The position numbers and the translations under genes are program-made. Shown here piece after piece: positions 1-64,000 of a stretch of DNA of 64,000 nucleotides; position 1 is the first letter of the stretch; each line of letters starts with the position of its first letter. The notes beneath the pieces are model-generated. The model was not told where the DNA came from. It made no database searches and was given only the letters and a program-made list of their open reading frames with translations. Source of the DNA: Microcaldota archaeon (GTDB lineage: Archaea > Micrarchaeota > Micrarchaeia > Anstonellales > JAGGVH01); NCBI GenBank assembly GCA_020854835.1, contig JAHKLX010000015.1, positions 62,001 to 126,000 of the forward strand, in the 5' to 3' direction.

Positions 1-183
1 TTATTAATTCTACCCCCTCTCCCGAAACAAGTTATTAATAATTACAAAATTTCATTTAAAAATACATTCATTATCACTTGCCCATATTATTTTTCCAAAA
101 TACTTTTATTTTATTTTTTACAATCTATTATTTTTATCGGAAATTAGAAACTAAATTTATAAAATAATATATCAAATTTTTAA

Positions 184-1353
184 TTATATATCTTTATTTG
201 TGATGTAAGTACTGAGTGCAAAATACATCCAAGCTTGCCCCCACCGAATAAATCTTATTTTTCTTTGGTTATTGGATAATAGTTTATTATAATTATTTCT
301 AAACCAATTTTTCTCTTTTTTATGCCAATATTTCTCTTTGTAAAAATATAAATTTTCAAACATCATATTTTCAAGTGTCCACTTTAAAATTTTATCAGCA
401 TACAAAAATTTTTTTTCATCACTAAATAACCATATTCCTACTGCACACGAAACTATGTCACTTCTTGATTTTTTTCTCAAATCAAACCAAGGCACTCCTT
501 TCTCCCAGTCAAAAAATTTTTTTTTATAAGTTTCTATGGCTAATTTTATGTTTTTATCGTATTTATGAATTTTTAAATCTTTCAAAGCTTTTTTTGTAAA
601 TTGTATGGTGAAACCTGTGTGATAATTGTCTATCAATTTTTCTTTTTTTCCATAATTCCAAAGACCTGTTTCTAATTGATTTTCAAAAATTTTTTCAATC
701 AATTCTTTAGCTATGTATTCATTTTCTTTTTCTTTAGTGATCAAATACATTCCTGAAAATACATTGGCGGCCATTGCATTGACATTGTAAACTTTTCTTG
801 AATCTAATGGGGTATAACTAAAAAAATATGAATTTTTTTCTAAATTATTTAATTCATTAATATAAAATTTTTTTACTGAATCAAAAACTGGCGAAACTTC
901 CTCACAGTATTTTTTTTGATATTCGATCAAAGCTAAGGTGCTTAACGAAGTCGATGTAATATTCGGAGTATCTTTTGGTATTTTTATATTGGAATACCAG
1001 TCGAAAGGATATCCCCATGCCATATTATTTGATTTTTTACTTTTACAGTTTAACAATAAACTTCTAAGTTTTTCTGCCGTTTCTATTTTGCAATTTTTTT
1101 TATGTAAATATCCCATTAAAAACAATGCTATGGAATTTGAGTATATTTCTTTTTTTACATGCAATATTTTGCGTGTTTCGATTGGAAAACGATGTTCCAA
1201 TAAAAGAAAAGGAGCAGAAATATATTTTTTATATATTATTTTTGACCACAATCCATCGCCTTTGATATCATAAGGATCATAGCCGTAAAAATTACTGTTA
1301 TCTGCGTCAGTTAGGATTTTATCTCTCAAAATACATAATTTATTCATATTCAT
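184..1353 (-). CDS. Polysaccharide-cluster protein, alpha/alpha-toroid-like, function unknown
   Basis: A 389-aa soluble protein rich in Trp, Tyr and Lys with no signal peptide or membrane segment. It is almost entirely helical in character, with repeated aromatic motifs (WGYPFDW near residue 113, GLWNYG near 233, VPWFDLR near 293, RWGQAWM near 373). This resembles (alpha/alpha)6 toroid proteins of polysaccharide loci, which include epimerases, lyases and cyclase-like folds. The start codon overlaps the stop of the upstream glycosyltransferase as ATGA, so the two are translationally coupled; an ATG two codons in is also possible. The context suggests a surface-glycan role. The exact reaction cannot be read from the sequence. 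Confidence 0.6.
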   Translation of the reverse strand: MNMNKLCILRDKILTDADNSNFYGYDPYDIKGDGLWSKIIYKKYISAPFLLLEHRFPIETRKILHVKKEIYSNSIALFLMGYLHKKNCKIETAEKLRSLLLNCKSKKSNNMAWGYPFDWYSNIKIPKDTPNITSTSLSTLALIEYQKKYCEEVSPVFDSVKKFYINELNNLEKNSYFFSYTPLDSRKVYNVNAMAANVFSGMYLITKEKENEYIAKELIEKIFENQLETGLWNYGKKEKLIDNYHTGFTIQFTKKALKDLKIHKYDKNIKLAIETYKKKFFDWEKGVPWFDLRKKSRSDIVSCAVGIWLFSDEKKFLYADKILKWTLENMMFENLYFYKEKYWHKKEKNWFRNNYNKLLSNNQRKIRFIRWGQAWMYFALSTYITNKDI

Positions 1354-2462
1354 TGATATTCACCATATATTTCTTTTAAAAACTTAAGATTTTTTTTCCA
1401 GATATATGTATTCTTAATTTTTGCAACATTCATTTTCATTTTGTTAATTTCAGATTTGTTTATTTTTTCATACAAATTTTTTATTTCTTTATGATTTGGC
1501 CATACATTATATCCGTATTTATTTTCATTTATAAATAATAATGTAGGATTGGGTGTTGCTATAATTATATTGCCTGAATTTAAAGCTTCATAAACTCTGT
1601 TGCTTTCACAGTATTTATTGTTTAGTGGTTCTTGAGCGAAAGCAACTATTGAACCATCAAAATATTCTAGTGTTTTTAACAGCATATTTCTGTTAACATA
1701 TCCGACAACTTTTACTTGTTCTAAGACCCCGGCCTTTGTTGCAATATTTAAGAATTTGTCTCCATCGCCCCCAAAATATATAATCCTTAAATTTTTATTG
1801 TATTTCAATGCTTCGATAAATGGTTTTAACGGTCTTGCTTCACTAATTGTACTAATCATAGATAGCCAAATATGCTTTTTGTCCATATCTTTTATTATCT
1901 CATGAGGTTTTATTTCTTCATTAAATGAATCTGGAAAATTCCGTATCACAAACATTTTCGCTTTTTTTAACTTGTACATCCTTTTAAGCAGTTTTCCTCT
2001 TTCAGGATTGGCATTTATTACTATATCAGAAAACTTTATCATATATCGTTCAAGGAAAACGAAATATTTTATCAGTAATCTAGTATCATTCATCCCTGTT
2101 GCGAGTTCGTGTGTGTCATAAATAAGTTTTTTTCTTTTGATCAGTTTTGTTAATACTCCGTACGGCAATGTTTCGAAATCATGTGTGTGGATTACGTCTA
2201 TTTCAGTACCTAGGATCTTTCTTATGAAAAAAATCAGGGTAAGTATTTTTTTAATAGTTTTTGATACAATATTTTTAGGTTGTTCTATAGGACAAACCCT
2301 CTTAATTTTAATCTTGTTATATATCTCTTCTTTTTTAATATTACTAAAATTCATTATAGTAACTTCATGGCCTAAAGAGATTATCGATTGGGCCTCTTTT
2401 ATTACTCTTCCATCTTCGTAGGGATATATTGGGTCATGTCCCAATATCATTAATACTTTCAT
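1350..2462 (-). CDS. GT4-type glycosyltransferase
   Basis: A GT-B glycosyltransferase of about 370 aa. The N-terminus MKVLMILGHD is the usual first strand of the acceptor domain. A DTHE motif follows near residue 117, and the C-terminal nucleotide-sugar domain carries the paired acidic signature (E in CESNRVYEALNSG near residue 300). The start at 2462 was chosen over an upstream in-frame ATG because a GGGGGG SD lies just before it and the family N-terminus fits. It overlaps the end of the epimerase gene by 29 bp. It is clearly related to the glycosyltransferase at 3540-4679 (shared DxHE and NxVY/NKIF blocks). Donor and acceptor are unknown. Confidence 0.85.
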   Translation of the reverse strand: MKVLMILGHDPIYPYEDGRVIKEAQSIISLGHEVTIMNFSNIKKEEIYNKIKIKRVCPIEQPKNIVSKTIKKILTLIFFIRKILGTEIDVIHTHDFETLPYGVLTKLIKRKKLIYDTHELATGMNDTRLLIKYFVFLERYMIKFSDIVINANPERGKLLKRMYKLKKAKMFVIRNFPDSFNEEIKPHEIIKDMDKKHIWLSMISTISEARPLKPFIEALKYNKNLRIIYFGGDGDKFLNIATKAGVLEQVKVVGYVNRNMLLKTLEYFDGSIVAFAQEPLNNKYCESNRVYEALNSGNIIIATPNPTLLFINENKYGYNVWPNHKEIKNLYEKINKSEINKMKMNVAKIKNTYIWKKNLKFLKEIYGEYQ

Positions 2463-3531
2463 GTTTTCCCCCCAGAGTCTCATATATCCTATCTGCCACT
2501 TTATCATCCCACATATCCGGGATTTGTCCCGTTTTATATTTATTGTTTAGGATTGTTTTTATTATCGCGGTTATCTTTTTCGCATCCAATTCCTTTACCA
2601 ATGTGTTTGTCCCGATTTTTGTGGTTATTGGCCTTTCTGTTGTTGTTCTTAGTGTTATGCATGGCACTCCCAAATATGTTGTTTCTTCCTGTATGCCACC
2701 GGAATCCGTTAAAACAAACTTGGCATTTTTCACATGCTTGATAAACTTCAAGTAATCCATAGGTTCTGTAATAATTAGGTTCTTGTTTTGTCTCATTTTT
2801 CCAATCAGGTTGAATTCCTCAAGTTTCTTGACCGTTCGAGGATGAATTGGAAATACCACTTTGGTATTTTTACATATCTTTTCAATTATACTTGCAATTT
2901 TTTCCAGGTTTTCTTTGTCATCCACATTTGCTGGCCTGTGGAATGTCACTATCCCAAAATCACCCTGCGTTATTAAACTCTGTTTGTCAATATCTGTTGT
3001 CATATCTATCAGATTGTTTATCATTACGTTCCCAACAAGATAACTGTTTTTTGACAAACCTTCTTTTTTCAAGTTCTTCATGCCTGAAGGTTCAGAAACA
3101 AAACGCAACGTTGATATCCTATCTGTTATAATCCTGTTGACCTCTTCTGGCATCGTCCAATCTCCGCTCCTCAAACCTGATTCAACATGTATTATCTTAA
3201 TGTTTAAATATAACGCAGCCATTGCAGCGCCCACAGTTGAGCTCACATCCCCAAACACTACCAAATAATCTGGGTTCTCTGATGTCAAAATTGGGTGTAT
3301 CTTTTTCATGATGTCACCGACCACTTCTGGTGGGAATCCACCATGAATCTCCAGGTTGTAATCAGGATCTGGAAGTCCTAATACCTTAAAGAAGACATCA
3401 TTGAGATTTTCGGAATAATGCTGTCCAGTATGTATTATTTTATAATCAATATTGTATTTTTTCGCCCTTTTGACCATGGGTGCCAGCTTCATCAGGTTTG
3501 GCCTGGTGCCGACAACAAAAATTAATTTCAT
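2434..3531 (-). CDS. wecB: UDP-N-acetylglucosamine 2-epimerase (non-hydrolysing)
   Basis: A 365-aa GT-B-fold epimerase that interconverts UDP-GlcNAc and UDP-ManNAc. Diagnostic motifs are GTRPNLMKLAPM at the N-terminus, HTGQHYSENL near residue 35, HVESGLRSGD near residue 115 (the family's HxEAGLRSGD) with downstream PEEVNR, HRPANVD near 198, HPRT near 230, and DSGGIQEE near 276. The length is normal for the family. It lies between two glycosyltransferases on the same strand. It presumably supplies ManNAc-type sugars (or a precursor of ManNAcA) for the glycan assembled by this cluster. Confidence 0.93.
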   Translation of the reverse strand: MKLIFVVGTRPNLMKLAPMVKRAKKYNIDYKIIHTGQHYSENLNDVFFKVLGLPDPDYNLEIHGGFPPEVVGDIMKKIHPILTSENPDYLVVFGDVSSTVGAAMAALYLNIKIIHVESGLRSGDWTMPEEVNRIITDRISTLRFVSEPSGMKNLKKEGLSKNSYLVGNVMINNLIDMTTDIDKQSLITQGDFGIVTFHRPANVDDKENLEKIASIIEKICKNTKVVFPIHPRTVKKLEEFNLIGKMRQNKNLIITEPMDYLKFIKHVKNAKFVLTDSGGIQEETTYLGVPCITLRTTTERPITTKIGTNTLVKELDAKKITAIIKTILNNKYKTGQIPDMWDDKVADRIYETLGGKHESINDIGT

Positions 3532-3539
3532 AATCCCAC

Positions 3540-4679
3540 CTATTTTTTCATTAGATCCAAGTAGATGTTTATAAACCTGCTTTCATTAGCCTCCCAGTTA
3601 TATTTGTCTTTTGCAGCTTTCATGCCGCGTTTTTTCATAATTTCAACTTCTTTAGGATTATCAATCATCCATTGTATTGCCTTTTGTATCTCCTTCTCAT
3701 TTGCAGGATTTACGCACAATCCTGTCTTTTCATTTTCAACGGTTTCTCTGTTTGTCAGTATATCATTACTTGTTATTATTGCACAACCATTTGTCATATA
3801 AGAGAATATTTTGTTTGATGATGCGTAAATGTTGTTCAGATTTGTCGGTTCGTAAAAAATGAATCCAACATCTGAGGCTATTTCTAATTCAGTAACTTTT
3901 TTTGCATCTACCCTGCCGAGCAGTGCAACCCTGTCATCAGATACCCTCAATTTGTATTTTTGGGTGTTTCCTGCAATCAAGAATCGGATATTTTTATTTT
4001 TAACCTTTTCAAACGCACGTAGTGTTTCTTCAATCCTACGATTGTGTATGCGACCACAGTAAATGAATAAGGTATCACTGGAGAGCACCCCATATTCTTT
4101 TCTAATGCGCTTTTTTATCATATCATAATCTTTTGGGGCGTATTTTTGTGTTGAATAGTTTTCCATGATCTGGAATTTCTTCCCGAATTTTTCCTCTAGA
4201 AATTTCGCCCTGTGTTCGTTTGTTGTTATTCTCGCATCAGTATTGGGAATTATTACACTTTCGATTAAATTAAATATAGATCCCAAAAATATATTGTTTT
4301 TGTTCATCTCCAGTTCTGAAAATATCTCGTGTGAGTCATAGAGTATTTTACCTCTGTTTAGCTTTGCAGATATGTATGCTTGTATAAGCGTATCAGCATC
4401 ATTTGCTTGATATATATCTGCTTTCGTAAGCGCACCGTGGATTGCGGATATGGCTGGAAATAATATGTAATTCTGAAATTTTAGGATAATACGGTTATCT
4501 GAATAATAAGGTACCACTCTTCTAATAATTAGTTTATTTTTTTTAATTATTTTTTCATCGTCTTTTTTGTCTTGCTGGCAAATTACTTCAATATCAAATT
4601 CATTTGATAGTGTTTCCGTTTCTTTAATTATTCGGCTGTCTTGCGTATAATTATTTCTAAGAAACATCACTACCCTCAT
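3540..4679 (-). CDS. GT4-type glycosyltransferase
   Basis: A 379-aa GT-B glycosyltransferase. The N-terminal RVVMFLRNNYTQDSRI segment resembles acceptor-binding domains. A YDSHE motif lies near residue 117, and the C-terminal domain carries YEPTNLNNIYASSNKIF and NGCAIITSN, the sugar-nucleotide pocket. It heads the minus-strand cluster with wecB and the second glycosyltransferase. Its start lies 52 bp from the divergent Alg14-like gene, with a TATATA element midway, so its mRNA is probably leaderless. Linkage specificity is unknown. Confidence 0.85.
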   Translation of the reverse strand: MRVVMFLRNNYTQDSRIIKETETLSNEFDIEVICQQDKKDDEKIIKKNKLIIRRVVPYYSDNRIILKFQNYILFPAISAIHGALTKADIYQANDADTLIQAYISAKLNRGKILYDSHEIFSELEMNKNNIFLGSIFNLIESVIIPNTDARITTNEHRAKFLEEKFGKKFQIMENYSTQKYAPKDYDMIKKRIRKEYGVLSSDTLFIYCGRIHNRRIEETLRAFEKVKNKNIRFLIAGNTQKYKLRVSDDRVALLGRVDAKKVTELEIASDVGFIFYEPTNLNNIYASSNKIFSYMTNGCAIITSNDILTNRETVENEKTGLCVNPANEKEIQKAIQWMIDNPKEVEIMKKRGMKAAKDKYNWEANESRFINIYLDLMKK

Positions 4680-4702
4680 ATTAATATACCTAAACTTAGA
4701 TT

Positions 4703-4709
4703 TATATAT
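4703..4709. promoter_or_regulatory. Shared TATA element between divergent glycosylation genes
   Basis: A TATATA core sits midway in the 51-bp gap between the glycosyltransferase start at 4679 and the Alg14-like start at 4731. The distance is about 25-27 bp each way, the normal archaeal spacing from TATA to a leaderless start. One element could serve both directions. Confidence 0.6.
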
Positions 4710-4730
4710 TTTATTGTTTCTTCATTCTTC

Positions 4731-5180
4731 ATGCGCATCCTTTTGGTTTCCTCGGCTGGTGGACATTTCAAAGAGCTTATGAGAATTTATGACGGTTTGG
4801 ATAAGAAAAAGCATGAAATTAAAATTGCCACTGTTAAAAGAGGAGATACAGAAGGAAAAGCGGATTATTATATAACTGAGATTTCAAGAAATCCGATAAA
4901 TTTTTTCATTAATAGGTGGGAATCATTAAAGATTTTATGGAATTTCAAACCAGATTTAATCATGTCAACAGGTGCAGGCACTGCTTTGAATATGTGTACA
5001 TGTGGCAGAATGCTATTCTGGAAAAAAATTTTATATGTGGAAACTGTCAGCAGAGTTGAAAATCTATCTTTAACTGGGAAAATCCTCTATTATTTAAGAT
5101 TGCCTAACAAATTTATTGTCCAATGGCCCAATCTAACTAAAAAATACAAAAGGGCAGAATATTGGGGGAGAGTTTTATGA
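4731..5180 (+). CDS. Alg14/PssD-like glycosyltransferase subunit
   Basis: A 149-aa protein beginning MRILLVSSAGGHFKELMRI. The SAGGH motif is diagnostic of Alg14/PssD/Cps14F, the membrane-associated subunit that recruits the catalytic partner of a two-part GlcNAc or hexose transferase. The start at 4731 was chosen because homologues begin here and a TATA element lies about 25 bp upstream; the longer frame would read through that promoter. The stop overlaps the next start as ATGA, so the two subunits are coupled. The motif STGAGTALNMC near residue 83 matches the family. Confidence 0.85.
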   Translation: MRILLVSSAGGHFKELMRIYDGLDKKKHEIKIATVKRGDTEGKADYYITEISRNPINFFINRWESLKILWNFKPDLIMSTGAGTALNMCTCGRMLFWKKILYVETVSRVENLSLTGKILYYLRLPNKFIVQWPNLTKKYKRAEYWGRVL

Positions 5181-5650
5181 AAATATTTGTTACAATTGGT
5201 ACTGCGCTCCCTTTTGACCGTTTGATCAAAGAATTAGATGATGTGACAGGAAAAAACAAGTGGACAGTTAATGCTCAAATAGGGAATTCCACTTGTGAAC
5301 CAAATAATTTCAAAGCAACTTTCCAATTTCTGAAACCTTCTGATCTGAAAAAAGAAATCGATTCTGCAGAGGTTGTTGTTATGCACGCAGGAGTTGGCAC
5401 AATTTTGGATTTGATAAACATAGACAGGAAATGTGTTCTTGTTCCCCGCTTAAAACAGTTTGGCGAGGCAGTTGATGATCATCAATTGCAAATCTGCAAG
5501 GAATTGGAAAAACAAGGGGCAGTTGTTTGTTATGATATGGAAAACTTAGAAAAATCAATAAAAAAAGCCAAACCCTTATCAAAAATTGATCCAAAAGAAT
5601 ACAAACAGCTGAAATCAAATATAAATAAATATATAGATTCGTTCATTTGA
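5177..5650 (+). CDS. Alg13/PssE-like glycosyltransferase catalytic subunit
   Basis: A 157-aa homologue of the C-terminal half of a GT-B (GT28) enzyme. It begins MKIFVTIGTALPFDRLIKEL, and the VTxGT motif is typical. HAGVGTILDLI near residue 71 and DDHQLQICKELEKQG near residue 99 form the UDP-sugar binding site. The start at 5177 overlaps the Alg14-like stop. Together the pair should form one bipartite transferase, probably adding the second sugar to a lipid-linked GlcNAc made by the adjacent GlcNAc-1-phosphate transferase. That order of reactions is inferred from the eukaryotic Alg13/Alg14 system. Confidence 0.85.
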   Translation: MKIFVTIGTALPFDRLIKELDDVTGKNKWTVNAQIGNSTCEPNNFKATFQFLKPSDLKKEIDSAEVVVMHAGVGTILDLINIDRKCVLVPRLKQFGEAVDDHQLQICKELEKQGAVVCYDMENLEKSIKKAKPLSKIDPKEYKQLKSNINKYIDSFI

Positions 5651-5740
5651 TTAAACGTTCATTTAATTAAAAAAACGCTTAGAAATACAAAGACAGCAAC
5701 TAACAATAGTTTATATCCTTATCGTAAACTTTAATCAAAT

Positions 5741-5769
5741 AGTTTCCGATGAAACAGGAAACTTTTTTA
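5741..5769 (+). terminator. Hairpin plus T-run terminator
   Basis: A 7-bp inverted repeat (AGTTTCC and GGAAACT) with a 9-nt loop is followed directly by six T residues. It lies in the 139-bp gap between the convergent Alg13-like and GlcNAc-1-phosphate transferase genes. The shape is that of an intrinsic terminator for the plus-strand pair. Archaea mostly terminate on T-runs, so the stem may be incidental. Confidence 0.5.
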
Positions 5770-5789
5770 TAAAAAAACGTTCACTTGTT

Positions 5790-6743
5790 TCAGAAATACA
5801 TAATCAAAACAATCAAACCAAAGAATGCTTGAATTCCTATTAATAAAACGCTTAATTGGACTTCTGTTAAACCATTAAACACTTTCAATAAAACATCTGC
5901 CAAACCTCTTGGTTTTTCAGGAGCGTACAGTTTGCCATCTTTAAAGATTGCAAATGATTTTGGGAATTTATTAACTGCTTTGATAAAGAAGTCAAAAACA
6001 TGCGGAATAACCAAGATTGCTCCTGCTGACTCAAAATCTCCTATAATTACAACAGTTGCCAACGCTCCACCAATCAAGAAAGTTGTTGCATCTCCAGGGA
6101 ATATTTTTGCAGGATACCAATTAAATGCTAACAATCCTAACAAAGCACCAAGCATTGCCAAACATATTATCAATGGTTCTATCTTACCTGCAGAAAAGAA
6201 AAGCAAGCTCATAACAAAAAATATCACAATCCCTATACCAACTTCAGAACCATTAAATCCTGCCAGCATATTGGTTAAATTTGATGTAACTGTGATCCCC
6301 AAAGGTATTAACAAAACCGCATAAAATATTCCAAAATCAATTACTCCTAAAAATGGTATTCCCATAGTTGTTGTACCTGCTGCGATCGCCATTAAAGGAA
6401 TAGCTGCCAACATAGGTAAAAAGGCTTTGACGGCTTGGGGAATTTTAAACAAATCATCATAAATACCAATAAATTCTATTATCAACAAGGTTATGATTCC
6501 TGCCATCAAGGGAACCAAATCAAGTCCATTTCCAATAAATGTGCTGTGAGCTATTGCAATCAATATTGCAACAACAACACCTAATATAACTGCCAACCCT
6601 CCCGAATCAGCAACTTCAGGTTTGTCTGGCTTGTGCATATCTTTTCCAACAATTCCCCTTTCCTTGAGCTTTTTGATTAGCAAGGGCGTGAATAAAAATG
6701 TAATAATAAATGCCATCAAAAACACAAAAATTACAAATATCAT
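5790..6743 (-). CDS. aglH: UDP-GlcNAc:polyprenol-phosphate GlcNAc-1-phosphate transferase (MraY/WecA/AglH family)
   Basis: A 317-aa polytopic membrane protein with about nine to ten hydrophobic segments. It carries the family's cytosolic motifs: KPDKPEVADSGGLA near residue 39, GIYDDLFKIPQ near 93 (the DDxxD-like site), a GFNGSEVG block near 162, FPGDATTFLIG near 212, and HVFDF near 249. It transfers GlcNAc-1-phosphate to dolichyl phosphate, the first step of N-glycan or surface-lipid glycan synthesis. It starts after its own TATA-like element near 6767. The Alg13/14-like pair next door supports the assignment; the exact archaeal symbol is less certain than the family. Confidence 0.88.
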   Translation of the reverse strand: MIFVIFVFLMAFIITFLFTPLLIKKLKERGIVGKDMHKPDKPEVADSGGLAVILGVVVAILIAIAHSTFIGNGLDLVPLMAGIITLLIIEFIGIYDDLFKIPQAVKAFLPMLAAIPLMAIAAGTTTMGIPFLGVIDFGIFYAVLLIPLGITVTSNLTNMLAGFNGSEVGIGIVIFFVMSLLFFSAGKIEPLIICLAMLGALLGLLAFNWYPAKIFPGDATTFLIGGALATVVIIGDFESAGAILVIPHVFDFFIKAVNKFPKSFAIFKDGKLYAPEKPRGLADVLLKVFNGLTEVQLSVLLIGIQAFFGLIVLIMYF

Positions 6744-6800
6744 ATTTTTTTAATTTAATAAAATTATATAAACCTTTCAGACTTCTCCCAAAAAGCCAGT

Positions 6801-6808
6801 TTTATAAA
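6801..6808 (+). promoter_or_regulatory. TATA element, leaderless promoter
   Basis: TTTATAAA lies about 27 bp upstream of the ATG at 6832 with no SD between. This is the typical arrangement for a leaderless archaeal mRNA and supports that start. Confidence 0.55.
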
Positions 6809-6831
6809 CTTTACAGTTTAGTATTGTTTTT

Positions 6832-7131
6832 ATGTTATCTTTATTAAGTATGTTTGGCTTGGTTTTAATTCTTGCAGGTTGGGGTTATGAGACCTACCAA
6901 ACCCTCAAAGACAGACATTGCGATGTAAAATTAAATTTCGCATTATTATATTTTGTCGGAAGCTCATTACTGGCATTTCACGCATATGTTTTAAATGATA
7001 TGATATTTATCATATTAAATGTTGCTGCTGCCCTAATTGCTTTAATCAACATATACTACATTCTTTTTGGGGAAAAATATTCTCAACAATATAAAGATTT
7101 ATTGAAAAAAACTAAAAAGTCTAAAAAATAA
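6832..7131 (+). CDS. Small three-TM membrane protein, SemiSWEET/PQ-loop-like
   Basis: A 99-aa protein with three predicted transmembrane helices (about residues 3-18, 36-54 and 56-80) and a Lys-rich C-terminal tail. Size, three-helix layout and the YETYQTLKDR loop resemble SemiSWEET or lipid-A-biosynthesis N-terminal-like PQ-loop proteins, but no proline-glutamine signature is clear. It is a single gene between aglH and nth, transcribed from its own TATA box. Function is unknown. Confidence 0.6.
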   Translation: MLSLLSMFGLVLILAGWGYETYQTLKDRHCDVKLNFALLYFVGSSLLAFHAYVLNDMIFIILNVAAALIALINIYYILFGEKYSQQYKDLLKKTKKSKK

Positions 7132-7776
7132 TCATATCTTTTTTCCATATTCACATTCTTCATTCAAAGGACATTCTTCACAAGGTGGGTTAATTGGTTT
7201 GCAAAAGTATTTTCCAAACTTAACTAACAAACTATTGATTTTTTTCCAGTATTTTTTTGGCAGTTTTTTTCTTAATTCCATCTCAGTTTGAAAAGGATTT
7301 TTTGTTTTAACATAGCCCCAACGGTTTGTTATTCTATGAACATGAGTGTCAACACAAATTCCTTTTTTGTTAAATCCAACCGACACAACCAGATTTGCAG
7401 TTTTTCTTCCAACTCCTGGCAATTTAATCAATTCTTCAATTGTGTCTGGCACCCGAGAATCAAAATCTTCAACGAGCATTTTGCCCAATCTTTTTAGATT
7501 TCTAGCTTTGGTTTTGTAAAATCCAGTCCCGTATATTATCTTTTCAAGTTTTTTATTATTTATTCTTGCTAAATCTTCAGGAGTTTTTATATATTTAAAC
7601 AATTCTTCAACAATTGGTGCAGTGGTTTCATCTTTTGTTCGAGCACTTAAAACAGTTGAAACCAGAAGTTTAAAATGATTTTTTCTTTTATTAATCTTTT
7701 CAAGAGGAATAGTTTTACCTGCAACTATTTTTTCAACCTCCATAAAAAATTTTTCAATGTTTATAATGTCCTTCAT
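7132..7776 (-). CDS. nth: Endonuclease III (DNA glycosylase/AP lyase)
   Basis: A base-excision repair enzyme of about 214 aa removing oxidised pyrimidines. The helix-hairpin-helix reads LPGVGRKTANLV, with the catalytic Lys inside it, and the catalytic Asp follows in CVDTHVHRI. The C-terminal [4Fe-4S] ligands are visible as Cys-x6-Cys-x2-Cys-x5-Cys around residues 190-207. The start at 7776 was preferred to an in-frame ATG at 7800 because the latter lies on a TTTTAAAA element that sits 27 bp before 7776, and the shorter form is the usual length. Confidence 0.92.
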   Translation of the reverse strand: MKDIINIEKFFMEVEKIVAGKTIPLEKINKRKNHFKLLVSTVLSARTKDETTAPIVEELFKYIKTPEDLARINNKKLEKIIYGTGFYKTKARNLKRLGKMLVEDFDSRVPDTIEELIKLPGVGRKTANLVVSVGFNKKGICVDTHVHRITNRWGYVKTKNPFQTEMELRKKLPKKYWKKINSLLVKFGKYFCKPINPPCEECPLNEECEYGKKI

Positions 7777-7799
7777 TTTATTTTTGTTCAGCACCAACA

Positions 7800-7807
7800 T
7801 TTTAAAA
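7800..7807. promoter_or_regulatory. Palindromic TATA shared by nth and fibrillarin
   Basis: A perfect TTTTAAAA palindrome is centred 27 bp from the nth start at 7776 and 26 bp from the fibrillarin start at 7830. No other TATA-like element fits either start as well. It is consistent with one bidirectional leaderless promoter. Confidence 0.65.
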
Positions 7808-7829
7808 CTGTACTAAACTAACATTAATT

Positions 7830-8486
7830 ATGGTCATTAAAGAGATTTTTTCACAAATTTACCGTATAAACGGAAGACTTAGTACAAAAAATCTAAATCC
7901 TGGGGTATCTGTTTATGATGAAAAACTAATACGAGAAGGTAGAGATGAATACAGAGAATGGGATCTATTTCGAAGCAAGCTCGCAGGGGCTATTGCTAAG
8001 GGATTGAATGAAGTTCCATTGAAAGAAAATTCATTTGTTCTATACTTGGGAGCATCAACAGGAACAACAGTTTCACATGTTTCAGATATTGTTGGAATAA
8101 ACGGTTTAGTTGTAGCTGTTGAAATTTCTTCAGTATGCATGCCACCTTTAATACATCTTGCGGAGCAAAGAGGAAATATTGTTCCAATCATAGAGGATTC
8201 AAATCATCCAGAACGATATTCAGACGTCCCTAAAGTTGATTTAGTATATCAAGACATATCTCAAAGAAACCAAGTTGAAATTCTTCTAAAGAATATAAAA
8301 GCTTTTTTGAAACCAGATGGATATTATATGTTCTGTGTGAAATCACAAAGTATAGATGTAACAAAAAAACCAAGACAGGTTTATGATGAGGTTATTAAAG
8401 AGTTGTCAAAACATACAACAGTCATACAAACTCTACAGTTGGATCCATATGATAAACACCATATGTTTATATTTGGGAAGATCTAA
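7830..8486 (+). CDS. flpA: Fibrillarin-like rRNA/tRNA 2'-O-methyltransferase
   Basis: A 218-aa protein, the SAM-dependent catalytic subunit of C/D box sRNPs that 2'-O-methylates rRNA and tRNA. Family blocks are visible: YREWDLFRSKLAGAI near residue 46, YLGASTGTTVSHVSDIVG (SAM motif I) near residue 71, VAVEISS near 92, VDLVYQDISQ near 136 and GYYMFCVKSQSID near 166. Length matches archaeal orthologues. Its usual partner, Nop5, is not adjacent here. The end overlaps the convergent neighbour by 4 bp. It is probably leaderless. Confidence 0.96.
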   Translation: MVIKEIFSQIYRINGRLSTKNLNPGVSVYDEKLIREGRDEYREWDLFRSKLAGAIAKGLNEVPLKENSFVLYLGASTGTTVSHVSDIVGINGLVVAVEISSVCMPPLIHLAEQRGNIVPIIEDSNHPERYSDVPKVDLVYQDISQRNQVEILLKNIKAFLKPDGYYMFCVKSQSIDVTKKPRQVYDEVIKELSKHTTVIQTLQLDPYDKHHMFIFGKI

Positions 8487-8830
8487 TCCTCATCCTTCCT
8501 CCTCATTTTTCCCATAGTTTCTTGTTTAAGCTTAACTAGCGTTTCAAGTGCTTTTTGGCTTATATGGACTGTTAGTTTGTATTTGTCTCCATATGTATCT
8601 ATGAAAGACAGTTTTATCATGGCCTGTTCCGGGATTGCAACACCACTCACATTTTCAATTTCTGTGATATTTGTGTAGGGAACTTTTTCACTAATGTCTT
8701 CATCCTCAGTTTCGTATCTCAAAGAAAACCCGTTTTCATAAAGCTCAAGCTTTCCAATTTCCTTGTTTTCAAGGTCTTTCACCTTCTCTTCTATCTGAAG
8801 CTTTCCGAAATAAAAATGTGATATTGTCAT
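8483..8830 (-). CDS. PH-like small protein (paralogue of 16692-16982)
   Basis: A soluble beta-rich protein of about 115 aa with a short C-terminal helix (LVKLKQETMGK). The pattern of an ILYE/LYENGF strand, an acidic stretch, Y-x-x-I-x-x-I-E-x-x-x-GV and a D-x-x-GD-x-x-K hairpin recurs in the 96-aa protein at 16692-16982, so the two are paralogues. The strand-rich layout with one terminal helix suggests a PH-like fold. The ATG at 8830 was preferred to a GTG three codons earlier because GGTGGG lies 8 nt before it. Ligand and function are unknown. Confidence 0.6.
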   Translation of the reverse strand: MTISHFYFGKLQIEEKVKDLENKEIGKLELYENGFSLRYETEDEDISEKVPYTNITEIENVSGVAIPEQAMIKLSFIDTYGDKYKLTVHISQKALETLVKLKQETMGKMRRKDED

Positions 8831-8880
8831 ACCAAACACCCACCTTTTTTATTATCCAATGTAAGCGATAAGTTAAATCT

Positions 8881-10179
8881 TTATCGGTGCAGTTTTTTTT
8901 GAATGAATTCAAGTAAATTTTCAACAACAATTTCAGTTAATTCAGGATCACACCTCATACTCGCAGCAGCATCATGTCCTCCGCCTGACAAAACACCTTG
9001 CGGACACTGTTTTTTCATTTCCTCAACAATTTCTCTACCACTAACAATTTTTTTAGCATTATCGCTAACCCTCAGTGTGATTAATTTTTTTCCTTTCCCT
9101 ACTAATATGATAGGATCCTCATACATTTCAAAAACCGCACCTGCTGCTTTTGATTTAGATGGAAAACTATGTTTTTGAACAATTTTGTCAAGCTGAAGAA
9201 TAACAACTTTCAAATCTCCAAAAATTTTCTCTTTTGTATAATGTTTGGCAGCTATTTTTATAGAATCAAGCTTTTCTTCAGCAGCAAGACCAATAGAATT
9301 CAATATACTTTCATCTTCAAGAACAGTTTCGTAAAAAGCAAGTGTGTTTGGAAAGTGAGAATATGTTGCTATATAATCAAATATTATGGCTTTTCGTTTG
9401 TCTTCATCATTTGTTTTAACGAGTTTTGATTTGTCACCTGCCAAAGATATTTTCATCAAGTCTTTTATTTTTTTATAATCCATAAACGGTTGAACCAGTT
9501 CGCAAGATATATAACCTGCAGGATATTGTGAATTTCCCTCGCATTCCCATGGTGAGATATACCACCCAACACCAGGTTTTTCATCATAAGGATGATGATC
9601 TATGATAACTGTTTCTATTCCTGCTGCGTTCAACAGTGAAAGACCCTCATTGCTTTCTTTGCTTGAACCAAAATCAATCAATATCACTATTGGTTTGAAA
9701 GCATTGCTCAAAAGTGATAAATCGCTCAAAGCAAAATTTGGAGAGTAAACAGCTCCACTATTTTGATAATTTAAAATACTCCCCAGCAATTTTTTAAATG
9801 CTAACCCTCCACTTATTCCATCTGCATCATTATGATATCTCAAAAGAATTTTTCTACCTAGTTTTTGAGATGTTATCAGATGTCTTATAAGTTTGGTACC
9901 TTGTTCTTTCAAGCATTGTGTTGTATCATCTTCCAAAAGCCAATCATTCTGTTTAGGCAAGGTTAAACTATAGATTTTTTTATAGAGCTTATCATAAATA
10001 TCCCCCTCTTGATGGGAAACATATTTATATCCCTTATAATCTTTAATTAAATTAAATTTCCCCTGGATACCAATTTCCAATTCTTTTTCAGAATAGACTA
10101 CATAGGTCTCTTCCGATCCGCAAAGAGTGTACATACTTCTGTTTTTGTTTGTTATTATACCTTCAACTATCATTTCCAT
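8881..10179 (-). CDS. RecJ-like DHH phosphoesterase with N-terminal OB-like domain
   Basis: A protein of about 432 aa. Residues 1-85 are strand-rich and OB-like. The DHH domain begins with LRYHNDADGISGG near residue 118, followed by a DFGSS motif near 176 and VIIDHHPYD near 194. The C-terminal DHHA1 domain has the SGGGHDAAASMR glycine motif near residue 400. This is the architecture of archaeal RecJ-like single-strand nucleases (GAN/aRecJ type), which act in replication or repair. The start at 10179 drops 21 residues of the longest frame; no SD is present, and a TATA-like element lies about 25 bp upstream. Confidence 0.82.
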   Translation of the reverse strand: MEMIVEGIITNKNRSMYTLCGSEETYVVYSEKELEIGIQGKFNLIKDYKGYKYVSHQEGDIYDKLYKKIYSLTLPKQNDWLLEDDTTQCLKEQGTKLIRHLITSQKLGRKILLRYHNDADGISGGLAFKKLLGSILNYQNSGAVYSPNFALSDLSLLSNAFKPIVILIDFGSSKESNEGLSLLNAAGIETVIIDHHPYDEKPGVGWYISPWECEGNSQYPAGYISCELVQPFMDYKKIKDLMKISLAGDKSKLVKTNDEDKRKAIIFDYIATYSHFPNTLAFYETVLEDESILNSIGLAAEEKLDSIKIAAKHYTKEKIFGDLKVVILQLDKIVQKHSFPSKSKAAGAVFEMYEDPIILVGKGKKLITLRVSDNAKKIVSGREIVEEMKKQCPQGVLSGGGHDAAASMRCDPELTEIVVENLLEFIQKKLHR

Positions 10180-10254
10180 ATTTATATTTCTCAAACAAAC
10201 TTTTAATTGTTTTTGTTTTAATAACAATGGTAAAAAACTCAAAAAGGCGGTTTT

Positions 10255-10557
10255 ATGATTTTAATGAAAATCCATATAAACGGAGAAAAAAGAGTAATTG
10301 CTTTGTGCGACAAGCATTTATTGGGGAAAACACTTACAGATGAAAAATATCATATTGATCTAAAAAAACACGAAGAATTTTATGATGGCGAACCAACCAA
10401 TCTTGCTCAAATAAAAGAAATTCTTAATCAAGATTTTTCATCTATAAATGCGATTGGTAGCGAATCAGTGGACTGTTTAATGGGCGAGGGATTAGTTTCA
10501 AGAGAGAATATAAAGATGGTATCAAACACTCCTCTAGTTCACATATACAAAATTTAA
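10255..10557 (+). CDS. DUF424 family protein
   Basis: A 100-aa conserved archaeal protein of unknown function. Recognisable blocks are VIALCDKHLLGKTL near residue 14, DLKKHEEFYDGE near 35 and NAIGSESVDCLMGEGLV near 64, which match the DUF424 family. A GGCGG sequence 4-5 nt before the ATG at 10255 favours this start over the ATG at 10264. It is divergent from the RecJ-like gene with separate promoter elements. Confidence 0.8.
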   Translation: MILMKIHINGEKRVIALCDKHLLGKTLTDEKYHIDLKKHEEFYDGEPTNLAQIKEILNQDFSSINAIGSESVDCLMGEGLVSRENIKMVSNTPLVHIYKI

Positions 10558-10619
10558 TTCAGAGACATACACGTTTTCCAATCTCGTGCATAACTCCACC
10601 ACGCTCGTTGATAGAAAGG

Positions 10620-10636
10620 AATATATATATTAACAT
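10620..10636 (+). promoter_or_regulatory. TATA element upstream of an unknown two-gene unit
   Basis: GAATATATATATTAA lies about 23-27 bp before the ATG at 10651, with no SD. It probably drives leaderless transcription of the genes at 10651 and 11528. Confidence 0.55.
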
Positions 10637-10650
10637 ACTTATGTTTATTT

Positions 10651-11550
10651 ATGGAAGGCAATATAGGGGTTTCATCAGCAACAATGCCAAATGTTACTGT
10701 TAAAGAACCTAATCTTTTTATTAGAAAAACAACCCCTTTTGTAGTTACATTATCTTGTGAAATTAATTTTGATATAAAATTCTCAGAACAAATTAAATCT
10801 CCCTTGCCTTCTTTGTCTGAAAAAGGGAAAAAAATGATTATTCAAGGATTGGAGAGGGTTAATTCTATATATCCAAGTTTGTTATCTGTTGAATCATCTA
10901 GTCCGACTAGTCTTATTATTTTGCCAGGTTTTCCCAACCCAGATTTTTTTGATGATTATGATGCTTCTTTTATAGATAAGGAAAATGGAATAAAAGTGAG
11001 TAGAATGAACGCCTATATTCATGAATCAACCATAAATGCAAATCAAAATTTAGATTTATCATCATTTGTTTTGTATGATTTGTTGTCAAAATCAAGTTGG
11101 GGAAATGCATCAGATGTTCCATTTGGCATGGATTTTGGGACCAGACATTTTCTAACAAATGCGTTCAACCATCATTTCAACAAAACCCATACCAAGACAA
11201 ACTGGTTAAACGAAGAGGTTGTTGCAGGTTTTTTTGCTTCTATACTTGGCAGGGATAAATTTGTAAGGGCTTTTTCAAATTCAGATCCAACAATTCTAAA
11301 AGAGGAAATTTTTGAGAGAACCAAAGATGAAACAACATATTCTCGATTGTGTGTATTCAAACATAAAGAACTTATGCAATTTATTTTTTTTATAATTACA
11401 GAACCAAAAAACAATTTTGTTGAAGTCAAAGATTTTTTACTGTTCGGAGAAAAAAATGGATACGATTTCTCAAGATTGTTTGAACTTCTTGCAGATATGC
11501 CAAAATATAAAGGTGTTTTAGGAGGTGATGAAAATATCAGAAATGGCTAA
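10651..11550 (+). CDS. Unknown protein, possible degenerate gluzincin-type peptidase
   Basis: A 299-aa soluble protein I do not recognise as a family. The segment FLTNAFNHHF near residues 166-175, then NWLNEEVVAGFF near 184, has the spacing and flanks of a gluzincin (peptidase MA-like) active site. There HExxH would be followed by a Trp-Leu-Asn-Glu third-ligand helix. Here HExxH reads NAFNH, so zinc binding would be lost. This resemblance is weak and by eye. The downstream gene overlaps by about 23 bp, so the two are coupled. Confidence 0.5.
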   Translation: MEGNIGVSSATMPNVTVKEPNLFIRKTTPFVVTLSCEINFDIKFSEQIKSPLPSLSEKGKKMIIQGLERVNSIYPSLLSVESSSPTSLIILPGFPNPDFFDDYDASFIDKENGIKVSRMNAYIHESTINANQNLDLSSFVLYDLLSKSSWGNASDVPFGMDFGTRHFLTNAFNHHFNKTHTKTNWLNEEVVAGFFASILGRDKFVRAFSNSDPTILKEEIFERTKDETTYSRLCVFKHKELMQFIFFIITEPKNNFVEVKDFLLFGEKNGYDFSRLFELLADMPKYKGVLGGDENIRNG

Positions 11551-12121
11551 ATTAAGGAGAGCATTTCAATTTTGGAAAAGATTTCCAGATGATAAAACAG
11601 CTATTGATAGACTCCTAAATCAATATTTTACAATTGGTTATTATCTCAGGCCCAAATTCAACCCCGAGATTGATGTAGTTGTTGAATCAATTGTCGAGGT
11701 CAAAGGCGAAAAAACAATTACAATATTTGAAAGATTAGAAGGAACCAATCTTCTTCAAGAGATTTCAGATAGTCTTAAAGAGGAATTATTATATTTTGTT
11801 TTATTGGGCATGGTTAAATCCAATATAGGGAGATCCATATTATCCAACACACATGAGAATATTTTTGAACTTGCTTGGAAAATTTCAACTTTTGATTATT
11901 CTTTTTCATCAAAACATTTAAAATATTCTGAAAGCGTTAAACTTGGAAAGTACATCATGGGATTTTCAAGAGATGTTTCGATTTGTGTACTGCCAGATGA
12001 TAAAGATTATTATGTGGTGAACAAATCCAAACAAGGTTTGATAATCCAAAAAAATCCTTTGAATACGGAAATTTTCAAACAACCAATGAACCCCAAACTA
12101 ACAGAAAAAATTTTGTTTTAG
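11528..12121 (+). CDS. Unknown protein, weakly kinase-like
   Basis: A protein of about 197 aa coupled to the preceding gene by overlap. The block IFERLEGTNLLQEI near residue 66, followed after about 30 residues by SNTHENIF near residue 107, has the order of a kinase hinge (ErleGxnL) and catalytic loop (HxDxHxeNI). The catalytic Asp would be replaced. Evidence is pattern-level only. A GGAGGTG abuts the ATG at 11528; the ATG at 11543 is an alternative start. The DHH gene follows after 12 bp and may share the transcript. Confidence 0.5.
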   Translation: MKISEMAKLRRAFQFWKRFPDDKTAIDRLLNQYFTIGYYLRPKFNPEIDVVVESIVEVKGEKTITIFERLEGTNLLQEISDSLKEELLYFVLLGMVKSNIGRSILSNTHENIFELAWKISTFDYSFSSKHLKYSESVKLGKYIMGFSRDVSICVLPDDKDYYVVNKSKQGLIIQKNPLNTEIFKQPMNPKLTEKILF

Positions 12122-12133
12122 CAGTTGATTTTT

Positions 12134-13039
12134 ATGAAAGATTTAAGTTTTTTTAAAAAATTAATCACACATGATGATTTTGATGGGATTGTATGTGCAG
12201 TGCTTTTAACAACATTAAATCCTAATTTGGAAATAGAATTTCAAGTTCCAGAAGTAATGAGGAAAGGAGATGTTAAAACAGATAAAAAAACAATCATTTC
12301 CGATTTGCCCTATATTGAAGGGTGTGGTTTGTGGTTTGACCACCATGCATCGAACAAAGGTGAGGGGTTTCATGAAATTGCCCCTAGTGCTGCGCGCGTA
12401 ATATACAACAATCTACATCTAAAATATCCTGAACTTTTTAGATATGAGGATCTTGTTGAATGGTGTGATAGGATTGATACTGCAGACTACTCTAAAAAAG
12501 ATATTCTAAAACCCAAAGGGTATATCCTTCTTGGTTTTACTTTAGCAGTTGATGAAGATAAAGACTATAAACTGCACTTAATCAAATTATTGAGGAAATT
12601 TACTTTGGATCAAATCCTTGAAGATAAATTTGTTAAAGAAAAAGTAAAAAAACTTGAAAACAATCTAAAGAACTATGTTTCACTAGTTAAAAAACACATC
12701 AAAGTATATGATAATTTGTTTTATATTCTAGATTTAAGAGGGGTGGATGTTGATCCTGGAGTAAAATTCATTGCACACACTCTTTTTGAAACCCAAAAAA
12801 TTGGTGTTTTTTTAAAAGATCAAGATGACAATATCAAAATTAGTTTATCCTATAATTATCTATATCGTGAAAATTTCTCACCGATTGATTTATCAAAATT
12901 GGCTAAATATTTCGGCGGAGGTGGCCATCCTCGAGCATCAGGGATAACAATATCAAAAGATAAAATAGATGACGCTTTGAAAGATATTATTAAAGTTTTA
13001 GATAAAGTTGATTGGCAGCCCAAATATAAAAAATCATAA
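12134..13039 (+). CDS. DHH/DHHA1 family phosphoesterase
   Basis: A 301-aa enzyme with the DHH-superfamily metal motifs HDDFDGIVCA near residue 12, SDLPY near 57, FDHHAS near 70 and a C-terminal GGGGHPRASG near residue 261. Relatives include nanoRNases, cyclic-dinucleotide phosphodiesterases and exopolyphosphatases; the substrate cannot be chosen from sequence alone. The ATG at 12134 was used rather than a TTG three codons upstream. It is the second DHH protein within 4 kb but lacks the OB-like domain of the first. It converges on the Nudix gene with a 6-bp overlap. Confidence 0.85.
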   Translation: MKDLSFFKKLITHDDFDGIVCAVLLTTLNPNLEIEFQVPEVMRKGDVKTDKKTIISDLPYIEGCGLWFDHHASNKGEGFHEIAPSAARVIYNNLHLKYPELFRYEDLVEWCDRIDTADYSKKDILKPKGYILLGFTLAVDEDKDYKLHLIKLLRKFTLDQILEDKFVKEKVKKLENNLKNYVSLVKKHIKVYDNLFYILDLRGVDVDPGVKFIAHTLFETQKIGVFLKDQDDNIKISLSYNYLYRENFSPIDLSKLAKYFGGGGHPRASGITISKDKIDDALKDIIKVLDKVDWQPKYKKS

Positions 13040-13426
13040 TTTTTCAAACCTTTCAATTGCTTCAAGAAAAGCAGGGTGAATTTTCTTTTTAGCTTCTTCA
13101 ATTTCTATCCATTCAATTTCATCATGTTCATTTCCCAATTTGAATTCGATTTTTAATGATCTGCATAAAAAATTTATAAGAAATATTTTCTGGCCGTCAT
13201 CTCTCTGGAAATATTTTATTCCTAATGAAGTTACAACTTCAATTTCAAGACCAGTTTCTTCTTTAATTTCTCTTTTCAGACCTTCAATTGGATCTTCACC
13301 AGGTTCCAACCTCCCGCCAGGAAGTTCCCATTCTCCAGGGCAATGGGCATCACTGATTTTTCTTTTAATGAGCAGTATCTTATCTTTATCCACAATCAAA
13401 GCTTTGACTGCTGCTGCAAAATTCAT
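13034..13426 (-). CDS. Nudix hydrolase
   Basis: A 130-aa Nudix-fold pyrophosphatase acting on a nucleoside diphosphate linked to another moiety. The Nudix box spans about residues 37-59, with the GG, RE and EETG elements all intact (LKREIKEETGLEIEV). The strand before it (GEWELPGG) is typical of MutT/ADP-ribose-type members. An AGGTGA SD lies 5 nt before the ATG. It follows the aminotransferase gene after 8 bp, so the two form an operon. The substrate is unknown. Confidence 0.9.
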   Translation of the reverse strand: MNFAAAVKALIVDKDKILLIKRKISDAHCPGEWELPGGRLEPGEDPIEGLKREIKEETGLEIEVVTSLGIKYFQRDDGQKIFLINFLCRSLKIEFKLGNEHDEIEWIEIEEAKKKIHPAFLEAIERFEKL

Positions 13427-13434
13427 TTTTTCAC

Positions 13435-14574
13435 CTAAATATTTTCTTTCAGTATCTGAAGTCCTTTATCCATATCCGTTTTTGAAACATCCAATGCGGG
13501 GAACAGCACAAGTTTGCCTTCTAAAGCACTTATTATCAAACCTGCGTCTCTGCATCTAGTTTCAGTTCCGGGATTTTCTTCTTTTATTCCTATGCACAAC
13601 CCTTTACCTTCAACTTCACAGAATTCAGATATTTTATCCATCATGTATTTTCCACTTTTCTCAGATTGCAAAATTAAATTGTTTTTCATTAAGTAATCAA
13701 TGTTGGATAATGCAGTTTCAACTGCTAGAGGGTGCCAACCATAAGTTGAATAATTGCTGAATTCAAAGCGCATAGCTTCAGCAACATCTGTTTTTGCCAC
13801 AGTTGCACCAATTGCCCCATATCCTGAGCTAAACCCTTTTGCAATTGTTATTATGTCGGGATTCAGAGAGAAGTGTTCTAACCCAAACCACTTTCCTGTT
13901 CTCCCAAATCCAGTTGCCACTTCATCACATATAAATAAAGTATCAGTTTCTTTGCACACTTCTGTAACAGCATCAAAGAATTCTTTTGGGGGAATTACCA
14001 CTCCCAAATTACAAATCAAAGGTTCGGATATAAACGCCGAAATTGTTTCAGTTTTAATCAGTTTTACTGTTTCTTCAGTCGTTTTTTCCCACTCTCCTGC
14101 TTTGATCTGTATGTAATCATCAGAAAATTTTCCAAAATGTTCCTCATGATGTGGCATTCTTACTAACGAATGGCAAGCAATAGATTGGCCATGATATGCA
14201 TTTTGGAATGCGATGAATTTTTTTCTTTTGTTGTATGCACGAGACATTTTCAAAGCGATTTCATTTGCTTCAGTCCCTCCTGTGGCCCTAAAACAGCTCC
14301 TGTGATCGGGCATTAACTTAACGATTTTTTCAGCAAGAATCTCCCATCTCTCGTAAAGATATGTTGGTGCTACATACTCGGGCCCATCAAATTTTTTAAT
14401 TCTGTTTATAATCTCCTGTTTTTTCCATCCTGCATTCCCAACACACCAACCCATCACGAAATCCAAATATTTTTTCCCATTTTTGTCGATGAGATAGCTT
14501 CCATCTGAGTTCACAACTTCTATAGGAAAAGCAGGTCTGTCCCTAAATAAAAATTCTTCTTTATTGTTTTTCAT
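13435..14574 (-). CDS. Class III (acetylornithine/GABA-type) PLP aminotransferase
   Basis: A PLP enzyme of about 379 aa. The cofactor Lys is in TIAKGFSSGYGAIGA near residue 240, the CDEVATGFGRTGKWF block near residue 205 contains the PLP-binding Asp, and RATGGTEANEIALKM near 98 binds phosphate. Class III enzymes transfer amino groups from omega-amino acids such as acetylornithine or GABA. No arginine-biosynthesis neighbours are present, so the substrate is uncertain. The ATG at 14574 was chosen because GGTGA lies 5 nt before it; an ATG at 14586 has no SD. Confidence 0.88.
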   Translation of the reverse strand: MKNNKEEFLFRDRPAFPIEVVNSDGSYLIDKNGKKYLDFVMGWCVGNAGWKKQEIINRIKKFDGPEYVAPTYLYERWEILAEKIVKLMPDHRSCFRATGGTEANEIALKMSRAYNKRKKFIAFQNAYHGQSIACHSLVRMPHHEEHFGKFSDDYIQIKAGEWEKTTEETVKLIKTETISAFISEPLICNLGVVIPPKEFFDAVTEVCKETDTLFICDEVATGFGRTGKWFGLEHFSLNPDIITIAKGFSSGYGAIGATVAKTDVAEAMRFEFSNYSTYGWHPLAVETALSNIDYLMKNNLILQSEKSGKYMMDKISEFCEVEGKGLCIGIKEENPGTETRCRDAGLIISALEGKLVLFPALDVSKTDMDKGLQILKENI

Positions 14575-14592
14575 AGTTTTCACCATAAGAGA

Positions 14593-14712
14593 AGCGGGGG
14601 GAGGGAATTGAACCCCCCTCTGCCGGTTTCTTCAATTTGGAGCTTTTTCATCAGTTGATGCGCTTTCCGTCTGCTTCTGCAGCCAGCCGCATAACCGATC
14701 TGCCACCCCCGC
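14593..14712 (-). tRNA. tRNA-Cys (GCA) with intron at 37/38
   Basis: The minus strand folds as a complete cloverleaf: acceptor GCGGGGG/CCCCCGC, anticodon stem GCTGG/CCGGC, loop CTGCAGA with anticodon GCA, T-arm GGGGG-TTCAATT-CCCTC and discriminator U73, the identity base for Cys. A 49-nt intron (14628-14676) interrupts the anticodon loop after position 37 and ends in TTGAAGAA, as in the Leu and Glu introns. The spliced length is 71 nt with no encoded CCA. A TATA-like element near 14741 places transcription start just before the 5' end. Confidence 0.95.
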
Positions 14713-14795
14713 AGTAATAAATCTTCTAGAATTTTATTTATAATAAAACTTAAGGAATTTAAACTTATCCTTTGTAAAAATGATGAGGTGATATT

Positions 14796-15896
14796 ATGGA
14801 TGGGATTAATACTTTTGAGCCAACTATTGTTTCTTCGAAAGAGAATGTGAGTTCTATTATCAATAAATTAGAGAGATTTGGTTATCCTGTGGTTGTAACT
14901 CACGGAAAAAAATATTTTGGACTTATTGATTTAAGGATTATACAAGAAAACATAAACCAAGATCCTTCAAAAACAAAAACTGGAACTATGGCAAGAAAAG
15001 CCCCAAGGTTAATCGTTGGAGATTCACTTGAAGAAGTTGTTAAAAAATTCTATTCGTGCAGATATAAAGCACTCCCTGTAGTGGATGAAAAAAACGAAGT
15101 TATCAGCATGATCACTTTAAAAGATACTCTCAAAACACTAATTTCTGCCAAATCTCTACCAAATCAGAAAGTTTTAGAGATAATGACATCTCCTGTTTCA
15201 ACACTGCCTATTGATGCGAACGTTGGACAAACAGTTGCCATAATGAGGGCAAGAGGAGTTAGGAGATTGGCAGTTGTGGATCAAGCAAATCATCTAAAAG
15301 GTCTTTTATCTGTGGAGGATATGGCCGAATGTGCCAAAATTCCAAAAGACAGGAATGTCATGACTTCTCCACAAAAATATTCTTTTAAAACTCTCCCCAT
15401 TTCTGATTTAATGAAAAAAAATGTTGAGACAACCAAACCGACTTCAACTTTAAAAGAAGCTTCTTTAAAGATGGCAGATAAAGGCATCTCTTCTTTGATT
15501 GTTGTTGATAAAGATAAACCAGTTGGTATAGTTGCTTTAAGAGATATTCTTTCAGTTTTTCTAGCATCTAAAGAGGATCAGAAGATTCACATATCTGGTT
15601 TAACAGGATTTGACAAGAATTCTTATCAAGATGTATATGATCTGGCATCAGAATATTATGAAAAATTGGATAAGAGATTTAGCATAAAAAGTCTATCATT
15701 ACATATAAAAAAGAATGGCAATAGATATACTGTTTTTGCGAGGGCCATGTTTTCCAAGAAAATTCTAACAGTTTCAAATTATTCGTGGGATTTAACAGAA
15801 TCAGTCTATAAAACCCTGAACGATTTATTAACCTCTGTTTTGAGAATGAAACCCATAAAAAAAGATATAATAAAGAAAAAGAAAACTAAAAAATAG
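14796..15896 (+). CDS. Four-CBS-domain protein with C-terminal HPF/RaiA-like domain
   Basis: A 366-aa protein. Residues about 1-255 hold four CBS motifs in two Bateman pairs, seen as repeated PVV-x-G/D-x(3-8)-G-x-I/V blocks: YPVVVTHGKKYFGLID, ALPVVDEKNEVISMI, RLAVVDQANHLKGLL and SLIVVDKDKPVGIVA. CBS pairs usually bind adenine nucleotides. Residues about 262-350 (IHISGL, then YYEKLDKRF, SLSLHIKKNGN and FARAMF) resemble the ribosome hibernation factor HPF/RaiA fold, ending in a basic Lys-rich tail. The start follows a GAGGTGAT SD. The fusion suggests nucleotide-gated ribosome binding; that role is inference. Confidence 0.82.
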   Translation: MDGINTFEPTIVSSKENVSSIINKLERFGYPVVVTHGKKYFGLIDLRIIQENINQDPSKTKTGTMARKAPRLIVGDSLEEVVKKFYSCRYKALPVVDEKNEVISMITLKDTLKTLISAKSLPNQKVLEIMTSPVSTLPIDANVGQTVAIMRARGVRRLAVVDQANHLKGLLSVEDMAECAKIPKDRNVMTSPQKYSFKTLPISDLMKKNVETTKPTSTLKEASLKMADKGISSLIVVDKDKPVGIVALRDILSVFLASKEDQKIHISGLTGFDKNSYQDVYDLASEYYEKLDKRFSIKSLSLHIKKNGNRYTVFARAMFSKKILTVSNYSWDLTESVYKTLNDLLTSVLRMKPIKKDIIKKKKTKK

Positions 15897-15905
15897 GGGA
15901 AAAAA

Positions 15906-16682
15906 ATGGTGGAAATATATCAGGTTATATCCATAGCAGAATCTGCTGGAAAAGTACTCCAGGATAAGTTTTATTCTACACACGATATACAATTTAAAGA
16001 TAAAAACAAGTCAGAGATAATAACTGAATTAGACAAAAAAATAGAAGAATTAATTCAATCCGAACTCAACATAATTTCCCCTGAGTATGGTTTTCTTGGT
16101 GAGGAAGGCGGTCTACAAAGAGAGGGAGAATATAAATGGATAGTTGATCCTATAGATGGCACTACCAATTTTTCCATAAACAATCCATTCTTCAATATTT
16201 CTATTGCTCTTGTCAGAAACGATCAACCAATTTTAGGAATCGTACACGTTCCAATAACTGGTGCAACCTATTTTGCTGAGAAAGGCAAAGGTGCTTGGTT
16301 TCAGTACTCAAACAAGACAACACAAACAAACGTTAAGTTCACTCCATTAAACAAATCTGTCTGGGGTTTTTGCCACGTAAACAATCTTGAAAGAACAATA
16401 AAACTTTTTGGAAAAATAAAACCTAAAGTGCACGATGCCAGAAAATTTGGTGCAGGAGCACTAGAAATGGCATTAGTGGGGGGCGGTTCTTTAAATGGAT
16501 TTATAGATATTGGGGTTAGACCTTGGGATGTTGCAGCAGGCATTTTATTAGTTGAGGAAGCAGGAGGGCTTGTTACAGATTTTAAAGGGAATAAGTTCTC
16601 TTTGTTTGAACAAAGTTCTGATCTTCTTGCAACTTCAAAAGAGCTCCACCCACAATTGTTGGAAATTTTAAAAGATATTTGA
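15906..16682 (+). CDS. suhB: Inositol-1-monophosphatase / FBPase-like phosphatase
   Basis: A 258-aa Mg2+/Li+-sensitive phosphatase family member. Metal ligands are visible in GEEGG near residue 65, VDPIDGTTNF near 82 and RPWDVAAG near 209. In archaea such enzymes hydrolyse inositol-1-phosphate, fructose-1,6-bisphosphate or NADP; sequence alone does not separate these. It lies 9 bp after the CBS-HPF-like gene and before a PH-like gene with an SD, so the three likely form one operon. Confidence 0.88.
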   Translation: MVEIYQVISIAESAGKVLQDKFYSTHDIQFKDKNKSEIITELDKKIEELIQSELNIISPEYGFLGEEGGLQREGEYKWIVDPIDGTTNFSINNPFFNISIALVRNDQPILGIVHVPITGATYFAEKGKGAWFQYSNKTTQTNVKFTPLNKSVWGFCHVNNLERTIKLFGKIKPKVHDARKFGAGALEMALVGGGSLNGFIDIGVRPWDVAAGILLVEEAGGLVTDFKGNKFSLFEQSSDLLATSKELHPQLLEILKDI

Positions 16683-16691
16683 GGTGATAAT

Positions 16692-16982
16692 ATGTTGGGG
16701 AGAAAAATAGAAGAATCAACTGTTTTAAATGAACATTTTAACGAATACGGAAAAATAATTCTTTATGAAGAAGGATTCGAATTAAAAAATGACAGGTCAA
16801 ATATAAAAGGGGGTTATAATCTAATAAAAGATTTAGAGAGTATAGGGGGAGTTTCTTTAGGGAGAGTTGTTGTTAAAATCCATGCTTTTGATATGTTGGG
16901 AGATGAACATAAAATGGTAATAGCACTTCCCGAACAGATTTATTTAATATTAAAAAGCAAATGGGAAAAAATTATGGAGTAG
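16692..16982 (+). CDS. PH-like small protein (paralogue of 8483-8830)
   Basis: A 96-aa beta-rich protein. It shares with the protein at 8483-8830 the order ILYEEGFEL, a Y-x-L-I-x-x-L-E-S-x-GGV segment, a D-x-LGDEHK hairpin and a short C-terminal helix containing LKSKWEK. The start follows GAGGTGAT by 4 nt. It is the third gene of a probable operon with the CBS-HPF-like and phosphatase genes and abuts the convergent MBL gene. Function is unknown. Confidence 0.6.
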   Translation: MLGRKIEESTVLNEHFNEYGKIILYEEGFELKNDRSNIKGGYNLIKDLESIGGVSLGRVVVKIHAFDMLGDEHKMVIALPEQIYLILKSKWEKIME

Positions 16983-17906
16983 TTATCTTTTAAGTTTTGA
17001 GTAAGGGATTGCATTAAATCCCCTTTTTCTTAACAAATTCGCCAAAAATAAATCATCCCCATGAGTTGTTAGAACCATTTTTGGATTTACAGTTTCAACA
17101 TAATCGACCAATTCCTGCTGGTCTGCATGATCGCTTATTGCAAAGGTTTTATCATATTTTGCTATTGCCCAAGGCTGTGCAGTCATACCAATTGTATATA
17201 CCTTTTCATTAAAGGCAGTTGAAAGTTCATTTGCAAGTTCCCGTGTTATTTTAGAAGGGGGCAAAATCGCCACATATTCTTTTTTCACCATTTCTTGGCT
17301 TTCTTGAGTTCCTGCAACCACATAATCTAATTTTTCGGGATATATCTCATTTATTTTAGCAATAGAAGGACTTACAATAGGGGTAATGCCCTCTTCATTC
17401 AATATCATGTTAACTTCCTGCGCTTTGCCAATCTTATATGCCCCTATTAATTTTGTACCATTTTTCCTTTTCAAATAATTACCAAAATCCTCTACAACCT
17501 TTTCATAACTTGGATGTATCGATCGGGCATAAGTGCTTTCTATAATCAAATACTCACACCCCATTGTTTGCGCTCCTTTTATCTTTCCACGAGTTTTTGG
17601 TTTCAGATCTCCCGTATACCCTACTCTGCCTTCAGGAGTTTCAATTTGTATTTGGACAGAGCCTATAATATGTCCGGCATCGTAATATTTAACTGATTTA
17701 TGATACTCTGGAGAATTTTTGTAAACCAAATTCGCAGTAAATTCAGAAGCAAGAAGTTTTCTTTTTTTCAATGGTTTTACATGATCTGTATGGGCATGTG
17801 ATACAAAGAGGTAGTCTCCTCTTCCTGATTCTAGTCCAATATCTATTTCATCTGTTTTAATATAACCGTACCCTAGCGAAGAGGGTAGTGTTAAAAGCAT
17901 CTGCAT
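16983..17906 (-). CDS. MBL-fold beta-CASP-like nuclease (CPSF/exonuclease family)
   Basis: A 307-aa metallo-beta-lactamase-fold protein. The zinc motif HAHTDH is at residues 37-42, the next ligands fall in YDAGHIIGSV near 76 and GYTGDL near 96, followed by IESTYA near 124, AISDHADQQ near 264 and TTHGDD near 288. This pattern matches the archaeal mRNA 3'-end processing exonuclease family that lacks KH domains. It likely acts on RNA or single-strand DNA. The start at 17906 has GAGGAG 6 nt upstream. It follows the coiled-coil gene on the same strand after 14 bp. Confidence 0.82.
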   Translation of the reverse strand: MQMLLTLPSSLGYGYIKTDEIDIGLESGRGDYLFVSHAHTDHVKPLKKRKLLASEFTANLVYKNSPEYHKSVKYYDAGHIIGSVQIQIETPEGRVGYTGDLKPKTRGKIKGAQTMGCEYLIIESTYARSIHPSYEKVVEDFGNYLKRKNGTKLIGAYKIGKAQEVNMILNEEGITPIVSPSIAKINEIYPEKLDYVVAGTQESQEMVKKEYVAILPPSKITRELANELSTAFNEKVYTIGMTAQPWAIAKYDKTFAISDHADQQELVDYVETVNPKMVLTTHGDDLFLANLLRKRGFNAIPYSKLKR

Positions 17907-17920
17907 TGTCAGCTCCTCTT

Positions 17921-18328
17921 TTATTCTTCCAATACTTTAAGCATGCTTTCAATTGAATCTAATTGTTTGTTTACTCTTTGTAAAATTTGTCTCATTGCTG
18001 CCATTTCATAACTTATATTCTGAATAGCCACTGATTTCTTTTCTTCTTGGTCAGGTATCTGTTCGGATTTTTTTGGATAAATTTCATCTCGGATTGTTCT
18101 TGCTTTTTTCACAATCTGTTCTGTTTTCTGTTTTTTTATACTCTTTTTTTCTTCTTTCATGGATTTTTTGGCATTTTTTATCCATTCTTTAACTGTTTGA
18201 GTTTTTGCGTATTTACCTTCACCTGTATTTTTGTAAACATAGTCTTTGATTTCAGCAATCTCTTTGGCTTTTATTGTTTTTCCTTCATATTTTTTCAATA
18301 TTTTTTTAACAGCAGTATCAATATTCAT
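17921..18328 (-). CDS. Lys-rich coiled-coil protein of unknown function
   Basis: A highly charged soluble protein of about 135 aa. Residues 1-60 look like a small helical domain (KTIKAKEIAEIKDYVYKNTG). Residues 60-100 are Lys/Glu-rich, and the last 35 residues form a heptad-like helix (MRQILQRVNKQLDSIESML). The ATG at 18328 was chosen because GGTGAT precedes it by 4 nt; a GTG nine bases earlier is inside the SD region. It is the first gene of an operon with the MBL nuclease, so a nucleic-acid role is possible but not shown. Confidence 0.65.
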   Translation of the reverse strand: MNIDTAVKKILKKYEGKTIKAKEIAEIKDYVYKNTGEGKYAKTQTVKEWIKNAKKSMKEEKKSIKKQKTEQIVKKARTIRDEIYPKKSEQIPDQEEKKSVAIQNISYEMAAMRQILQRVNKQLDSIESMLKVLEE

Positions 18329-18477
18329 AAATATCACCCTCTACGTCGAAAAGGGCTGAAACAGCTTATATAAAGCTTTCGGTAGGTTATATCTCTAACG
18401 AGAATAAAAATATTTTTAAATCTTTCACTATTTTTTCACATATCAACCTTTATAACAACACTAAATTAGATTTTTTA

Positions 18478-18646
18478 TGTGGGGAGTGAGATTTATCCAA
18501 CATCCATTTTGGGTGTCTTCTTCCAAAAAGGATGTATTGAACTCACGCAGGCCTAAGCCACTGGGTTTCTTCAAAACTAATTTTTTTAAAATTGTTTTAA
18601 GTTTTGCCTAAGCCCAGCGCGTTTGACCAAGCTCCGCCATCCCCAC
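18478..18646 (-). tRNA. tRNA-Leu (TAG) with two introns, one in the T-loop
   Basis: The minus strand gives acceptor GTGGGGA/TCCCCAC, anticodon stem CTGGG/CCCAG with loop CTTAGGA (anticodon UAG), a long variable arm typical of Leu, and T-stem GTGAG/CTCAC; A73 follows. The first intron (18567-18606, 40 nt) is after position 37, has a CAAAAC/GTTTTG stem and ends GAAGAA. A second intron (18493-18536, 44 nt) splits the T-loop between TTCAA and AT. Removing both leaves 85 nt, the normal tRNA-Leu length. No CCA is encoded. Confidence 0.93.
18493..18536 (-). other. T-loop intron of tRNA-Leu
   Basis: A 44-nt insert between T-loop residues 58 and 59 (the exact register is ambiguous by one or two A/T). 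It forms a stem of CATCC with GGATG and TTTTGG with CCAAAA. It closely resembles the insert at the same place in tRNA-Ala. Confidence 0.85.
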
Positions 18647-18673
18647 ATTTATAATTTAGTCTTATCCGATTAT

Positions 18674-18681
18674 TTTTAAAA
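18674..18681. promoter_or_regulatory. Palindromic TATA between tRNA-Leu and a lipoprotein gene
   Basis: TTTTAAAA is centred 31 bp from the tRNA-Leu 5' end and 34 bp from the ATG at 18712. These distances would give a short tRNA leader on one side and a short SD-containing leader on the other. Confidence 0.5.
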
Positions 18682-18711
18682 GTTTAGCTTTGTAACTATT
18701 TAGGTGATATT

Positions 18712-19212
18712 ATGAGAAAATGGATGATTCTGGCAGTTTTTGCAATATTTTTATTTAATTTTGGGTGTATAGAAGGTTTTTTAGACGACGAAGTTGAAAG
18801 AAGATTTGGGGATCAAGACACACCACCTATTGTTACTAATCAAACAAACCAAACTGAAGATACACCAGAACCTGTAATCATTCCTCCTATCGAAGAAGAA
18901 GAACCAGAAGTTCCCTACCTGCCTCCTGAAAAAGATGTTTTTGAATGTCTTCCAGAATATGAGGATTTGTATATAATCGATAAATATGATCCACATTATT
19001 GTATAACAAACACTGCTGTTGCAACACAAAATATTACAATATGTGAATATATACCTTTAGAAGATGAAGAAAGTTTGAGAAGATGTATCCGCGTTGTTGC
19101 ATCAACACATAATTTTGGTGCACCAAAATGTCAGGAATTTCTTCACAGACCAGAAAGTATTCAAATGTGTAAAACATTTGTAATCAGCGGACATAAATAT
19201 GGGTCTTATTAG
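18712..19212 (+). CDS. Small Cys-rich lipoprotein
   Basis: A 166-aa secreted lipoprotein. The signal peptide ends in a lipobox-like NFGC with Cys19. A Pro/Glu/Thr-rich linker (about residues 35-75) precedes a globular C-terminal region with seven Cys residues, which could form disulfides outside the cell. An AGGTGAT SD precedes the ATG. A 54-aa membrane protein gene follows with its SD overlapping this stop. Similar Cys-rich lipoproteins recur at 28717-29802 and 35582-36292. Function is unknown. Confidence 0.7.
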   Translation: MRKWMILAVFAIFLFNFGCIEGFLDDEVERRFGDQDTPPIVTNQTNQTEDTPEPVIIPPIEEEEPEVPYLPPEKDVFECLPEYEDLYIIDKYDPHYCITNTAVATQNITICEYIPLEDEESLRRCIRVVASTHNFGAPKCQEFLHRPESIQMCKTFVISGHKYGSY

Positions 19213-19221
19213 GTGAACTAA

Positions 19222-19386
19222 TTGGATTATAATTTGTGTTCAATTATTTATTTTTTTATAATCACAGTGTTCATACTGCAATTTTTTAATTCAATAACTA
19301 AAACCGTAATTAAAGTTGGAGACACAATTATAAATTTATTTTCTCCAAAAGAAAAAAACCCCAAAACGAAAAAGGTGAAAAAGTGA
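19222..19386 (+). CDS. 54-aa single-TM membrane protein
   Basis: An open frame of 54 codons from a TTG start. AGGTGA lies 5 nt upstream, inside the end of the lipoprotein gene, and the TGA stop overlaps the GTG start of ubiA (GTGA). The product has a short N-terminus, one hydrophobic helix (about residues 7-22, IIYFFIITVFILQFF) and a Lys-rich C-terminal tail. Placement between two coupled genes and the SD argue that it is translated. TTG initiation is the weak point. Function is unknown. Confidence 0.6.
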   Translation: MDYNLCSIIYFFIITVFILQFFNSITKTVIKVGDTIINLFSPKEKNPKTKKVKK

Positions 19387-20234
19387 ATATAAAAGCTATC
19401 CCAAAACTGATCAGATTTGAACATGGATTGATGTTGTCATTAGCAGTTTTGATATCTATCTTTCTAACTGTTTCGGAAATAAACTGGGGAAATAAGGTAT
19501 ATATTCTTTTAGCTTTACCTTTTTTAATTGAAGCAGGAGCGTTTGCTTTGAATGATTTTTTTGATGTTGAAACAGATACAATAAATAGAAAAAATAGACC
19601 TATTGTTAAAGGTGAAATATCCAAGGAATCCGCGTTTATAATCGGTTCAGGATCTCTTTTCATAGCAATAATTCTTTCTTTATTGACAGAAAATTTATTG
19701 ATAATAAATTTGACAGGTTTTTTTGCGTTTTTTTCTGTTTTATATAATTGGAAATTAAAAGATATGCCCTTAATGGGCAATATTTATATTGGCTTCAGCA
19801 TGGCAATTCCTTTTCTTTTTGGTAATCTCGCGTTTTCAAATTCCATAGTTCCAGAAAATTTCATCTTGTTTTCAATGGCATTTATAGTTGGCGTATCGCG
19901 CGAGATTATAAAAACTGTTGAAGATTACAAGGGTGATAGAAAAGCACGAGGGTCAAAAACTTTGCCTTTTTACATTGGAGAAAAAAAATCACTTATGTTT
20001 GCGGGGAGTTTAATAGGTGTTTTTATACTGCTCGGGATTTATTCTTTTACTATGTTAAAATTCTCTATTTTCTCAGGGTTGTTATGGTTAGCCGCACTAA
20101 TGTATTATATGTACTTATGTTTCAGCATAATTTATACCAAAGAAACCCTGAATTTCAAATCAATCAAAAGATACACATTGATAACCATGTTTTTAGGTTT
20201 AATTGCTGTTCTGCTAACTAAATTTTCGATATAA
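19383..20234 (+). CDS. UbiA prenyltransferase, probable digeranylgeranylglyceryl phosphate synthase
   Basis: A 283-aa polytopic enzyme with about eight membrane helices. The first Asp-rich motif NDFFDVETDTINRKNRP lies near residue 57 and the second, DYKGDRKARGSKTLP, near residue 181. This pattern fits archaeal DGGGP synthase, which attaches the second geranylgeranyl chain in ether-lipid synthesis. CarS at 32063 catalyses a later step. The GTG start at 19383 has GGTGA 5 nt upstream and overlaps the stop of the 54-aa gene. Another UbiA substrate cannot be excluded. Confidence 0.85.
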   Translation: MNIKAIPKLIRFEHGLMLSLAVLISIFLTVSEINWGNKVYILLALPFLIEAGAFALNDFFDVETDTINRKNRPIVKGEISKESAFIIGSGSLFIAIILSLLTENLLIINLTGFFAFFSVLYNWKLKDMPLMGNIYIGFSMAIPFLFGNLAFSNSIVPENFILFSMAFIVGVSREIIKTVEDYKGDRKARGSKTLPFYIGEKKSLMFAGSLIGVFILLGIYSFTMLKFSIFSGLLWLAALMYYMYLCFSIIYTKETLNFKSIKRYTLITMFLGLIAVLLTKFSI

Positions 20235-20270
20235 ACAACATTTAAATACATTTCCTAACACTATAATTCT

Positions 20271-21497
20271 ATGTCTTTATTCAAACCTCATCCTAAACCA
20301 CCTTTCAAAGTTAGTGTCAAGGATTCCAACAAAGACTTTTTTAGAAGGTTTGATAACGGAGAATTACAAAACAATTTAATGAGAATCATTTCGTGGGAGA
20401 ATATTGAGGGTTTAACTTTTGTTAAAGGCAGGTCAGGTTACATATCTTTACATCCTTTCAGCGAATCAAGTGATGGATTATGTTTACAAATTAAAGGTTT
20501 AGGGGATTTCAATAATCCAAACATAATGAATCTTCCAGGCCATGGCGTTTTTCTAGCTTCAAATTTTCATAATTTAGTTTCTTCTAGAGTCGATGAAAAA
20601 GGTAAAATAATATTTGAGCGATATCCTGCTGAGCCTATGGGTGGTTTAAGAAGCTCAAAAGCACAGAGAGAATATATGATTGCGAAATATGCTTTAGAAA
20701 CTAGATTGCCCACGGAAATTCCTGTGATGTGGGGGGAATATGATGATTTAACTTTCAATGGGGAAAAATTGGCATTTGTTGCTGTTTTAAAACCAAGTTC
20801 TCATGATTTTAGGGTTGATGATATATTATTAGTTAAAGAAGATTTGAAAAATGGAACAATAATTTTATCATCCTTACTTACTGAAAAATTAAATGTTGAA
20901 GAAGGAAAGTTTGTAGAATCTTACAAATATCTTAATTGGTTCAGTTCGCTTGTATTTGATTTAGGAAAAAGCCTTAGAGAGTTTCACAACAATGGTGTGT
21001 ACCATTTACAATGCAACCCTAACAATACGTATTGCCCTGCCAATTTACCGCTGCACATCTATGATTTGGACGGTTGTTTTCTTGGAAACGAATTAAACAC
21101 CCAACAAAGAATAACTTATCAACTTATTGATTTAGTTAATGGTTTAAGTGGAATTTCACAATCCATTATCATCTCTTTTCCTTTTCTATACCAAACACTT
21201 GAAAATAACAGATTACGAACAAACCCTTATATTTCTTTTTTGAAAGGTTATTTTGGTCCCAAATATTTCAAAAAAATCAAAGGGTCTGTTCCAGTAAATG
21301 ATTTTGTAAAGCTATGTTCTGTTCGGTTTCCTCAAATCATTGAAGAAGCCATAGATTCTTTTGATTCTTTCAAAAGTTTTTTTGATATTCTTATTACCGA
21401 GTCAAATATTCTTGGTTACAAATTTTCAGAAATAATAGAACAAATGAACCAAAAAATTGTCAAAATAAAAGTTCCGAATTTTGAAGCAAGGGCATAA
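20271..21497 (+). CDS. Protein-kinase-like protein with altered catalytic loop
   Basis: A 408-aa soluble protein. The segment LREFHNNGVYHLQCNPNN near residues 234-251, followed by LHIYDLDG near 260-267, has the order of a kinase catalytic loop (HxDxxxxN) and metal-binding DFG-like motif (DLD). The catalytic Asp position holds Gln while the Asn is kept. An upstream VAVLKPSSHD stretch near residue 166 could hold the ATP-binding Lys. A TATA-like ATTTAAAT precedes the start with no SD, suggesting leaderless expression. Function is unknown. Confidence 0.6.
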   Translation: MSLFKPHPKPPFKVSVKDSNKDFFRRFDNGELQNNLMRIISWENIEGLTFVKGRSGYISLHPFSESSDGLCLQIKGLGDFNNPNIMNLPGHGVFLASNFHNLVSSRVDEKGKIIFERYPAEPMGGLRSSKAQREYMIAKYALETRLPTEIPVMWGEYDDLTFNGEKLAFVAVLKPSSHDFRVDDILLVKEDLKNGTIILSSLLTEKLNVEEGKFVESYKYLNWFSSLVFDLGKSLREFHNNGVYHLQCNPNNTYCPANLPLHIYDLDGCFLGNELNTQQRITYQLIDLVNGLSGISQSIIISFPFLYQTLENNRLRTNPYISFLKGYFGPKYFKKIKGSVPVNDFVKLCSVRFPQIIEEAIDSFDSFKSFFDILITESNILGYKFSEIIEQMNQKIVKIKVPNFEARA

Positions 21498-21546
21498 GTT
21501 TTTAATAATAATCAAATTTAATAATTTACTTTAATGGTGATTTAAT

Positions 21547-23937
21547 ATGTTAGGTAAAAGATATGATATTGAAATTGAAAAAAAATGGCAAGAAGAATGG
21601 GAAAATCATAATGTTTACAAATTTGATAAAGACAACAAAACCAAACCTATTTTTTCTATAGATACTCCCCCTCCTTTTACATCTGGGAAATTACATATGG
21701 GGCATGTTTTAAGTTATTCTTATTTTGATTTTGTGGCCAGATACAAAAGAATGAAAGGGTATAATGTTTTTTATCCGCAAGGATGGGATTGTCAAGGCTT
21801 TCCAACTGAAGTCAGGGTAGAAGAAAAATACAAAATTCAAGGATCTAATGATCCTGCTAAATTTGTAGAACTTTGCAAAGAATGGTCCGAAAAAATGATA
21901 GTTTTGATGAGACAACAAATGAAAGAGATGGGATTTTCTCCAGATTGGTCTTATGAATACAAAACAATAGATCCTGAGTTTCATAAAACTGTTCAATATT
22001 CTCTTTTAACCATGTACAAAAACGGGCAAGTTTACAATGCGGAGCACCCTGTTTATTGGTGCACAGATTGTGTTTCTGCAATAGCGAAATCTGAAACAGA
22101 AGATATTGAAAGAGATACAAAATTATATCATATAAAATTTTTAGCAGGTGTTGATGAGGGGCATATTCCTATTGCAACCACAAGACCTGAATATTTACAT
22201 GCCTGTGTTGCAGTTATGGTTCATCCTGAAGATGAAAGGTACACTCATTTAGTTGGAAAAGAAATTAAAACTCCTCTCGGAAAACCAGTTAAGATAATTG
22301 CAGACAAAGATGTTGATAAGGAATTTGGTACGGGTATTGTAATGGTGTGCACATTCGGGGACAAACAAGATGTTGTTTGGTCCTATCGTCATCTACTCCC
22401 TATTGTAAAAGCTTTGGATGAACAAGGAAAACTAATAAACTCGGATTTTGATGGTTTAAAAGTTGGTGAAGCAAAACAAAAAATTATTGAAAAATTAAAA
22501 CAAGAGGGAAATTTGATCAAAGTTGAAACATTAAAACAGGTTGTTAAAGTACATGACAGGTGTAAACATCCAATCGAGCTTCTTCAGTCCAGACAGTGGT
22601 TTATAAAAACAAAAGATCAGAGGAGAGATATAGTAAATGCTGCAAAGCAAATAAAATGGTATCCTGAATTTGGAATTACTTACTTAGAAAACTGGGCAGA
22701 GTTCATTGAATGGGATTGGGTTATCTCAAGAAACAGAACTTATGGAACGCCCATTCCTTTTTGGTTCTGTGAAACTTGCAATAAATGGCATCCTGCGTCC
22801 GAAGAGGATCTTCCTGTTGATCCAAGAATTCAGAAAAAGAAATGTCCGAGTTGCAATGCTGATATGCAAGGTGAACAAACAGTTTTAGATGTGTGGGTTG
22901 ATTCTTCTATCACTCCTTTATACATTGCAGGATGGCCCAAAAACTTAAATAAAAATCTTTATCCTGTGGATTTAAGACCGCAGGGTGTTGAGATAGTTAG
23001 GACATGGGCTTATTACACAATTGCGAGATGTTTGGCATTGTCAGATCAGATTCCATTTAAAGAAGTTTTACTTAACGGCAACGTATTGGCCCCAGATGGG
23101 AAGAAAATGAGTAAAAGTACTGGCAATGTAATTGAGCCGACACAAATTTTGCAAGATTATTCTACAGATTCGATCAGACAATGGGCTGCCATGAGTGGTG
23201 CAATGGCAAAAGATAGAGCTTTCAATTATCAAGATATGAAATTTGCAAAAGGTTTTCTTACCAAGGTTTGGAATACTGCCAGATTTATTGAAATGCATAT
23301 AAAAGATTATGAATATGATGATACACACACAGAATATTTAAAATCTGTTGATAGATGGGTGCTTTCAGAACTCCATTCTTTGGTTAATGGAGTTACAGAG
23401 CATATGGATAAATACGAATTTCATCACGCCATTAAAAAAATCCAAGAGTTTACATGGCATATTTTATGTGATTATTATTTAGAATTAGTTAAATACAGAC
23501 TTTATGGCGACGATGAAAAATCAAAACAAGCAGCTAGATATGTTTTGTTCAACGTTTTGTTGAATGTCTCAAAACTTTTAGCACCCTTTACTCCACATAT
23601 ATCTGAGGAGATGTACCAAATATTTTATCCTGCAACTGATAATTTTGTAGTTAAATCTGACTGGCCTATTGCATATGCAGAATGGTATTCTCCCAAAGAT
23701 TTGAAAAAAGGCGAGTATATAATTCAAATAATGAACAAAATAAATGAATGGAAAGCGCAAAACAATCTTTCTATGAAAGCAGAAGTTCCAAAGTTGATAT
23801 TAAAAATCGGCAAAAACAAATTAGGATTGCAGATGAATATTGATGATATACTTGAGGACATACAACAAACAGGTCATGTTCAAAAAATAATCAAAGAGCC
23901 TACTGATTCTGAGGGAATAGAGGTTGAGATAAAATGA
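21547..23937 (+). CDS. valS: Valyl-tRNA synthetase
   Basis: A 796-aa class I synthetase. The HIGH-type motif reads HMGH near residue 51 and the KMSKS loop reads KKMSKSTGNVIEP near 519. The CP1 editing domain is recognisable by ATTRPEYLHACVA near residue 214. Zn-knuckle Cys pairs lie near 411 and 437. The anticodon domain follows the KMSKS loop. It is somewhat shorter than many archaeal ValRS proteins and has only a short C-terminal extension. GGTGAT precedes the ATG. The stop overlaps dph2. Confidence 0.95.
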   Translation: MLGKRYDIEIEKKWQEEWENHNVYKFDKDNKTKPIFSIDTPPPFTSGKLHMGHVLSYSYFDFVARYKRMKGYNVFYPQGWDCQGFPTEVRVEEKYKIQGSNDPAKFVELCKEWSEKMIVLMRQQMKEMGFSPDWSYEYKTIDPEFHKTVQYSLLTMYKNGQVYNAEHPVYWCTDCVSAIAKSETEDIERDTKLYHIKFLAGVDEGHIPIATTRPEYLHACVAVMVHPEDERYTHLVGKEIKTPLGKPVKIIADKDVDKEFGTGIVMVCTFGDKQDVVWSYRHLLPIVKALDEQGKLINSDFDGLKVGEAKQKIIEKLKQEGNLIKVETLKQVVKVHDRCKHPIELLQSRQWFIKTKDQRRDIVNAAKQIKWYPEFGITYLENWAEFIEWDWVISRNRTYGTPIPFWFCETCNKWHPASEEDLPVDPRIQKKKCPSCNADMQGEQTVLDVWVDSSITPLYIAGWPKNLNKNLYPVDLRPQGVEIVRTWAYYTIARCLALSDQIPFKEVLLNGNVLAPDGKKMSKSTGNVIEPTQILQDYSTDSIRQWAAMSGAMAKDRAFNYQDMKFAKGFLTKVWNTARFIEMHIKDYEYDDTHTEYLKSVDRWVLSELHSLVNGVTEHMDKYEFHHAIKKIQEFTWHILCDYYLELVKYRLYGDDEKSKQAARYVLFNVLLNVSKLLAPFTPHISEEMYQIFYPATDNFVVKSDWPIAYAEWYSPKDLKKGEYIIQIMNKINEWKAQNNLSMKAEVPKLILKIGKNKLGLQMNIDDILEDIQQTGHVQKIIKEPTDSEGIEVEIK

Positions 23938-24866
23938 AAATTCTTCTTCAATTCCCGGAAGGACTAAAACAACAGGCATTGAAATTTGTTGAGAAATACG
24001 AAAGCCAGGGCCATACCATTTATCTGTCGTCTTCCCGTTCGTTTGGTGGATGTGATGTTGCTTTTGAAGAAGCAGATTCTATAGGCGCTGAAAAAATAGT
24101 TCATTTTGGCCACTGTAAATTTCCAATTCATTCATTTTTTCAAAAACGGTTTTCAAATATCAAAGTCGAATATATTGAATATGAAGTTCCTATAAAAGAT
24201 GAATTTTTAATTGAGATTGTAAAATATGCTGAGGAAAAAAAATTCAAGAAAGTTGGTTTAATCTTAACAGTCCAACACATTTGTATTTTGGATTCACTAA
24301 TCAAAAAATTATCTGAAAAAGAAATCGAAGTTTTTGTTGGCAAAGGAGCAAAAACTGTTTATCCTGGCCAGGTTTTAGGGTGCGACACATCATCAATTCT
24401 CTCATTTATTGATAAAGTTGATTCAATAATTTTTATTGGAGGGGGAAGATTTCACTATCTTGCCATTCACAAAAACTTAGAACCCTACAAAGTTCCAATT
24501 GTTTCAGCCAATCCCTATACACTAGAAATAAAAGAAATCAATGAAGAAATAGGGCAATACGTCAAACAAAGAAAAGGTTTAATTGCACAGGCATCAGAAG
24601 CAGAAACTTTCGGGATAATTGTTTCCACACGGGCAGGTCAGTTTGCTATTGAAACTGCTGAGTCAATAAAGAAAAAGCTTAATGAAAAAGGCAAAAATGC
24701 AGAGATTCTTGTTTCAAGAACTGTTGATGCAGAGGCTTTACAGGATTTCAATTTATTTGATGCATATATCAATACCTCATGCCCTCGTTTAGCAGATGAT
24801 TGGAAAACAATTGGGAAGCCAGTTGTGAATAGTAATGAGATAGAAATCTTGTTTTCATTTTTGTGA
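23934..24866 (+). CDS. dph2: Diphthamide synthase subunit Dph2
   Basis: A 310-aa enzyme of the first step in diphthamide formation on elongation factor 2, transferring the aminocarboxypropyl group of SAM. Three conserved Cys that bind the noncanonical [4Fe-4S] cluster are visible: SFGGCDVA near residue 40, VLGCDTSS near 150 and NTSCPRLADDW near 282. Length matches the archaeal homodimeric form. It overlaps valS by 4 bp (ATGA). Confidence 0.93.
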   Translation: MKILLQFPEGLKQQALKFVEKYESQGHTIYLSSSRSFGGCDVAFEEADSIGAEKIVHFGHCKFPIHSFFQKRFSNIKVEYIEYEVPIKDEFLIEIVKYAEEKKFKKVGLILTVQHICILDSLIKKLSEKEIEVFVGKGAKTVYPGQVLGCDTSSILSFIDKVDSIIFIGGGRFHYLAIHKNLEPYKVPIVSANPYTLEIKEINEEIGQYVKQRKGLIAQASEAETFGIIVSTRAGQFAIETAESIKKKLNEKGKNAEILVSRTVDAEALQDFNLFDAYINTSCPRLADDWKTIGKPVVNSNEIEILFSFL

Positions 24867-24903
24867 TGGAAAATATTATAAATATCAGTATCTTAATAAA
24901 ATT

Positions 24904-25884
24904 ATGATAATACCTCCAAAATTAAAAAAAGGAAATAGAATAACAGTCGTTTCTCCTTCAAGAAGTTTATCAATAGTTTCTCAAGAGGTTAGAGATATTG
25001 CCATAAAAAGATTATTGGATATGGATCTCACTGTGGGTTATTCTAAAAATGCAGAGGAATCGGATGAATTTAATTCCTCCTCAATTAAATCTAGAGTTGA
25101 GGATATTCACGAAGCTTTTTCAGATCCGCTGGTTGGAGGAATTTTAACAACATTAGGAGGTTTTAATTCCAACCAAATATTGAAATATTTGGATTATGAC
25201 TTAATAAAATCTCACCCGAAAATATTGTGCGGATATTCAGATATCACAGCATTACAAAATGCAATCTACGCAAAAACAGGGTTAGTTTCCTATTATGGTC
25301 CTCATTTTTCTACTTTTGGAATGCAAAAAGGAATTGAATACACTCTTGAATATTTTCAAAAGTGTTTAATGAATGAAGATCCTTTTGAAATTCATCCCTC
25401 AAAAGAATGGAGTGATGATGAATGGTATATAGATCAAGAAAACAGAACCTTTTTTCCAAATCAAGGGTACAATATTTTAAATGAAGGAGAAGCAGAAGGA
25501 ATAATAATTGGTGGAAATATCGGAACATTAAATCTTTTGCAAGGTACGGAGTTTATGCCGAGTTTAAAAAATGCAATTTTGTTTTTGGAGGATGATTCAG
25601 AATCACTTATCCACCATTTTGATAGAGATTTACAATCTTTGATTCATCTACCTGATTTATCAGAGGTTAGGGGGATTGTTATCGGACGTTTTCAAAGAGC
25701 TTCTGAAATTTCAAATGAAATGCTGCTTAAAACCATAAAAACAAAAAAAGAATTGAATAGTATTCCAATTATTTGCGGGGCAGATTTTGGACATACAACT
25801 CCTCAAATAACTTTTCCAATCGGCGGAAAGGTTAAAATTGAAGCAAAGGGATCCAAGATAAAAATAGAAATTCCAGAGTATTAA
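24904..25884 (+). CDS. S66 family peptidase (LD-carboxypeptidase/MccF-like)
   Basis: A 326-aa serine peptidase of the S66 family. The nucleophile Ser is in CGYSDITAL near residue 111, the catalytic Glu in LFLEDDSES near 228, and the His in GADFGHTTPQITFPIGG near 297. Bacterial members cleave tetrapeptides of peptidoglycan (LdcA) or detoxify microcin C (MccF). An archaeon without murein more likely uses it for MccF-like aminoacyl-nucleotide or peptide hydrolysis; that is inference. It is leaderless, with a TATA element about 26 bp before the ATG. Confidence 0.88.
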   Translation: MIIPPKLKKGNRITVVSPSRSLSIVSQEVRDIAIKRLLDMDLTVGYSKNAEESDEFNSSSIKSRVEDIHEAFSDPLVGGILTTLGGFNSNQILKYLDYDLIKSHPKILCGYSDITALQNAIYAKTGLVSYYGPHFSTFGMQKGIEYTLEYFQKCLMNEDPFEIHPSKEWSDDEWYIDQENRTFFPNQGYNILNEGEAEGIIIGGNIGTLNLLQGTEFMPSLKNAILFLEDDSESLIHHFDRDLQSLIHLPDLSEVRGIVIGRFQRASEISNEMLLKTIKTKKELNSIPIICGADFGHTTPQITFPIGGKVKIEAKGSKIKIEIPEY

Positions 25885-25925
25885 ACTGAGCAAACTATTT
25901 TAACTTTTAATATCTAATTAGTGCT

Positions 25926-27725
25926 ATGCAGTTTCCTTTTAAGAAAATTAGACCTGGCCAGAAACAATTTTATGAAGATGCTTTAAGGTCAATAGATCAA
26001 AAAAAAGTTCTTCTTTCTTATGCGCCCACAGGTATTGGTAAAACTGCGGCAGTTCTTGGGGCGGCAGTGAAAAAACAGCTTGAAGATAGAGACGGACTTG
26101 TTTTTTTTCTCACCTCACGACACTCACAACATTCGATTGCTGTCGAGACTTTAAAAAAAATACAGGAAGCTAACGATGTAGAAATTAATGTTGTAGATAT
26201 TGTAAACAAAAAAGATATGTGCCCTTTGGGTGCAGATATGGGCAGAATGGAATTTGAATCTTATTGTTATTCAATGAAACGACAAGGCACCTGCAAATAT
26301 GGTAGAGTTAATCCTTTGGCAGTTGCTACTCTGGAAAGAGAAGTTTTTCATGTTGAAGAAGCCGTAGACATATCTAAAAAATTTGGTTCCTGCCCCTATT
26401 TCACTGCTTTATCAAGACTTAAAACTGCAGATGTTGTTATATGTGATTACTCTTATATTTTTGATCCACAAATACGTTCGGTTATAGTGGGCAAAGCAAT
26501 GAAATCATTAGAGGATTTTATTGTTATCGTTGATGAAGCACACAATCTTCCTTTGAGGGTTAGAGAGTATGGGACTTATTCTTTAACAACTGGTTTGCTT
26601 GGAGCATCAAAAAAACTTGCTAAAGAAATTTTAAGAGACAAACTTTTAGCAAACCAAATAAATGTTCTTATGAAAACATTGAAAACAGATAAGGAATCTG
26701 AAATTACCAAAAGTGAGGTTTTGACATGGATCGATGAAGCTTTTTATGATCAGTTTATCGGAGATGTCACTTATTCGACCTTTCTTTCTTGCACTGAAAC
26801 TGCGGCAGAGCGTTTGAGAGAGCTGACCAATGATCCCCTTCCAAATGTTTTAGACTCAGTTTCATCTTTTTTCAAGATATGGAATGAAAATCTCCAAGAT
26901 TATGTCAGGATAATGGATTCTGATGGAATACACATGGTCCCTTTAAACGTTGCATTAATCAGCTCAGAAGTTTTTGATAAAGCACGTTCAACTATTTTAA
27001 TGAGTGCGACATTATATCCCCAGGAAATGTATGCGAATATCTTGGGGATTGAAAATCCAATAATAAAATCTTATGATTCGCCCTTTCCAGAATCCAATAG
27101 ATTGGTTGTTTCTACCGAAGGACTTTCTTCTGCATACAAAAATAGAGGGCCAGAAATGTTTAGGCTTTATGCAAAAAAAATAGATGAATTAAGTAAAGAA
27201 GTCCCAGGAAATGTTGCAGTATTTTTTCCATCATATGATTTAATGAATTCCATACTTGAACATTTGAATACAAAAAGAAAAATAATTGTGGAAACTTCAG
27301 ATTGGAAAAAAGAAAAAAAATCAAGTATATTAAAAATAGCAAAAGAAAAAGAGAATATTTTGTTTTGTTTTGTACAGGGGGCTTCATTTTTTGAAGGGGT
27401 GGATTTCAAAAACAATTCGTTGAAATCTATTATAATTGCAGGTCTTCCAATTTCCCCTCCCTCTGTAATAAACCAGCGACTTCTCGATTTTTACGATTAC
27501 AAATTCGGCAAAGGATATGAGTACGTTTATCTTTTACCTGCTTTCAACAAAGTTCTACAATCCGCAGGTAGGGGAATAAGGAGTCCTACAGATATATGTT
27601 CAATACTTCTTTTGGATTCCAGATTCAATTATCTGAATTATAAAAAATTCATACCCAATTGGAAAATAAAAAAGTCAGCAATTCCCTTATCTCTCATTAA
27701 GGATTTCTATGGGGGAAGAAAATAG
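25926..27725 (+). CDS. XPD/Rad3-DinG family FeS helicase
   Basis: A 599-aa SF2 5'-3' DNA helicase. Walker A reads APTGIGKT near residue 36, and the DEAH box (VIVDEAHNL) lies near 201. Four Cys between them (near residues 98, 115, 122 and 157) are the XPD iron-sulfur ligands. C-terminal motifs are ATLYP near 365, GASFFEGVDF near 485 and QSAGRGIRSP near 544. Archaeal XPD acts in nucleotide excision or bubble repair. No nuclease partner such as Bax1 is adjacent. tRNA-Glu follows directly on the other strand. Confidence 0.9.
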   Translation: MQFPFKKIRPGQKQFYEDALRSIDQKKVLLSYAPTGIGKTAAVLGAAVKKQLEDRDGLVFFLTSRHSQHSIAVETLKKIQEANDVEINVVDIVNKKDMCPLGADMGRMEFESYCYSMKRQGTCKYGRVNPLAVATLEREVFHVEEAVDISKKFGSCPYFTALSRLKTADVVICDYSYIFDPQIRSVIVGKAMKSLEDFIVIVDEAHNLPLRVREYGTYSLTTGLLGASKKLAKEILRDKLLANQINVLMKTLKTDKESEITKSEVLTWIDEAFYDQFIGDVTYSTFLSCTETAAERLRELTNDPLPNVLDSVSSFFKIWNENLQDYVRIMDSDGIHMVPLNVALISSEVFDKARSTILMSATLYPQEMYANILGIENPIIKSYDSPFPESNRLVVSTEGLSSAYKNRGPEMFRLYAKKIDELSKEVPGNVAVFFPSYDLMNSILEHLNTKRKIIVETSDWKKEKKSSILKIAKEKENILFCFVQGASFFEGVDFKNNSLKSIIIAGLPISPPSVINQRLLDFYDYKFGKGYEYVYLLPAFNKVLQSAGRGIRSPTDICSILLLDSRFNYLNYKKFIPNWKIKKSAIPLSLIKDFYGGRK

Positions 27726-27832
27726 TGCTCCGGCCGGGATTCGAACCCGGGTCGCCAGGGTTCTTCAAATTTCTGCATAAAGCAAAAAATTTTGAGAGCC
27801 TGGCATCCTTGACCGGACTAGACGACCGGAGC
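27726..27832 (-). tRNA. tRNA-Glu (CTC) with intron at 37/38
   Basis: Acceptor GCTCCGG/CCGGAGC, anticodon stem CCAGG/CCTGG with loop CTCTCAC (anticodon CUC), and a perfect T-arm CCCGG-TTCGAAT-CCCGG. The 32-nt intron (27761-27792) follows A37, pairs AAATTT at both ends and ends TTTGAAGAA. The spliced length with the discriminator is 75 nt. A TATA-like TTTAAAAATT near 27865 is suitably placed. Confidence 0.96.
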
Positions 27833-27870
27833 TAAATAGATAGACATAGATGTTATGTAAAGTTTAAAAA

Positions 27871-28665
27871 TTATTGTGCTGTTTCCAATTCCAAATTCTT
27901 TTCTTTTTCTTGTAATCTTTTCACATAAAACCTTGGAAATAATATTTCTTTAATGGTTGGTACTTCAACAGCCTTTTCCATTGTTGTTTTCAAATCTTTG
28001 TAATGTTTGTTGACTTTCTTCAACAATCTTTTTCCTAAACTATAAGGTAAAATCTTCAAACTGAATGGTACTATAAAAAGCGTTGAAATTATCAAAGCCT
28101 TTTTGATATCATGGAACTGCATATTGTTAAATGGATAAAGCCATGCTGCTGTACATCCTAAGATACAACCATGTATTGATTGAAGGCTATCAGCTAAAAA
28201 AGAATACAATGCGTTTTTTTCTGATCTAGTTTGCATAATTTTTGACCTACCCTCCGTAATTGTCGCATGACGAAACCTTTCTTTAGTCAAGTGTAGACGG
28301 TTTTTTATTTCTCTGTTTTTCCTATCTACCCATTTCATTATATTATTATTTTCGTCATGATCCATCGCATGAGTTATTTCGTGTATAACAATTCCGTTAT
28401 AGGAACCGGATTTTTTCATAAGAGAATACACTTCCAAAACTGTTGTGTCCAATATTATTATTTCAGAAGATGGGCAATATTTTCCAACTACGCCAAAGGT
28501 TTTAATGAAAAAGTTATCTCTAATTTCCATCTTTAGGTCTTCAGGCAATGGTTTTCCAAATGTATCTTCAATAAATCTTGTTTCATCTGGATACTTTCTC
28601 CTAATTCCTTCTACATCTAAATTTTCAATTTTTGGTTTAATTCTAAAACTAAATTTCCCACCCAT
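27871..28665 (-). CDS. HExxH metallopeptidase-like membrane protein
   Basis: A 264-aa protein. Residues 93-97 form HEITH in the context GIVIHEITHAMDHDEN, a classical zinc-peptidase helix. A membrane hairpin follows (about residues 165-205, two hydrophobic segments), then a charged C-terminus ending LQEKEKNLELE. The catalytic part would precede the membrane anchor. No known peptidase family is recognised beyond the motif. It is leaderless, with TTTATAAA about 27 bp before the ATG. Substrate and sidedness are unknown. Confidence 0.65.
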   Translation of the reverse strand: MGGKFSFRIKPKIENLDVEGIRRKYPDETRFIEDTFGKPLPEDLKMEIRDNFFIKTFGVVGKYCPSSEIIILDTTVLEVYSLMKKSGSYNGIVIHEITHAMDHDENNNIMKWVDRKNREIKNRLHLTKERFRHATITEGRSKIMQTRSEKNALYSFLADSLQSIHGCILGCTAAWLYPFNNMQFHDIKKALIISTLFIVPFSLKILPYSLGKRLLKKVNKHYKDLKTTMEKAVEVPTIKEILFPRFYVKRLQEKEKNLELETAQ

Positions 28666-28716
28666 ACTATTATTATGTGTGAAAAGATTTATAAATGCGT
28701 TTAATAAGATAGACGT

Positions 28717-29802
28717 TTAATCTACAATATTCATCCTATATTTCTGAACTAGCGATTGCCATTTTTCATAATCCTCTTGAGTCAGAAAACCTCCAGAGGC
28801 ATTTCCAATTTCATTTATTCTTTTCCATTCTTCAACATCATAATACTCTTCTGAAACGCTTTCAAATGAATAACCATCGCTTACATAAATTATAATTGGT
28901 TCTGACCATAATTTTCCAGCACCTTCATACTCTCCACTTGAGTCTGTAATTATGGATGGAAGAGTTGATTCAATAAAACAATATTCCATCCCCTTATAAC
29001 CATATTTTTTCGGGCATTTAATTCCTACTGACATATGGTTTTCAGGTCCATATTCAAACAAAACAACTCCATATCCTAATTCTCTAATGATATATGCAAG
29101 AAGTTTTGATTTTTCTCCGCAGACACCTTTATTATCATAAATAACTTCATAAGGGTATCTAAGGGCTTGGTAATCTTCATTTTCTAAAAGTTCATAATCA
29201 TAAGGTATACTCTGAACAAATGAAACAGCTATTCTTATCTGATCGTCTTTATCATCAGTTTTGTTTTCTATTTTTTTTACAATCTCATTTAATCGACCAA
29301 CTGATTCTTCTTCATCAATAAAACTAAGCGTTATTTCTTCATCTGTGGGGCAAACATCATTTATACAAATATAGGTTCTAGGTAAACTAACTAAATAATC
29401 TTTTAATTCTGGACTCGTTTCGATTGTAATATAATCCTCTTCCCCTCTTAAATTATACCAATACAATCTGCCTTCTTCAGTGTGTTGATATTTTTCAATG
29501 CAGTTTAATTTATCTTTGCTTAAGGCTTTTCCTTTAGGACATCCACAATCAATAGGGGAGTAAATCAATGTTCCGTTTAAACATAAATACGAAACATTTA
29601 CAAGCGAGCAGTAACCTGACAATGTGCCTTCTTCACAAAATATAATTTGATTTGTAAGCATTTCATCATCTTCATAATTTGTAGTAATATTATATTCATA
29701 GTCAAAATGCAAACTATCGTTTGGATAAGTTGTTAAACAACAACATCCGCTAAAAAAAATAATAATTACGGCTATGCAAGTCATAAAAAATATTTTACTC
29801 AT
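28717..29802 (-). CDS. Transglutaminase-like lipoprotein
   Basis: A 361-aa secreted protein with a signal peptide ending at lipobox Cys20. The C-terminal half contains a transglutaminase-type triad: Cys in NKGVCGEKSKLLAYI near residue 227, His in GPENHMSVGIK near 255 and an acidic residue in CFIEST near 275. The N-terminal half is Cys-rich (about residues 50-105), suggesting disulfides. Archaeal extracellular transglutaminase-like domains often act as peptidases or cross-linkers. It starts behind a TATA element near 29826. Confidence 0.8.
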   Translation of the reverse strand: MSKIFFMTCIAVIIIFFSGCCCLTTYPNDSLHFDYEYNITTNYEDDEMLTNQIIFCEEGTLSGYCSLVNVSYLCLNGTLIYSPIDCGCPKGKALSKDKLNCIEKYQHTEEGRLYWYNLRGEEDYITIETSPELKDYLVSLPRTYICINDVCPTDEEITLSFIDEEESVGRLNEIVKKIENKTDDKDDQIRIAVSFVQSIPYDYELLENEDYQALRYPYEVIYDNKGVCGEKSKLLAYIIRELGYGVVLFEYGPENHMSVGIKCPKKYGYKGMEYCFIESTLPSIITDSSGEYEGAGKLWSEPIIIYVSDGYSFESVSEEYYDVEEWKRINEIGNASGGFLTQEDYEKWQSLVQKYRMNIVD

Positions 29803-29859
29803 GCTTTTAACAGTGTTTAATACTTTTATAAACTTAACTTTGGAGGGGTAAAGAAATTA

Positions 29860-30025
29860 TGGACCTGGGGGGATTTGTTCTCATTCCTTTTGGGGTACAG
29901 ACCTTTTTCCAAAAGGGATGCATTGAACCCCCGGCCTCCTGCTTTTTTGGTTTCTCAGTGCAGGTTCTTTGTGAAACAAAGAAAGTGCTTGCAAAGCAGG
30001 CGCGCTACCACTGCGCCACAGGCCC
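29860..30025 (-). tRNA. tRNA-Ala (TGC) with two introns, one in the T-loop
   Basis: Acceptor GGGCCTG/CAGGTCC contains the G3:U70 identity pair of tRNA-Ala. The anticodon stem is CCTGC/GCAGG with loop TTTGCAA (anticodon UGC), and the T-stem is GGGGG/CCCCC. The first intron (29944-29989, 46 nt) follows position 37 and forms a CTTTG/CAAAG hairpin. The second (29875-29922, 48 nt) splits the T-loop between TTCAA and AT, like that of tRNA-Leu. Spliced length is 72 nt. It lies 9 bp downstream of the LSm gene on the same strand. Confidence 0.94.
29875..29922 (-). other. T-loop intron of tRNA-Ala
   Basis: A 48-nt insert at the same T-loop site as in tRNA-Leu. The stem CATCCCTTTTGG pairs with CCAAAAGGAATG with one mismatch. 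The opening block (CATCC, then TTTTGG) and the closing CCAAAA are shared with the Leu insert. Confidence 0.85.
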
Positions 30026-30034
30026 ATATAAAAA

Positions 30035-30268
30035 TTACATTGTTGAAGGTGAAATATACACTACCGTATCTCCTCTAACTAATGTTCTACCTAATTTCTT
30101 TTGAACTTCATTGTTCACTAAAACTTCTGTGTCATCTAGTATTATATTCATATGAATATCATAAGCAATCATTTTGCCTCGCATCATAAGTCCTGCTTTC
30201 ATACCTATAACTACTTGTTTATTCAATGAATCATTTAGAAGGTCAAAAGGCCTTTTCTGTTCTCCCAT
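30035..30268 (-). CDS. LSm (Sm-like) RNA-binding protein
   Basis: A 77-aa archaeal Sm-like protein that forms heptameric RNA-binding rings. Sm1 covers about residues 15-45 (VIGMKAGLMMRGKMIAYD, then the MNIILDD block), and Sm2 is LVRGDTVVYISP near the end. Length is typical. AGGTGAT precedes the ATG. It is the last gene of the TatD-NYN-NYN-LSm operon and lies just before tRNA-Ala, consistent with a role in RNA processing or turnover. Confidence 0.95.
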   Translation of the reverse strand: MGEQKRPFDLLNDSLNKQVVIGMKAGLMMRGKMIAYDIHMNIILDDTEVLVNNEVQKKLGRTLVRGDTVVYISPSTM

Positions 30269-30300
30269 AATATCACCTATTTTTAGAAATTAATATTAGA

Positions 30301-30705
30301 TTATTTTATAAATATAACTTTATCTGCCGTATGTTTCAGGGCAACTGAAAATCCCATTCCAATTCCAAACACAACCGTTAAAATTCCTCTTTTCTTAGAT
30401 TTAACGAGCAAAGGCAAGTAATCAGTATCTCTTGTCAATAAAACAAGCACATCAATTTTATCTCCGAAAACTGCTTCAGATGCATCAATTGCGAGAGGTA
30501 TGTCTACGTCAAATTCACAAGTAATAACCTCAAGCCCTTCTTTTTTCATTGCATAAATTAAACCTTCAGTTGCGTGTTTATTCAAATAAATTTTTTTAAT
30601 TGTCAAATTTCCAAATTGTTTGCACTGCTCGAGTATATTTTTAATATTAACATGAACATCTTTTCGCATCATATTCGGTCCATCAATAAATAGTCCTACT
30701 CTCAT
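30301..30705 (-). CDS. NYN-domain ribonuclease, acidic site intact
   Basis: A 134-aa single-domain NYN (PIN-like, LabA/DUF88) protein. Expected metal-binding acidic residues are present: D8 in LFIDGPNM, D66/D68 in FDVDIP, D74 in AIDASEA, and D93/D95 in LTRDTDYLP. The family cleaves RNA. The ATG abuts the stop of the upstream paralogue, with GGTGA inside that gene's end, so the pair is tightly coupled. It probably partners the degenerate NYN protein at 30706-31146. Confidence 0.85.
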   Translation of the reverse strand: MRVGLFIDGPNMMRKDVHVNIKNILEQCKQFGNLTIKKIYLNKHATEGLIYAMKKEGLEVITCEFDVDIPLAIDASEAVFGDKIDVLVLLTRDTDYLPLLVKSKKRGILTVVFGIGMGFSVALKHTADKVIFIK

Positions 30706-31146
30706 TCATTTCACCACAATAATCCTATCAGCTTCTCTGGCCAATTCTTTGGGAGCTTCTTTTTCACAAACTAAAATAATTTTTTTCTTATGTTCTTTAA
30801 CTTTTTTCATCACACTTGTAAACAATTGATTTGATGTCATTATTGCAATACTCTCAATATTGGGATTATGAACTTCTTCCATAATTCCTATAGACATTGA
30901 TACATTAACATCACTAATACAAATATTTGATTCATAGCCCTGGTTGTTAACAGCTTCGATAAGTTTATCGGATGCAAATTGATCTAAATACACTTTCGCA
31001 ACTCTAACTTCATAATCTTCTTTTATTTTTTTTATTGTTTTTTGCATATCCACATTTTTTTTATGTGATAATACATCTGGCCCATTGACAAAAAATGCAA
31101 TTCCTTTTATTTTTTTTCTCAATCCAAAAAAACTTAATATATCCAT
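30706..31146 (-). CDS. NYN-domain protein with lost acidic residues (pseudoenzyme)
   Basis: A 146-aa paralogue of the next gene, aligned over its whole length. The equivalent positions read N21 (FVNGPDV instead of FIDGPNM), N81 for D68, G87 for D74, and N106/L108 for D93/D95. Only the first Asp of the central motif is kept. It should therefore not cleave RNA but could bind it or dimerise with the intact copy. The start follows GAGGAG within the end of tatD. That the two proteins form a heterodimer is inference. Confidence 0.82.
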   Translation of the reverse strand: MDILSFFGLRKKIKGIAFFVNGPDVLSHKKNVDMQKTIKKIKEDYEVRVAKVYLDQFASDKLIEAVNNQGYESNICISDVNVSMSIGIMEEVHNPNIESIAIMTSNQLFTSVMKKVKEHKKKIILVCEKEAPKELAREADRIIVVK

Positions 31147-31147
31147 C

Positions 31148-31864
31148 TTAGTCTCCTCTAACCAAATGTTCTATTCCAAACATCCTAATTCCATTATCGA
31201 ACGTAAGTTTTATAACCTCTGCTGTTGACAGAGATAAAACTTCACTTATTCTGTTGGCAGATTCAAATATATCCTCAAAATTTTTGCCAATATAGGGTAT
31301 ATCTGTTTCTATTAACAAATTTTCAACACCTTTATTTATAACTTTTTTTTTGTTTTTTGATTTTAAAGGATTTATACCGATTTTCCACCCATTATCAATA
31401 ATTCTTTCAGCAGTATCTATTTTTCCCCCGAATGAATGAAACACACATCTAATATCTTTTTTATCTAAAATATCAACTAATTCTTTTTCTGCATCTCTTG
31501 AGTGAATAATTATGGGTAAATCTTTTTCTTGAGCTATTTTTAACTGAGCCAAAAACCACTTAAGTTGTTTTTTTCTATGTTGCTCCGATGAAGCCCACTT
31601 ATTATCAAGCCCTATTTCACCAACACCAATACATAAAGGATTTTCAATCAATTTTTCAATATTCTTGAGCCACAAATGATTTTCATCAAATAATTCATTC
31701 ATTGCTACTTGAGGAGCAATTCCAACAGAAAAAGGCATCGTTTTTGTTAATTTGGGCAAAAGTATATTCACCTCATGTTTATAGCCTACACTGAGCACAA
31801 TTTCTCCTTCCAGCAGGGGTTTATCTACCGCATCCAAATGCACGTGCGTATCAAATATTCTCAT
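31148..31864 (-). CDS. tatD: TatD-family metal-dependent hydrolase/nuclease
   Basis: A TIM-barrel hydrolase of about 238 aa. The first metal motif is DTHVHLD at residues 4-10, a GEIGLDNKW block follows near residue 87, IIHSRDA near 123 and CVFHSFGG near 140, and LLIETDIPYIG near 188 holds the last ligand. The family includes 3'-5' exonucleases acting on DNA and RNA. The ATG at 31864 was used because an upstream TTG lacks the THVH spacing of homologues. It heads the operon with two NYN genes and LSm. Confidence 0.88.
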   Translation of the reverse strand: MRIFDTHVHLDAVDKPLLEGEIVLSVGYKHEVNILLPKLTKTMPFSVGIAPQVAMNELFDENHLWLKNIEKLIENPLCIGVGEIGLDNKWASSEQHRKKQLKWFLAQLKIAQEKDLPIIIHSRDAEKELVDILDKKDIRCVFHSFGGKIDTAERIIDNGWKIGINPLKSKNKKKVINKGVENLLIETDIPYIGKNFEDIFESANRISEVLSLSTAEVIKLTFDNGIRMFGIEHLVRGD

Positions 31865-31947
31865 TTTCAAAATCTCCAAATTCCTTGTAACCTTTAAAAA
31901 TCTTTCTTATATAAAACTATCTATAATACTCTCAGATTAATTTATAT

Positions 31948-32019
31948 GCCCCGGTGGTGTAGTGGTTAGCATGTGGGACTGTCACTCCCTTGACCCGGGT
32001 TCGACTCCCGGTCGGGGCG
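31948..32019 (+). tRNA. tRNA-Asp (GTC), no intron
   Basis: The plus strand folds into acceptor GCCCCGG/TCGGGGC (one G:U pair), anticodon loop CTGTCAC with anticodon GUC, T-arm CCGGG-TTCGACT-CCCGG and discriminator G73, as expected for Asp. No intron and no CCA. TTATATAA about 36 bp upstream is the likely promoter. Confidence 0.97.
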
Positions 32020-32062
32020 CTTTCCTTTATCTTTATAAATTTTAACACCAATAAAAATAACC

Positions 32063-32596
32063 ATGTTTGATTTGAATCATATTTTTCAGGTAATCTTATT
32101 TATACTACCTGCTTATTTTGCAAATTCACTTCCTGTTTTATTAGGGGGGGGCCCACCAATGGACTTTCAAAAGAATTTTATAGATGGAAAAAGATTTTTC
32201 GGAGATGGCAAAACGTGGCAAGGATTTTTTGCAGGCACAAGTATCGGATGGTTGATAGGAATAATTTATTGTTTTACACTTCCCAATTCTTTTTTAAATT
32301 TTTATCAAGAACCTCTTTTTTATTTGTCATTAGGTATTTTATCCGGAGTTGGAGCATTAACAGGAGATGCTTTTGGAAGTTTTATTAAAAGACGATTAGA
32401 TATAGATAAAGGCGCACCATTTTTTTTAATCGATCAACTTCCTTTTTTGTATATAACCCTATTAATACTGTGGTTTTTTGGTTTATCGATAATAAATCTT
32501 TATGATATACTATGGCTAACTGTCCTCACCTATTTAGTCCACAGGGTTGCAAACATAATTGCAAATAAATTTGGTTGGAAAAGAGTTCCTTGGTAA
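32063..32596 (+). CDS. carS: CDP-archaeol synthase
   Basis: A 177-aa integral membrane enzyme that activates unsaturated archaetidic acid with CTP to give CDP-archaeol, the branch point of archaeal phospholipid synthesis. Family motifs are IDGKRFFGDGKTWQGF near residue 38, GDAFGSFIKRRLDIDKGAPF near 104 and LIDQLPFL near 127. About five hydrophobic helices are present. A CTTTATAAAT element about 30 bp upstream and no SD suggest a leaderless or very short leader. Confidence 0.94.
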   Translation: MFDLNHIFQVILFILPAYFANSLPVLLGGGPPMDFQKNFIDGKRFFGDGKTWQGFFAGTSIGWLIGIIYCFTLPNSFLNFYQEPLFYLSLGILSGVGALTGDAFGSFIKRRLDIDKGAPFFLIDQLPFLYITLLILWFFGLSIINLYDILWLTVLTYLVHRVANIIANKFGWKRVPW

Positions 32597-32600
32597 TTAT

Positions 32601-33017
32601 TTACAAATCACATTTCATTTCTTTCCATGATTTATTTATGTTTTTGAATCCACATTTTTTATAGAATGAGAGTATATCGTTGTTTTCAACTAATGCTTCT
32701 GAATATTTTACACCTAGAGATTTCATTTCTTGTAATGCTTGTGAAACAAGCATCTTGCCAATTCCTTTTTTTCTTTCTTCTTTTTTGACAATAGTTATAT
32801 AGATTGCACCTTCTGATTTTTTTGGAGGTGATAACGCAGAAACAACGAACCCAATTATTTTTTTTCTGTTTTCTGCTACCAAACAAATAGTTAAATGATC
32901 TTGTAAAGCATCGTTAAGCTCTGTTTTATTTAGGAAAATATTTTCATCGTCTTCTTCTTTTTCAATCAATATAATCTCTGGAATATCTTTCTTCACCGCT
33001 TTTCGTATGTTTATCAC
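32601..33017 (-). CDS. GNAT family N-acetyltransferase
   Basis: A 138-aa GNAT-fold acetyltransferase. The acetyl-CoA pyrophosphate loop is KKGIGKMLV near residue 86, followed by the C-terminal NNDILSFYKKCGFK motif near 112. A GTG start is used, with GGTTGA just before it. tRNA-Thr lies immediately upstream on the same strand, so co-transcription is possible. The substrate (protein N-terminus, amino acid or other amine) is not evident. Confidence 0.85.
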   Translation of the reverse strand: MINIRKAVKKDIPEIILIEKEEDDENIFLNKTELNDALQDHLTICLVAENRKKIIGFVVSALSPPKKSEGAIYITIVKKEERKKGIGKMLVSQALQEMKSLGVKYSEALVENNDILSFYKKCGFKNINKSWKEMKCDL

Positions 33018-33035
33018 AAACTCAACCTAAAAAAG

Positions 33036-33107
33036 AGCCTCAGGAGGGACTTGAACCCCCGGCCTTCCGCTTACAAGGCGGACGCTCTACCACTGAGCTA
33101 CTGAGGC
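33036..33107 (-). tRNA. tRNA-Thr (TGT), no intron
   Basis: Minus strand with acceptor GCCTCAG/CTGAGGC, D-arm GCTC-AGTGGTA-GAGC, anticodon stem TCCGC/GCGGA with loop CTTGTAA (anticodon UGU), and T-arm CGGGGGTTCAAGTCCCTC. No intron and no CCA. Confidence 0.96.
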
Positions 33108-33239
33108 AGTTCACAACTGTAAATTCTTTCTCTAGAACAAAACTTAAATATTCTAAAGAGGTATTAAACAATTTAATTAATAAAAAGGTTTTTAAATCCA
33201 ACCTCAGTATTGACTAAATATTTAAGATAGGGTGGTTTT

Positions 33240-35585
33240 ATGGATGCAGAAAATATGAAACATATATACTGGTTTAAGGAACTCAATAAGAACAGTCTGC
33301 CGATTGCAGGGGGTAAAGGCGCCAATTTAGGCGAAATGTTCAATTCCAATTTTCCAATACCCAATGGCTTTGTAACTTCTTCAAATGCATATTATGAATT
33401 TATCAGATACAATCGTATTGATAGAATTATTGAGGAAGAAACCCGAGATTTAGATGAAGAAAACACTGCAGATTTGAATAGGGTTTCTATGACTGTTAAA
33501 AATGCAATTCTCCGTGGAGAAATACCTGAAAGTATAAGGAGAGCAATAATTGAAGCATACAATAATTTGGGTGCTGATACATATGTGGCAGTCAGATCGA
33601 GCGCAACTGCAGAAGATCTTCCTACTGCAAGTTTTGCAGGCCAACAAGCAACTTTTTTAAATGTTTCAGGTGCGCTGGATGTAGTGCAGGCAGTTAAAGA
33701 ATGTTGGGCATCACTCTTTGAGCCAAGATCTATTTATTACAGGATTCAAAATAACTTTGGACATACAAATGTGGCAATTGCTGCTGTTGTCCAGCTTATG
33801 GTTGAATCAGAAGTTTCAGGTATTATGTTTACTGTTGAGCCAGTAAATGAAGATTATGATTCAATTTCTATAGAATCGGGTTATGGTCTTGGTGAAGCAA
33901 TAGTTTCTGGTTCAGTAACTCCAGACCGTTATATAGTTGATAAAAAAACATTCCAAATAACAGGCAAGGAAATAGTTACACAAACTTGGAAAATTGCAAT
34001 GGTTCGAGGACGAAACGAGGAGGTTCCAATAGCAGAAGATGTTCAGGGTTTACAAAAACTTTCGGATGATAAAATTATTGAACTAGCTAAAATGGGTAAA
34101 TTTATTGAAGATCATTACAAAAGTCCGCAAGATATAGAATGGGCGTATGCGCATGGACGATTGTATATACTGCAATCAAGGCCCATAACAACTTTAAAAG
34201 AAAAAAATTCTTCCATGATGGTCCAATCAGAAGATTCTTCTGGAGATTCTCCAGGTCAAATATCTGTTTCTGAGTCTAAGATATTAACACGAGGATTGCC
34301 AGCATCTCCTGGAGTTGCAAAAGGAGTTGTAAGACTAATCCCTACAAAAGAAGATATACATAACGTTCAAAAAGGAGATATTCTGGTTACTAACATGACC
34401 ACGCCCGATTTTGTTCCTGCTATGAAAAAAGCAGCAGCAATTGTTACAAATGCAGGGGGTGCAACATGCCATGCTGCAATTGTTTCGAGAGAGTTGGGTA
34501 TTCCTTGTATCGTCGGTACTCAAAATGTCACTGAAGTTTTAGAGGATGGAATGTTTGTAACTGTAGATGCAAAGAGAGGGGTTGTTTATGAAGGAGACGT
34601 TGCATTAGTCGAAAAGAAAATAATACCTGAAGAGGAAAAGGTTCACGCAATCCATTTAGCCTCTCCAATCACAGGAACTAAAATTTATGTCAATATAGCA
34701 ACTCCTTCTATTGCTGAAAAAATTTCCCATTTACCTATTGATGGCGTCGGATTGCTCAGAGCAGAATTTATGATAAATGATATGGGAAAGCATCCTAAAA
34801 AGTTTTTAGAAGAAGGAAAAAGAGAAGAATTTGTGAATAAATTGGCAGAGGGGTTGAGACATATTTCTGCGTTATTTTATCCAAGGCCCGTTGTTTATAG
34901 GGCAACCGATTTCAAAACAAATGAGTACAGAGGTTTGGAAGGTGGCGATAAATACGAAGGTGAAGAAGAAAATCCAATGATGGGGTATAGGGGTGCAGTA
35001 AGATATATGATGGATCCAGAAGTTTTTGAAATGGAATTGGATGCTATCAAAAAAGTTCGTGAAAGTTACAGGCTAAAAAATCTTTGGCTTATGATACCTT
35101 TTGTTAGAAGGGTTGGGGAACTAAAAGCAGTTAAAGATATCCTGCACAAAAACAATCTTTATCGTACAAAAGATTTCAAACTTTGGATTATGGTTGAAGT
35201 TCCATCAACAGTTTTGCTTTTAGACAAATTTATTGATATCGGCATCGATGGAGTTTCAATAGGGAGTAATGATTTAACCCAACTCATTCTTGGTGTTGAT
35301 AGAGACAACGCGAAGATATCTCATGAATTCGACGAGAGAAATGAAGCAGTTTTAAAAGCAATACGCGAGGTTATTGAAACATCTAACAGACGCGGAATAA
35401 CGGTTTCAGTCTGCGGGCAAGCACCAAGTGTATATCCTGAATTTGCAGAAAAGCTTGTTGAATATGGTGTAACAAGTATGTCAGTAAATCCAGATGTCGT
35501 TGAGTCAGTAAGAACAACTGTTGCAGGCTACGAAAGAAAATTACTTTTAAATTCTGCAAGAAAAATAATTAGGGAAGAAAAATGA
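33240..35585 (+). CDS. ppsA: Phosphoenolpyruvate synthase
   Basis: A 781-aa enzyme making PEP from pyruvate and ATP (pyruvate, water dikinase). The N-terminal ATP-grasp domain starts AGGKGANLGEM near residue 22, with VRSSATAEDLPTASFAGQQ near 117. The phosphohistidine swivel motif GGATCHAAIVSRELGIPC is near 405. The C-terminal PEP domain includes SIGSNDLTQLILGVDRDN near 675 and the catalytic Cys in VSVCGQAPS near 723. GGTGG precedes the ATG. It enables gluconeogenesis, in line with the PGI/PMI gene nearby. The stop overlaps the next gene by 4 bp. Confidence 0.96.
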   Translation: MDAENMKHIYWFKELNKNSLPIAGGKGANLGEMFNSNFPIPNGFVTSSNAYYEFIRYNRIDRIIEEETRDLDEENTADLNRVSMTVKNAILRGEIPESIRRAIIEAYNNLGADTYVAVRSSATAEDLPTASFAGQQATFLNVSGALDVVQAVKECWASLFEPRSIYYRIQNNFGHTNVAIAAVVQLMVESEVSGIMFTVEPVNEDYDSISIESGYGLGEAIVSGSVTPDRYIVDKKTFQITGKEIVTQTWKIAMVRGRNEEVPIAEDVQGLQKLSDDKIIELAKMGKFIEDHYKSPQDIEWAYAHGRLYILQSRPITTLKEKNSSMMVQSEDSSGDSPGQISVSESKILTRGLPASPGVAKGVVRLIPTKEDIHNVQKGDILVTNMTTPDFVPAMKKAAAIVTNAGGATCHAAIVSRELGIPCIVGTQNVTEVLEDGMFVTVDAKRGVVYEGDVALVEKKIIPEEEKVHAIHLASPITGTKIYVNIATPSIAEKISHLPIDGVGLLRAEFMINDMGKHPKKFLEEGKREEFVNKLAEGLRHISALFYPRPVVYRATDFKTNEYRGLEGGDKYEGEEENPMMGYRGAVRYMMDPEVFEMELDAIKKVRESYRLKNLWLMIPFVRRVGELKAVKDILHKNNLYRTKDFKLWIMVEVPSTVLLLDKFIDIGIDGVSIGSNDLTQLILGVDRDNAKISHEFDERNEAVLKAIREVIETSNRRGITVSVCGQAPSVYPEFAEKLVEYGVTSMSVNPDVVESVRTTVAGYERKLLLNSARKIIREEK

Positions 35586-36292
35586 AAAAATTTCTTTCTT
35601 TTTTTCTTATTTTAGTTTTGTTTTACGGATGTTGTGATAAACTCATTCCTCCTCTTGATCCTCCTGATGAAGAATTAATATATGAAAATTGTTACCTCTA
35701 TGATTCGAATAAAGATTATTCTGAAGAATTTTGCGATTATTTTTTTCCAGAAGATTTTGGTTTGAAAGGCTGTGACAAGGAATTTCAAACACTAACAAAC
35801 CCTCCTGTAAAAATGTGCAATATTCCATGCGGTTTTGCAGGAGGAGATGTATTTATCAAAAGCGCGTTTTTAACTTATCATAAAGATGACGAATATATTT
35901 GTGAACTTAATCAAGAAAATACTTTCAAATTATTTGGACCACTAACAGAAAAAAATGTTTTTGATTATTTAAGATTTAGATATTTAAGAGGTTATTCCCA
36001 ATATGACAGGGACGTTACACTTTCGATGGATCTACCAAACATATCTTCATACGAGGATTGTGATCCTGAAAAAGAATTATGGGAGCAGGAAGAATGTAAA
36101 TTATTTGCTCCTGTGGAGACCAAAGGAACAATAGTGAAAAACGGTGATATTTTGGAAGTCAACGTATTTATGGAAACAGATTCTGGCGATGCAGGAATTT
36201 TTTACATGAATTATTTAGTAAATACCTCTAATGGAGAAGTCTCACTAAAAAACTATACAAAAATAATATATCTTTTACAAATAATGTATTAG
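35582..36292 (+). CDS. Cys-rich lipoprotein
   Basis: A 236-aa secreted protein with a signal peptide ending at lipobox Cys17 (FYGCC). It has many further Cys residues (about residues 34-80 and 157-166), suggesting disulfides in an extracellular domain. Translation is coupled to ppsA by ATGA overlap, an odd pairing for a metabolic enzyme, so co-transcription may be incidental. No known domain is recognised. It converges on the PGI/PMI gene with a 4-bp overlap. Confidence 0.68.
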   Translation: MKKFLSFFLILVLFYGCCDKLIPPLDPPDEELIYENCYLYDSNKDYSEEFCDYFFPEDFGLKGCDKEFQTLTNPPVKMCNIPCGFAGGDVFIKSAFLTYHKDDEYICELNQENTFKLFGPLTEKNVFDYLRFRYLRGYSQYDRDVTLSMDLPNISSYEDCDPEKELWEQEECKLFAPVETKGTIVKNGDILEVNVFMETDSGDAGIFYMNYLVNTSNGEVSLKNYTKIIYLLQIMY

Positions 36293-37113
36293 TTTAATGC
36301 ATCTTTAAATTTTTTAATAAAGGGTGTGGGAATTCTATTTATTTTTAATTCATCTGCAAGTTTAATCGTGGCTTGATCTCCTAACATTATCGCATAAAGC
36401 ATTTTATCAAAAACAGTTCTGCCTTTCAGTTGAAAATCATATGCTTTAACACCAACTGCTTTTTTCCATGCTTCAACAAACTCATCATTGTCTCCTGCAT
36501 TCAATATTATATGTGAGTAATCCTTTTGATTTTTAGCTTCTATTTCATTATGTGAAAGTTCATTAAAATAGTTTGAAAAAGCATGTTTTTTCAGATTTTC
36601 ATTAACTTGTGTTTTTAATCTATATGCTGCAGGATATATCTTCTCAGATGAAGAATATATTAGAGGACTCTTCTTTAAAGCATCTGCCATTTTTTTAATA
36701 TTGATTTGATCTGGATTTTTTATTTCAGGAAATTCAGGAAGTTCTGCAAACTCTGAAACAAGGCCATAAATTGCCTTTAGTATTATATAAAATGCATCTC
36801 GAGGCACATAACCTTTTGGCAAAGGAATAAATCTGTCTCTATTTTCAACAGCGTAATTCAATAAATATCCTCCTGATGTTACTAGGGTGTGAGGCTTTTT
36901 TTTGATTTGCTTAAAAGCAGTTATTGTTTCTTTTGTATTTCCTGAATAACTAGTGACAACAAAATGAGAGTTGTTTAAATATGTTTTAGGTATCTCTTGA
37001 GTATGAAAAGAATAGGCTTCTATTCCGATATTCTGCAAATAGCAGGATAAAACATCTCCTCCTATTCCGCTGCCCCCCATTCCGATAAAAACCCATCTCA
37101 TAAGATCAACCAT
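36289..37113 (-). CDS. Bifunctional phosphoglucose/phosphomannose isomerase (SIS domain)
   Basis: A SIS-domain sugar isomerase of about 274 aa interconverting fructose-6-P with glucose-6-P and mannose-6-P. The N-terminal SIS motif is IGMGGSGIGGD, SYSGNTKET follows near residue 55, and the second-domain active-site blocks NYFNELSHNE near 180 and DEFVEAW near 206 match the archaeal PGI/PMI family. The sequence before the first motif is unusually short. Candidate starts are ATG 37113, ATG 37101 or TTG 37152; the TATA position near 37170 favours 37113. Confidence 0.82.
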   Translation of the reverse strand: MVDLMRWVFIGMGGSGIGGDVLSCYLQNIGIEAYSFHTQEIPKTYLNNSHFVVTSYSGNTKETITAFKQIKKKPHTLVTSGGYLLNYAVENRDRFIPLPKGYVPRDAFYIILKAIYGLVSEFAELPEFPEIKNPDQINIKKMADALKKSPLIYSSSEKIYPAAYRLKTQVNENLKKHAFSNYFNELSHNEIEAKNQKDYSHIILNAGDNDEFVEAWKKAVGVKAYDFQLKGRTVFDKMLYAIMLGDQATIKLADELKINRIPTPFIKKFKDALN

Positions 37114-37196
37114 ATTTTTGCTACCAAGGCTCGTATTATCTTTTGTTTTCAAAACAAACTATATGCTTATAAAAGTTTAGTTTATAATTTTTTAAT

Positions 37197-37283
37197 ATGG
37201 TTGATCGCATAATATTATTAACTATCATAATTTTATTAATTATTTTTATAGTTTATGTGTTAACACGCAACAATCAAAAATAG
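37197..37283 (+). CDS. 28-aa single-TM micropeptide
   Basis: ATG to TAG encodes 28 residues: a charged MVDR start, a hydrophobic Ile/Leu helix and a polar TRNNQK end, the layout of a single-pass small membrane protein. A palindromic TTATAA is centred about 26 bp upstream, the exact spacing of a leaderless start. The asnS SD (AGGTG) overlaps its stop codon. It could instead be an asnS leader; promoter spacing and coding character favour translation. Confidence 0.5.
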   Translation: MVDRIILLTIIILLIIFIVYVLTRNNQK

Positions 37284-37291
37284 GTGTTTTT

Positions 37292-38590
37292 ATGGATGGA
37301 TTTAGTTCTATAGCTGATTTAGCTAAATTAAAAGAAGGAGAAGTTAAAATAAGGGGCTGGGTTTATCGCCAGAGAGGTTCAGATAAATTTAAATTTATTT
37401 TAATTAGGGATCCAACAGGTGTTGTTCAAACAATTATAACCAAAGAGGAAGTCAATGAAAATGTTTGGGAAACTGCGGGAAAATTATATATTGAAAGTTC
37501 TGTTATTGTAAAGGGAAAAATTAAACCTGATGAACGTGCACCAGGCGGCGTAGAGATACAGGTTACTGGGTTAGAACCTGTTAGTATAGGCGAACCATAT
37601 CGTTTACAAAAAGATTTTTCAACAGAGTTTCTATTGGATCAAAGACATTTGTGGTTGAGATCTCAAAAAATGAAACAGATAATGAAAGTACGTCATCATT
37701 TGACAATTTATTTAAATGAATTTTTTGATAATAAAGGTTTTTATCAAGTCGTTCCGCCTATCATTGTTAAAAATGCCTGTGAGGGTGGCTCGCAACTTTT
37801 TGAAATGAAATATTTCAATGAAAAAGCATATTTGAGTGAGAGCGGTCAGATGTATGGAGAATCTTTGATATTTTCATTGGGTAAAATTTATGTCTGGGCG
37901 CCCTCATTCCGTGCTGAGAAATCTAGGACAGTGCGCCATTTGGCCGAATACTGGCATCTTGAGCCGGAAATGGCCTGGTATTCTCACGAGGACAACATGA
38001 AGCTCCAAGAGGAGATGCTTGAGTTTGTTGTGCAGAAACTTATCAAAGAACATGAGGATTTGTTGGTTGCACTGGGTAGGGACGTTGATGTGCTAAGACA
38101 TGTTAAAGGTCCATTCCCCAGAATAACTTATGACCAGATGGTTGAGAAACTGCAAGATTTGGATGTTAAATTTGAATGGGGTCAAGATCCTGGCGCAGAT
38201 GAAGAAAAGGCTTTAACCGCAGACATGAAAGTTCCTTTAATTGTTGAGAAATATCCTGCAGGTATGAAAGCGTTTTACATGCGCAGAGATCCTAAAAACC
38301 CTGAATATATGTTGAATGATGATATGCTTGCCCCTGAAGGTCACGGTGAAATAATCGGGGGTTCTGAAAGAATTTGGGAATTAGATGAACTTTTGGAAGC
38401 AATGAAAAAGGCAAAGCTTGATCCAAATGATCCTTCATACAGCTGGTATGTTGATCTAAGGAGATTTGGTGCAGTTCCTCACAGTGGTTTTGGCCTTGGT
38501 ATGGAGCGCCTGTTGAAATGGGTGCTTAACCTTGATCACATACGTGATGCGATACCGTACCCGCGAGTGATAAACAGAGTTTATCCTTAA
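37292..38590 (+). CDS. asnS: Asparaginyl-tRNA synthetase
   Basis: A 432-aa class IIb synthetase. The N-terminal anticodon-binding OB domain (residues 1-105, KIRGWVYRQRG) precedes the catalytic core, with motif 2 as SFRAEKSRTVRHLAEYWHLEPE near residue 210 and motif 3 as GFGLGMERLLKWVL near 404. The RAEKSRT sequence and the CEGGSQLFEMKYF block near 164 are typical of AsnRS rather than AspRS. Direct AsnRS charging would make the amidotransferase route unnecessary for Asn. An AGGTG SD precedes the ATG. Confidence 0.9.
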   Translation: MDGFSSIADLAKLKEGEVKIRGWVYRQRGSDKFKFILIRDPTGVVQTIITKEEVNENVWETAGKLYIESSVIVKGKIKPDERAPGGVEIQVTGLEPVSIGEPYRLQKDFSTEFLLDQRHLWLRSQKMKQIMKVRHHLTIYLNEFFDNKGFYQVVPPIIVKNACEGGSQLFEMKYFNEKAYLSESGQMYGESLIFSLGKIYVWAPSFRAEKSRTVRHLAEYWHLEPEMAWYSHEDNMKLQEEMLEFVVQKLIKEHEDLLVALGRDVDVLRHVKGPFPRITYDQMVEKLQDLDVKFEWGQDPGADEEKALTADMKVPLIVEKYPAGMKAFYMRRDPKNPEYMLNDDMLAPEGHGEIIGGSERIWELDELLEAMKKAKLDPNDPSYSWYVDLRRFGAVPHSGFGLGMERLLKWVLNLDHIRDAIPYPRVINRVYP

Positions 38591-38696
38591 ATTTTATTGT
38601 TATTTTTTTAACTAATTCTACTTAATTTCTTAGTTTGGACTTCATAGACTCACATAAGATAAATACAATACTGTTTAGCTCTCCGAAAGTTTTATA

Positions 38697-39071
38697 ATGA
38701 TTCAAAGAATTATTACTTTCATGAGAAAACCATTTAAGAAACATTTGAATGCAATTGATATAGAAAGTGCGCACGGCGGGAGTGGAAGAAGACAATTGCT
38801 GCTATCAAAAAATGATTTTATTTCATCTCAAATGGAAGCAATGACAAAAGGGTTTCTTGCCCCGAAAGGTGTTTTTGATTGGCACGCACATAAAGATGTT
38901 GATGAATTTTTCCTTGTTACAAAAGGAATAGGTTTAATTCAATTTGAAGATGGGACTGAAATGAATTATGCTAAAGACGACTTAATCTATATTCCTTCAA
39001 ACATAAAACACAGAATTGAAAATACTGGAGAAGAAGAAAGCGAATTCTTTTTTGTAAGATTAAATTCCTGA
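38697..39071 (+). CDS. Cupin-domain protein
   Basis: A 124-aa single cupin. Motif 1 is DWHAHKDVDEFFLVTKG near residues 61-77, supplying two His and one Glu for metal binding. Motif 2 is DLIYIPSNIKHRIENTG near 101, with the third His. An intact metal site suggests a small dioxygenase, isomerase or sensor. It stands alone between asnS and the SDR gene. The start at 38697 follows a TTTTATAA-like stretch immediately upstream; the ATG at 38721 is an alternative. Confidence 0.85.
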   Translation: MIQRIITFMRKPFKKHLNAIDIESAHGGSGRRQLLLSKNDFISSQMEAMTKGFLAPKGVFDWHAHKDVDEFFLVTKGIGLIQFEDGTEMNYAKDDLIYIPSNIKHRIENTGEEESEFFFVRLNS

Positions 39072-39251
39072 AGGGGTCTGTGTGTCTTAATCTTCAGATA
39101 ATGTAATGGCAGAATAGTAATTCAACCGTTCCAAAACTTTTTATTTTTTTAACCCTGTAAAACTTTTTTTAATTACGAACATGTATCAAATTTGGGCTTT
39201 GGTTTGTATATTAGGAAAGGTTATAAATATTGGTCAGTTATTTGTATCCTT

Positions 39252-40010
39252 ATGAAGCTAAAAAATAAAATCGCAATTATTACTGGTGCAAGCAGAGGCA
39301 TAGGAAAATCTACTGCATTACTTTTTGCCAAAGAAGGAGCAAGAGTTGCAGTTAATTATCATATTTCTGATATAGAACCAAATGCAGAAGAAAATGCTTT
39401 TTCCATTGTTGACGAAATCAAAAAAATTGGTTCTGATGCAATAGCAATCGGATGTGATGTTTCTAAAGAAAATGATGTTAAAGAAATGGTCCAAAAAACA
39501 ATTGATGCCTTTGGAAAAATTGATATCTTGGTCAATAATGCTGGAGTTGTTTTTGATGTTCCATTATTTGAGAAAACGGTTGAACAATGGGAACAAACTT
39601 TAAATGTTAATTTAATCGGGACATTTCTTTGCAGTAAATATGCTTCTGAACAAATGCTGAAAAATGGGAACGGGAAAATAATCAATATTTCATCAACAAA
39701 CGGGATTAATTCATTTAGTCCCGAATCTGCAGATTATGATGCTTCAAAAGCAGGAATAATAAATTTAACTTATAATCTGGCAAAAGAACTTGCCCCACAA
39801 ATTCAAGTGAATTCAGTTGCTCCAGGTTGGGTTGACACTGATATGAATAAATATTTGCCAAAAGATTTTGTTGATGAGGAAATTAAAAAAATCTATTTGA
39901 AAAGGTTTGCCAAGCCAGAAGAAATTGCAAAAGCTATATTATTTTTAGCTTCTGATGATGCAAGTTATATTACTGGAAGTATTCTAAAAGTTGATGGCGG
40001 ATATGATTAA
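39252..40010 (+). CDS. Short-chain dehydrogenase/reductase (FabG-like)
   Basis: A 252-aa classical SDR. The NAD(P)-binding TGASRGIG is near residue 11, NNAG near 94, catalytic Ser near 146 (NISSTNG) and YDASK near 160. The C-terminal KVDGGYD ending is typical of 3-oxoacyl-ACP reductase-like members. The ATG at 39252 was chosen because TTATAAAT lies about 26 bp upstream and homologues start here. The substrate is unknown. Confidence 0.88.
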   Translation: MKLKNKIAIITGASRGIGKSTALLFAKEGARVAVNYHISDIEPNAEENAFSIVDEIKKIGSDAIAIGCDVSKENDVKEMVQKTIDAFGKIDILVNNAGVVFDVPLFEKTVEQWEQTLNVNLIGTFLCSKYASEQMLKNGNGKIINISSTNGINSFSPESADYDASKAGIINLTYNLAKELAPQIQVNSVAPGWVDTDMNKYLPKDFVDEEIKKIYLKRFAKPEEIAKAILFLASDDASYITGSILKVDGGYD

Positions 40011-40126
40011 TTTGTGTATGGTGATAGTTTGGACCTACCTAAATTTTTCTCCCCCCAAACCATAAATTTTTTTATGCATTCTTAACTTTTAGAAACAATT
40101 AAAAACAACACACCCATATACTGATT

Positions 40127-41053
40127 ATGAAGAAATTCAAAAGGATTGTTCTGTATGATTTAAAACAAAAACCAATTGAGAAAGAGTTTATTGATAATTT
40201 AAAACAGTTTGCAGAATCTGTGAAAATTGTTTTTGCAGAAGGAGAGTATTTAAAAGTTTTAAAAACATCTGATTTAGAAGGTGCAGATGCCTTGATAACC
40301 CGTCTTTTTGATTATTATGATTCAAAAATATTTGAAAACTCAAATTTGAAGTATATTGGGGCAATGCATACCGATGTTTCACATTTTGATTTGAGAATTT
40401 TAAATGAGAAAGGAATCGTTCTAACCAATATACCTGGTTACGCAACCGAATCTGTAGCCGAATTGACAATTTCTGCTTTGTTGAATATTTCAAGACAAAC
40501 GCATGATGCAATGAACTTTGTTAAAAAAGGAAATTGGGGTTTTGAAAATTTTTTGGGTTGGGAATTGAACGGAAAAACATTGGGAATAATTGGCTTGGGG
40601 AGAATCGGAAAAAGAGTTGCAGAAATTGCTCAAGGTTTTGGAATGAATATCCTCCACTATTCAAAAGCTGAAGAGAAATCGCCTTATAAATTTGTAGAAT
40701 TAGATGAATTGTTAAAGAGAAGCGATGTTGTTTCTTTACATTGCAAGTTAACTGATGAAACTAAAAATATTTTAAATAATTCCAATTTGAAATTAATGAA
40801 AAAAGGAGCAGTTTTACTGAATTCTGCGAGAATGGAGCTTGTTGATTTGGAAACTTTATATGATCTATCTAAACAAAATAGAATTTTTGTCTGGTTTGAT
40901 GAACTTCAGGATGAAAAATGGAGAAAAAAATTCCAAAAATTAAATAATATTTACCTCACCCCTGACTATGGATGGATGACAAAAGAAGCTCAGCAGAGGG
41001 TTAGAAAACTAACATTGAACAATATTAAATCATTTTTAGAAAACAAACTCTAA
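40127..41053 (+). CDS. D-isomer 2-hydroxyacid dehydrogenase-like protein lacking the catalytic His
   Basis: A 308-aa D-2-hydroxyacid dehydrogenase fold. The Rossmann motif GIIGLGRIGKRVAE is near residue 150, and the substrate Arg lies in LNSARMELVD near 230. The usual catalytic His in the TPHxxxxT motif is Asp here (LTPDYGWMTKEA near 285). The Glu of the relay is plausible in FDELQDE. Oxidoreductase chemistry may be altered or lost. It stands alone between the SDR and flavoprotein genes. Confidence 0.82.
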   Translation: MKKFKRIVLYDLKQKPIEKEFIDNLKQFAESVKIVFAEGEYLKVLKTSDLEGADALITRLFDYYDSKIFENSNLKYIGAMHTDVSHFDLRILNEKGIVLTNIPGYATESVAELTISALLNISRQTHDAMNFVKKGNWGFENFLGWELNGKTLGIIGLGRIGKRVAEIAQGFGMNILHYSKAEEKSPYKFVELDELLKRSDVVSLHCKLTDETKNILNNSNLKLMKKGAVLLNSARMELVDLETLYDLSKQNRIFVWFDELQDEKWRKKFQKLNNIYLTPDYGWMTKEAQQRVRKLTLNNIKSFLENKL

Positions 41054-41164
41054 AAACAGATTTTTATATTTTTTAAGTTTTTATCCATTGTTTTAGTACC
41101 TTCTTTGCATAAACACTACCAAAATGGAGAAAAGTTTATATAAATAAACACCGATTAAAACTTA

Positions 41165-41695
41165 ATGAAATGTATTCTTATATCTGGTAGTCCAAGAAAA
41201 GGAAATACTGAGTTTGTTTTGTCTGAAATTTTTAAAGGTATTAAAGGAGAAAAGGAGTTTGTTCTTTTAAAAGAATTGAAATTTAACCACTGTAAGGGAT
41301 GTTGTGCTTGTTACAAAACTGGGGAGTGCGTAATTGACGATGATATGAAACTTCTATTCAACAAACTTCTTTGGGCAGATGTAATAATCTTGGGTTCTCC
41401 TTTGTATTATGGTAATGTATCTGGATTGACAAAACAGTTCATAGATCGAACAATCCCTGCTTATGAATCCAAATCACTAAAAGATAAGTATTTAATTTCT
41501 ATAGTTGTTGGGGGTGGAAAAGTAACAGTAACTGAAAAATTCCACAAACAATCAATTGAGGGGTTTATCAAGTTTAATTTGTTAAATTTGATAGGTCTTT
41601 ATAATTTTGAAGCTTTTGAGGATGATGATTTAAAGAAAGATCCAAATTCTAAAGAACAAATAAACAATATAATAAAAAATATCAATTCATTGTAA
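41165..41695 (+). CDS. Flavodoxin-like iron-sulfur flavoprotein / NADPH-FMN reductase
   Basis: A 176-aa flavodoxin fold. The FMN phosphate loop is ISGSPRKGNTEFVL near residue 6. The Cys motif C-x2-C-x2-C-x5-C within residues 40-52 resembles archaeal iron-sulfur flavoproteins, and SPLYYGNVSGLTKQFIDR near 79 contacts the flavin. It probably transfers electrons to a quinone, oxygen or metal substrate. It is leaderless, with TTTATATAAAT about 30 bp before the ATG. Confidence 0.85.
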   Translation: MKCILISGSPRKGNTEFVLSEIFKGIKGEKEFVLLKELKFNHCKGCCACYKTGECVIDDDMKLLFNKLLWADVIILGSPLYYGNVSGLTKQFIDRTIPAYESKSLKDKYLISIVVGGGKVTVTEKFHKQSIEGFIKFNLLNLIGLYNFEAFEDDDLKKDPNSKEQINNIIKNINSL

Positions 41696-41791
41696 TCGTA
41701 GGTGCGCCCGCAATTCCATTAAAAACCAATTTTCATATTTTTTTAATGTTGCACTACTGTACAACTTAAAACAGATTTTTCATTTGATAAG

Positions 41792-42202
41792 TTAATTTAT
41801 AACTTGGGAAAATCTAAGCAAATAACCATCTGGATCCATAACCAAAATTTCTCTCATTTTAATGTGTTCGTTGTCTTTTCTGTAAACATTTTTTTCAGGC
41901 CCCATCTCTATTTTCCAGTTATTTTTCTTCAAAGAGTCAACAATCCTATCCAATTCATTGGTTTCAATTTGCAAATTAATACCCCTCCCAAAAGGATACT
42001 CGCATTTTCCACTAATCCATGTTTTTTTTGTTTTATTTGTCATCTCTTGGATCATAATCTGGCTTCCATTATATGATAAAAAAACAAACTTATTTTCTGT
42101 TCTTTCATATTCTATTTTGAAATTTAGTATTTTTTCATAAAAATTCAAGCTTTTTTCTAAATTCGAAACAATTAATTCAGGTACTAATTTATTGAATTCC
42201 AT
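41792..42202 (-). CDS. Glyoxalase/bleomycin-resistance (VOC) family protein
   Basis: A 136-aa two-module VOC-fold protein. VPELIVSNLEKSLNFYEKIL near the N-terminus and ILVMDPDGYLLRFSQ at the C-terminus are the paired beta-alpha-beta-beta-beta modules. Metal ligands are not all typical (no clear N-terminal His), so it may be a binding protein rather than glyoxalase I. No SD is present. It stands alone between the flavoprotein and DUF5654 genes. Confidence 0.8.
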   Translation of the reverse strand: MEFNKLVPELIVSNLEKSLNFYEKILNFKIEYERTENKFVFLSYNGSQIMIQEMTNKTKKTWISGKCEYPFGRGINLQIETNELDRIVDSLKKNNWKIEMGPEKNVYRKDNEHIKMREILVMDPDGYLLRFSQVIN

Positions 42203-42290
42203 AATATCAGCTTCTTCTTATCAGATTATAATTCTTTCTTTTTAGCCAAAGCCTTAAAAATTCACCAACAATACTCATACGGGTGATTAT

Positions 42291-42509
42291 ATGAAAAAAG
42301 AAGTTATTGAAAAAATGGCGTTATTGATCACGACAGCCTTTGGGCTTGTGGCAGCGTTGGCTTGGAATGGAGCAATCCAGGCAATTTTTGCAGAGTTTTT
42401 CGGAGCTTCAGATACCATAATAGCTTCAATAATCTATGCAGTAATAGTTACAATAATAGCTGTTTTGGCAACCGTATGGATTGGAAAAATAGCTGAAAAA
42501 ACAAAATAA
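42291..42509 (+). CDS. DUF5654-type two-TM protein
   Basis: A 72-aa membrane protein with two hydrophobic segments (about residues 8-26 and 42-62). Trp25-Asn sits in the first segment (ALAWNGAIQAIF) and the C-terminus is basic (KIAEKTK). This matches the small archaeal DUF5654 family of unknown function. A GGGTGAT SD lies 4 nt before the ATG. Confidence 0.75.
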   Translation: MKKEVIEKMALLITTAFGLVAALAWNGAIQAIFAEFFGASDTIIASIIYAVIVTIIAVLATVWIGKIAEKTK

Positions 42510-42666
42510 TTTAATATTTATTTTTTATTTTATTTTTTTCATAACCTTTTTTAATATAAAAAGAAAAATATTAATTTAAATATTTAGGTAAAAAACACTA
42601 TTTTTTACTTAATATTGCATTTTTTTTAATCACAAATTTATAAATCAAGAAACCATATCCTATAAC

Positions 42667-44034
42667 ATGCCCAAACTCTTATTCACAATACCTACCTATC
42701 GGCCAAGAGAAGTTCAAAACTGCGTTACTGCTTATGCCAGAAACTTTGAAAGATTCGGTCACAATACTCCCATAATTGTTTTTGATGATAGTTCATTGGA
42801 AAAAAGCAGTATAACTCTACAAAACCTAAAAAGAGTAAAAGATGAAAATCCTTTTGCAGATATATGGTATGTTGGTCCAGAAGAGAAAAACACATTTTTA
42901 AAAGGACTTCATAAGGAAAATCCCGATCCTTTAATTCCAAATATGATGAAACCTAGTTATGGGGGCAATAGGAACTGGATTTTGTTGGCTACTTTAGGGA
43001 ATCACTTTATATCTGTGGACGATGACATTTTTCCTTATGGTATTTTTGGGGAGGGAGCAGAAAAAAATCCCAATTCCGTCTTAGAAGGGCATTATTCTGC
43101 AACTGTAGATGGATTTAAAAATGTGGAGATGGACATCATATCTGCTTATTCATCAATGATAGGTATGAAAGTCAAAGTTTATATGGGACAAAACCCTGGA
43201 ACAATAACTGGCAAACATCTAATTGACAGCAACACTGATTTAGAGTTAAATGTATCGGTCAGAGGTTTGCAAGATGGTTATGTAACTGTTGAACCAGGTG
43301 TTTTAAATAAAGAAGCAACAATAAAAATTGTTCAAAGTTATCTTTCAGGGGATGCAGATATAGATTCTAAAGATATAATTGACGAATTCTTAAAAAATCC
43401 AAAATGGGATACTTTGAGAGGCGAGGTTCCTTTAAAATATATTATAAATAGATATGAACCTTGTGTTGTTGAATCTGATTACAGGCTTACAGGTGCAGTA
43501 TTAGGACTGGATAATACAGAGGGTTTTATCTGTTTTTTACCAACACAACTGAGATTTGAGGATTATATATTTAGGAAGTTTTCTCATAAACCTAACATTC
43601 ATGTGGGTTATTGTCCTGCTGTTCAAACACATTGTAGGAATATGGAAAATAGAAATAATATTGTTAAGGATTTTATAATTGAGGAGATAGCAACCATCAT
43701 CAAAAAAACAATAATCAATGGTGTAAAAAGTATAGATGAATTAAAAGTTAGATTAGAAAAGAACCCCTCTTATGATGTAAATGACCTTTATGAACTTTGG
43801 AATTCTTTAATAAGATTATCAAAACAAACAAACATACATCAAATTCCTGGAGAAGTGTTTTATGATAAAATACTCGAGGGAGCCATATCTGTCGATGGAC
43901 CTGGTGAATTTGTGTCATTTCATGTGGATCTAATTGATAAAGAATATGTCCAAATCAAAGAATCAATAGAAATTTGGCCCGAAATAATTGAATACACAAA
44001 AAACAATCCTGTTCCTTTTAGAAAAATCAAATAA
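42667..44034 (+). CDS. GT-A-like glycosyltransferase
   Basis: A 455-aa protein with a GT2-like N-terminus: FTIPTYRPREVQNCV at residues 6-20, VFDDSS near 40, GGNRNWILL near 100 and the metal-binding SVDDDIFP near 117. The C-terminal half (about residues 270-440) contains a helical region. No membrane segments. The following gene starts 36 bp downstream on the same strand and may act with it. Substrates are unknown. Confidence 0.72.
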   Translation: MPKLLFTIPTYRPREVQNCVTAYARNFERFGHNTPIIVFDDSSLEKSSITLQNLKRVKDENPFADIWYVGPEEKNTFLKGLHKENPDPLIPNMMKPSYGGNRNWILLATLGNHFISVDDDIFPYGIFGEGAEKNPNSVLEGHYSATVDGFKNVEMDIISAYSSMIGMKVKVYMGQNPGTITGKHLIDSNTDLELNVSVRGLQDGYVTVEPGVLNKEATIKIVQSYLSGDADIDSKDIIDEFLKNPKWDTLRGEVPLKYIINRYEPCVVESDYRLTGAVLGLDNTEGFICFLPTQLRFEDYIFRKFSHKPNIHVGYCPAVQTHCRNMENRNNIVKDFIIEEIATIIKKTIINGVKSIDELKVRLEKNPSYDVNDLYELWNSLIRLSKQTNIHQIPGEVFYDKILEGAISVDGPGEFVSFHVDLIDKEYVQIKESIEIWPEIIEYTKNNPVPFRKIK

Positions 44035-44070
44035 AGATATCTTTTTAAGTTTTGATTTTATAAACACATT

Positions 44071-45051
44071 ATGGGCATATCGTTCGGGGTTAGTTATTAC
44101 GGGACACATTTCCCCTGGCATTTTGAAAAAGATTTAAAAGAATTAAAAGCATCTGGCATTAATCATATTGTTTTTGCAGCTTCAGAATACGAACTCGATT
44201 TTTATTTACCTTCTACCAAAGAGATATATAGAATATCTAAAAAATACAATGTCGAGTTTATTGTTAATTTTTGGGCCCACGGCAATACTTTTGGCGGAGA
44301 GGGAGGAAGTTTTTTTATATTTAAAAACATTGATACATGGCAAGTTTTATCTTCAGGACGCATAATTCCGAAGGCATGTTTCAATAATCCCAAATTTCTC
44401 TATTTCATGAAAGCCCAAATTAAGAAAATTGCTAATTTTTCAGATGGTATTTTCTTTGATGAACCTGCTTTTTATAACAATAAAAAAACAAAAGAGAAGG
44501 GTTGTTTTTGCAAGTACTGTAAATTAAAATTTAAAAAACAATACAAAAAAAATATTGAAAACGCTTCTACAAAGCAATTAACAGAATTCAAAAACAAAAG
44601 TTTGGTATGTTTTATAGATTCTTTGGCAAAATTATATAAAGATCTAAACTCAAAAGGAAAAACATTTATTTGTTTATATCCTGCCGAACGTGATGAAACA
44701 TTAGTTTGGGAAGATTTTTTAAGTTTAAAAAGTATTGATGTTTTTGGATCTGATCCCTATTGGCAAGATCCCTATTGGTTAGAATTTATCAATAAAGGAC
44801 CAGAATTTGTTAAAGATGTCGGACAAAAAATTACAAAAGAATGTAAAATTGGAAAAAAACAATCTCAAATTTGGATCCAAAATTTCAAGATAAAAAACAG
44901 TTTTGATATTCCAAAAGCAGTGGAATATGCCAAACAATGTAAACCAGATTATATAACTGCTTGGACGTATAAAGGTGCATGTTACAGTGTTTTATCAAAC
45001 AAAAATTGGAAAAAATCTTGGGAACTTTTACTGAAATCTTATAAGGAATAA
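44071..45051 (+). CDS. TIM-barrel-like protein, possible glycoside hydrolase
   Basis: A 326-aa protein with glycosidase-like barrel features: GVSYYGTHFPW at the N-terminus, a FIVNFWAHGN strand near residue 66, and DGIFFDEPAF near 130, where the Asp/Glu pair could be catalytic. A Cys motif CFCKYCKLKFKKQY follows near 150, often seen in putative glycoside hydrolases of surface-sugar loci. A WTYKG block lies near the end. The neighbouring glycosyltransferase supports a carbohydrate role. Activity is not established. Confidence 0.65.
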   Translation: MGISFGVSYYGTHFPWHFEKDLKELKASGINHIVFAASEYELDFYLPSTKEIYRISKKYNVEFIVNFWAHGNTFGGEGGSFFIFKNIDTWQVLSSGRIIPKACFNNPKFLYFMKAQIKKIANFSDGIFFDEPAFYNNKKTKEKGCFCKYCKLKFKKQYKKNIENASTKQLTEFKNKSLVCFIDSLAKLYKDLNSKGKTFICLYPAERDETLVWEDFLSLKSIDVFGSDPYWQDPYWLEFINKGPEFVKDVGQKITKECKIGKKQSQIWIQNFKIKNSFDIPKAVEYAKQCKPDYITAWTYKGACYSVLSNKNWKKSWELLLKSYKE

Positions 45052-45319
45052 TTTTCTCTAACGCAATTAAAAGTAATTGCTCTACTATTTTTGTTGATTC
45101 TGCGTATCTTTATGTTTTTTTCAAGTTTGTGTGTAGAATCTGAAATCATGGGATTTATTTTTCAAGCTCTTCTATTGGTCCTGGAGGTTTTATACTCACA
45201 ACAACATTTCTATATATGCCCTCATTAGAAATTGTGATGATTGCGATATTGCATGGTTTTTGTAGAAAAAACGATCAATATAATTCTTGTTTATGGCGGT
45301 TTGTTTATTATGCTCTACT
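45052..45319. other. Gene-free stretch with a possible ORF remnant
   Basis: No start-bearing gene is visible in this 268-bp gap. On the minus strand, 45155-45274 is open for 39 codons without an ATG and ends in a protein-like SIKPPGPIEELEK before TAA. It could be the tail of a decayed gene. Nothing else stands out. Confidence 0.3.
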
Positions 45320-45913
45320 CTATTTCTCTAACTTATTTAGCCACTTTATGGCTCTTTCTCTTATTGGTGTAAAATTTGAGGATATAGCTATCTTAAGACA
45401 TTGTTTTATTCTATCAATATCATTTTTATCTGGGTTTTTGTTATCTTCCTGTAAACGTTTTAGGTACATCTCTGCCAGATCAAGATTTATTGTTGGGTGT
45501 GTCGGCGAAATTTGTTTTGCTTCTTCTATGATTGCAATCGCCTTGCTTAATTCTCCTCTTAGATTATACACTCTACCCAAATTAAGTTTTATTTCTGCAA
45601 CCCCTGGTTTTTTTTCCAATGCATTTTCCAGCAATTTCTCGGCTTTTCGAAGATGACGTTTCGATCGTAATCTTATATGCACTGCGGCAAGCCCTATGTT
45701 GGCATCCACATTCTCAGGATTACATCTCAACGCGGTTTTGAAACAGTATTTTGCAATTCTCAAATCATTTTTTCTATAATTTGTGTCAAATTTATGGGTA
45801 TATTCAAAACCCAAACCGTAATAGTATTCCGAAAGTGATTTTTCAATTAATGGTTTTCTAAAGAACCTTCCCAACGGGGTGGAGGGTATTTTTGTATTTG
45901 GGTAGAGGTGCAT
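45320..45913 (-). CDS. TPR-repeat protein
   Basis: A protein of about 197 aa with three to four tetratricopeptide repeats. Units include LRIAKYCFKTALRCNPENVDANIGLAAVHIRL-type helices near residues 50-80, a LEKA-type repeat near 85-115 (KAEKLLENALEKKPGVAEI), and KAIAIIEEAKQISPTHPTI near 125. TPRs mediate protein-protein contact. The ATG at 45913 was chosen because TTTATAA lies about 26 bp upstream; the longer frame begins with TTG. The partner is unknown. Confidence 0.82.
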   Translation of the reverse strand: MHLYPNTKIPSTPLGRFFRKPLIEKSLSEYYYGLGFEYTHKFDTNYRKNDLRIAKYCFKTALRCNPENVDANIGLAAVHIRLRSKRHLRKAEKLLENALEKKPGVAEIKLNLGRVYNLRGELSKAIAIIEEAKQISPTHPTINLDLAEMYLKRLQEDNKNPDKNDIDRIKQCLKIAISSNFTPIRERAIKWLNKLEK

Positions 45914-46001
45914 AAATATATTGTGTTTCAAAGTGTTTATAAGGGTAATGCCCCCGTAATTTCGAAAGTTTATTAGATTATAAAAAAGTATTACAACCGA
46001 T

Positions 46002-46760
46002 TTACCCAGATGTTTTTTCCAACGCTATCAAAAGAAGCCTTTTCATAATTCTTAAAGCTTCTTCATATCTTTTTTTAGAATACGCAGGTTTTGTTATATG
46101 TCTAACTTGATCTTTTCTTTCAGGATATATTTCATATTCCCACGTTATCCCTCCGACATCAAACCTAAACCATTCATTAGAGCTTAATCCTTTCACTACT
46201 TGCATTAAATAATTATCGGACCAACAGTTAATTCCAACATATTCATCTAAAACGGGGAACATATCTACAATATCTAAATCAATGGTTATATGTAAAGGGT
46301 CTTTCAACATCTGTATTTCAACTTCCGTAAATTTCCCTTTGATTATATTGTTAGGATTCAAAAAAGGAATTGATTCCACGTAACACGGCAAACTCATTTC
46401 CCCTTTAATCAATCTAGACGGCAAAAGCAAAGCACCTTTTCTTTTGGGCCTATAAGTCGAATAAAGAAAATGATTTCCACAATAAAGAGCTTCACCCCCG
46501 ATTTGTTCGTAAATGTCTGAATGTTGATCAATATTAATTTTAGTTAAAGGTTCAGATCCTGGCCAATCAAAATAATAAGATGCTTGATGTTCATCTCCAT
46601 TTCCCCAAATCATAACTGCCTTTCCTTTTAATTCAGTTAAATCTCCATAGCGCATTCTTTCAAAAGCAACATTTCTCATACTCCTCTTTGCTTTTAGTCT
46701 TTCAACAGTATATTCAGCATCAACACTGCCAGTATGATATATTACTTTTGGGGCTGCCAC
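46002..46760 (-). CDS. Arginase/deacetylase-fold protein
   Basis: A 252-aa protein with metal-binding motifs in ureohydrolase order: GNGDEHQ near residue 52, NIDQHSDIY near 76 (like DAHxD), and HITIDLDIVDMFP near 157 (like SxDxDxxDP), then FDVGGITWEYE near 198. This suggests a binuclear metal hydrolase of the arginase/agmatinase or HDAC superfamily, but not a standard arginase. The GTG start has a TTTAAAAAA element about 25 bp upstream and no SD. The substrate is unknown. Confidence 0.65.
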   Translation of the reverse strand: MAAPKVIYHTGSVDAEYTVERLKAKRSMRNVAFERMRYGDLTELKGKAVMIWGNGDEHQASYYFDWPGSEPLTKINIDQHSDIYEQIGGEALYCGNHFLYSTYRPKRKGALLLPSRLIKGEMSLPCYVESIPFLNPNNIIKGKFTEVEIQMLKDPLHITIDLDIVDMFPVLDEYVGINCWSDNYLMQVVKGLSSNEWFRFDVGGITWEYEIYPERKDQVRHITKPAYSKKRYEEALRIMKRLLLIALEKTSG

Positions 46761-46952
46761 ATATTTTTTGTGTTGGAAAAAGTTTAAAAAAGGTTGTGAA
46801 TTGTCTCTATTGAATTTTTTTAAATAGCATTTAATATAAAAACAAGTCCAAAAACATACACCAAATATTTTCTTTTGTTGTTTTATTTTTTGCCATACAA
46901 TAAGTGTAATGCTTTACAAAGAATTTTAAATTTAGTTCTTTTAAAATCTTCA

Positions 46953-47624
46953 ATGAAAAAAACATTTTCAATTTTAAAGAATGGTTTGGGAGTGGGATTA
47001 ATTATTCAATTAGCAATTGGTCCAATATTTTTTTTTGTAATCAGCTTGGCTCTACAAAAAACTGTATTTGATGGACTAATGGGTGTTTTAGCTGCAACTA
47101 TTGTTAGTTATATTTATATTGCCCTTTCAATTTTGGGCGTCGGGGAATTGCTTGAAAATAAAAAAGTAAAAAAAGTATTTGGAATAGTCAGTTCAATCAT
47201 CTTGGTTATTTTTGGTGTAATTATTATTAATGGGGCGATAAGTAGTGGAATTTCTGAAACCGTAGTGAACACAACAGATTTATTTTCAAGTTTTACATCT
47301 GTTTTTTTACTTGCAATTTCTAATCCTTTATCAATTGTTTTCTTCACAGGCTTATTCTCTGCAAAAGCAATCGAGTACAATTTACAAAAAAAAGAGCTTT
47401 ATCTTTTTGGTCTTGGAGTAGGATTTTCTACAATTATATTTATGGGAGGATCCGTTTTGTTTTTTTCATTACTCAAAGGCACGATACCAGTAATTGTTAT
47501 TCAAATATTAAATATAACTGTGGGGACTTTAATAATTGGGTATGGTTTAATAAGGTTAGTACAACTTCTGAAAAAAACAACTCACCAACCCTCAAAGCTT
47601 CGCTCTGAGAAAGATATTAATTAG
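46953..47624 (+). CDS. LysE-family exporter
   Basis: A 223-aa membrane protein with about six helices. The N-terminal GLGVGLIIQLAIGPIFFFVISLAL matches the LysE/RhtB GxxxGxxxQxxxGP block, and the central SNPLSIVFFTGLF near residue 125 is the second conserved motif. The family exports amino acids or other small solutes. The ATG at 46953 removes a non-homologous 26-residue extension. It stands alone; the cargo is unknown. Confidence 0.82.
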   Translation: MKKTFSILKNGLGVGLIIQLAIGPIFFFVISLALQKTVFDGLMGVLAATIVSYIYIALSILGVGELLENKKVKKVFGIVSSIILVIFGVIIINGAISSGISETVVNTTDLFSSFTSVFLLAISNPLSIVFFTGLFSAKAIEYNLQKKELYLFGLGVGFSTIIFMGGSVLFFSLLKGTIPVIVIQILNITVGTLIIGYGLIRLVQLLKKTTHQPSKLRSEKDIN

Positions 47625-47712
47625 ATCCTGCATCATATTCTCTCAAATTCAAAAACCTTTTGTTGTGTAGTGAAAAACATAAATTTATTAATTTAACACG
47701 TGTTTTTTTATT

Positions 47713-48345
47713 ATGGATAAAAAGTTTATTTTAGCTGTTTTTACAGTTTTGGTATCTTTTATTATTGGACTTTATTTTTACAATCAATTACCTGAAAAAA
47801 TGGCCTCTCACTGGAATGCTGAAGGCCAGGCAGATGGTTATTCAGGAAAATTAATCGGCACTTTCTTACTTCCTTCATTAACTTTAATATGTTTGATTTT
47901 TTTTTCATTTCTTCCAAACATAGATCCTCTCAAAAAGAATTTTCAACATTTTAAAGATGTTTATTATGGTTTCATATTGGTTTTTGTTTTTTTCATGTTT
48001 TACTTGTTTTTATTGACTCTATTTTGGAACTTAGGACATAGTTTCAATTTTACTCAATTTATTTTACCTGCATTTTCTATATTGTTTTTTTATATAGGTG
48101 TTGTACTCCCAAAACTCAAACAAAATTGGTTTATGGGAATAAGAACTCCCTGGACAATAAGTAATGAGATGGTTTGGGATCTAACTCATGAAAAAGCAGG
48201 TGTTTTATTTAGATTATATTCTATATTTATATTATTTGCTTTTTTTGTTCCAAGTGCCCTTTTGTTTTTCATGGCCCCAATATTTCTGATTGCAGCGTAT
48301 TTATTCATTTATTCGTATTTAACATTTAAACGGCTTGTAGAATAA
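47713..48345 (+). CDS. SdpI/DUF1648 family membrane protein
   Basis: A 210-aa protein with six hydrophobic segments. The N-terminal YNQLPEKMASHWNAEGQADGY is the DUF1648 signature, and KLKQNWFMGIRTPWTISNEMVWDLTHEKAG near residue 136 is the SdpI-type loop. Bacterial SdpI gives immunity to a killing peptide; the archaeal role is unknown. The TATA region near 47685 and lack of an SD suggest leaderless expression. It overlaps uppP convergently by 20 bp. Confidence 0.85.
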   Translation: MDKKFILAVFTVLVSFIIGLYFYNQLPEKMASHWNAEGQADGYSGKLIGTFLLPSLTLICLIFFSFLPNIDPLKKNFQHFKDVYYGFILVFVFFMFYLFLLTLFWNLGHSFNFTQFILPAFSILFFYIGVVLPKLKQNWFMGIRTPWTISNEMVWDLTHEKAGVLFRLYSIFILFAFFVPSALLFFMAPIFLIAAYLFIYSYLTFKRLVE

Positions 48346-49111
48346 TAGATATTATTCCTATAATGGTTATTATCAAACCTAAAATGAGCGTTGCTTTCGA
48401 AAAATTTGTTTTTTCAGCAAATTTCATAAGGTTTTTTATTGTTACAAAACCCACTAATGCTGCGACCAAACTGCCAATTATTAATGGAATGGATATCACA
48501 AAACCCTCTTTTATCACTGGCAAAAGAATACCTGCTCCAAAAGTTACTGGTATGCTCATCAGGAAACTTAATTTAAGTGACTGTTTTAAATTATATTTCT
48601 CCATCAAAAGAGTTACTATTGTAATCCCAGATCTGCTTATGCCAGGTAAAATCGAAAACCCTTGGGCAATTCCAACAGCAACAGCCTTAATCGGTTTGAT
48701 TTCTGTTAATTTTCCTGCCGAAGCTTTTTTTTGGAGATATGAAATACCTATTAAAAAAATACCAATGACAGTAGTGAATATCTCATCAGGAATGATAAAA
48801 TTAAACAAAAAAATCAAAAAACTAAAACCCACAATCCCACTAATAATCGTTGTGATCATCAAAAAAATCAAAAGATCTTTGTTTGATTTAGTGTAGGCAC
48901 TTTTTACAATATCAATAATTTCTTCCCGGAAATAAATTATTGCAGCAATTGTTGTTCCGGTATGTAACCATATTGCAGTGCCCAAAGCTTCTTGATATCC
49001 ATGATCAAATAAAAACCTGCCCGCTAATGTTACCATAGCTTCAGAGCTTATGGGTAGCCATTCTGTTATCCCTTGTATAATGCCTAAAATAATTGCTTGA
49101 AATATATCCAT
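48326..49111 (-). CDS. uppP: Undecaprenyl/polyprenyl-diphosphatase UppP (BacA family)
   Basis: An integral membrane phosphatase of about 261 aa that recycles polyprenyl diphosphate carriers. The first motif is GITEWLPISSEAMVTL near residue 14 (family ExxPxSSxxH, here with Ala-Met after the Ser pair), and the second is SILPGISRSGITI near 150. The carrier in archaea would be dolichyl-type lipid used for N-glycosylation, linking it to aglH. The ATG at 49111 was chosen by the midpoint TATA near 49136. Confidence 0.9.
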   Translation of the reverse strand: MDIFQAIILGIIQGITEWLPISSEAMVTLAGRFLFDHGYQEALGTAIWLHTGTTIAAIIYFREEIIDIVKSAYTKSNKDLLIFLMITTIISGIVGFSFLIFLFNFIIPDEIFTTVIGIFLIGISYLQKKASAGKLTEIKPIKAVAVGIAQGFSILPGISRSGITIVTLLMEKYNLKQSLKLSFLMSIPVTFGAGILLPVIKEGFVISIPLIIGSLVAALVGFVTIKNLMKFAEKTNFSKATLILGLIITIIGIISIILQAV

Positions 49112-49131
49112 AATATTTTTATCAGGCAAAC

Positions 49132-49140
49132 TTTTATTAA
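49132..49140. promoter_or_regulatory. Shared TATA element between uppP and the deoxyribosyltransferase-like gene
   Basis: TTTTATTAA is centred 25 bp from the uppP start at 49111 and 26 bp from the start at 49162. It is less symmetrical than the TTTTAAAA sites but occupies the same midpoint. Confidence 0.5.
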
Positions 49141-49161
49141 GGTAAGTTCAATTTAATTTTC

Positions 49162-49554
49162 ATGAGATTTTATGTTTCAGGCAGGTTTTATGATAGGGAA
49201 AAAATTATCGAAGTTTTTCAATATCTCAAAAGCAGAGGTTATGAGATAGCTAATGATTGGACAGAACATAAGAATCTTCGAGGAGAATATGGAGAAAACA
49301 TGGAACTTTCTGTTAAATACACAAACGAAGATGTTGAAGGGGTTAGAAATTGCGATGTTTTTGTTTTAATCAGCGATAAACAAGGAGGGACAGGGATGCA
49401 TACTGAATTTGGAATTGCTTTAAATTCTCTTTTAGAAAAAAACAAACCAAAAATTTATGTTATTGGTGAACATACTTCAAGATGTATGTTTTACTTTCAT
49501 CCAAAAGTAAAAAGAATGAAAAACCTTGATGAAGTTTTAAACGATCTGGATTAG
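49162..49554 (+). CDS. Nucleoside 2-deoxyribosyltransferase-like protein
   Basis: A 130-aa protein starting MRFYVSGRFYDRE. The DVFVLISD strand near residue 69 and GTGMHTEFGIAL near 80 fit the nucleoside 2-deoxyribosyltransferase/DUF4406-like Rossmann family, with the Glu of HTEFG as the nucleophile candidate. The family hydrolyses or exchanges nucleotide glycosidic bonds. It is probably leaderless. It overlaps the convergent neighbour by 4 bp. Confidence 0.78.
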   Translation: MRFYVSGRFYDREKIIEVFQYLKSRGYEIANDWTEHKNLRGEYGENMELSVKYTNEDVEGVRNCDVFVLISDKQGGTGMHTEFGIALNSLLEKNKPKIYVIGEHTSRCMFYFHPKVKRMKNLDEVLNDLD

Positions 49555-50093
49555 ATCATTTCAATATTTTTTGCTTTTTTTATTTTTGAATATGCTTCTA
49601 AGAATTCTTTTTCGCTTTGGTTTGAAAAAAGTGCTGCTAATTTATTTATCCCGTATTTATACGTATAGGAAGGATCTACATAAACTGTTTTTTTCTCTCC
49701 TTCTATAGTTTCAATAAAAAGTTTTTTCTTATGCATTTTAATCTCTTTTATTTTATCTAAAGGGACATATATTTTTTCATATTTGTATTCTGCTTCAATG
49801 CCTTTTTCATATAAAATTATTTTATAATTTATTTTATTTATTTGAATTGCCCATATAAATAGAAACGTTCCTATAAGGATTGGGGGTATCCCAAAAAAAC
49901 CAAATATCAATATAATGAAATTTCCACTCATCAAAATTCCTAATGCACTTATAAAAATAATTGAAAGTCCGCTTCCCAAGATAAAAAGTGCTACTATGAA
50001 GAGAAATAAGTAACTTATACTATTACTAGTAAAAAATATTTTATCAGATGTTGATTGCGGTCCTTTTTGAAACAATATTTTTCCTTTATCCAT
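49551..50093 (-). CDS. Two-TM protein with PH-like C-terminal domain
   Basis: A 180-aa membrane protein. Two hydrophobic helices (about residues 28-52 and 57-82) are followed by a beta-rich domain (ILYEKGIEAEYKYEKIYVPLDKIKEIKMHKK) and a C-terminal helix. This is the arrangement of membrane-anchored bacterial-type PH domains. The ILYEKG strand resembles that in the small PH-like paralogues at 8483 and 16692. A TATA-like AAATATATTTAAAT lies about 24 bp before the ATG. Function is unknown. Confidence 0.62.
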   Translation of the reverse strand: MDKGKILFQKGPQSTSDKIFFTSNSISYLFLFIVALFILGSGLSIIFISALGILMSGNFIILIFGFFGIPPILIGTFLFIWAIQINKINYKIILYEKGIEAEYKYEKIYVPLDKIKEIKMHKKKLFIETIEGEKKTVYVDPSYTYKYGINKLAALFSNQSEKEFLEAYSKIKKAKNIEMI

Positions 50094-50132
50094 ACGTATC
50101 TTTTTTGTTAAATATATTTAAATAGTATTCAT

Positions 50133-51344
50133 TCAAGCAAACAAAGGCCATTTGCCAGCAAACTCTTCAACTTCCTTTTTTATCTTTTCTGAGTTTTCTC
50201 CTTTAGATTCAATAATTTTGTTGACCCAATCTGCAATCATTTTCATTTCACTTTCTTTCATTCCACGAGTTGTTACAATTGGGGTTCCGAATCTTATTCC
50301 TGAGGTTACAAAAGGTGATTTATCATCGTAAGGAACAGTATTTTTATTGCAGACAATTCCTGCTGTTTCTAACCAGTTTTGAGCTTCTTTTCCTGTTATT
50401 TCTTTGTTGTGTAAATCAATCAAAATTAAATGTGAATCAGTACCCTCTGTGATGAGTTTGAAACCCAAACTCATCAATTCCTCTGCCAATGTTCTAGCGT
50501 TTTTGACAACTTGTTTTGCATATTCCTTGAACTCAGGTTGCATTGCTTCATAAAAACAAACTGCTTTTGCTGCAATCACATTTTCCATTGGTCCGCCTTG
50601 TAAACCCGGGAAAACTGCCATCCTCATTTTTTTCTCTAATTCTTCATTGTCCCAAAGCATAACTGCACCTCTTGGCCCTCTTAGTGTTTTATGAGTTGTA
50701 AAAGTAATCGCATCTGCGTAGCCAACTGGACTTGGAAAAGCTTTACCTGCAATCAAACCTGCAGTGTGGGCAACATCTGCCATCAAATAAGCATCAACTG
50801 AATCAGCGATTTCCTTAAAACGTTTAAAGTCAATTGTTCTTGGACATGCTGTGTAACCACATTGGATAAGTTTTGGTTTTTCCTTTTTTGCTATTTTTTC
50901 TATTTCATTGTAATCAAGCCATCCTTCTTTATTGACTTGATAATGGATGGGCCTGTATATTTTTCCTGAAAAATTAACTGGGGAGCCATGTGTTAAATGG
51001 CCTCCATGTGATAAATCCAAACCCAAAAACTTGTCCCCATACTCCATCAAAGCAAAATATACTGCCATATTTGCTTGAGAACCTGCATGCGGCTGAACAT
51101 TTGCGAATTTTGTACCAAATAACTTGCAAACTCTTTCAATTGCCATTGTTTCAATTTCATCAATAATTTGATTTCCACCATAGTACCTTTTTCCAGGATA
51201 ACCTTCTGCATATTTATGTGTTAAAACAGAACCTGTTGCCTCTCTCACCTGTGGACTTACAATATTTTCCGAGGCAATTAGACCTATTGTGTTTTTTTGC
51301 CTTTTTTCTTCTAAATCTATGAGTTTATTTATTTCAGAATCCAT
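50133..51344 (-). CDS. glyA: Serine hydroxymethyltransferase
   Basis: A PLP enzyme of about 403 aa converting serine and a tetrahydropterin to glycine and the methylene form. Diagnostic blocks are LIASENIVSP near residue 24, GYPGKRYYGG near 49, NVQPHAGSQANMAVY near 83, and the cofactor Lys in TFTTHKTLRGPRG near 223. The ATG at 51344 was chosen over 51359 because TTTTAAAA lies 26 bp before it. It supplies one-carbon units, including for ThyX encoded nearby. Confidence 0.95.
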   Translation of the reverse strand: MDSEINKLIDLEEKRQKNTIGLIASENIVSPQVREATGSVLTHKYAEGYPGKRYYGGNQIIDEIETMAIERVCKLFGTKFANVQPHAGSQANMAVYFALMEYGDKFLGLDLSHGGHLTHGSPVNFSGKIYRPIHYQVNKEGWLDYNEIEKIAKKEKPKLIQCGYTACPRTIDFKRFKEIADSVDAYLMADVAHTAGLIAGKAFPSPVGYADAITFTTHKTLRGPRGAVMLWDNEELEKKMRMAVFPGLQGGPMENVIAAKAVCFYEAMQPEFKEYAKQVVKNARTLAEELMSLGFKLITEGTDSHLILIDLHNKEITGKEAQNWLETAGIVCNKNTVPYDDKSPFVTSGIRFGTPIVTTRGMKESEMKMIADWVNKIIESKGENSEKIKKEVEEFAGKWPLFA

Positions 51345-51366
51345 AATTTCATTAAGCATTACTATT

Positions 51367-51374
51367 TTTTAAAA
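51367..51374. promoter_or_regulatory. Palindromic TATA shared by glyA and DUF523
   Basis: TTTTAAAA is centred 26 bp from the glyA ATG at 51344 and 24 bp from the DUF523 ATG at 51395, with no SD on either side. Confidence 0.6.
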
Positions 51375-51394
51375 CTTTGGAATAAACAAATATT

Positions 51395-51808
51395 ATGAAA
51401 CTTTGCAGTGCTTGTTTATTGGGAATAAATTGCAGATATAATGGTAAAACCAAACCCAGTAAAAAGGTTTTGGAATTGGCTAAAAAAGAGGTTCTTATTC
51501 CTGTTTGCCCTGAAATTTTGGGAGGATTGGAAATTCCTCGCGATCCTTTTGAACAGAAAGGAGATAAAGTTTTTTCTCAAGACGGTGAAGATTTTACAAA
51601 ACAATTTGAGATTGGAGCTGAGAAAGTATTGGAAATCGCAAAGAAATACAACATCAAAGAGGCTATTCTTAAGCAAAGAAGCCCTTCATGCGGTTGTGGC
51701 CAAATTTATGATGGAACTTTCTCAGGAAAGGTTATTGAAGGGGATGGAGTTACCACTAAATTGCTTAAGAAAAACAAAATAAAAATAATAACAGAAGAAG
51801 AACTTTAA
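51395..51808 (+). CDS. DUF523 family protein
   Basis: A 137-aa protein with the DUF523 hallmarks: CSACLLGINCRYNG at the N-terminus, PVCPEILGGLEIPR near residue 36, and LKQRSPSCGCGQIYDG near 92. The Cys residues suggest a metal or FeS site. Function is not established. It overlaps the convergent membrane-protein gene by 4 bp. Confidence 0.85.
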   Translation: MKLCSACLLGINCRYNGKTKPSKKVLELAKKEVLIPVCPEILGGLEIPRDPFEQKGDKVFSQDGEDFTKQFEIGAEKVLEIAKKYNIKEAILKQRSPSCGCGQIYDGTFSGKVIEGDGVTTKLLKKNKIKIITEEEL

Positions 51809-52431
51809 ACATTTTTCTCTTTAACTATCTTTTTAAGCATTTCATCTTTTATTTTTTGTGCAAAATACATAAGTACTCCATAAGTCCCAATAATTCCAGT
51901 TAAAGGATATTTGATTAATGGAAACTCAACATTTTTGAATGTGGATATTGCGGTAACAAAAGATGCTAGATATAATGTTTGAGTAATCACTGCTTTTAGT
52001 TTTTCCAAATATTTGTCAACTTTTTTATTTGTTTTATTTGCTATGTTTATAGCTTTAAATCTATTATATAGCGAAACTCCTATCCCAATTGCAATTGTTC
52101 CTGCTATGAAAACCCAAGATGCAGGATGCGCAGGTGGTTCTGCAGAACCTACAACAATTGTTCCGCTCAAAGCTATCGCATCTCCAATATTCGCTTTACT
52201 TATCCGTTTTTTTATTTGTGTTTCAGGTTTCATAAGTTCTTTTTTTCTCATCCATTCTGAAATAAGAGTTGTATTTTCCGAATTCTTGGCAATATTTTCC
52301 CAATTCTTGGCAATTTCGATTATTGTATCTAGTTTATCCATCAATTGATCAGGTTCAATACCTTTATTCTCCCATTCTTTAACTGTTTTTTTAATTGATC
52401 TTCTTATCCTCATTTTTTGAACAAATCCCAT
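51805..52431 (-). CDS. Membrane protein of unknown function, partner of the 808-aa gene
   Basis: A 208-aa protein. The N-terminal 75 residues are charged and helical (KKTVKEWENKGIEPDQLMDKLD). Four hydrophobic segments lie at about 84-97, 106-121, 145-162 and 173-192. AGGTGAT precedes the ATG, and the start lies 9 bp after the stop of the 808-aa gene, so the two form an operon. No family is recognised. Confidence 0.6.
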   Translation of the reverse strand: MGFVQKMRIRRSIKKTVKEWENKGIEPDQLMDKLDTIIEIAKNWENIAKNSENTTLISEWMRKKELMKPETQIKKRISKANIGDAIALSGTIVVGSAEPPAHPASWVFIAGTIAIGIGVSLYNRFKAINIANKTNKKVDKYLEKLKAVITQTLYLASFVTAISTFKNVEFPLIKYPLTGIIGTYGVLMYFAQKIKDEMLKKIVKEKNV

Positions 52432-52440
52432 TTACATCAC

Positions 52441-54867
52441 CTACCTAGTTTTTACAACTGTTTTGGCTGCTTTAACAATATTTGCAGTAGGTTTTGCTGT
52501 TTCAACAAATTCCCCGTATTTCCCTAGCATGTCTGTGACTGCTGCTTTATCAGCAAGACCTTCAATTGTTGCTCCAGGCCTTAACCATGTTGTTGCTCCT
52601 GCAGTATCTTTCATCATCTCTCCCGCCTCTAATCCCACTTTGGTAGGATCTGCAAGAACTGATTTTGTGAGTTTGTCAATCACAATATTTTTCGCATCTT
52701 CAGGTAGGGAAGTAAAACTTTCGCCAAAATGAGATTCAGCAGCTCTTTCAGCAATGTGCCAAATACCTTCTCCAGGGTTTGCACTTACATCTAATCCTGT
52801 GGAAACTGCATCTTTAGCAGAACTAATGGCAGTTCTACCCATAACTGCAGTTTCTTCTGCAACTGCCAGAGTATCAACCTGCGCAATTGTGTCAATAACA
52901 CTTTGCGGAGCCATACCTGTAGCATAAGGTGCCATGCCAGAATGTGTTGTCATATCCCACATTGTTCCTTTTAATGGATCAAGACCACCTATTTGAGTTG
53001 TTGCGTCCATAGGGACCGTTAATGAATCTGGAACAACTGTTTCTGTAGGAGTTTTTCCAATTCCCCAGAATTCTTTCCATTGTCCAGGCATGTCTAATTC
53101 ATGTATTGTTGTATCTGGCACTACTTCGGTGCTTTTAGCAACATTTGCAGTATATGTTGATTTAATTCCATCTACCATATTCTTCAACATATCTGGGGAA
53201 ATAATTGCAGCCGCAATACCTGCTGCAACACTTACGATTGTTTTAATTATTTTATATCTTCTGAATTTAACTGCATAATTTACCAATCCTTCTGAAATAT
53301 CCTTTGTTGTTTTATCTGCATCAATATTTCTTTCAAGTATTTCTGTATTGTCTCCTAGTCTCCCAAAAAAGTTTTTTATTTTTACCAGAGTTTTTTTATG
53401 CCATGCGGCGCTTGCGTCAGTTGTTGCATACCCTATTTCTTTGTGGTACATAACTGAAGCACCAAGTTTGCTCATTTCATTTTCACCAAATCTCTGTCTA
53501 AAAAATCTATGTGCTCCTGTCATCAAACCATTTGCGGTTAAATAACCTGAAACTCCTCTCAAAATTGCAAAAGTTCCAATCAAAACTCCTCCTACTACTG
53601 CTGAAACAGGTAAAAACGCTAGTCCTGCTGCACCAATTGCGAAAGTTCCAACAATTCCCGGTACGCTCCTTATTCTTCTTTCAATCCCGTATAAGAATCT
53701 GTTGTCTCCTTCTCTTTTTTTACCCATTTCTTGTGCAACTTTTCTTAATTCAGATGAAATAATTTCCTTTTCAAATTTCTTTTCCTCAAATTCTTCTGCA
53801 AACTGTTCTGTATCTATTTTTAATATTTCATTTTCCAAATATCTTTGATATTGGTCGATAATTTGTTTCTCATTTAATAGCAGTTGTTTGTCATATTTAT
53901 TTCTGAAGATCTTTTCTTTAGCAACCAATAAATCTGCATATTCTTTTCCTGCATTTTCATAAGATTCTTTTGTTTTGTTATTAGGAATAACAGGTTCACC
54001 TTTTTTTTCTGGTTCGGCAATTTCCTCTACAGGTTCGCTGTCTTTTTTTTCAATACCAATTAAAATTTTAACATAATGTTTAATGTGCGTTAAAAGAACC
54101 TCTGAAATATCTTTTTTATCTAAATCTGTATATTCTTTTCCATCAATAATGCATCTGCCAGATTTGGCCATCGTTTCAACTGTTCTTTTATAAAGTTCAT
54201 CAAAGTCTTTTTTGATTTCAGCGACTGTGGCTGGTTCCAAAATATCTAAAAACTCTGGTGTTAAATCATCTTTATTTTTTGAACTTGCCCAATAATACCT
54301 GGCACATCGTTCCAGTATTCTTTTTTCTTCTAGTATTTTGTTTTGTTTAATTACGTTTAATTGTTCTGCAAGATTTGAAATTAATTTTTTTACTTTTTCA
54401 TCATTTCTATTTTCTGCGACTGTGGTGTCCACAACCTCAAATTCATCTATCTCAAAGAATAATGGTTTTTCATCAGTTTTATCTGGAACTGGTTCCATGT
54501 CACTTTCATTTAAATCATAAATTTTTTCAGGTTTCTCTTCTGGTTTTTTTTGTTTCGCTCTCATAAAAGCAGGTATTTCTCTATAATCAGGACCCCATTT
54601 TTCTTGCTGGTCTTCTTTTGATGGAAATCTTCCTTGTTCATTTTCTTCTGTCCTTACATCGGTTTCTTCAATAACAGGAACATCAACAGTTTTCTCTTCA
54701 TCAGGTATTTTTCCTCTCCCTCCATTTTTTATTTCTTCAGGAGTTAGTTGTCCTGCTTTAAGTTCTTCTGTAGTTAATCCTTTTCCATAATCAGGTTTTT
54801 CCCCTAATTTTTTTGCTGTACTTTCACTAATGTCAGGTACTATATTCTTTTTTGTGTCATCATCCAT
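52441..54867 (-). CDS. Large membrane-anchored protein of unknown function
   Basis: An 808-aa protein. Residues 1-140 are acidic, Pro/Glu-rich and probably disordered. Residues 150-390 are helical with coiled-coil character. Two hydrophobic regions lie at about 400-435 and 537-556. The remaining 250 residues are Thr/Ala/Pro-rich and contain NPGEGIWHIAERA near 695 and a WLRPGATIEGLADKA block near 765, which recall repeat-type cell-surface modules. An AGGTGAT SD selects the ATG at 54867. No known family is recognised. It is among the largest proteins in the window. Confidence 0.6.
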   Translation of the reverse strand: MDDDTKKNIVPDISESTAKKLGEKPDYGKGLTTEELKAGQLTPEEIKNGGRGKIPDEEKTVDVPVIEETDVRTEENEQGRFPSKEDQQEKWGPDYREIPAFMRAKQKKPEEKPEKIYDLNESDMEPVPDKTDEKPLFFEIDEFEVVDTTVAENRNDEKVKKLISNLAEQLNVIKQNKILEEKRILERCARYYWASSKNKDDLTPEFLDILEPATVAEIKKDFDELYKRTVETMAKSGRCIIDGKEYTDLDKKDISEVLLTHIKHYVKILIGIEKKDSEPVEEIAEPEKKGEPVIPNNKTKESYENAGKEYADLLVAKEKIFRNKYDKQLLLNEKQIIDQYQRYLENEILKIDTEQFAEEFEEKKFEKEIISSELRKVAQEMGKKREGDNRFLYGIERRIRSVPGIVGTFAIGAAGLAFLPVSAVVGGVLIGTFAILRGVSGYLTANGLMTGAHRFFRQRFGENEMSKLGASVMYHKEIGYATTDASAAWHKKTLVKIKNFFGRLGDNTEILERNIDADKTTKDISEGLVNYAVKFRRYKIIKTIVSVAAGIAAAIISPDMLKNMVDGIKSTYTANVAKSTEVVPDTTIHELDMPGQWKEFWGIGKTPTETVVPDSLTVPMDATTQIGGLDPLKGTMWDMTTHSGMAPYATGMAPQSVIDTIAQVDTLAVAEETAVMGRTAISSAKDAVSTGLDVSANPGEGIWHIAERAAESHFGESFTSLPEDAKNIVIDKLTKSVLADPTKVGLEAGEMMKDTAGATTWLRPGATIEGLADKAAVTDMLGKYGEFVETAKPTANIVKAAKTVVKTR

Positions 54868-54958
54868 AATAATCACCTATAAAACACTATAATTGATGTA
54901 TGAGACATTATATAAACCTTTTCTTTTACCATTTTTAACAACTAAATAAGATCCCAAC

Positions 54959-56524
54959 TTATTTTTCAAATGAATCAATAGTTTCCTGGATTTTCAACTC
55001 GCTTTTCAATCTTCCCAAGTCCACCTGGTCAAAATTACAATCAATTGATTTAATCCATTCTCCATATCTATTTTTGAGCAAAAGATGCATTTTTTGAACA
55101 ATGTTTCTATAAGATATATGGCCGTGAGGAGTACTTCTGATTTTTATTATATGGTGGAGTTCTCTAAAGTTTGTTGCCATCAAAACCCTTTTTCTATACC
55201 CTAAAGGAACAACATATTGGGCATAATAAGGCATTTCTTGAAAAATATCTTTGAAAACCTTGTCTGCAGTGTCCATAGCTTTAGAATACTCATTTGAACA
55301 TTCTGCATTAACAATATCTTCTGGAGTTTCATATCCTAAAAACGTTGTCAACAACTGTTCACTCTGGGAAACTATCCTATGTCTTTGAATGTCCCTAAAA
55401 GCCCCATAATCAATTGTAATATCCCATAAAAAGTTGATATTCTCAAACTCTCTGGGTGGCATGTCGTGAGTTCCCATGTCTTCAATTACTTTATTGAATA
55501 TATCTATTTTTTCTCTATAATTCATTTTTTTTGTTTTTTCCATAGCTTCAGAATAACTCAAAACTGAATTTTTATAAATTAATGAAGCAATCAACACATT
55601 TGAAAATTCATCTTCAGGTATTGGATCAACAAGCTTAACATCATTATATCCTTTTTTCTCTTCTGAATTCAATTCAAAATACTTATTTAGTGCGGTTTCG
55701 CGGTTTTCCAAGTATTCATTTTTATCTGCATATTTCAGTAGTGATGGAAGAACTTTTTTTCCTTCCAATACTAGCATATCACCTATTTCCTGAGTTTCTT
55801 CTAATGGGTAGGACTTTAATTTTTGTATTGTGTGGGCGAGCTCTCTCGCATTGACAGTCCATCCAAAAGAAGTTTTTGTTGCAGCAGGAAGCAAATATCT
55901 CACTGCATCAAATCTACGGGCCTCGCATGCCCGAATCCATGCTTTTTCATTTATTTGTTTGTCTTGTTCAGTTGCTTTTTTTACATATTCTAAAACAGGT
56001 TCGTGCAAATCCTCATACGTTGTAAACAACAAATCAATTATATAGTCATAATCTTTTGAGAATTTTGAACTTTCAATCTTTTTAGGTTTATAAAACGAAT
56101 TCCTATCAAAATGAACATACCTGGTTGATTTTTCAATAAATGAACACAACCTCGCAGTTTCAATGTATTTTGTTGTTAAAATAGAAATACCTTCTATTCC
56201 AACACCAGTAACTGCTCCTTCTGCAACAGAGGAATGTCCATATCCCAAAACCCATTTATCCATAAATTTAACAGCTTTATCTAATGCATGTGTTAGCTCC
56301 ACACTTGGCTCATCATTCTTTTCAAAAGTTTCTCTCAACGCCAAATATTCTTTGTTTGCCTCTTTTAACAATTTAATAAACCCTTCTCTCAACCCTTCTG
56401 TTGATCTGCTGTATCTTGCTTGGAAAAGCGCCCAAACTTCGGGATGCAAATTTTTTGAATAAAAAACTGGTTTATTTTTATTAGTGAAGAAGTAATTTAC
56501 TATCTTATCATCTACAACATCCAT
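54959..56524 (-). CDS. Double-length ThyX-like protein
   Basis: A 521-aa protein, about twice a normal FAD-dependent thymidylate synthase, with two ThyX-like halves. Half 1 has ARYSRSTEG near residue 34, GYGHSSVAEGA near 94 and TARLCSFIEKSTRY near 123-136. Half 2 has DIQRHRIVSQSEQ near 376-388 and YRKRVLMATNFRELHHIIKIR near 448. The ThyX signature RHRxxSxNExSxRY is split: half 1 keeps R-x-x-S-x-x-E-x-S-x-RY, half 2 keeps RHR-x-x-S. Whether it makes dTMP is uncertain. Confidence 0.78.
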   Translation of the reverse strand: MDVVDDKIVNYFFTNKNKPVFYSKNLHPEVWALFQARYSRSTEGLREGFIKLLKEANKEYLALRETFEKNDEPSVELTHALDKAVKFMDKWVLGYGHSSVAEGAVTGVGIEGISILTTKYIETARLCSFIEKSTRYVHFDRNSFYKPKKIESSKFSKDYDYIIDLLFTTYEDLHEPVLEYVKKATEQDKQINEKAWIRACEARRFDAVRYLLPAATKTSFGWTVNARELAHTIQKLKSYPLEETQEIGDMLVLEGKKVLPSLLKYADKNEYLENRETALNKYFELNSEEKKGYNDVKLVDPIPEDEFSNVLIASLIYKNSVLSYSEAMEKTKKMNYREKIDIFNKVIEDMGTHDMPPREFENINFLWDITIDYGAFRDIQRHRIVSQSEQLLTTFLGYETPEDIVNAECSNEYSKAMDTADKVFKDIFQEMPYYAQYVVPLGYRKRVLMATNFRELHHIIKIRSTPHGHISYRNIVQKMHLLLKNRYGEWIKSIDCNFDQVDLGRLKSELKIQETIDSFEK

Positions 56525-56536
56525 TTAATTCACCCT

Positions 56537-57775
56537 TTAAACTTTAATAAATAATCTGTTTTCAACCATATTTTTAACTTGGGAAAAAGGAAGGGCAAAT
56601 CTTTTACCAAAAGGAGTTTCAATTATAATTTTATTATCTTTTTTAGAAACTGCTTTAACACGCCCCATATACATACCTTCGGTGCTCATTACAACTTTAT
56701 CTTCTAATCTAAGTTTTTTAAGTACATTGATTCTTACAGTATTTAAAACTTTAAGAGACATAAAACCCAAAAATACAGAATAAAAAATCACAAAAAACAA
56801 ATCTCCAAAAGAAATTGCAGGGTTTGTATCTAGGAGTATCCAATCAGTTAGTGTGAGCAATATCATCCATAACAAAACAACATAAACGGAGTACACTCCA
56901 TGCAAGATAACCATCATATCGTGTTTTTCCGTCCAATTATCCCACATTTTCCCTCCAAAGATTATAAGAAATCCAAACAATCCAACGTTTATTGCACTCC
57001 TAAAACCATTTGCAAGATTTTTTTCAATATACTGATACTCTGAGTGGAAAGTTTTTTGTTGGGCTATCCAAAATGAAAAAATTAAAATAATAATTCCGAT
57101 AAAATACAACAAAGACGAAACTTTTTCTGCTGAAAATTCAAAAGATTTGACAAATCTGTAGATTCTTTCATCTATTTTGAACAATCTCATAAAAAGAAAC
57201 AAAGATAACAAAATTGCAAATATTTCTAATCCCAAATTCATGTACAATGTTATTCCTAACAGTGCGGATAAAACTGCAGGTATTCCTATAATTATTTTGG
57301 CATAATAAGGATCTTTTAATTTCTCCAATATCACAAAATATGTTTTTTCCAATTCTTTCGACTGTTTCATATAAACTTGTTTAACCGAATTTATTTTTAC
57401 TCTGGACGATATTATTGGCAAAACTGTTTCATCATCCCCTCCGTCAGTTATAATTACTGCTTTTTGAGCAGGGAATTGGGATAAAACGCTGTCTAATTGT
57501 TGAGATATGTTTGAGTCTGCTTCAAATCCTAGATTCACACTGCCCGTCAAACTACATACTTCAATATCATATATTGATTTTTTTGATAACTCATCAAAAG
57601 TTTTTATGGCTTGAAAAATAACATTAGCATCCACATCTTCAGGGTCTGCTAGAATCAAGGCATTAGCACATTTCAAGTTTTTATCCCTGCCAATTATGGG
57701 CCCAGTTATTCCTGTTTTTTCAAACATATCATTGTCTCTATCAATAGTAATTATTATGATTTTTTCCTTTTCCAT
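56537..57775 (-). CDS. DUF373 family membrane protein
   Basis: A protein of about 412 aa. The soluble N-terminal half (residues 1-150) begins IIITIDRDNDMFEKTGITGPIIGR and contains ALILADPEDVDANV near 38, the DUF373 signature. About seven to eight hydrophobic helices follow (roughly residues 155-340). The C-terminus is a small beta domain (EDKVVMSTEGMYMGRVKAVSK). The ATG at 57775 was preferred to GTG 57778; a TTTTAAAA lies 26 bp upstream. Function is unknown. Confidence 0.82.
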   Translation of the reverse strand: MEKEKIIIITIDRDNDMFEKTGITGPIIGRDKNLKCANALILADPEDVDANVIFQAIKTFDELSKKSIYDIEVCSLTGSVNLGFEADSNISQQLDSVLSQFPAQKAVIITDGGDDETVLPIISSRVKINSVKQVYMKQSKELEKTYFVILEKLKDPYYAKIIIGIPAVLSALLGITLYMNLGLEIFAILLSLFLFMRLFKIDERIYRFVKSFEFSAEKVSSLLYFIGIIILIFSFWIAQQKTFHSEYQYIEKNLANGFRSAINVGLFGFLIIFGGKMWDNWTEKHDMMVILHGVYSVYVVLLWMILLTLTDWILLDTNPAISFGDLFFVIFYSVFLGFMSLKVLNTVRINVLKKLRLEDKVVMSTEGMYMGRVKAVSKKDNKIIIETPFGKRFALPFSQVKNMVENRLFIKV

Positions 57776-57797
57776 CACAATGGATATCGTAGTTAGG

Positions 57798-57805
57798 TTT
57801 TAAAA
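57798..57805. promoter_or_regulatory. Palindromic TATA shared by DUF373 and the Hef-like gene
   Basis: TTTTAAAA is centred 26 bp from the DUF373 ATG at 57775 and 28 bp from the ATG at 57830, with no SD on either side. Confidence 0.6.
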
Positions 57806-57829
57806 GAATTTCCCTTCATAAATATTACT

Positions 57830-59602
57830 ATGAATTACCACAAAAAACCAGAAAGTTTAGATTTAAAACCTGAGTCTGCCTGTACGACCAATCCTCAAAA
57901 TAAGAAATCAAGAGATGTAAATGCTGTCAATGGGGGAGGACCCGATAGTTTAGAATTTTTTAGTAGTAACAATATAGTTTGTGGTTCTATTCAGTCAACA
58001 CCTTTTCTCAAAACTGCTTTTGAAAGATTCAATAACTCGTCAGGCACCATTTTTTTGATCGATAAAGAACGAGACAAATTAAGTCTTTCTGCCAAAATAA
58101 TTGATTCCGTAAAAGAATCTGGTAAAAAAGTTTTAATTCTGAGCACTCAAGATTCCAAAAAACAGACATTGTTAGAAGAATTGAAGAAGATTTTAAAATT
58201 AAATATCAATTCTTTTAATGATGATATGGGGCAGGAGGAATATTCGAAAATTGATGTAATACTTATGGATGTAGATACTTTCATATCAAGACAAGGAAAA
58301 GATTTTTTAGATGAGGTAGGTTGCGTTATCGTAGATACCCCTCTTTCATCTCAAAGTGATGTGTCTGTTTTCAGAAATCTTAAAAATATACTCGCACCAA
58401 CGAATGTAAATTATATGTCCGTTTCACTCAGAGATAAATCTTTAGATGCTGCAACATACATTTTAGAATGTTCCAATTTGGGAAGTATATTTTTTCAAAA
58501 TTCGCCATTTCAAGTTTCTTCTTCAAACCAGTTTTTTAATGAGTTAAGATCTATAAATCACCCAACAGAATTTAATGATTTAAGGGATTTTATCCATTGG
58601 AGAATGGTGGATGTATTAAAAGAATTGCATAAATTAAATCTGATAAGTGAATTACAATTATCAAATGGTTACGTTTCACTATATGATCTAAAGCAGATAC
58701 GATTTAGAATAGCTGGATTTCCTTTAAAACAATATAGAAGAAACGTAGAAAATTTGCTAAAATATTATACTACTTTAAACAAAATTCTTTCTAGTATTGA
58801 TTCATTCGGAAAGCAAAAAACATCGAAAGAACTTACGTATTTAATTAAAAGAACTTTATGGAGACTTTACATAAGGGATTACGATAATTTAAGGGAATAT
58901 GGTTATTTTCCAAATGATAAAAAACCACATTTGCTTAATAATGAAGAGATTGAAATACTTGAGGGAATGTGTGAGAAGGTAAGTGATTCTTTTATAAAAC
59001 CTAAAATCGATAGAATCCTGAAAATGAACCAAATTCTACAATCAGGAAATTCTGTTATTGATAAGATTAAGAAATTTAATCAAGAAATGCCACCCTTTAT
59101 CTTTTATTCAGAATCGCCCATATCGGTCGCTGAATCAAGATGGATTTTCAAACCAGGATTTTTAGATATCTTTGAAAGTTTTTTGAATTCTGAAACCGAA
59201 CATTCAAAAGTTAATTATTTATTATCGCATCTCCAAAAAAATGCTGGAAAAAAATCATTAATTTTTGTAAATTCTGAGACGCAGGCTTCAAAAGTTCAAG
59301 AAATTTTAAATCAAAATGGATTTGATTCTACTCTAATATCTAATGTTTTGGGAAAAGATAATATTAATGATATATCTGAAAAATTCACAAAAAAAGAAAT
59401 GTTTCTTATAATCATAGGGCCCAATTTAGAATCAAAATTAAAAATTCCTAATGCAGATGTTATTTATATTTACAATCCTTCAAAAAACTTTAGAGCTGTT
59501 AGGGAAAAGTTTGTTAAAGATGGAGGTTTAATAATAGACTTAATTTGCTTGCCTGTTGGAGATTTATCCATAGACCAAAGACAGATGATCTCTCATTTTT
59601 AA
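57830..59602 (+). CDS. Degenerate Hef-like SF2 helicase
   Basis: A 590-aa protein that keeps the two-RecA-domain order of an archaeal Hef/SF2 helicase without its catalytic motifs. The Walker A position near residue 72 reads IFLIDKERDKLSLSAKI with no GKT. The DExD/H position near 165 reads CVIVDTPLS. A helical insert (about residues 250-440) resembles Hef's thumb-like region. The second domain starts KSLIFVNSETQASKVQEIL near 474 and has NADVIYIYNPSKNFRAVREKF where QxxGRxxR would end. ATP hydrolysis is unlikely. It has a long polar N-terminus and is leaderless. Confidence 0.65.
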   Translation: MNYHKKPESLDLKPESACTTNPQNKKSRDVNAVNGGGPDSLEFFSSNNIVCGSIQSTPFLKTAFERFNNSSGTIFLIDKERDKLSLSAKIIDSVKESGKKVLILSTQDSKKQTLLEELKKILKLNINSFNDDMGQEEYSKIDVILMDVDTFISRQGKDFLDEVGCVIVDTPLSSQSDVSVFRNLKNILAPTNVNYMSVSLRDKSLDAATYILECSNLGSIFFQNSPFQVSSSNQFFNELRSINHPTEFNDLRDFIHWRMVDVLKELHKLNLISELQLSNGYVSLYDLKQIRFRIAGFPLKQYRRNVENLLKYYTTLNKILSSIDSFGKQKTSKELTYLIKRTLWRLYIRDYDNLREYGYFPNDKKPHLLNNEEIEILEGMCEKVSDSFIKPKIDRILKMNQILQSGNSVIDKIKKFNQEMPPFIFYSESPISVAESRWIFKPGFLDIFESFLNSETEHSKVNYLLSHLQKNAGKKSLIFVNSETQASKVQEILNQNGFDSTLISNVLGKDNINDISEKFTKKEMFLIIIGPNLESKLKIPNADVIYIYNPSKNFRAVREKFVKDGGLIIDLICLPVGDLSIDQRQMISHF

Positions 59603-59621
59603 TAATCTTCCATAAAATTAA

Positions 59622-59733
59622 TGGGACCGCCGAGATTTGAACTCAGATCACCAGCTTTTTCACAGTTTCCCAACATGCTTTAAAGAGAAATTGTCCCGAA
59701 GCTGGTATGATGACCAGGTTACACTACGGCCCC
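59622..59733 (-). tRNA. tRNA-Pro (CGG) with intron at 37/38
   Basis: Acceptor GGGGCCG/CGGTCCC (one G:U), anticodon stem CCAGC/GCTGG with loop TTCGGGA (anticodon CGG), T-arm CTGAG-TTCAAAT-CTCGG and A73. The 38-nt intron (59657-59694) follows position 37, with ACAATTTC pairing to GAAACTGT around a CTTTAAAG segment. TTTTTAAAA near 59763 fits a tRNA promoter. Confidence 0.95.
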
Positions 59734-59778
59734 AATCTAAATAATATAATCCCATCACTTTTTAAAATAATTTAGAAT

Positions 59779-60942
59779 TTATTTCAATACAATTAGAACT
59801 GAATCTTTTTTATCTAATGTAAGAACTAATTCTTCAGTCATGGGGTACATTTCAACTGAAGCATTTTCAAGACGTACCTTCTCCCCTTTGAAAATACCAT
59901 CTCCCCTTCCCTTCCATAGATATACTGGGAATTCATTGTTTCCATCACTAATAACAATTCTTTTAAGAGATTTTCCCTTGCCCCTGGCAGGTTTGATTAT
60001 CTTATCTTCTACTGATATGACTTCTAAATCTTTAGTATAAATGTTGTTCATACCTTCATCAAGTTCATCTAACCATTCAATATATCTGTGTGAAGATTTG
60101 ATCGCAGCTAGACTGAAAACTGCTTTAACTTTAAGCTGAAGTTCTTTTTTGATTTGTTTTTTTTGCTCATCAACAGCTTTTTTTGTTATTCCAGGAGTTG
60201 AAACTATTTTTATTGCCCGGTTATAAAGTGCTCTATCTATAGGTTCGATGAAGGGGTTATCTTTAACATCTTCTTCAATTTCTATGGAATCCAATTCCAT
60301 TTCTTCATCATCAAAAATAGTATCTTTTTGTGGACCTGTTTCTTTTTCTTCTTCGTCAGAAGATATCTCTGGAATTCCAATACCGCTTGCAATCTTTTCT
60401 GCCGATAAAATCATTTCAAGGTATTTCTTAACGTCTTTTTTATCTTCTTTTTCAATTTTCTTAACGTCTTTTTCTTCTACTTCTCCCCCAAACATTTCTA
60501 CCAAGTAATCTTCCCTGTCTGCCCACCTTTTTATTATTTGTTCTACCATGGGCATTAGTTTTTTCTTAACAGTTTCTATTTTTTCAGGGTCTTTAGCTTC
60601 AATACATTTTTCAATAAAAGGTTCAAGTTTTTTCCTAATTTTTTCAATTTTAATTCTATCTTCTTCTTTTTTAACTTGTTTTTCATTCTCATTTATTTCA
60701 TTTTCTAAATCCTCAATAAGCAAGTCGCTCAGGATTTGGCTTTGTTCGGTTTTTTCATCTTTTCTTTCTTTTAAAACACTTCTGACAAATTTCCTTACAT
60801 TTTCATCTTTATCTACTGATAATTCAAGAAGGGCAAACATTGCGAAAGGAGAATTACTATCAGCTAATTGTTTTGCTGCTTTCAATCTTTTTTCAGGATC
60901 AGAGTCATACGCAAGCTGAACCCATTTGTCTGCCACATCCAT
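59779..60942 (-). CDS. HEAT-repeat/OB-like protein of unknown function
   Basis: A 387-aa protein. Residues 1-60 form a HEAT-like helical pair (PEKRLKAAKQLADSNSPFAMFALLELSVDKDENVRKFV). Residues 65-240 are highly charged, coiled and acidic. Residues about 295-385 are strand-rich (DLEVISVEDKIIKPARGK, then EFPVYLWKGRGDGIFKGEKVRLENA), with the character of an OB fold that could bind nucleic acid. AGGTG precedes the ATG. It is the last gene of the exosome-prefoldin-KaiC transcript. Function is not established. Confidence 0.68.
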   Translation of the reverse strand: MDVADKWVQLAYDSDPEKRLKAAKQLADSNSPFAMFALLELSVDKDENVRKFVRSVLKERKDEKTEQSQILSDLLIEDLENEINENEKQVKKEEDRIKIEKIRKKLEPFIEKCIEAKDPEKIETVKKKLMPMVEQIIKRWADREDYLVEMFGGEVEEKDVKKIEKEDKKDVKKYLEMILSAEKIASGIGIPEISSDEEEKETGPQKDTIFDDEEMELDSIEIEEDVKDNPFIEPIDRALYNRAIKIVSTPGITKKAVDEQKKQIKKELQLKVKAVFSLAAIKSSHRYIEWLDELDEGMNNIYTKDLEVISVEDKIIKPARGKGKSLKRIVISDGNNEFPVYLWKGRGDGIFKGEKVRLENASVEMYPMTEELVLTLDKKDSVLIVLK

Positions 60943-60950
60943 TTAAACAC

Positions 60951-61640
60951 CTAATAAACATTTTCACCTACAAAAACCTGAATGCCATTTGTAGTTATCC
61001 TAAAAGGAACAAGGTTTTTTTCATGCTGTGTTCCTCTCATTTTCAGAATTTCTAAGGCGCGAATTCTTTTTTCTTGCCTAACTAAATTATAAACATTAAT
61101 AATTCCATCTGCCATAAACTGTTCCAGATTAAATTTCATTTTATCTCTTTCAGAATATGAGACTTCATAGTTTACCAACATAGTACATTCCATATTTCCT
61201 AGAAAAATTAGAAATTCTTGCATAGTTAATCTATAGGTATAATTATCTTTGAAATTTAGTTTTAGCACATTCGCAGAATCTATAACCACTCTCTTGATAT
61301 TTTTTTCAAGAACTGTTTTTTCAATATAACTGAGCAGACCGTTCATATCGAGCGATGAAGGTTTATGTATAATTAGTTTTTTATCATTAATTGCAAGTTG
61401 AATATCCTCTGATAACTCTGAAAATGTGGCTCTTGCATTAGATAAAATTGATTTCTCACTTTCTTGAAGAGTTATAAACAATCCTGCTTCGCCTTGTTTA
61501 GCTCCGAACAATAAAAATTCAAACGATAATAAAGTTTTGCCGCAACCTGGGCCCCCGCACAAAGCAACGTTTTTATTGTGGGGTATTCCCCCATGGAGCA
61601 TGTCGTCAAGTCCTTTTATGCCTGTCAACATTTTAGCCAT
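60951..61640 (-). CDS. KaiC-like RecA-superfamily ATPase
   Basis: A 229-aa single-domain KaiC-like ATPase. It begins LTGIKGLDDMLHGGIPHNKN; Walker A GGPGCGKT is at residues 29-36, and the Walker B strand is VVIDSANVLKL near 121. The C-terminus KMRGTQHEKNLVPFRITTNGIQVF is the typical KaiC-family strand. Such archaeal proteins often act in signalling or protein assembly. A GGTGG SD precedes the ATG. It lies between prefoldin beta and the HEAT/OB gene. The partner is unknown. Confidence 0.88.
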   Translation of the reverse strand: MAKMLTGIKGLDDMLHGGIPHNKNVALCGGPGCGKTLLSFEFLLFGAKQGEAGLFITLQESEKSILSNARATFSELSEDIQLAINDKKLIIHKPSSLDMNGLLSYIEKTVLEKNIKRVVIDSANVLKLNFKDNYTYRLTMQEFLIFLGNMECTMLVNYEVSYSERDKMKFNLEQFMADGIINVYNLVRQEKRIRALEILKMRGTQHEKNLVPFRITTNGIQVFVGENVY

Positions 61641-61648
61641 GAACCCAC

Positions 61649-61954
61649 CTATTGCTTTCCTTTATATTCTGATACCATTTCATTGACTTTTTCTTTTATT
61701 TGTTCTTCTTGTTTTTTTAATGCTTTTATTTTAATAGCGTTGTTTTCCAGTTTTTCATCAAGTTCTTTTTCAGCATCAGTTTTAGATACGGGTATAAGTA
61801 AAGGGCCTTCAATTTTGAAAATATCACCTTTTATATCTGCAAGTCTTGATTTAGTAGTTTTATATTCATCGTTTTGCATTTCAAAATTCTGTCTCTGAAA
61901 CATTAAAAATTGCATTTGTTGTTGCATTGCTCCAATATCTTCTTCCATACTCAT
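61649..61954 (-). CDS. pfdB: Prefoldin subunit beta
   Basis: A 101-aa chaperone subunit. Two long helices (residues 3-45 and 62-97) with a central KIEGPLLIPVSK strand pair are the prefoldin beta arrangement. It forms the hexamer that passes unfolded proteins to the thermosome. AGGTGA lies 4 nt before the ATG at 61954, which overlaps the pcc1 stop. The pcc1-pfdB link is common in archaea. Confidence 0.85.
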   Translation of the reverse strand: MSMEEDIGAMQQQMQFLMFQRQNFEMQNDEYKTTKSRLADIKGDIFKIEGPLLIPVSKTDAEKELDEKLENNAIKIKALKKQEEQIKEKVNEMVSEYKGKQ

Positions 61955-62196
61955 ATTTTCACCTCTTTTTCAATATTATCATACATTGTTAAAATTCTTA
62001 AAATTGTGTTTACCGTCGCTCGTAAAGTTGTTAAATCCTGAGCGAATATATTAATAACTAATAGATTTATATTTGTTTTGTGATTATTTTTAACACGAAA
62101 TACCACATTAGATCTATCGTCTGAATCAAAAAGGTGCTTTAATGATTCTTTTAATATTTCTGCGTTTTCATTCTCAATCCTAATAATATTTTCCAC
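61951..62196 (-). CDS. pcc1: KEOPS complex subunit Pcc1
   Basis: A small protein of about 81 aa of the KEOPS complex, which makes t6A37 on tRNA. The pattern IIRIENENAEILKESLKHLFDSDDR, then LVINIFAQDLTTLRATVNTILRIL, matches Pcc1, the dimerisation platform for Kae1. A GTG at 62196 with AAGGTG 6 nt upstream was chosen; a GTG at 62211 would add five residues but has no SD. The stop overlaps pfdB. Confidence 0.85.
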   Translation of the reverse strand: MENIIRIENENAEILKESLKHLFDSDDRSNVVFRVKNNHKTNINLLVINIFAQDLTTLRATVNTILRILTMYDNIEKEVKI

Positions 62197-62266
62197 TCTC
62201 AGCACCTTCACAAAGCATAATTTTATTTAACCAGTTTAATTTTTATTTGTTTGGATTAAAAAAGTA

Positions 62267-62398
62267 TTAATCTGTGGATACTTCTCTTGCAACAGGAGGC
62301 CTTATTTTTGCAAGTCTTCTGCTTCCGCAATAGGGGCATCTCACAAATTTATGCTCAATTTTTTTAATTTCTTTACCACATTCTACACAAGCATACAT
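62267..62398 (-). CDS. rpoP: RNA polymerase subunit P (Rpc10-like)
   Basis: A 43-aa zinc-ribbon protein. The two Cys pairs CVEC (residues 4-7) and CPYC (about residues 21-24) bind zinc, followed by the basic RRLAKIRPP tail typical of archaeal RpoP. The ATG at 62398 has GAGGG about 7 nt upstream, next to the L37Ae stop; an in-frame ATG at 62404 is inside that SD. Its place between L37Ae and Pcc1 is the usual archaeal order. It is below common ORF length cutoffs. Confidence 0.92.
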   Translation of the reverse strand: MYACVECGKEIKKIEHKFVRCPYCGSRRLAKIRPPVAREVSTD

Positions 62399-62408
62399 AA
62401 ACATCCCT

Positions 62409-62657
62409 CTATTCTGTAGTGTTCTTCTGCAGCAAAGATAATTTTCTCAAATTTTCTTTACCTGGTCCTGTATTTAGAGCCCATGCTCCGCCTGCAACTG
62501 TTGCACCGCAGGATTTGCATGCCCATACGCCATACTGCATCCTTGCAATTGTCTTTTTTTTGCATACAGGACAGTTGTATTTAGATGTTTTTAGATCGTT
62601 TATATGTTTGAGTCTCTTTCTAATTTTGACTCCGCCCCTAGTTGTTGGAGTAGCCAT
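62409..62657 (-). CDS. rpl37ae: Ribosomal protein L37Ae (eL43)
   Basis: An 82-aa large-subunit protein with a C-x2-C...C-x2-C zinc ribbon (NCPVCKKK, then WACKSCGATVAGGAW). The N-terminus ATPTTRGGVKIRKRLK and the YGVWACKSC core are diagnostic. The ATG at 62657 has AGGTGAT immediately upstream, overlapping the end of rrp42, so the two are coupled. Confidence 0.96.
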   Translation of the reverse strand: MATPTTRGGVKIRKRLKHINDLKTSKYNCPVCKKKTIARMQYGVWACKSCGATVAGGAWALNTGPGKENLRKLSLLQKNTTE

Positions 62658-62658
62658 A

Positions 62659-63438
62659 TTAATCACCTTTTAAAATTTTCTTTAGTTCAGAATGTTTTTT
62701 AAATGCTATGTCCATAATTTCAAAAAGCTCATCTTTGGAAAAACCAGCTTCTCCACTTTTTTGGACAGAAACGATTTTATCATCCATTACACCATATGTT
62801 ATTTTTCCCTCAGATGCAACATCTTCATCTAAAACAGCGTCAACATAAAGTTTATCGGCTATTTTTCCGAATGTATGTGATGTTACAATTCCTTTTGGGG
62901 CAAGATCTTTTAATTTACCTTCTCTAACGAGCACACCATTTTCATATTTTGGAATTTTTGTGCATAAGAGAGCACCCATGGCTGCCAATCCTGCAGCATC
63001 TGTTATGTTGCCCTGATCATCTAAAATCCACAAGTCAATAAACATCATAAGTACTTTACCATCGTCTAATACAAACGATTTAACATCAACGATTTCTGCA
63101 CTTCTTATTGCTCTATCGACAACTCTTGCAAGTTCTATAGAGTTTTCATCGGGCGGTCCGCTTTCAAATGAAGGATTTGCAAAAGGAACAAACTCTGCGT
63201 TTGTTGAAAAAACCCCTTCATCTGGTCTGTCAGAATAAGGTTCTCCAACTGCAAATTTAATTGCTGCTAAAACTTGGGTTTCACCAATTCTTACTAAAGC
63301 AGATCCTGCAGCAGTGTCAATAACATCTTTTTCAATGTTAATTTCTCTGTAATCAAAAAAATCTCTGTCTGTTAATCTTTTTCCTTTTTTTATTATATCA
63401 ATAAAAGCATTTTTTCTTAATTCATTCAATATACTCAT
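62659..63438 (-). CDS. rrp42: Exosome subunit Rrp42
   Basis: A 259-aa RNase PH-fold protein, the structural partner of Rrp41 in the archaeal exosome hexamer. Blocks include GSALVRIGETQVLAAIKF near residue 45, ELARVVDRAIRSAE near 102 and DAAGLAAMGAL near 142. It lacks the catalytic Asp of Rrp41, as expected, but helps bind RNA. AAGGTGAT precedes the ATG. It is co-transcribed with rrp41 upstream. Confidence 0.95.
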   Translation of the reverse strand: MSILNELRKNAFIDIIKKGKRLTDRDFFDYREINIEKDVIDTAAGSALVRIGETQVLAAIKFAVGEPYSDRPDEGVFSTNAEFVPFANPSFESGPPDENSIELARVVDRAIRSAEIVDVKSFVLDDGKVLMMFIDLWILDDQGNITDAAGLAAMGALLCTKIPKYENGVLVREGKLKDLAPKGIVTSHTFGKIADKLYVDAVLDEDVASEGKITYGVMDDKIVSVQKSGEAGFSKDELFEIMDIAFKKHSELKKILKGD

Positions 63439-63448
63439 CTAAATCACC

Positions 63449-64000
63449 TTATAGTTCAATGTATCTCTCTGTTTCACCTTTTTCATCTGTGAAATACACT
63501 TCTTCTAGTGCTTTGATCTGGATTTCCTTTATTTTTTCAGATGCTTCAAAAGCCATATCAAACATAATTGACATATCTTCTTTTGTCAGCATTCCATCCA
63601 TTTGGAAAGCCAAAACTTCTTTGTTTCTTCCAGCAACTGCAATAGGCATATCAGATCCATTATCTGCAGAATCTTCTACATAGTTCAGATCAAGCAGTAT
63701 TGTATCACCTACTTTTCCCACTGCTATGGCTTGGACTAGATCTTTCATAGGTATGCCTGCATCTGCTAATGCAACAGCGGCTGCGGTTATTGCTGCACAT
63801 CTTGTTCCTCCATCTGATTGTAGTACTTCAATATATATCTCAATCTGTGATTTTGGAAATTTTTCAAGTATAACAACGTTTTCAAAAACGTGTTTGATGA
63901 TTTTAGATATTTCAATACTTCTCCTATTTGGTCCGCTTCTACCATGTTCTTCTTTAGAAGAAAAAGGAGCCATACTGTATCTAACTTTAAGAACTGCTTT
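63449..64000 (-). CDS. rrp41: Exosome catalytic subunit Rrp41 (5' end beyond window)
   Basis: The C-terminal 184 codons of the RNase PH-type 3'-5' exonuclease. The reading frame continues past the window edge (KVRYSMAPFS), so the first internal Met is not the start; about 60 N-terminal residues are missing. Visible blocks are RSGPNRRSIEISKII (phosphate and RNA binding), LQSDGGTRCAAITAAAVAL, and DLNYVEDSADNGSDMPIAV with the catalytic Asp region. It degrades RNA phosphorolytically together with Rrp42. Confidence 0.95.
   Translation of the reverse strand, partial: KAVLKVRYSMAPFSSKEEHGRSGPNRRSIEISKIIKHVFENVVILEKFPKSQIEIYIEVLQSDGGTRCAAITAAAVALADAGIPMKDLVQAIAVGKVGDTILLDLNYVEDSADNGSDMPIAVAGRNKEVLAFQMDGMLTKEDMSIMFDMAFEASEKIKEIQIKALEEVYFTDEKGETERYIEL

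Follow-up and report, generated by a model that had tools for sequence, protein, structure and literature searches.

Two tRNA genes interrupted in the T-loop

The window analysed here is a stretch of 64,000 nucleotides (positions 62001-126000 of contig C6) in an assembly of 2.04 Mb and 145 contigs, which is 87.1% complete and 5.6% contaminated. It contains the genes for tRNA-Leu(UAG) at 18478-18646 and tRNA-Ala(UGC) at 29860-30025, both on the reverse strand, with the discriminator bases at 18478 and 29860. Each gene carries two putative introns, all on the same strand. The T-loop introns are 44 nt in tRNA-Leu(UAG) (18493-18536) and 48 nt in tRNA-Ala(UGC) (29875-29922), and the T-loop reads TTCAA-intron-AT in both genes, so that 58/59 is the most likely site. 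A first-pass annotation of this DNA had reported inserts of 44 and 48 nt between TTCAA and AT, and its coordinates were exact to the base. It omitted the canonical 37/38 intron that is present in each gene, of 40 nt in tRNA-Leu(UAG) (18567-18606) and of 46 nt in tRNA-Ala(UGC) (29944-29989), where ARAGORN gives i(37,46).

When the whole window was searched with ARAGORN, only tRNA-Asp and tRNA-Thr were found. On the cut-out Leu and Ala genes, ARAGORN made no call for the full precursor, nor for a version lacking just the 37/38 intron; tRNA-Leu and tRNA-Ala(tgc) were called when the T-loop insert was taken out, in agreement with the earlier proposal that the tRNAs are restored in this way. Neither gene was matched by Rfam at the gathering threshold, the Ala gene scoring 26.1 bits against a cut-off of 29. 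A group I intron was considered and rejected: its catalytic core is expected to exceed 50 nt by far, the inserts measure 44 and 48 nt, and the region has no Rfam intron match. The two genes were the sole ones of their identities found in searches of the genome. Since the assembly is 87% complete and partly contaminated, a further copy of either tRNA without the interruption may exist.

The first-pass annotation, which had proposed looking for the same insert in other tRNAs, described the Leu and Ala inserts as a pair. T-loop introns do occur in other tRNAs of the genome and in relatives, so that the two inserts are not an isolated pair: at least eight were found in this genome, the window pair included, and this census by searches is a lower bound. 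The further carriers are Ala(GGC) and Leu(CAG) on contig C5 (L114 and L159), elongator Met on contig C6 (L160), Trp on contig C10 (L194), Ser(GGA) on contig C30 (L200) and Ser(GCU) on contig C31 (L158). Among relatives, T-loop inserts are present in many Leu and Ala genes, chiefly of the families f5, f9 and f11. The few genes seen of family f8 had no T-loop intron.

Junction structure and splicing enzymes

A strict bulge-helix-bulge (BHB) motif has two 3-nt bulges around a 4-bp helix. In the predicted fold of the Leu T-arm RNA, the T-stem is followed by four base pairs that join the T-loop to the intron end, then by a small 5' bulge and the intron hairpin. The central helix is GUUC/GGAU in Leu(UAG) and GUUC/GAAC in Ala(UGC), and the partners of G53UUC56 are GAAU in Ala(GGC), GAAC in Ser(GCU) and GAAU in Leu(CAG); in tRNA-Met the helix is UUCA/UGAA and the site is 59/60. 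With the BHB register used, in which both cuts lie two bases after the central helix, a 4/4 central helix was found in all six T-loop introns of the genome that were tested (five at 58/59). The T-loop intron of Ser(GGA) showed weak pairing. When BHB scores were compared with those of shuffled sequences, 26 inserts of the order gave a combined p of 1e-8; taken alone, Leu(UAG) gave p 0.008 and Ala(UGC) p 0.10. Several Ala inserts of family f5 failed the test (p 0.5-0.9), which may reflect either a different register or looser pairing.

The 3' bulge in the adopted register is 5 nt, compared with 3 nt in a strict BHB. The inner helix of the Leu intron (ACAUCC/GGAUGU) has a one-base offset, and that of the Ala intron is weak, with a 4x1 internal loop by the bulge and no perfect helix. 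As modelled, the window junctions are relaxed rather than strict BHB motifs. The earlier description of the inserts as non-anticodon introns, for which folding of the pre-tRNAs had been suggested, is consistent with these folds, in which a relaxed BHB central helix is possible at the T-loop junction of both genes.

A splicing endonuclease, EndA, of 419 aa is encoded on contig C5. It aligned over nearly its full length with the ARMAN-2 EndA (4FZ2, 9W2K) at 339 bits, the next best PDB structure scoring 79 bits. Equivalents of the catalytic residues Y236, H251 and K282 and of the ASL residue K161 (named as in PMC6379350) are all present in the alignment, and the motif around the ASL lysine, W-x-G-Q-x-x-x-Y-K, is retained in nearly all EndAs examined in the order. 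Judged by this conservation of the triad and the ASL lysine, the endonuclease of the genome, whose type the first-pass annotation had singled out for checking, is of the broad-specificity epsilon2 type. Relaxed BHB introns are efficiently removed only by (alpha-beta)2 and epsilon2 enzymes (PMC6379350), and the enzyme type thus suits these introns. An RtcB ligase is also encoded in the genome (572 bits). Absence of a full epsilon2 EndA was considered as the reason why some families lack T-loop introns and is not put forward here; the EndA of f8 is shorter and divergent, but its ASL motif is for the most part conserved.

The T-arm bases G53-U54-U55-C56 would pair in the precursor with GRAY near the 3' end of the intron, so that A57-A58 precede the 5' cut and AA the 3' cut. 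The epsilon2 endonuclease, whose ARMAN-specific loop permits relaxed motifs, would then cut at 58/59 on both sides, and RtcB would ligate the exons to give a normal UUCAAAU T-loop. The two genes are best read as spliced by EndA and ligated by RtcB; we infer splicing and the exact cut sites from the sequence.

The relatives of this EndA in named genomes all belong to Candidatus Micrarchaeota (70% identity to that of AUK095, 48-49% to three others), and the EndA of G001, a genome of the same genus, is identical to that of AUK095 (395/395). In G001, 7.8 kb separate the Leu(UAG) and Ala(UGC) genes, which share a contig and a strand, as do those of the window, 11.4 kb apart. This common linkage supports the assignment of contig C6 to the same genus as the contig that encodes EndA. 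The EndA matches contradict the view that the introns occur beside genes of euryarchaeal type; the genome is that of a member of the Micrarchaeota and not of an ordinary euryarchaeote. The occurrence of non-anticodon introns outside the Thermoproteales, which had been presented as a taxonomic surprise, holds, but the surprise is smaller because this lineage is known for epsilon2 endonucleases and for multiple or non-canonical tRNA introns (PMC4033280, PMC6379350).

Related introns in different tRNAs

The T-loop introns of Leu(UAG) and Ala(UGC) open with the common pattern T(A/G)CATCC(T/C)TTTTGGAA(G/A)AAG, in which 17 of 20 positions are identical, and the best global alignment gave 34 identities in 42 aligned bases. 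This score was matched by only 1 of 20,000 dinucleotide-preserving shuffles, and the pair ranked top among 147 pairwise comparisons of T-loop inserts from this genome and its relatives in the order. Searched genome-wide, the opening pattern was found in the two tRNA copies only; a third match, on contig C17, has 3 mismatches and lies outside any tRNA. By these comparisons the two introns are copies of one element, as the first-pass annotation had proposed from their shared opening block.

The window Ala intron also resembles the 48-nt T-loop insert of Ala(UGC) in G009, a genome of another family (2 of 20,000 shuffles were as good), and these inserts are homologous. The Ala(UGC) copy is probably older than the Leu copy, since the corresponding gene in another family has a homologue of it; the direction of copying is deduced from this distribution. 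The families that have the Ala intron in common, f1 and f9, are not clearly sisters in the EndA tree, so that this intron either is ancient and was lost in some lineages or was transferred. In G001 the T-loop of Leu(UAG) has the usual 7 nt (L109). The window Leu intron was thus probably acquired after the split from G001, from the Ala gene or one related to that gene, although it may instead have been lost in G001.

Copying between tRNAs is more extensive in the relatives. G001 has a homologous T-loop intron ending in GCCTAAAAAT, at site 56/57, in nine tRNAs of five amino acids: Ala(UGC), Ala(GGC), Glu(CUC), Glu(UUC), Trp, two Arg, Lys(UUU) and Lys(CUU), these identities having been read by eye from the anticodon arms. 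Over the aligned bases, the introns of Ala(UGC) and Lys(CUU) were identical (65/65), as were those of Glu(CUC) and Trp (43/43), and those of Trp, Lys(UUU) and one Arg agreed pairwise at 87-88 of 91 positions. In G009, Leu(CAA), Ser(GCU) and one CGC-reading tRNA have a common T-loop intron (66/66 and 63/66). The T-stems beside these introns differ among the tRNAs, which indicates that the moved unit is the intron. The suggestion of same-site spread among tRNA identities is thus strongly supported in the relatives, and the sequences make a well-supported case that T-loop introns of the order multiply by copying between tRNA genes.

Some elements are shared by introns at different sites. The canonical Ala(UGC) intron of the window contains AAAGAACCTGCACTGAGAAA at 29951-29970 (reverse strand), a copy with one mismatch of the dispersed intron element AAAGAACCTGCACTAAGAAA; 0.03 chance matches are expected in the window. 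Elsewhere, the AAAGAACCTGCACTGAGAAA element was found in the 37/38 introns of several tRNAs, the T-loop introns of Pro (G009) and of Leu and Ser (G001), and an apparent 23S rRNA intron of G001 (L235). Tandem copies lie behind a tRNA-Leu of G020, and further copies lie between genes. In this genome, a second element, AAGAAGTTTCATCAAGAAA, is shared by the Trp intron in the T-loop and the canonical introns of tRNA-Val and of two tRNA-Gly. When the Trp intron was aligned with the 37/38 introns of Val and the two Gly tRNAs, 37/43, 33/36 and 33/38 bases were identical. The same element occurs at rRNA-like loci of other genomes (L261, L270). These matches place some intron elements both at 37/38 and in the T-loop and, as it appears, in rRNA as well.

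Origin and spread of the introns

It is very probable that the inserts are non-canonical archaeal BHB tRNA introns that were multiplied by copying between tRNA genes. Compatible with this explanation, and given almost an even chance, is that the introns are spliced but spread at the DNA level, by gene conversion or recombination, without reverse splicing. The introns of Ala(UGC) and Ala(GGC) in G001 differ at 1 of 96 positions and have flanking exon bases in common, which resembles conversion, and some elements lie outside introns, in intergenic positions and in tandem after a tRNA 3' end. In contrast, the T-stems of the window genes differ (GTGAG/CTCAC in Leu and GGGGG/CCCCC in Ala), leaving few bases of exon homology on each side, and the Lys, Arg, Trp and Glu copies of G001 keep their own T-stems. 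DNA conversion could plausibly account for the copies in the two Ala genes of G001 and is less plausible between tRNAs with differing T-stems; for the spread, reverse splicing or some other RNA-based route may be involved. A bolder and rather doubtful proposal is that small BHB introns of the Micrarchaeales form mobile families and insert copies of themselves with precision into the T-loop, and also into the anticodon loop and rRNA, by reverse action of the epsilon2 endonuclease and RtcB, which would make them minimal RNA-level transposons.

Convergence, in which the two inserts would resemble each other only because a shared splice site and enzyme demand a hairpin of similar form, is improbable. 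Unrelated T-loop inserts of the order are also slightly more alike than shuffles (mean z of all comparisons 1.2), and the helix arms hold part of the likeness between the Leu and Ala introns. However, this pair reached z 7.6, the first of all pairs, and the agreement at 17 of the first 20 nt from the 5' end includes bases without an exon pairing partner. The identity of the relatives' inserts across different tRNAs (65/65 and 66/66) is beyond any convergence. Least probable of all is that the two genes are decayed pseudogenes whose insertion always stays in place: standard tRNA finders are silent on both, but their stems are intact and the exon pairing is retained, searches of the genome gave no other gene for Leu(UAG) or Ala(UGC), and other essential tRNAs (Trp, elongator Met, Ser) carry T-loop introns as well.

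Copied tRNA introns are known from the Thermoproteales, in which non-canonical introns occur several per gene and near-alike sequences are shared across tRNAs at canonical and non-canonical sites (PMC4033280, PMC4090602); transposed introns of this kind are attributed by these reviews to Sugahara 2008 and Fujishima 2010. Like them, the introns described here are homologous in tRNAs of different identity within one genome, and one element can be found at different tRNA positions (the T-loop in Trp, 37/38 in Val and Gly). The Thermoproteales belong to another phylum and have an (alpha-beta)2 endonuclease, whereas the enzyme here is of the epsilon2 type, and in the genes examined the T-loop (56/57 to 59/60) is a recurrent non-canonical site. 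ARMAN-1 and ARMAN-2 belong to the same wider lineage, have the same endonuclease type and share non-canonical intron positions; the epsilon2 EndA cuts non-canonical introns, and they are among the archaea with several introns per tRNA (PMC4033280, PMC6379350). PMC4033280, PMC6379350 and PMC12397907, which cite the work on ARMAN tRNA introns by Fujishima 2011 and Hirata 2012, describe no homologous same-site copies across tRNA identities. In the Asgard archaea Atabeyarchaeia and Freyarchaeia, most tRNAs are interrupted, often at non-canonical positions, according to the portion of PMC11291895 available to us. Multiple non-canonical introns are thus common to both cases, whereas that portion does not describe copying from gene to gene. 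The phenomenon itself is already known from the Thermoproteales; its extensive same-site proliferation in the T-loop looks new for the Micrarchaeota, and the ARMAN-2 literature, which these sources represent in part, may already record some of it.

Since ARAGORN and Rfam miss such tRNAs, Micrarchaeota genomes seem poorer in tRNAs than they are. Most of what is known of tRNA intron gain by copying comes from a single hyperthermophilic order. If introns have been copied independently, and as it seems recently, in a DPANN lineage whose endonuclease is of another type, this would favor the idea that relaxed specificity is what permits their spread. The near-identical copies inside single genomes make the route of copying testable.

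Intron-containing tRNAs and bacterial-looking tRNAs

Canonical introns were also found elsewhere in the window, in tRNA-Cys(GCA) (14593-14712), tRNA-Glu(CUC) (27726-27832) and tRNA-Pro(CGG) (59622-59733), none of which was called by ARAGORN at default settings. On contig C17 of the source genome (G000:C17:100634-100744; L010), the anticodon of an intron-containing tRNA reads Ile(UAU) in place of the Ile(CAU) that is usual in archaea. Two tRNA-Lys genes of the same-genus relative AUK095 (L251 and L257) seem to carry three introns each, in the D-loop, at 37/38 and in the T-loop. Bacterial-looking tRNAs, several with an encoded CCA, are present on source contigs C2, C35, C113, C131, C137 and perhaps C124; the bin is contaminated, to 5.6% by its own figure.

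Dispersed elements in introns and tRNA flanks

An element with the layout ACTTTCTTT-hairpin-AAAGAACCTGCACTAAGAAA is dispersed across several families (window 29944-29989, minus strand, the 37/38 intron of tRNA-Ala(UGC); G000:C10:91820; loci L212, L217, L222, L223 and L226-L235). It was found inside both canonical and T-loop tRNA introns, as tandem copies behind a tRNA 3' end and at intergenic sites, and one further site is probably a 23S rRNA intron. A second element, GAAACTTCTTT-AAAGAAGTTTCATCAAGAAA, is common to the 37/38 introns of tRNA-Val and tRNA-Gly and the T-loop intron of tRNA-Trp within one genome (G000:C5:49108, C10:104958, C10:107274 and C10:55526; L266, L274, L279 and L282).

In relatives, copies of the tRNA 3' end lie downstream of the gene in four flanks (L049, L074, L077 and L128), a pattern such as is left by serial integration at a tRNA 3' end.
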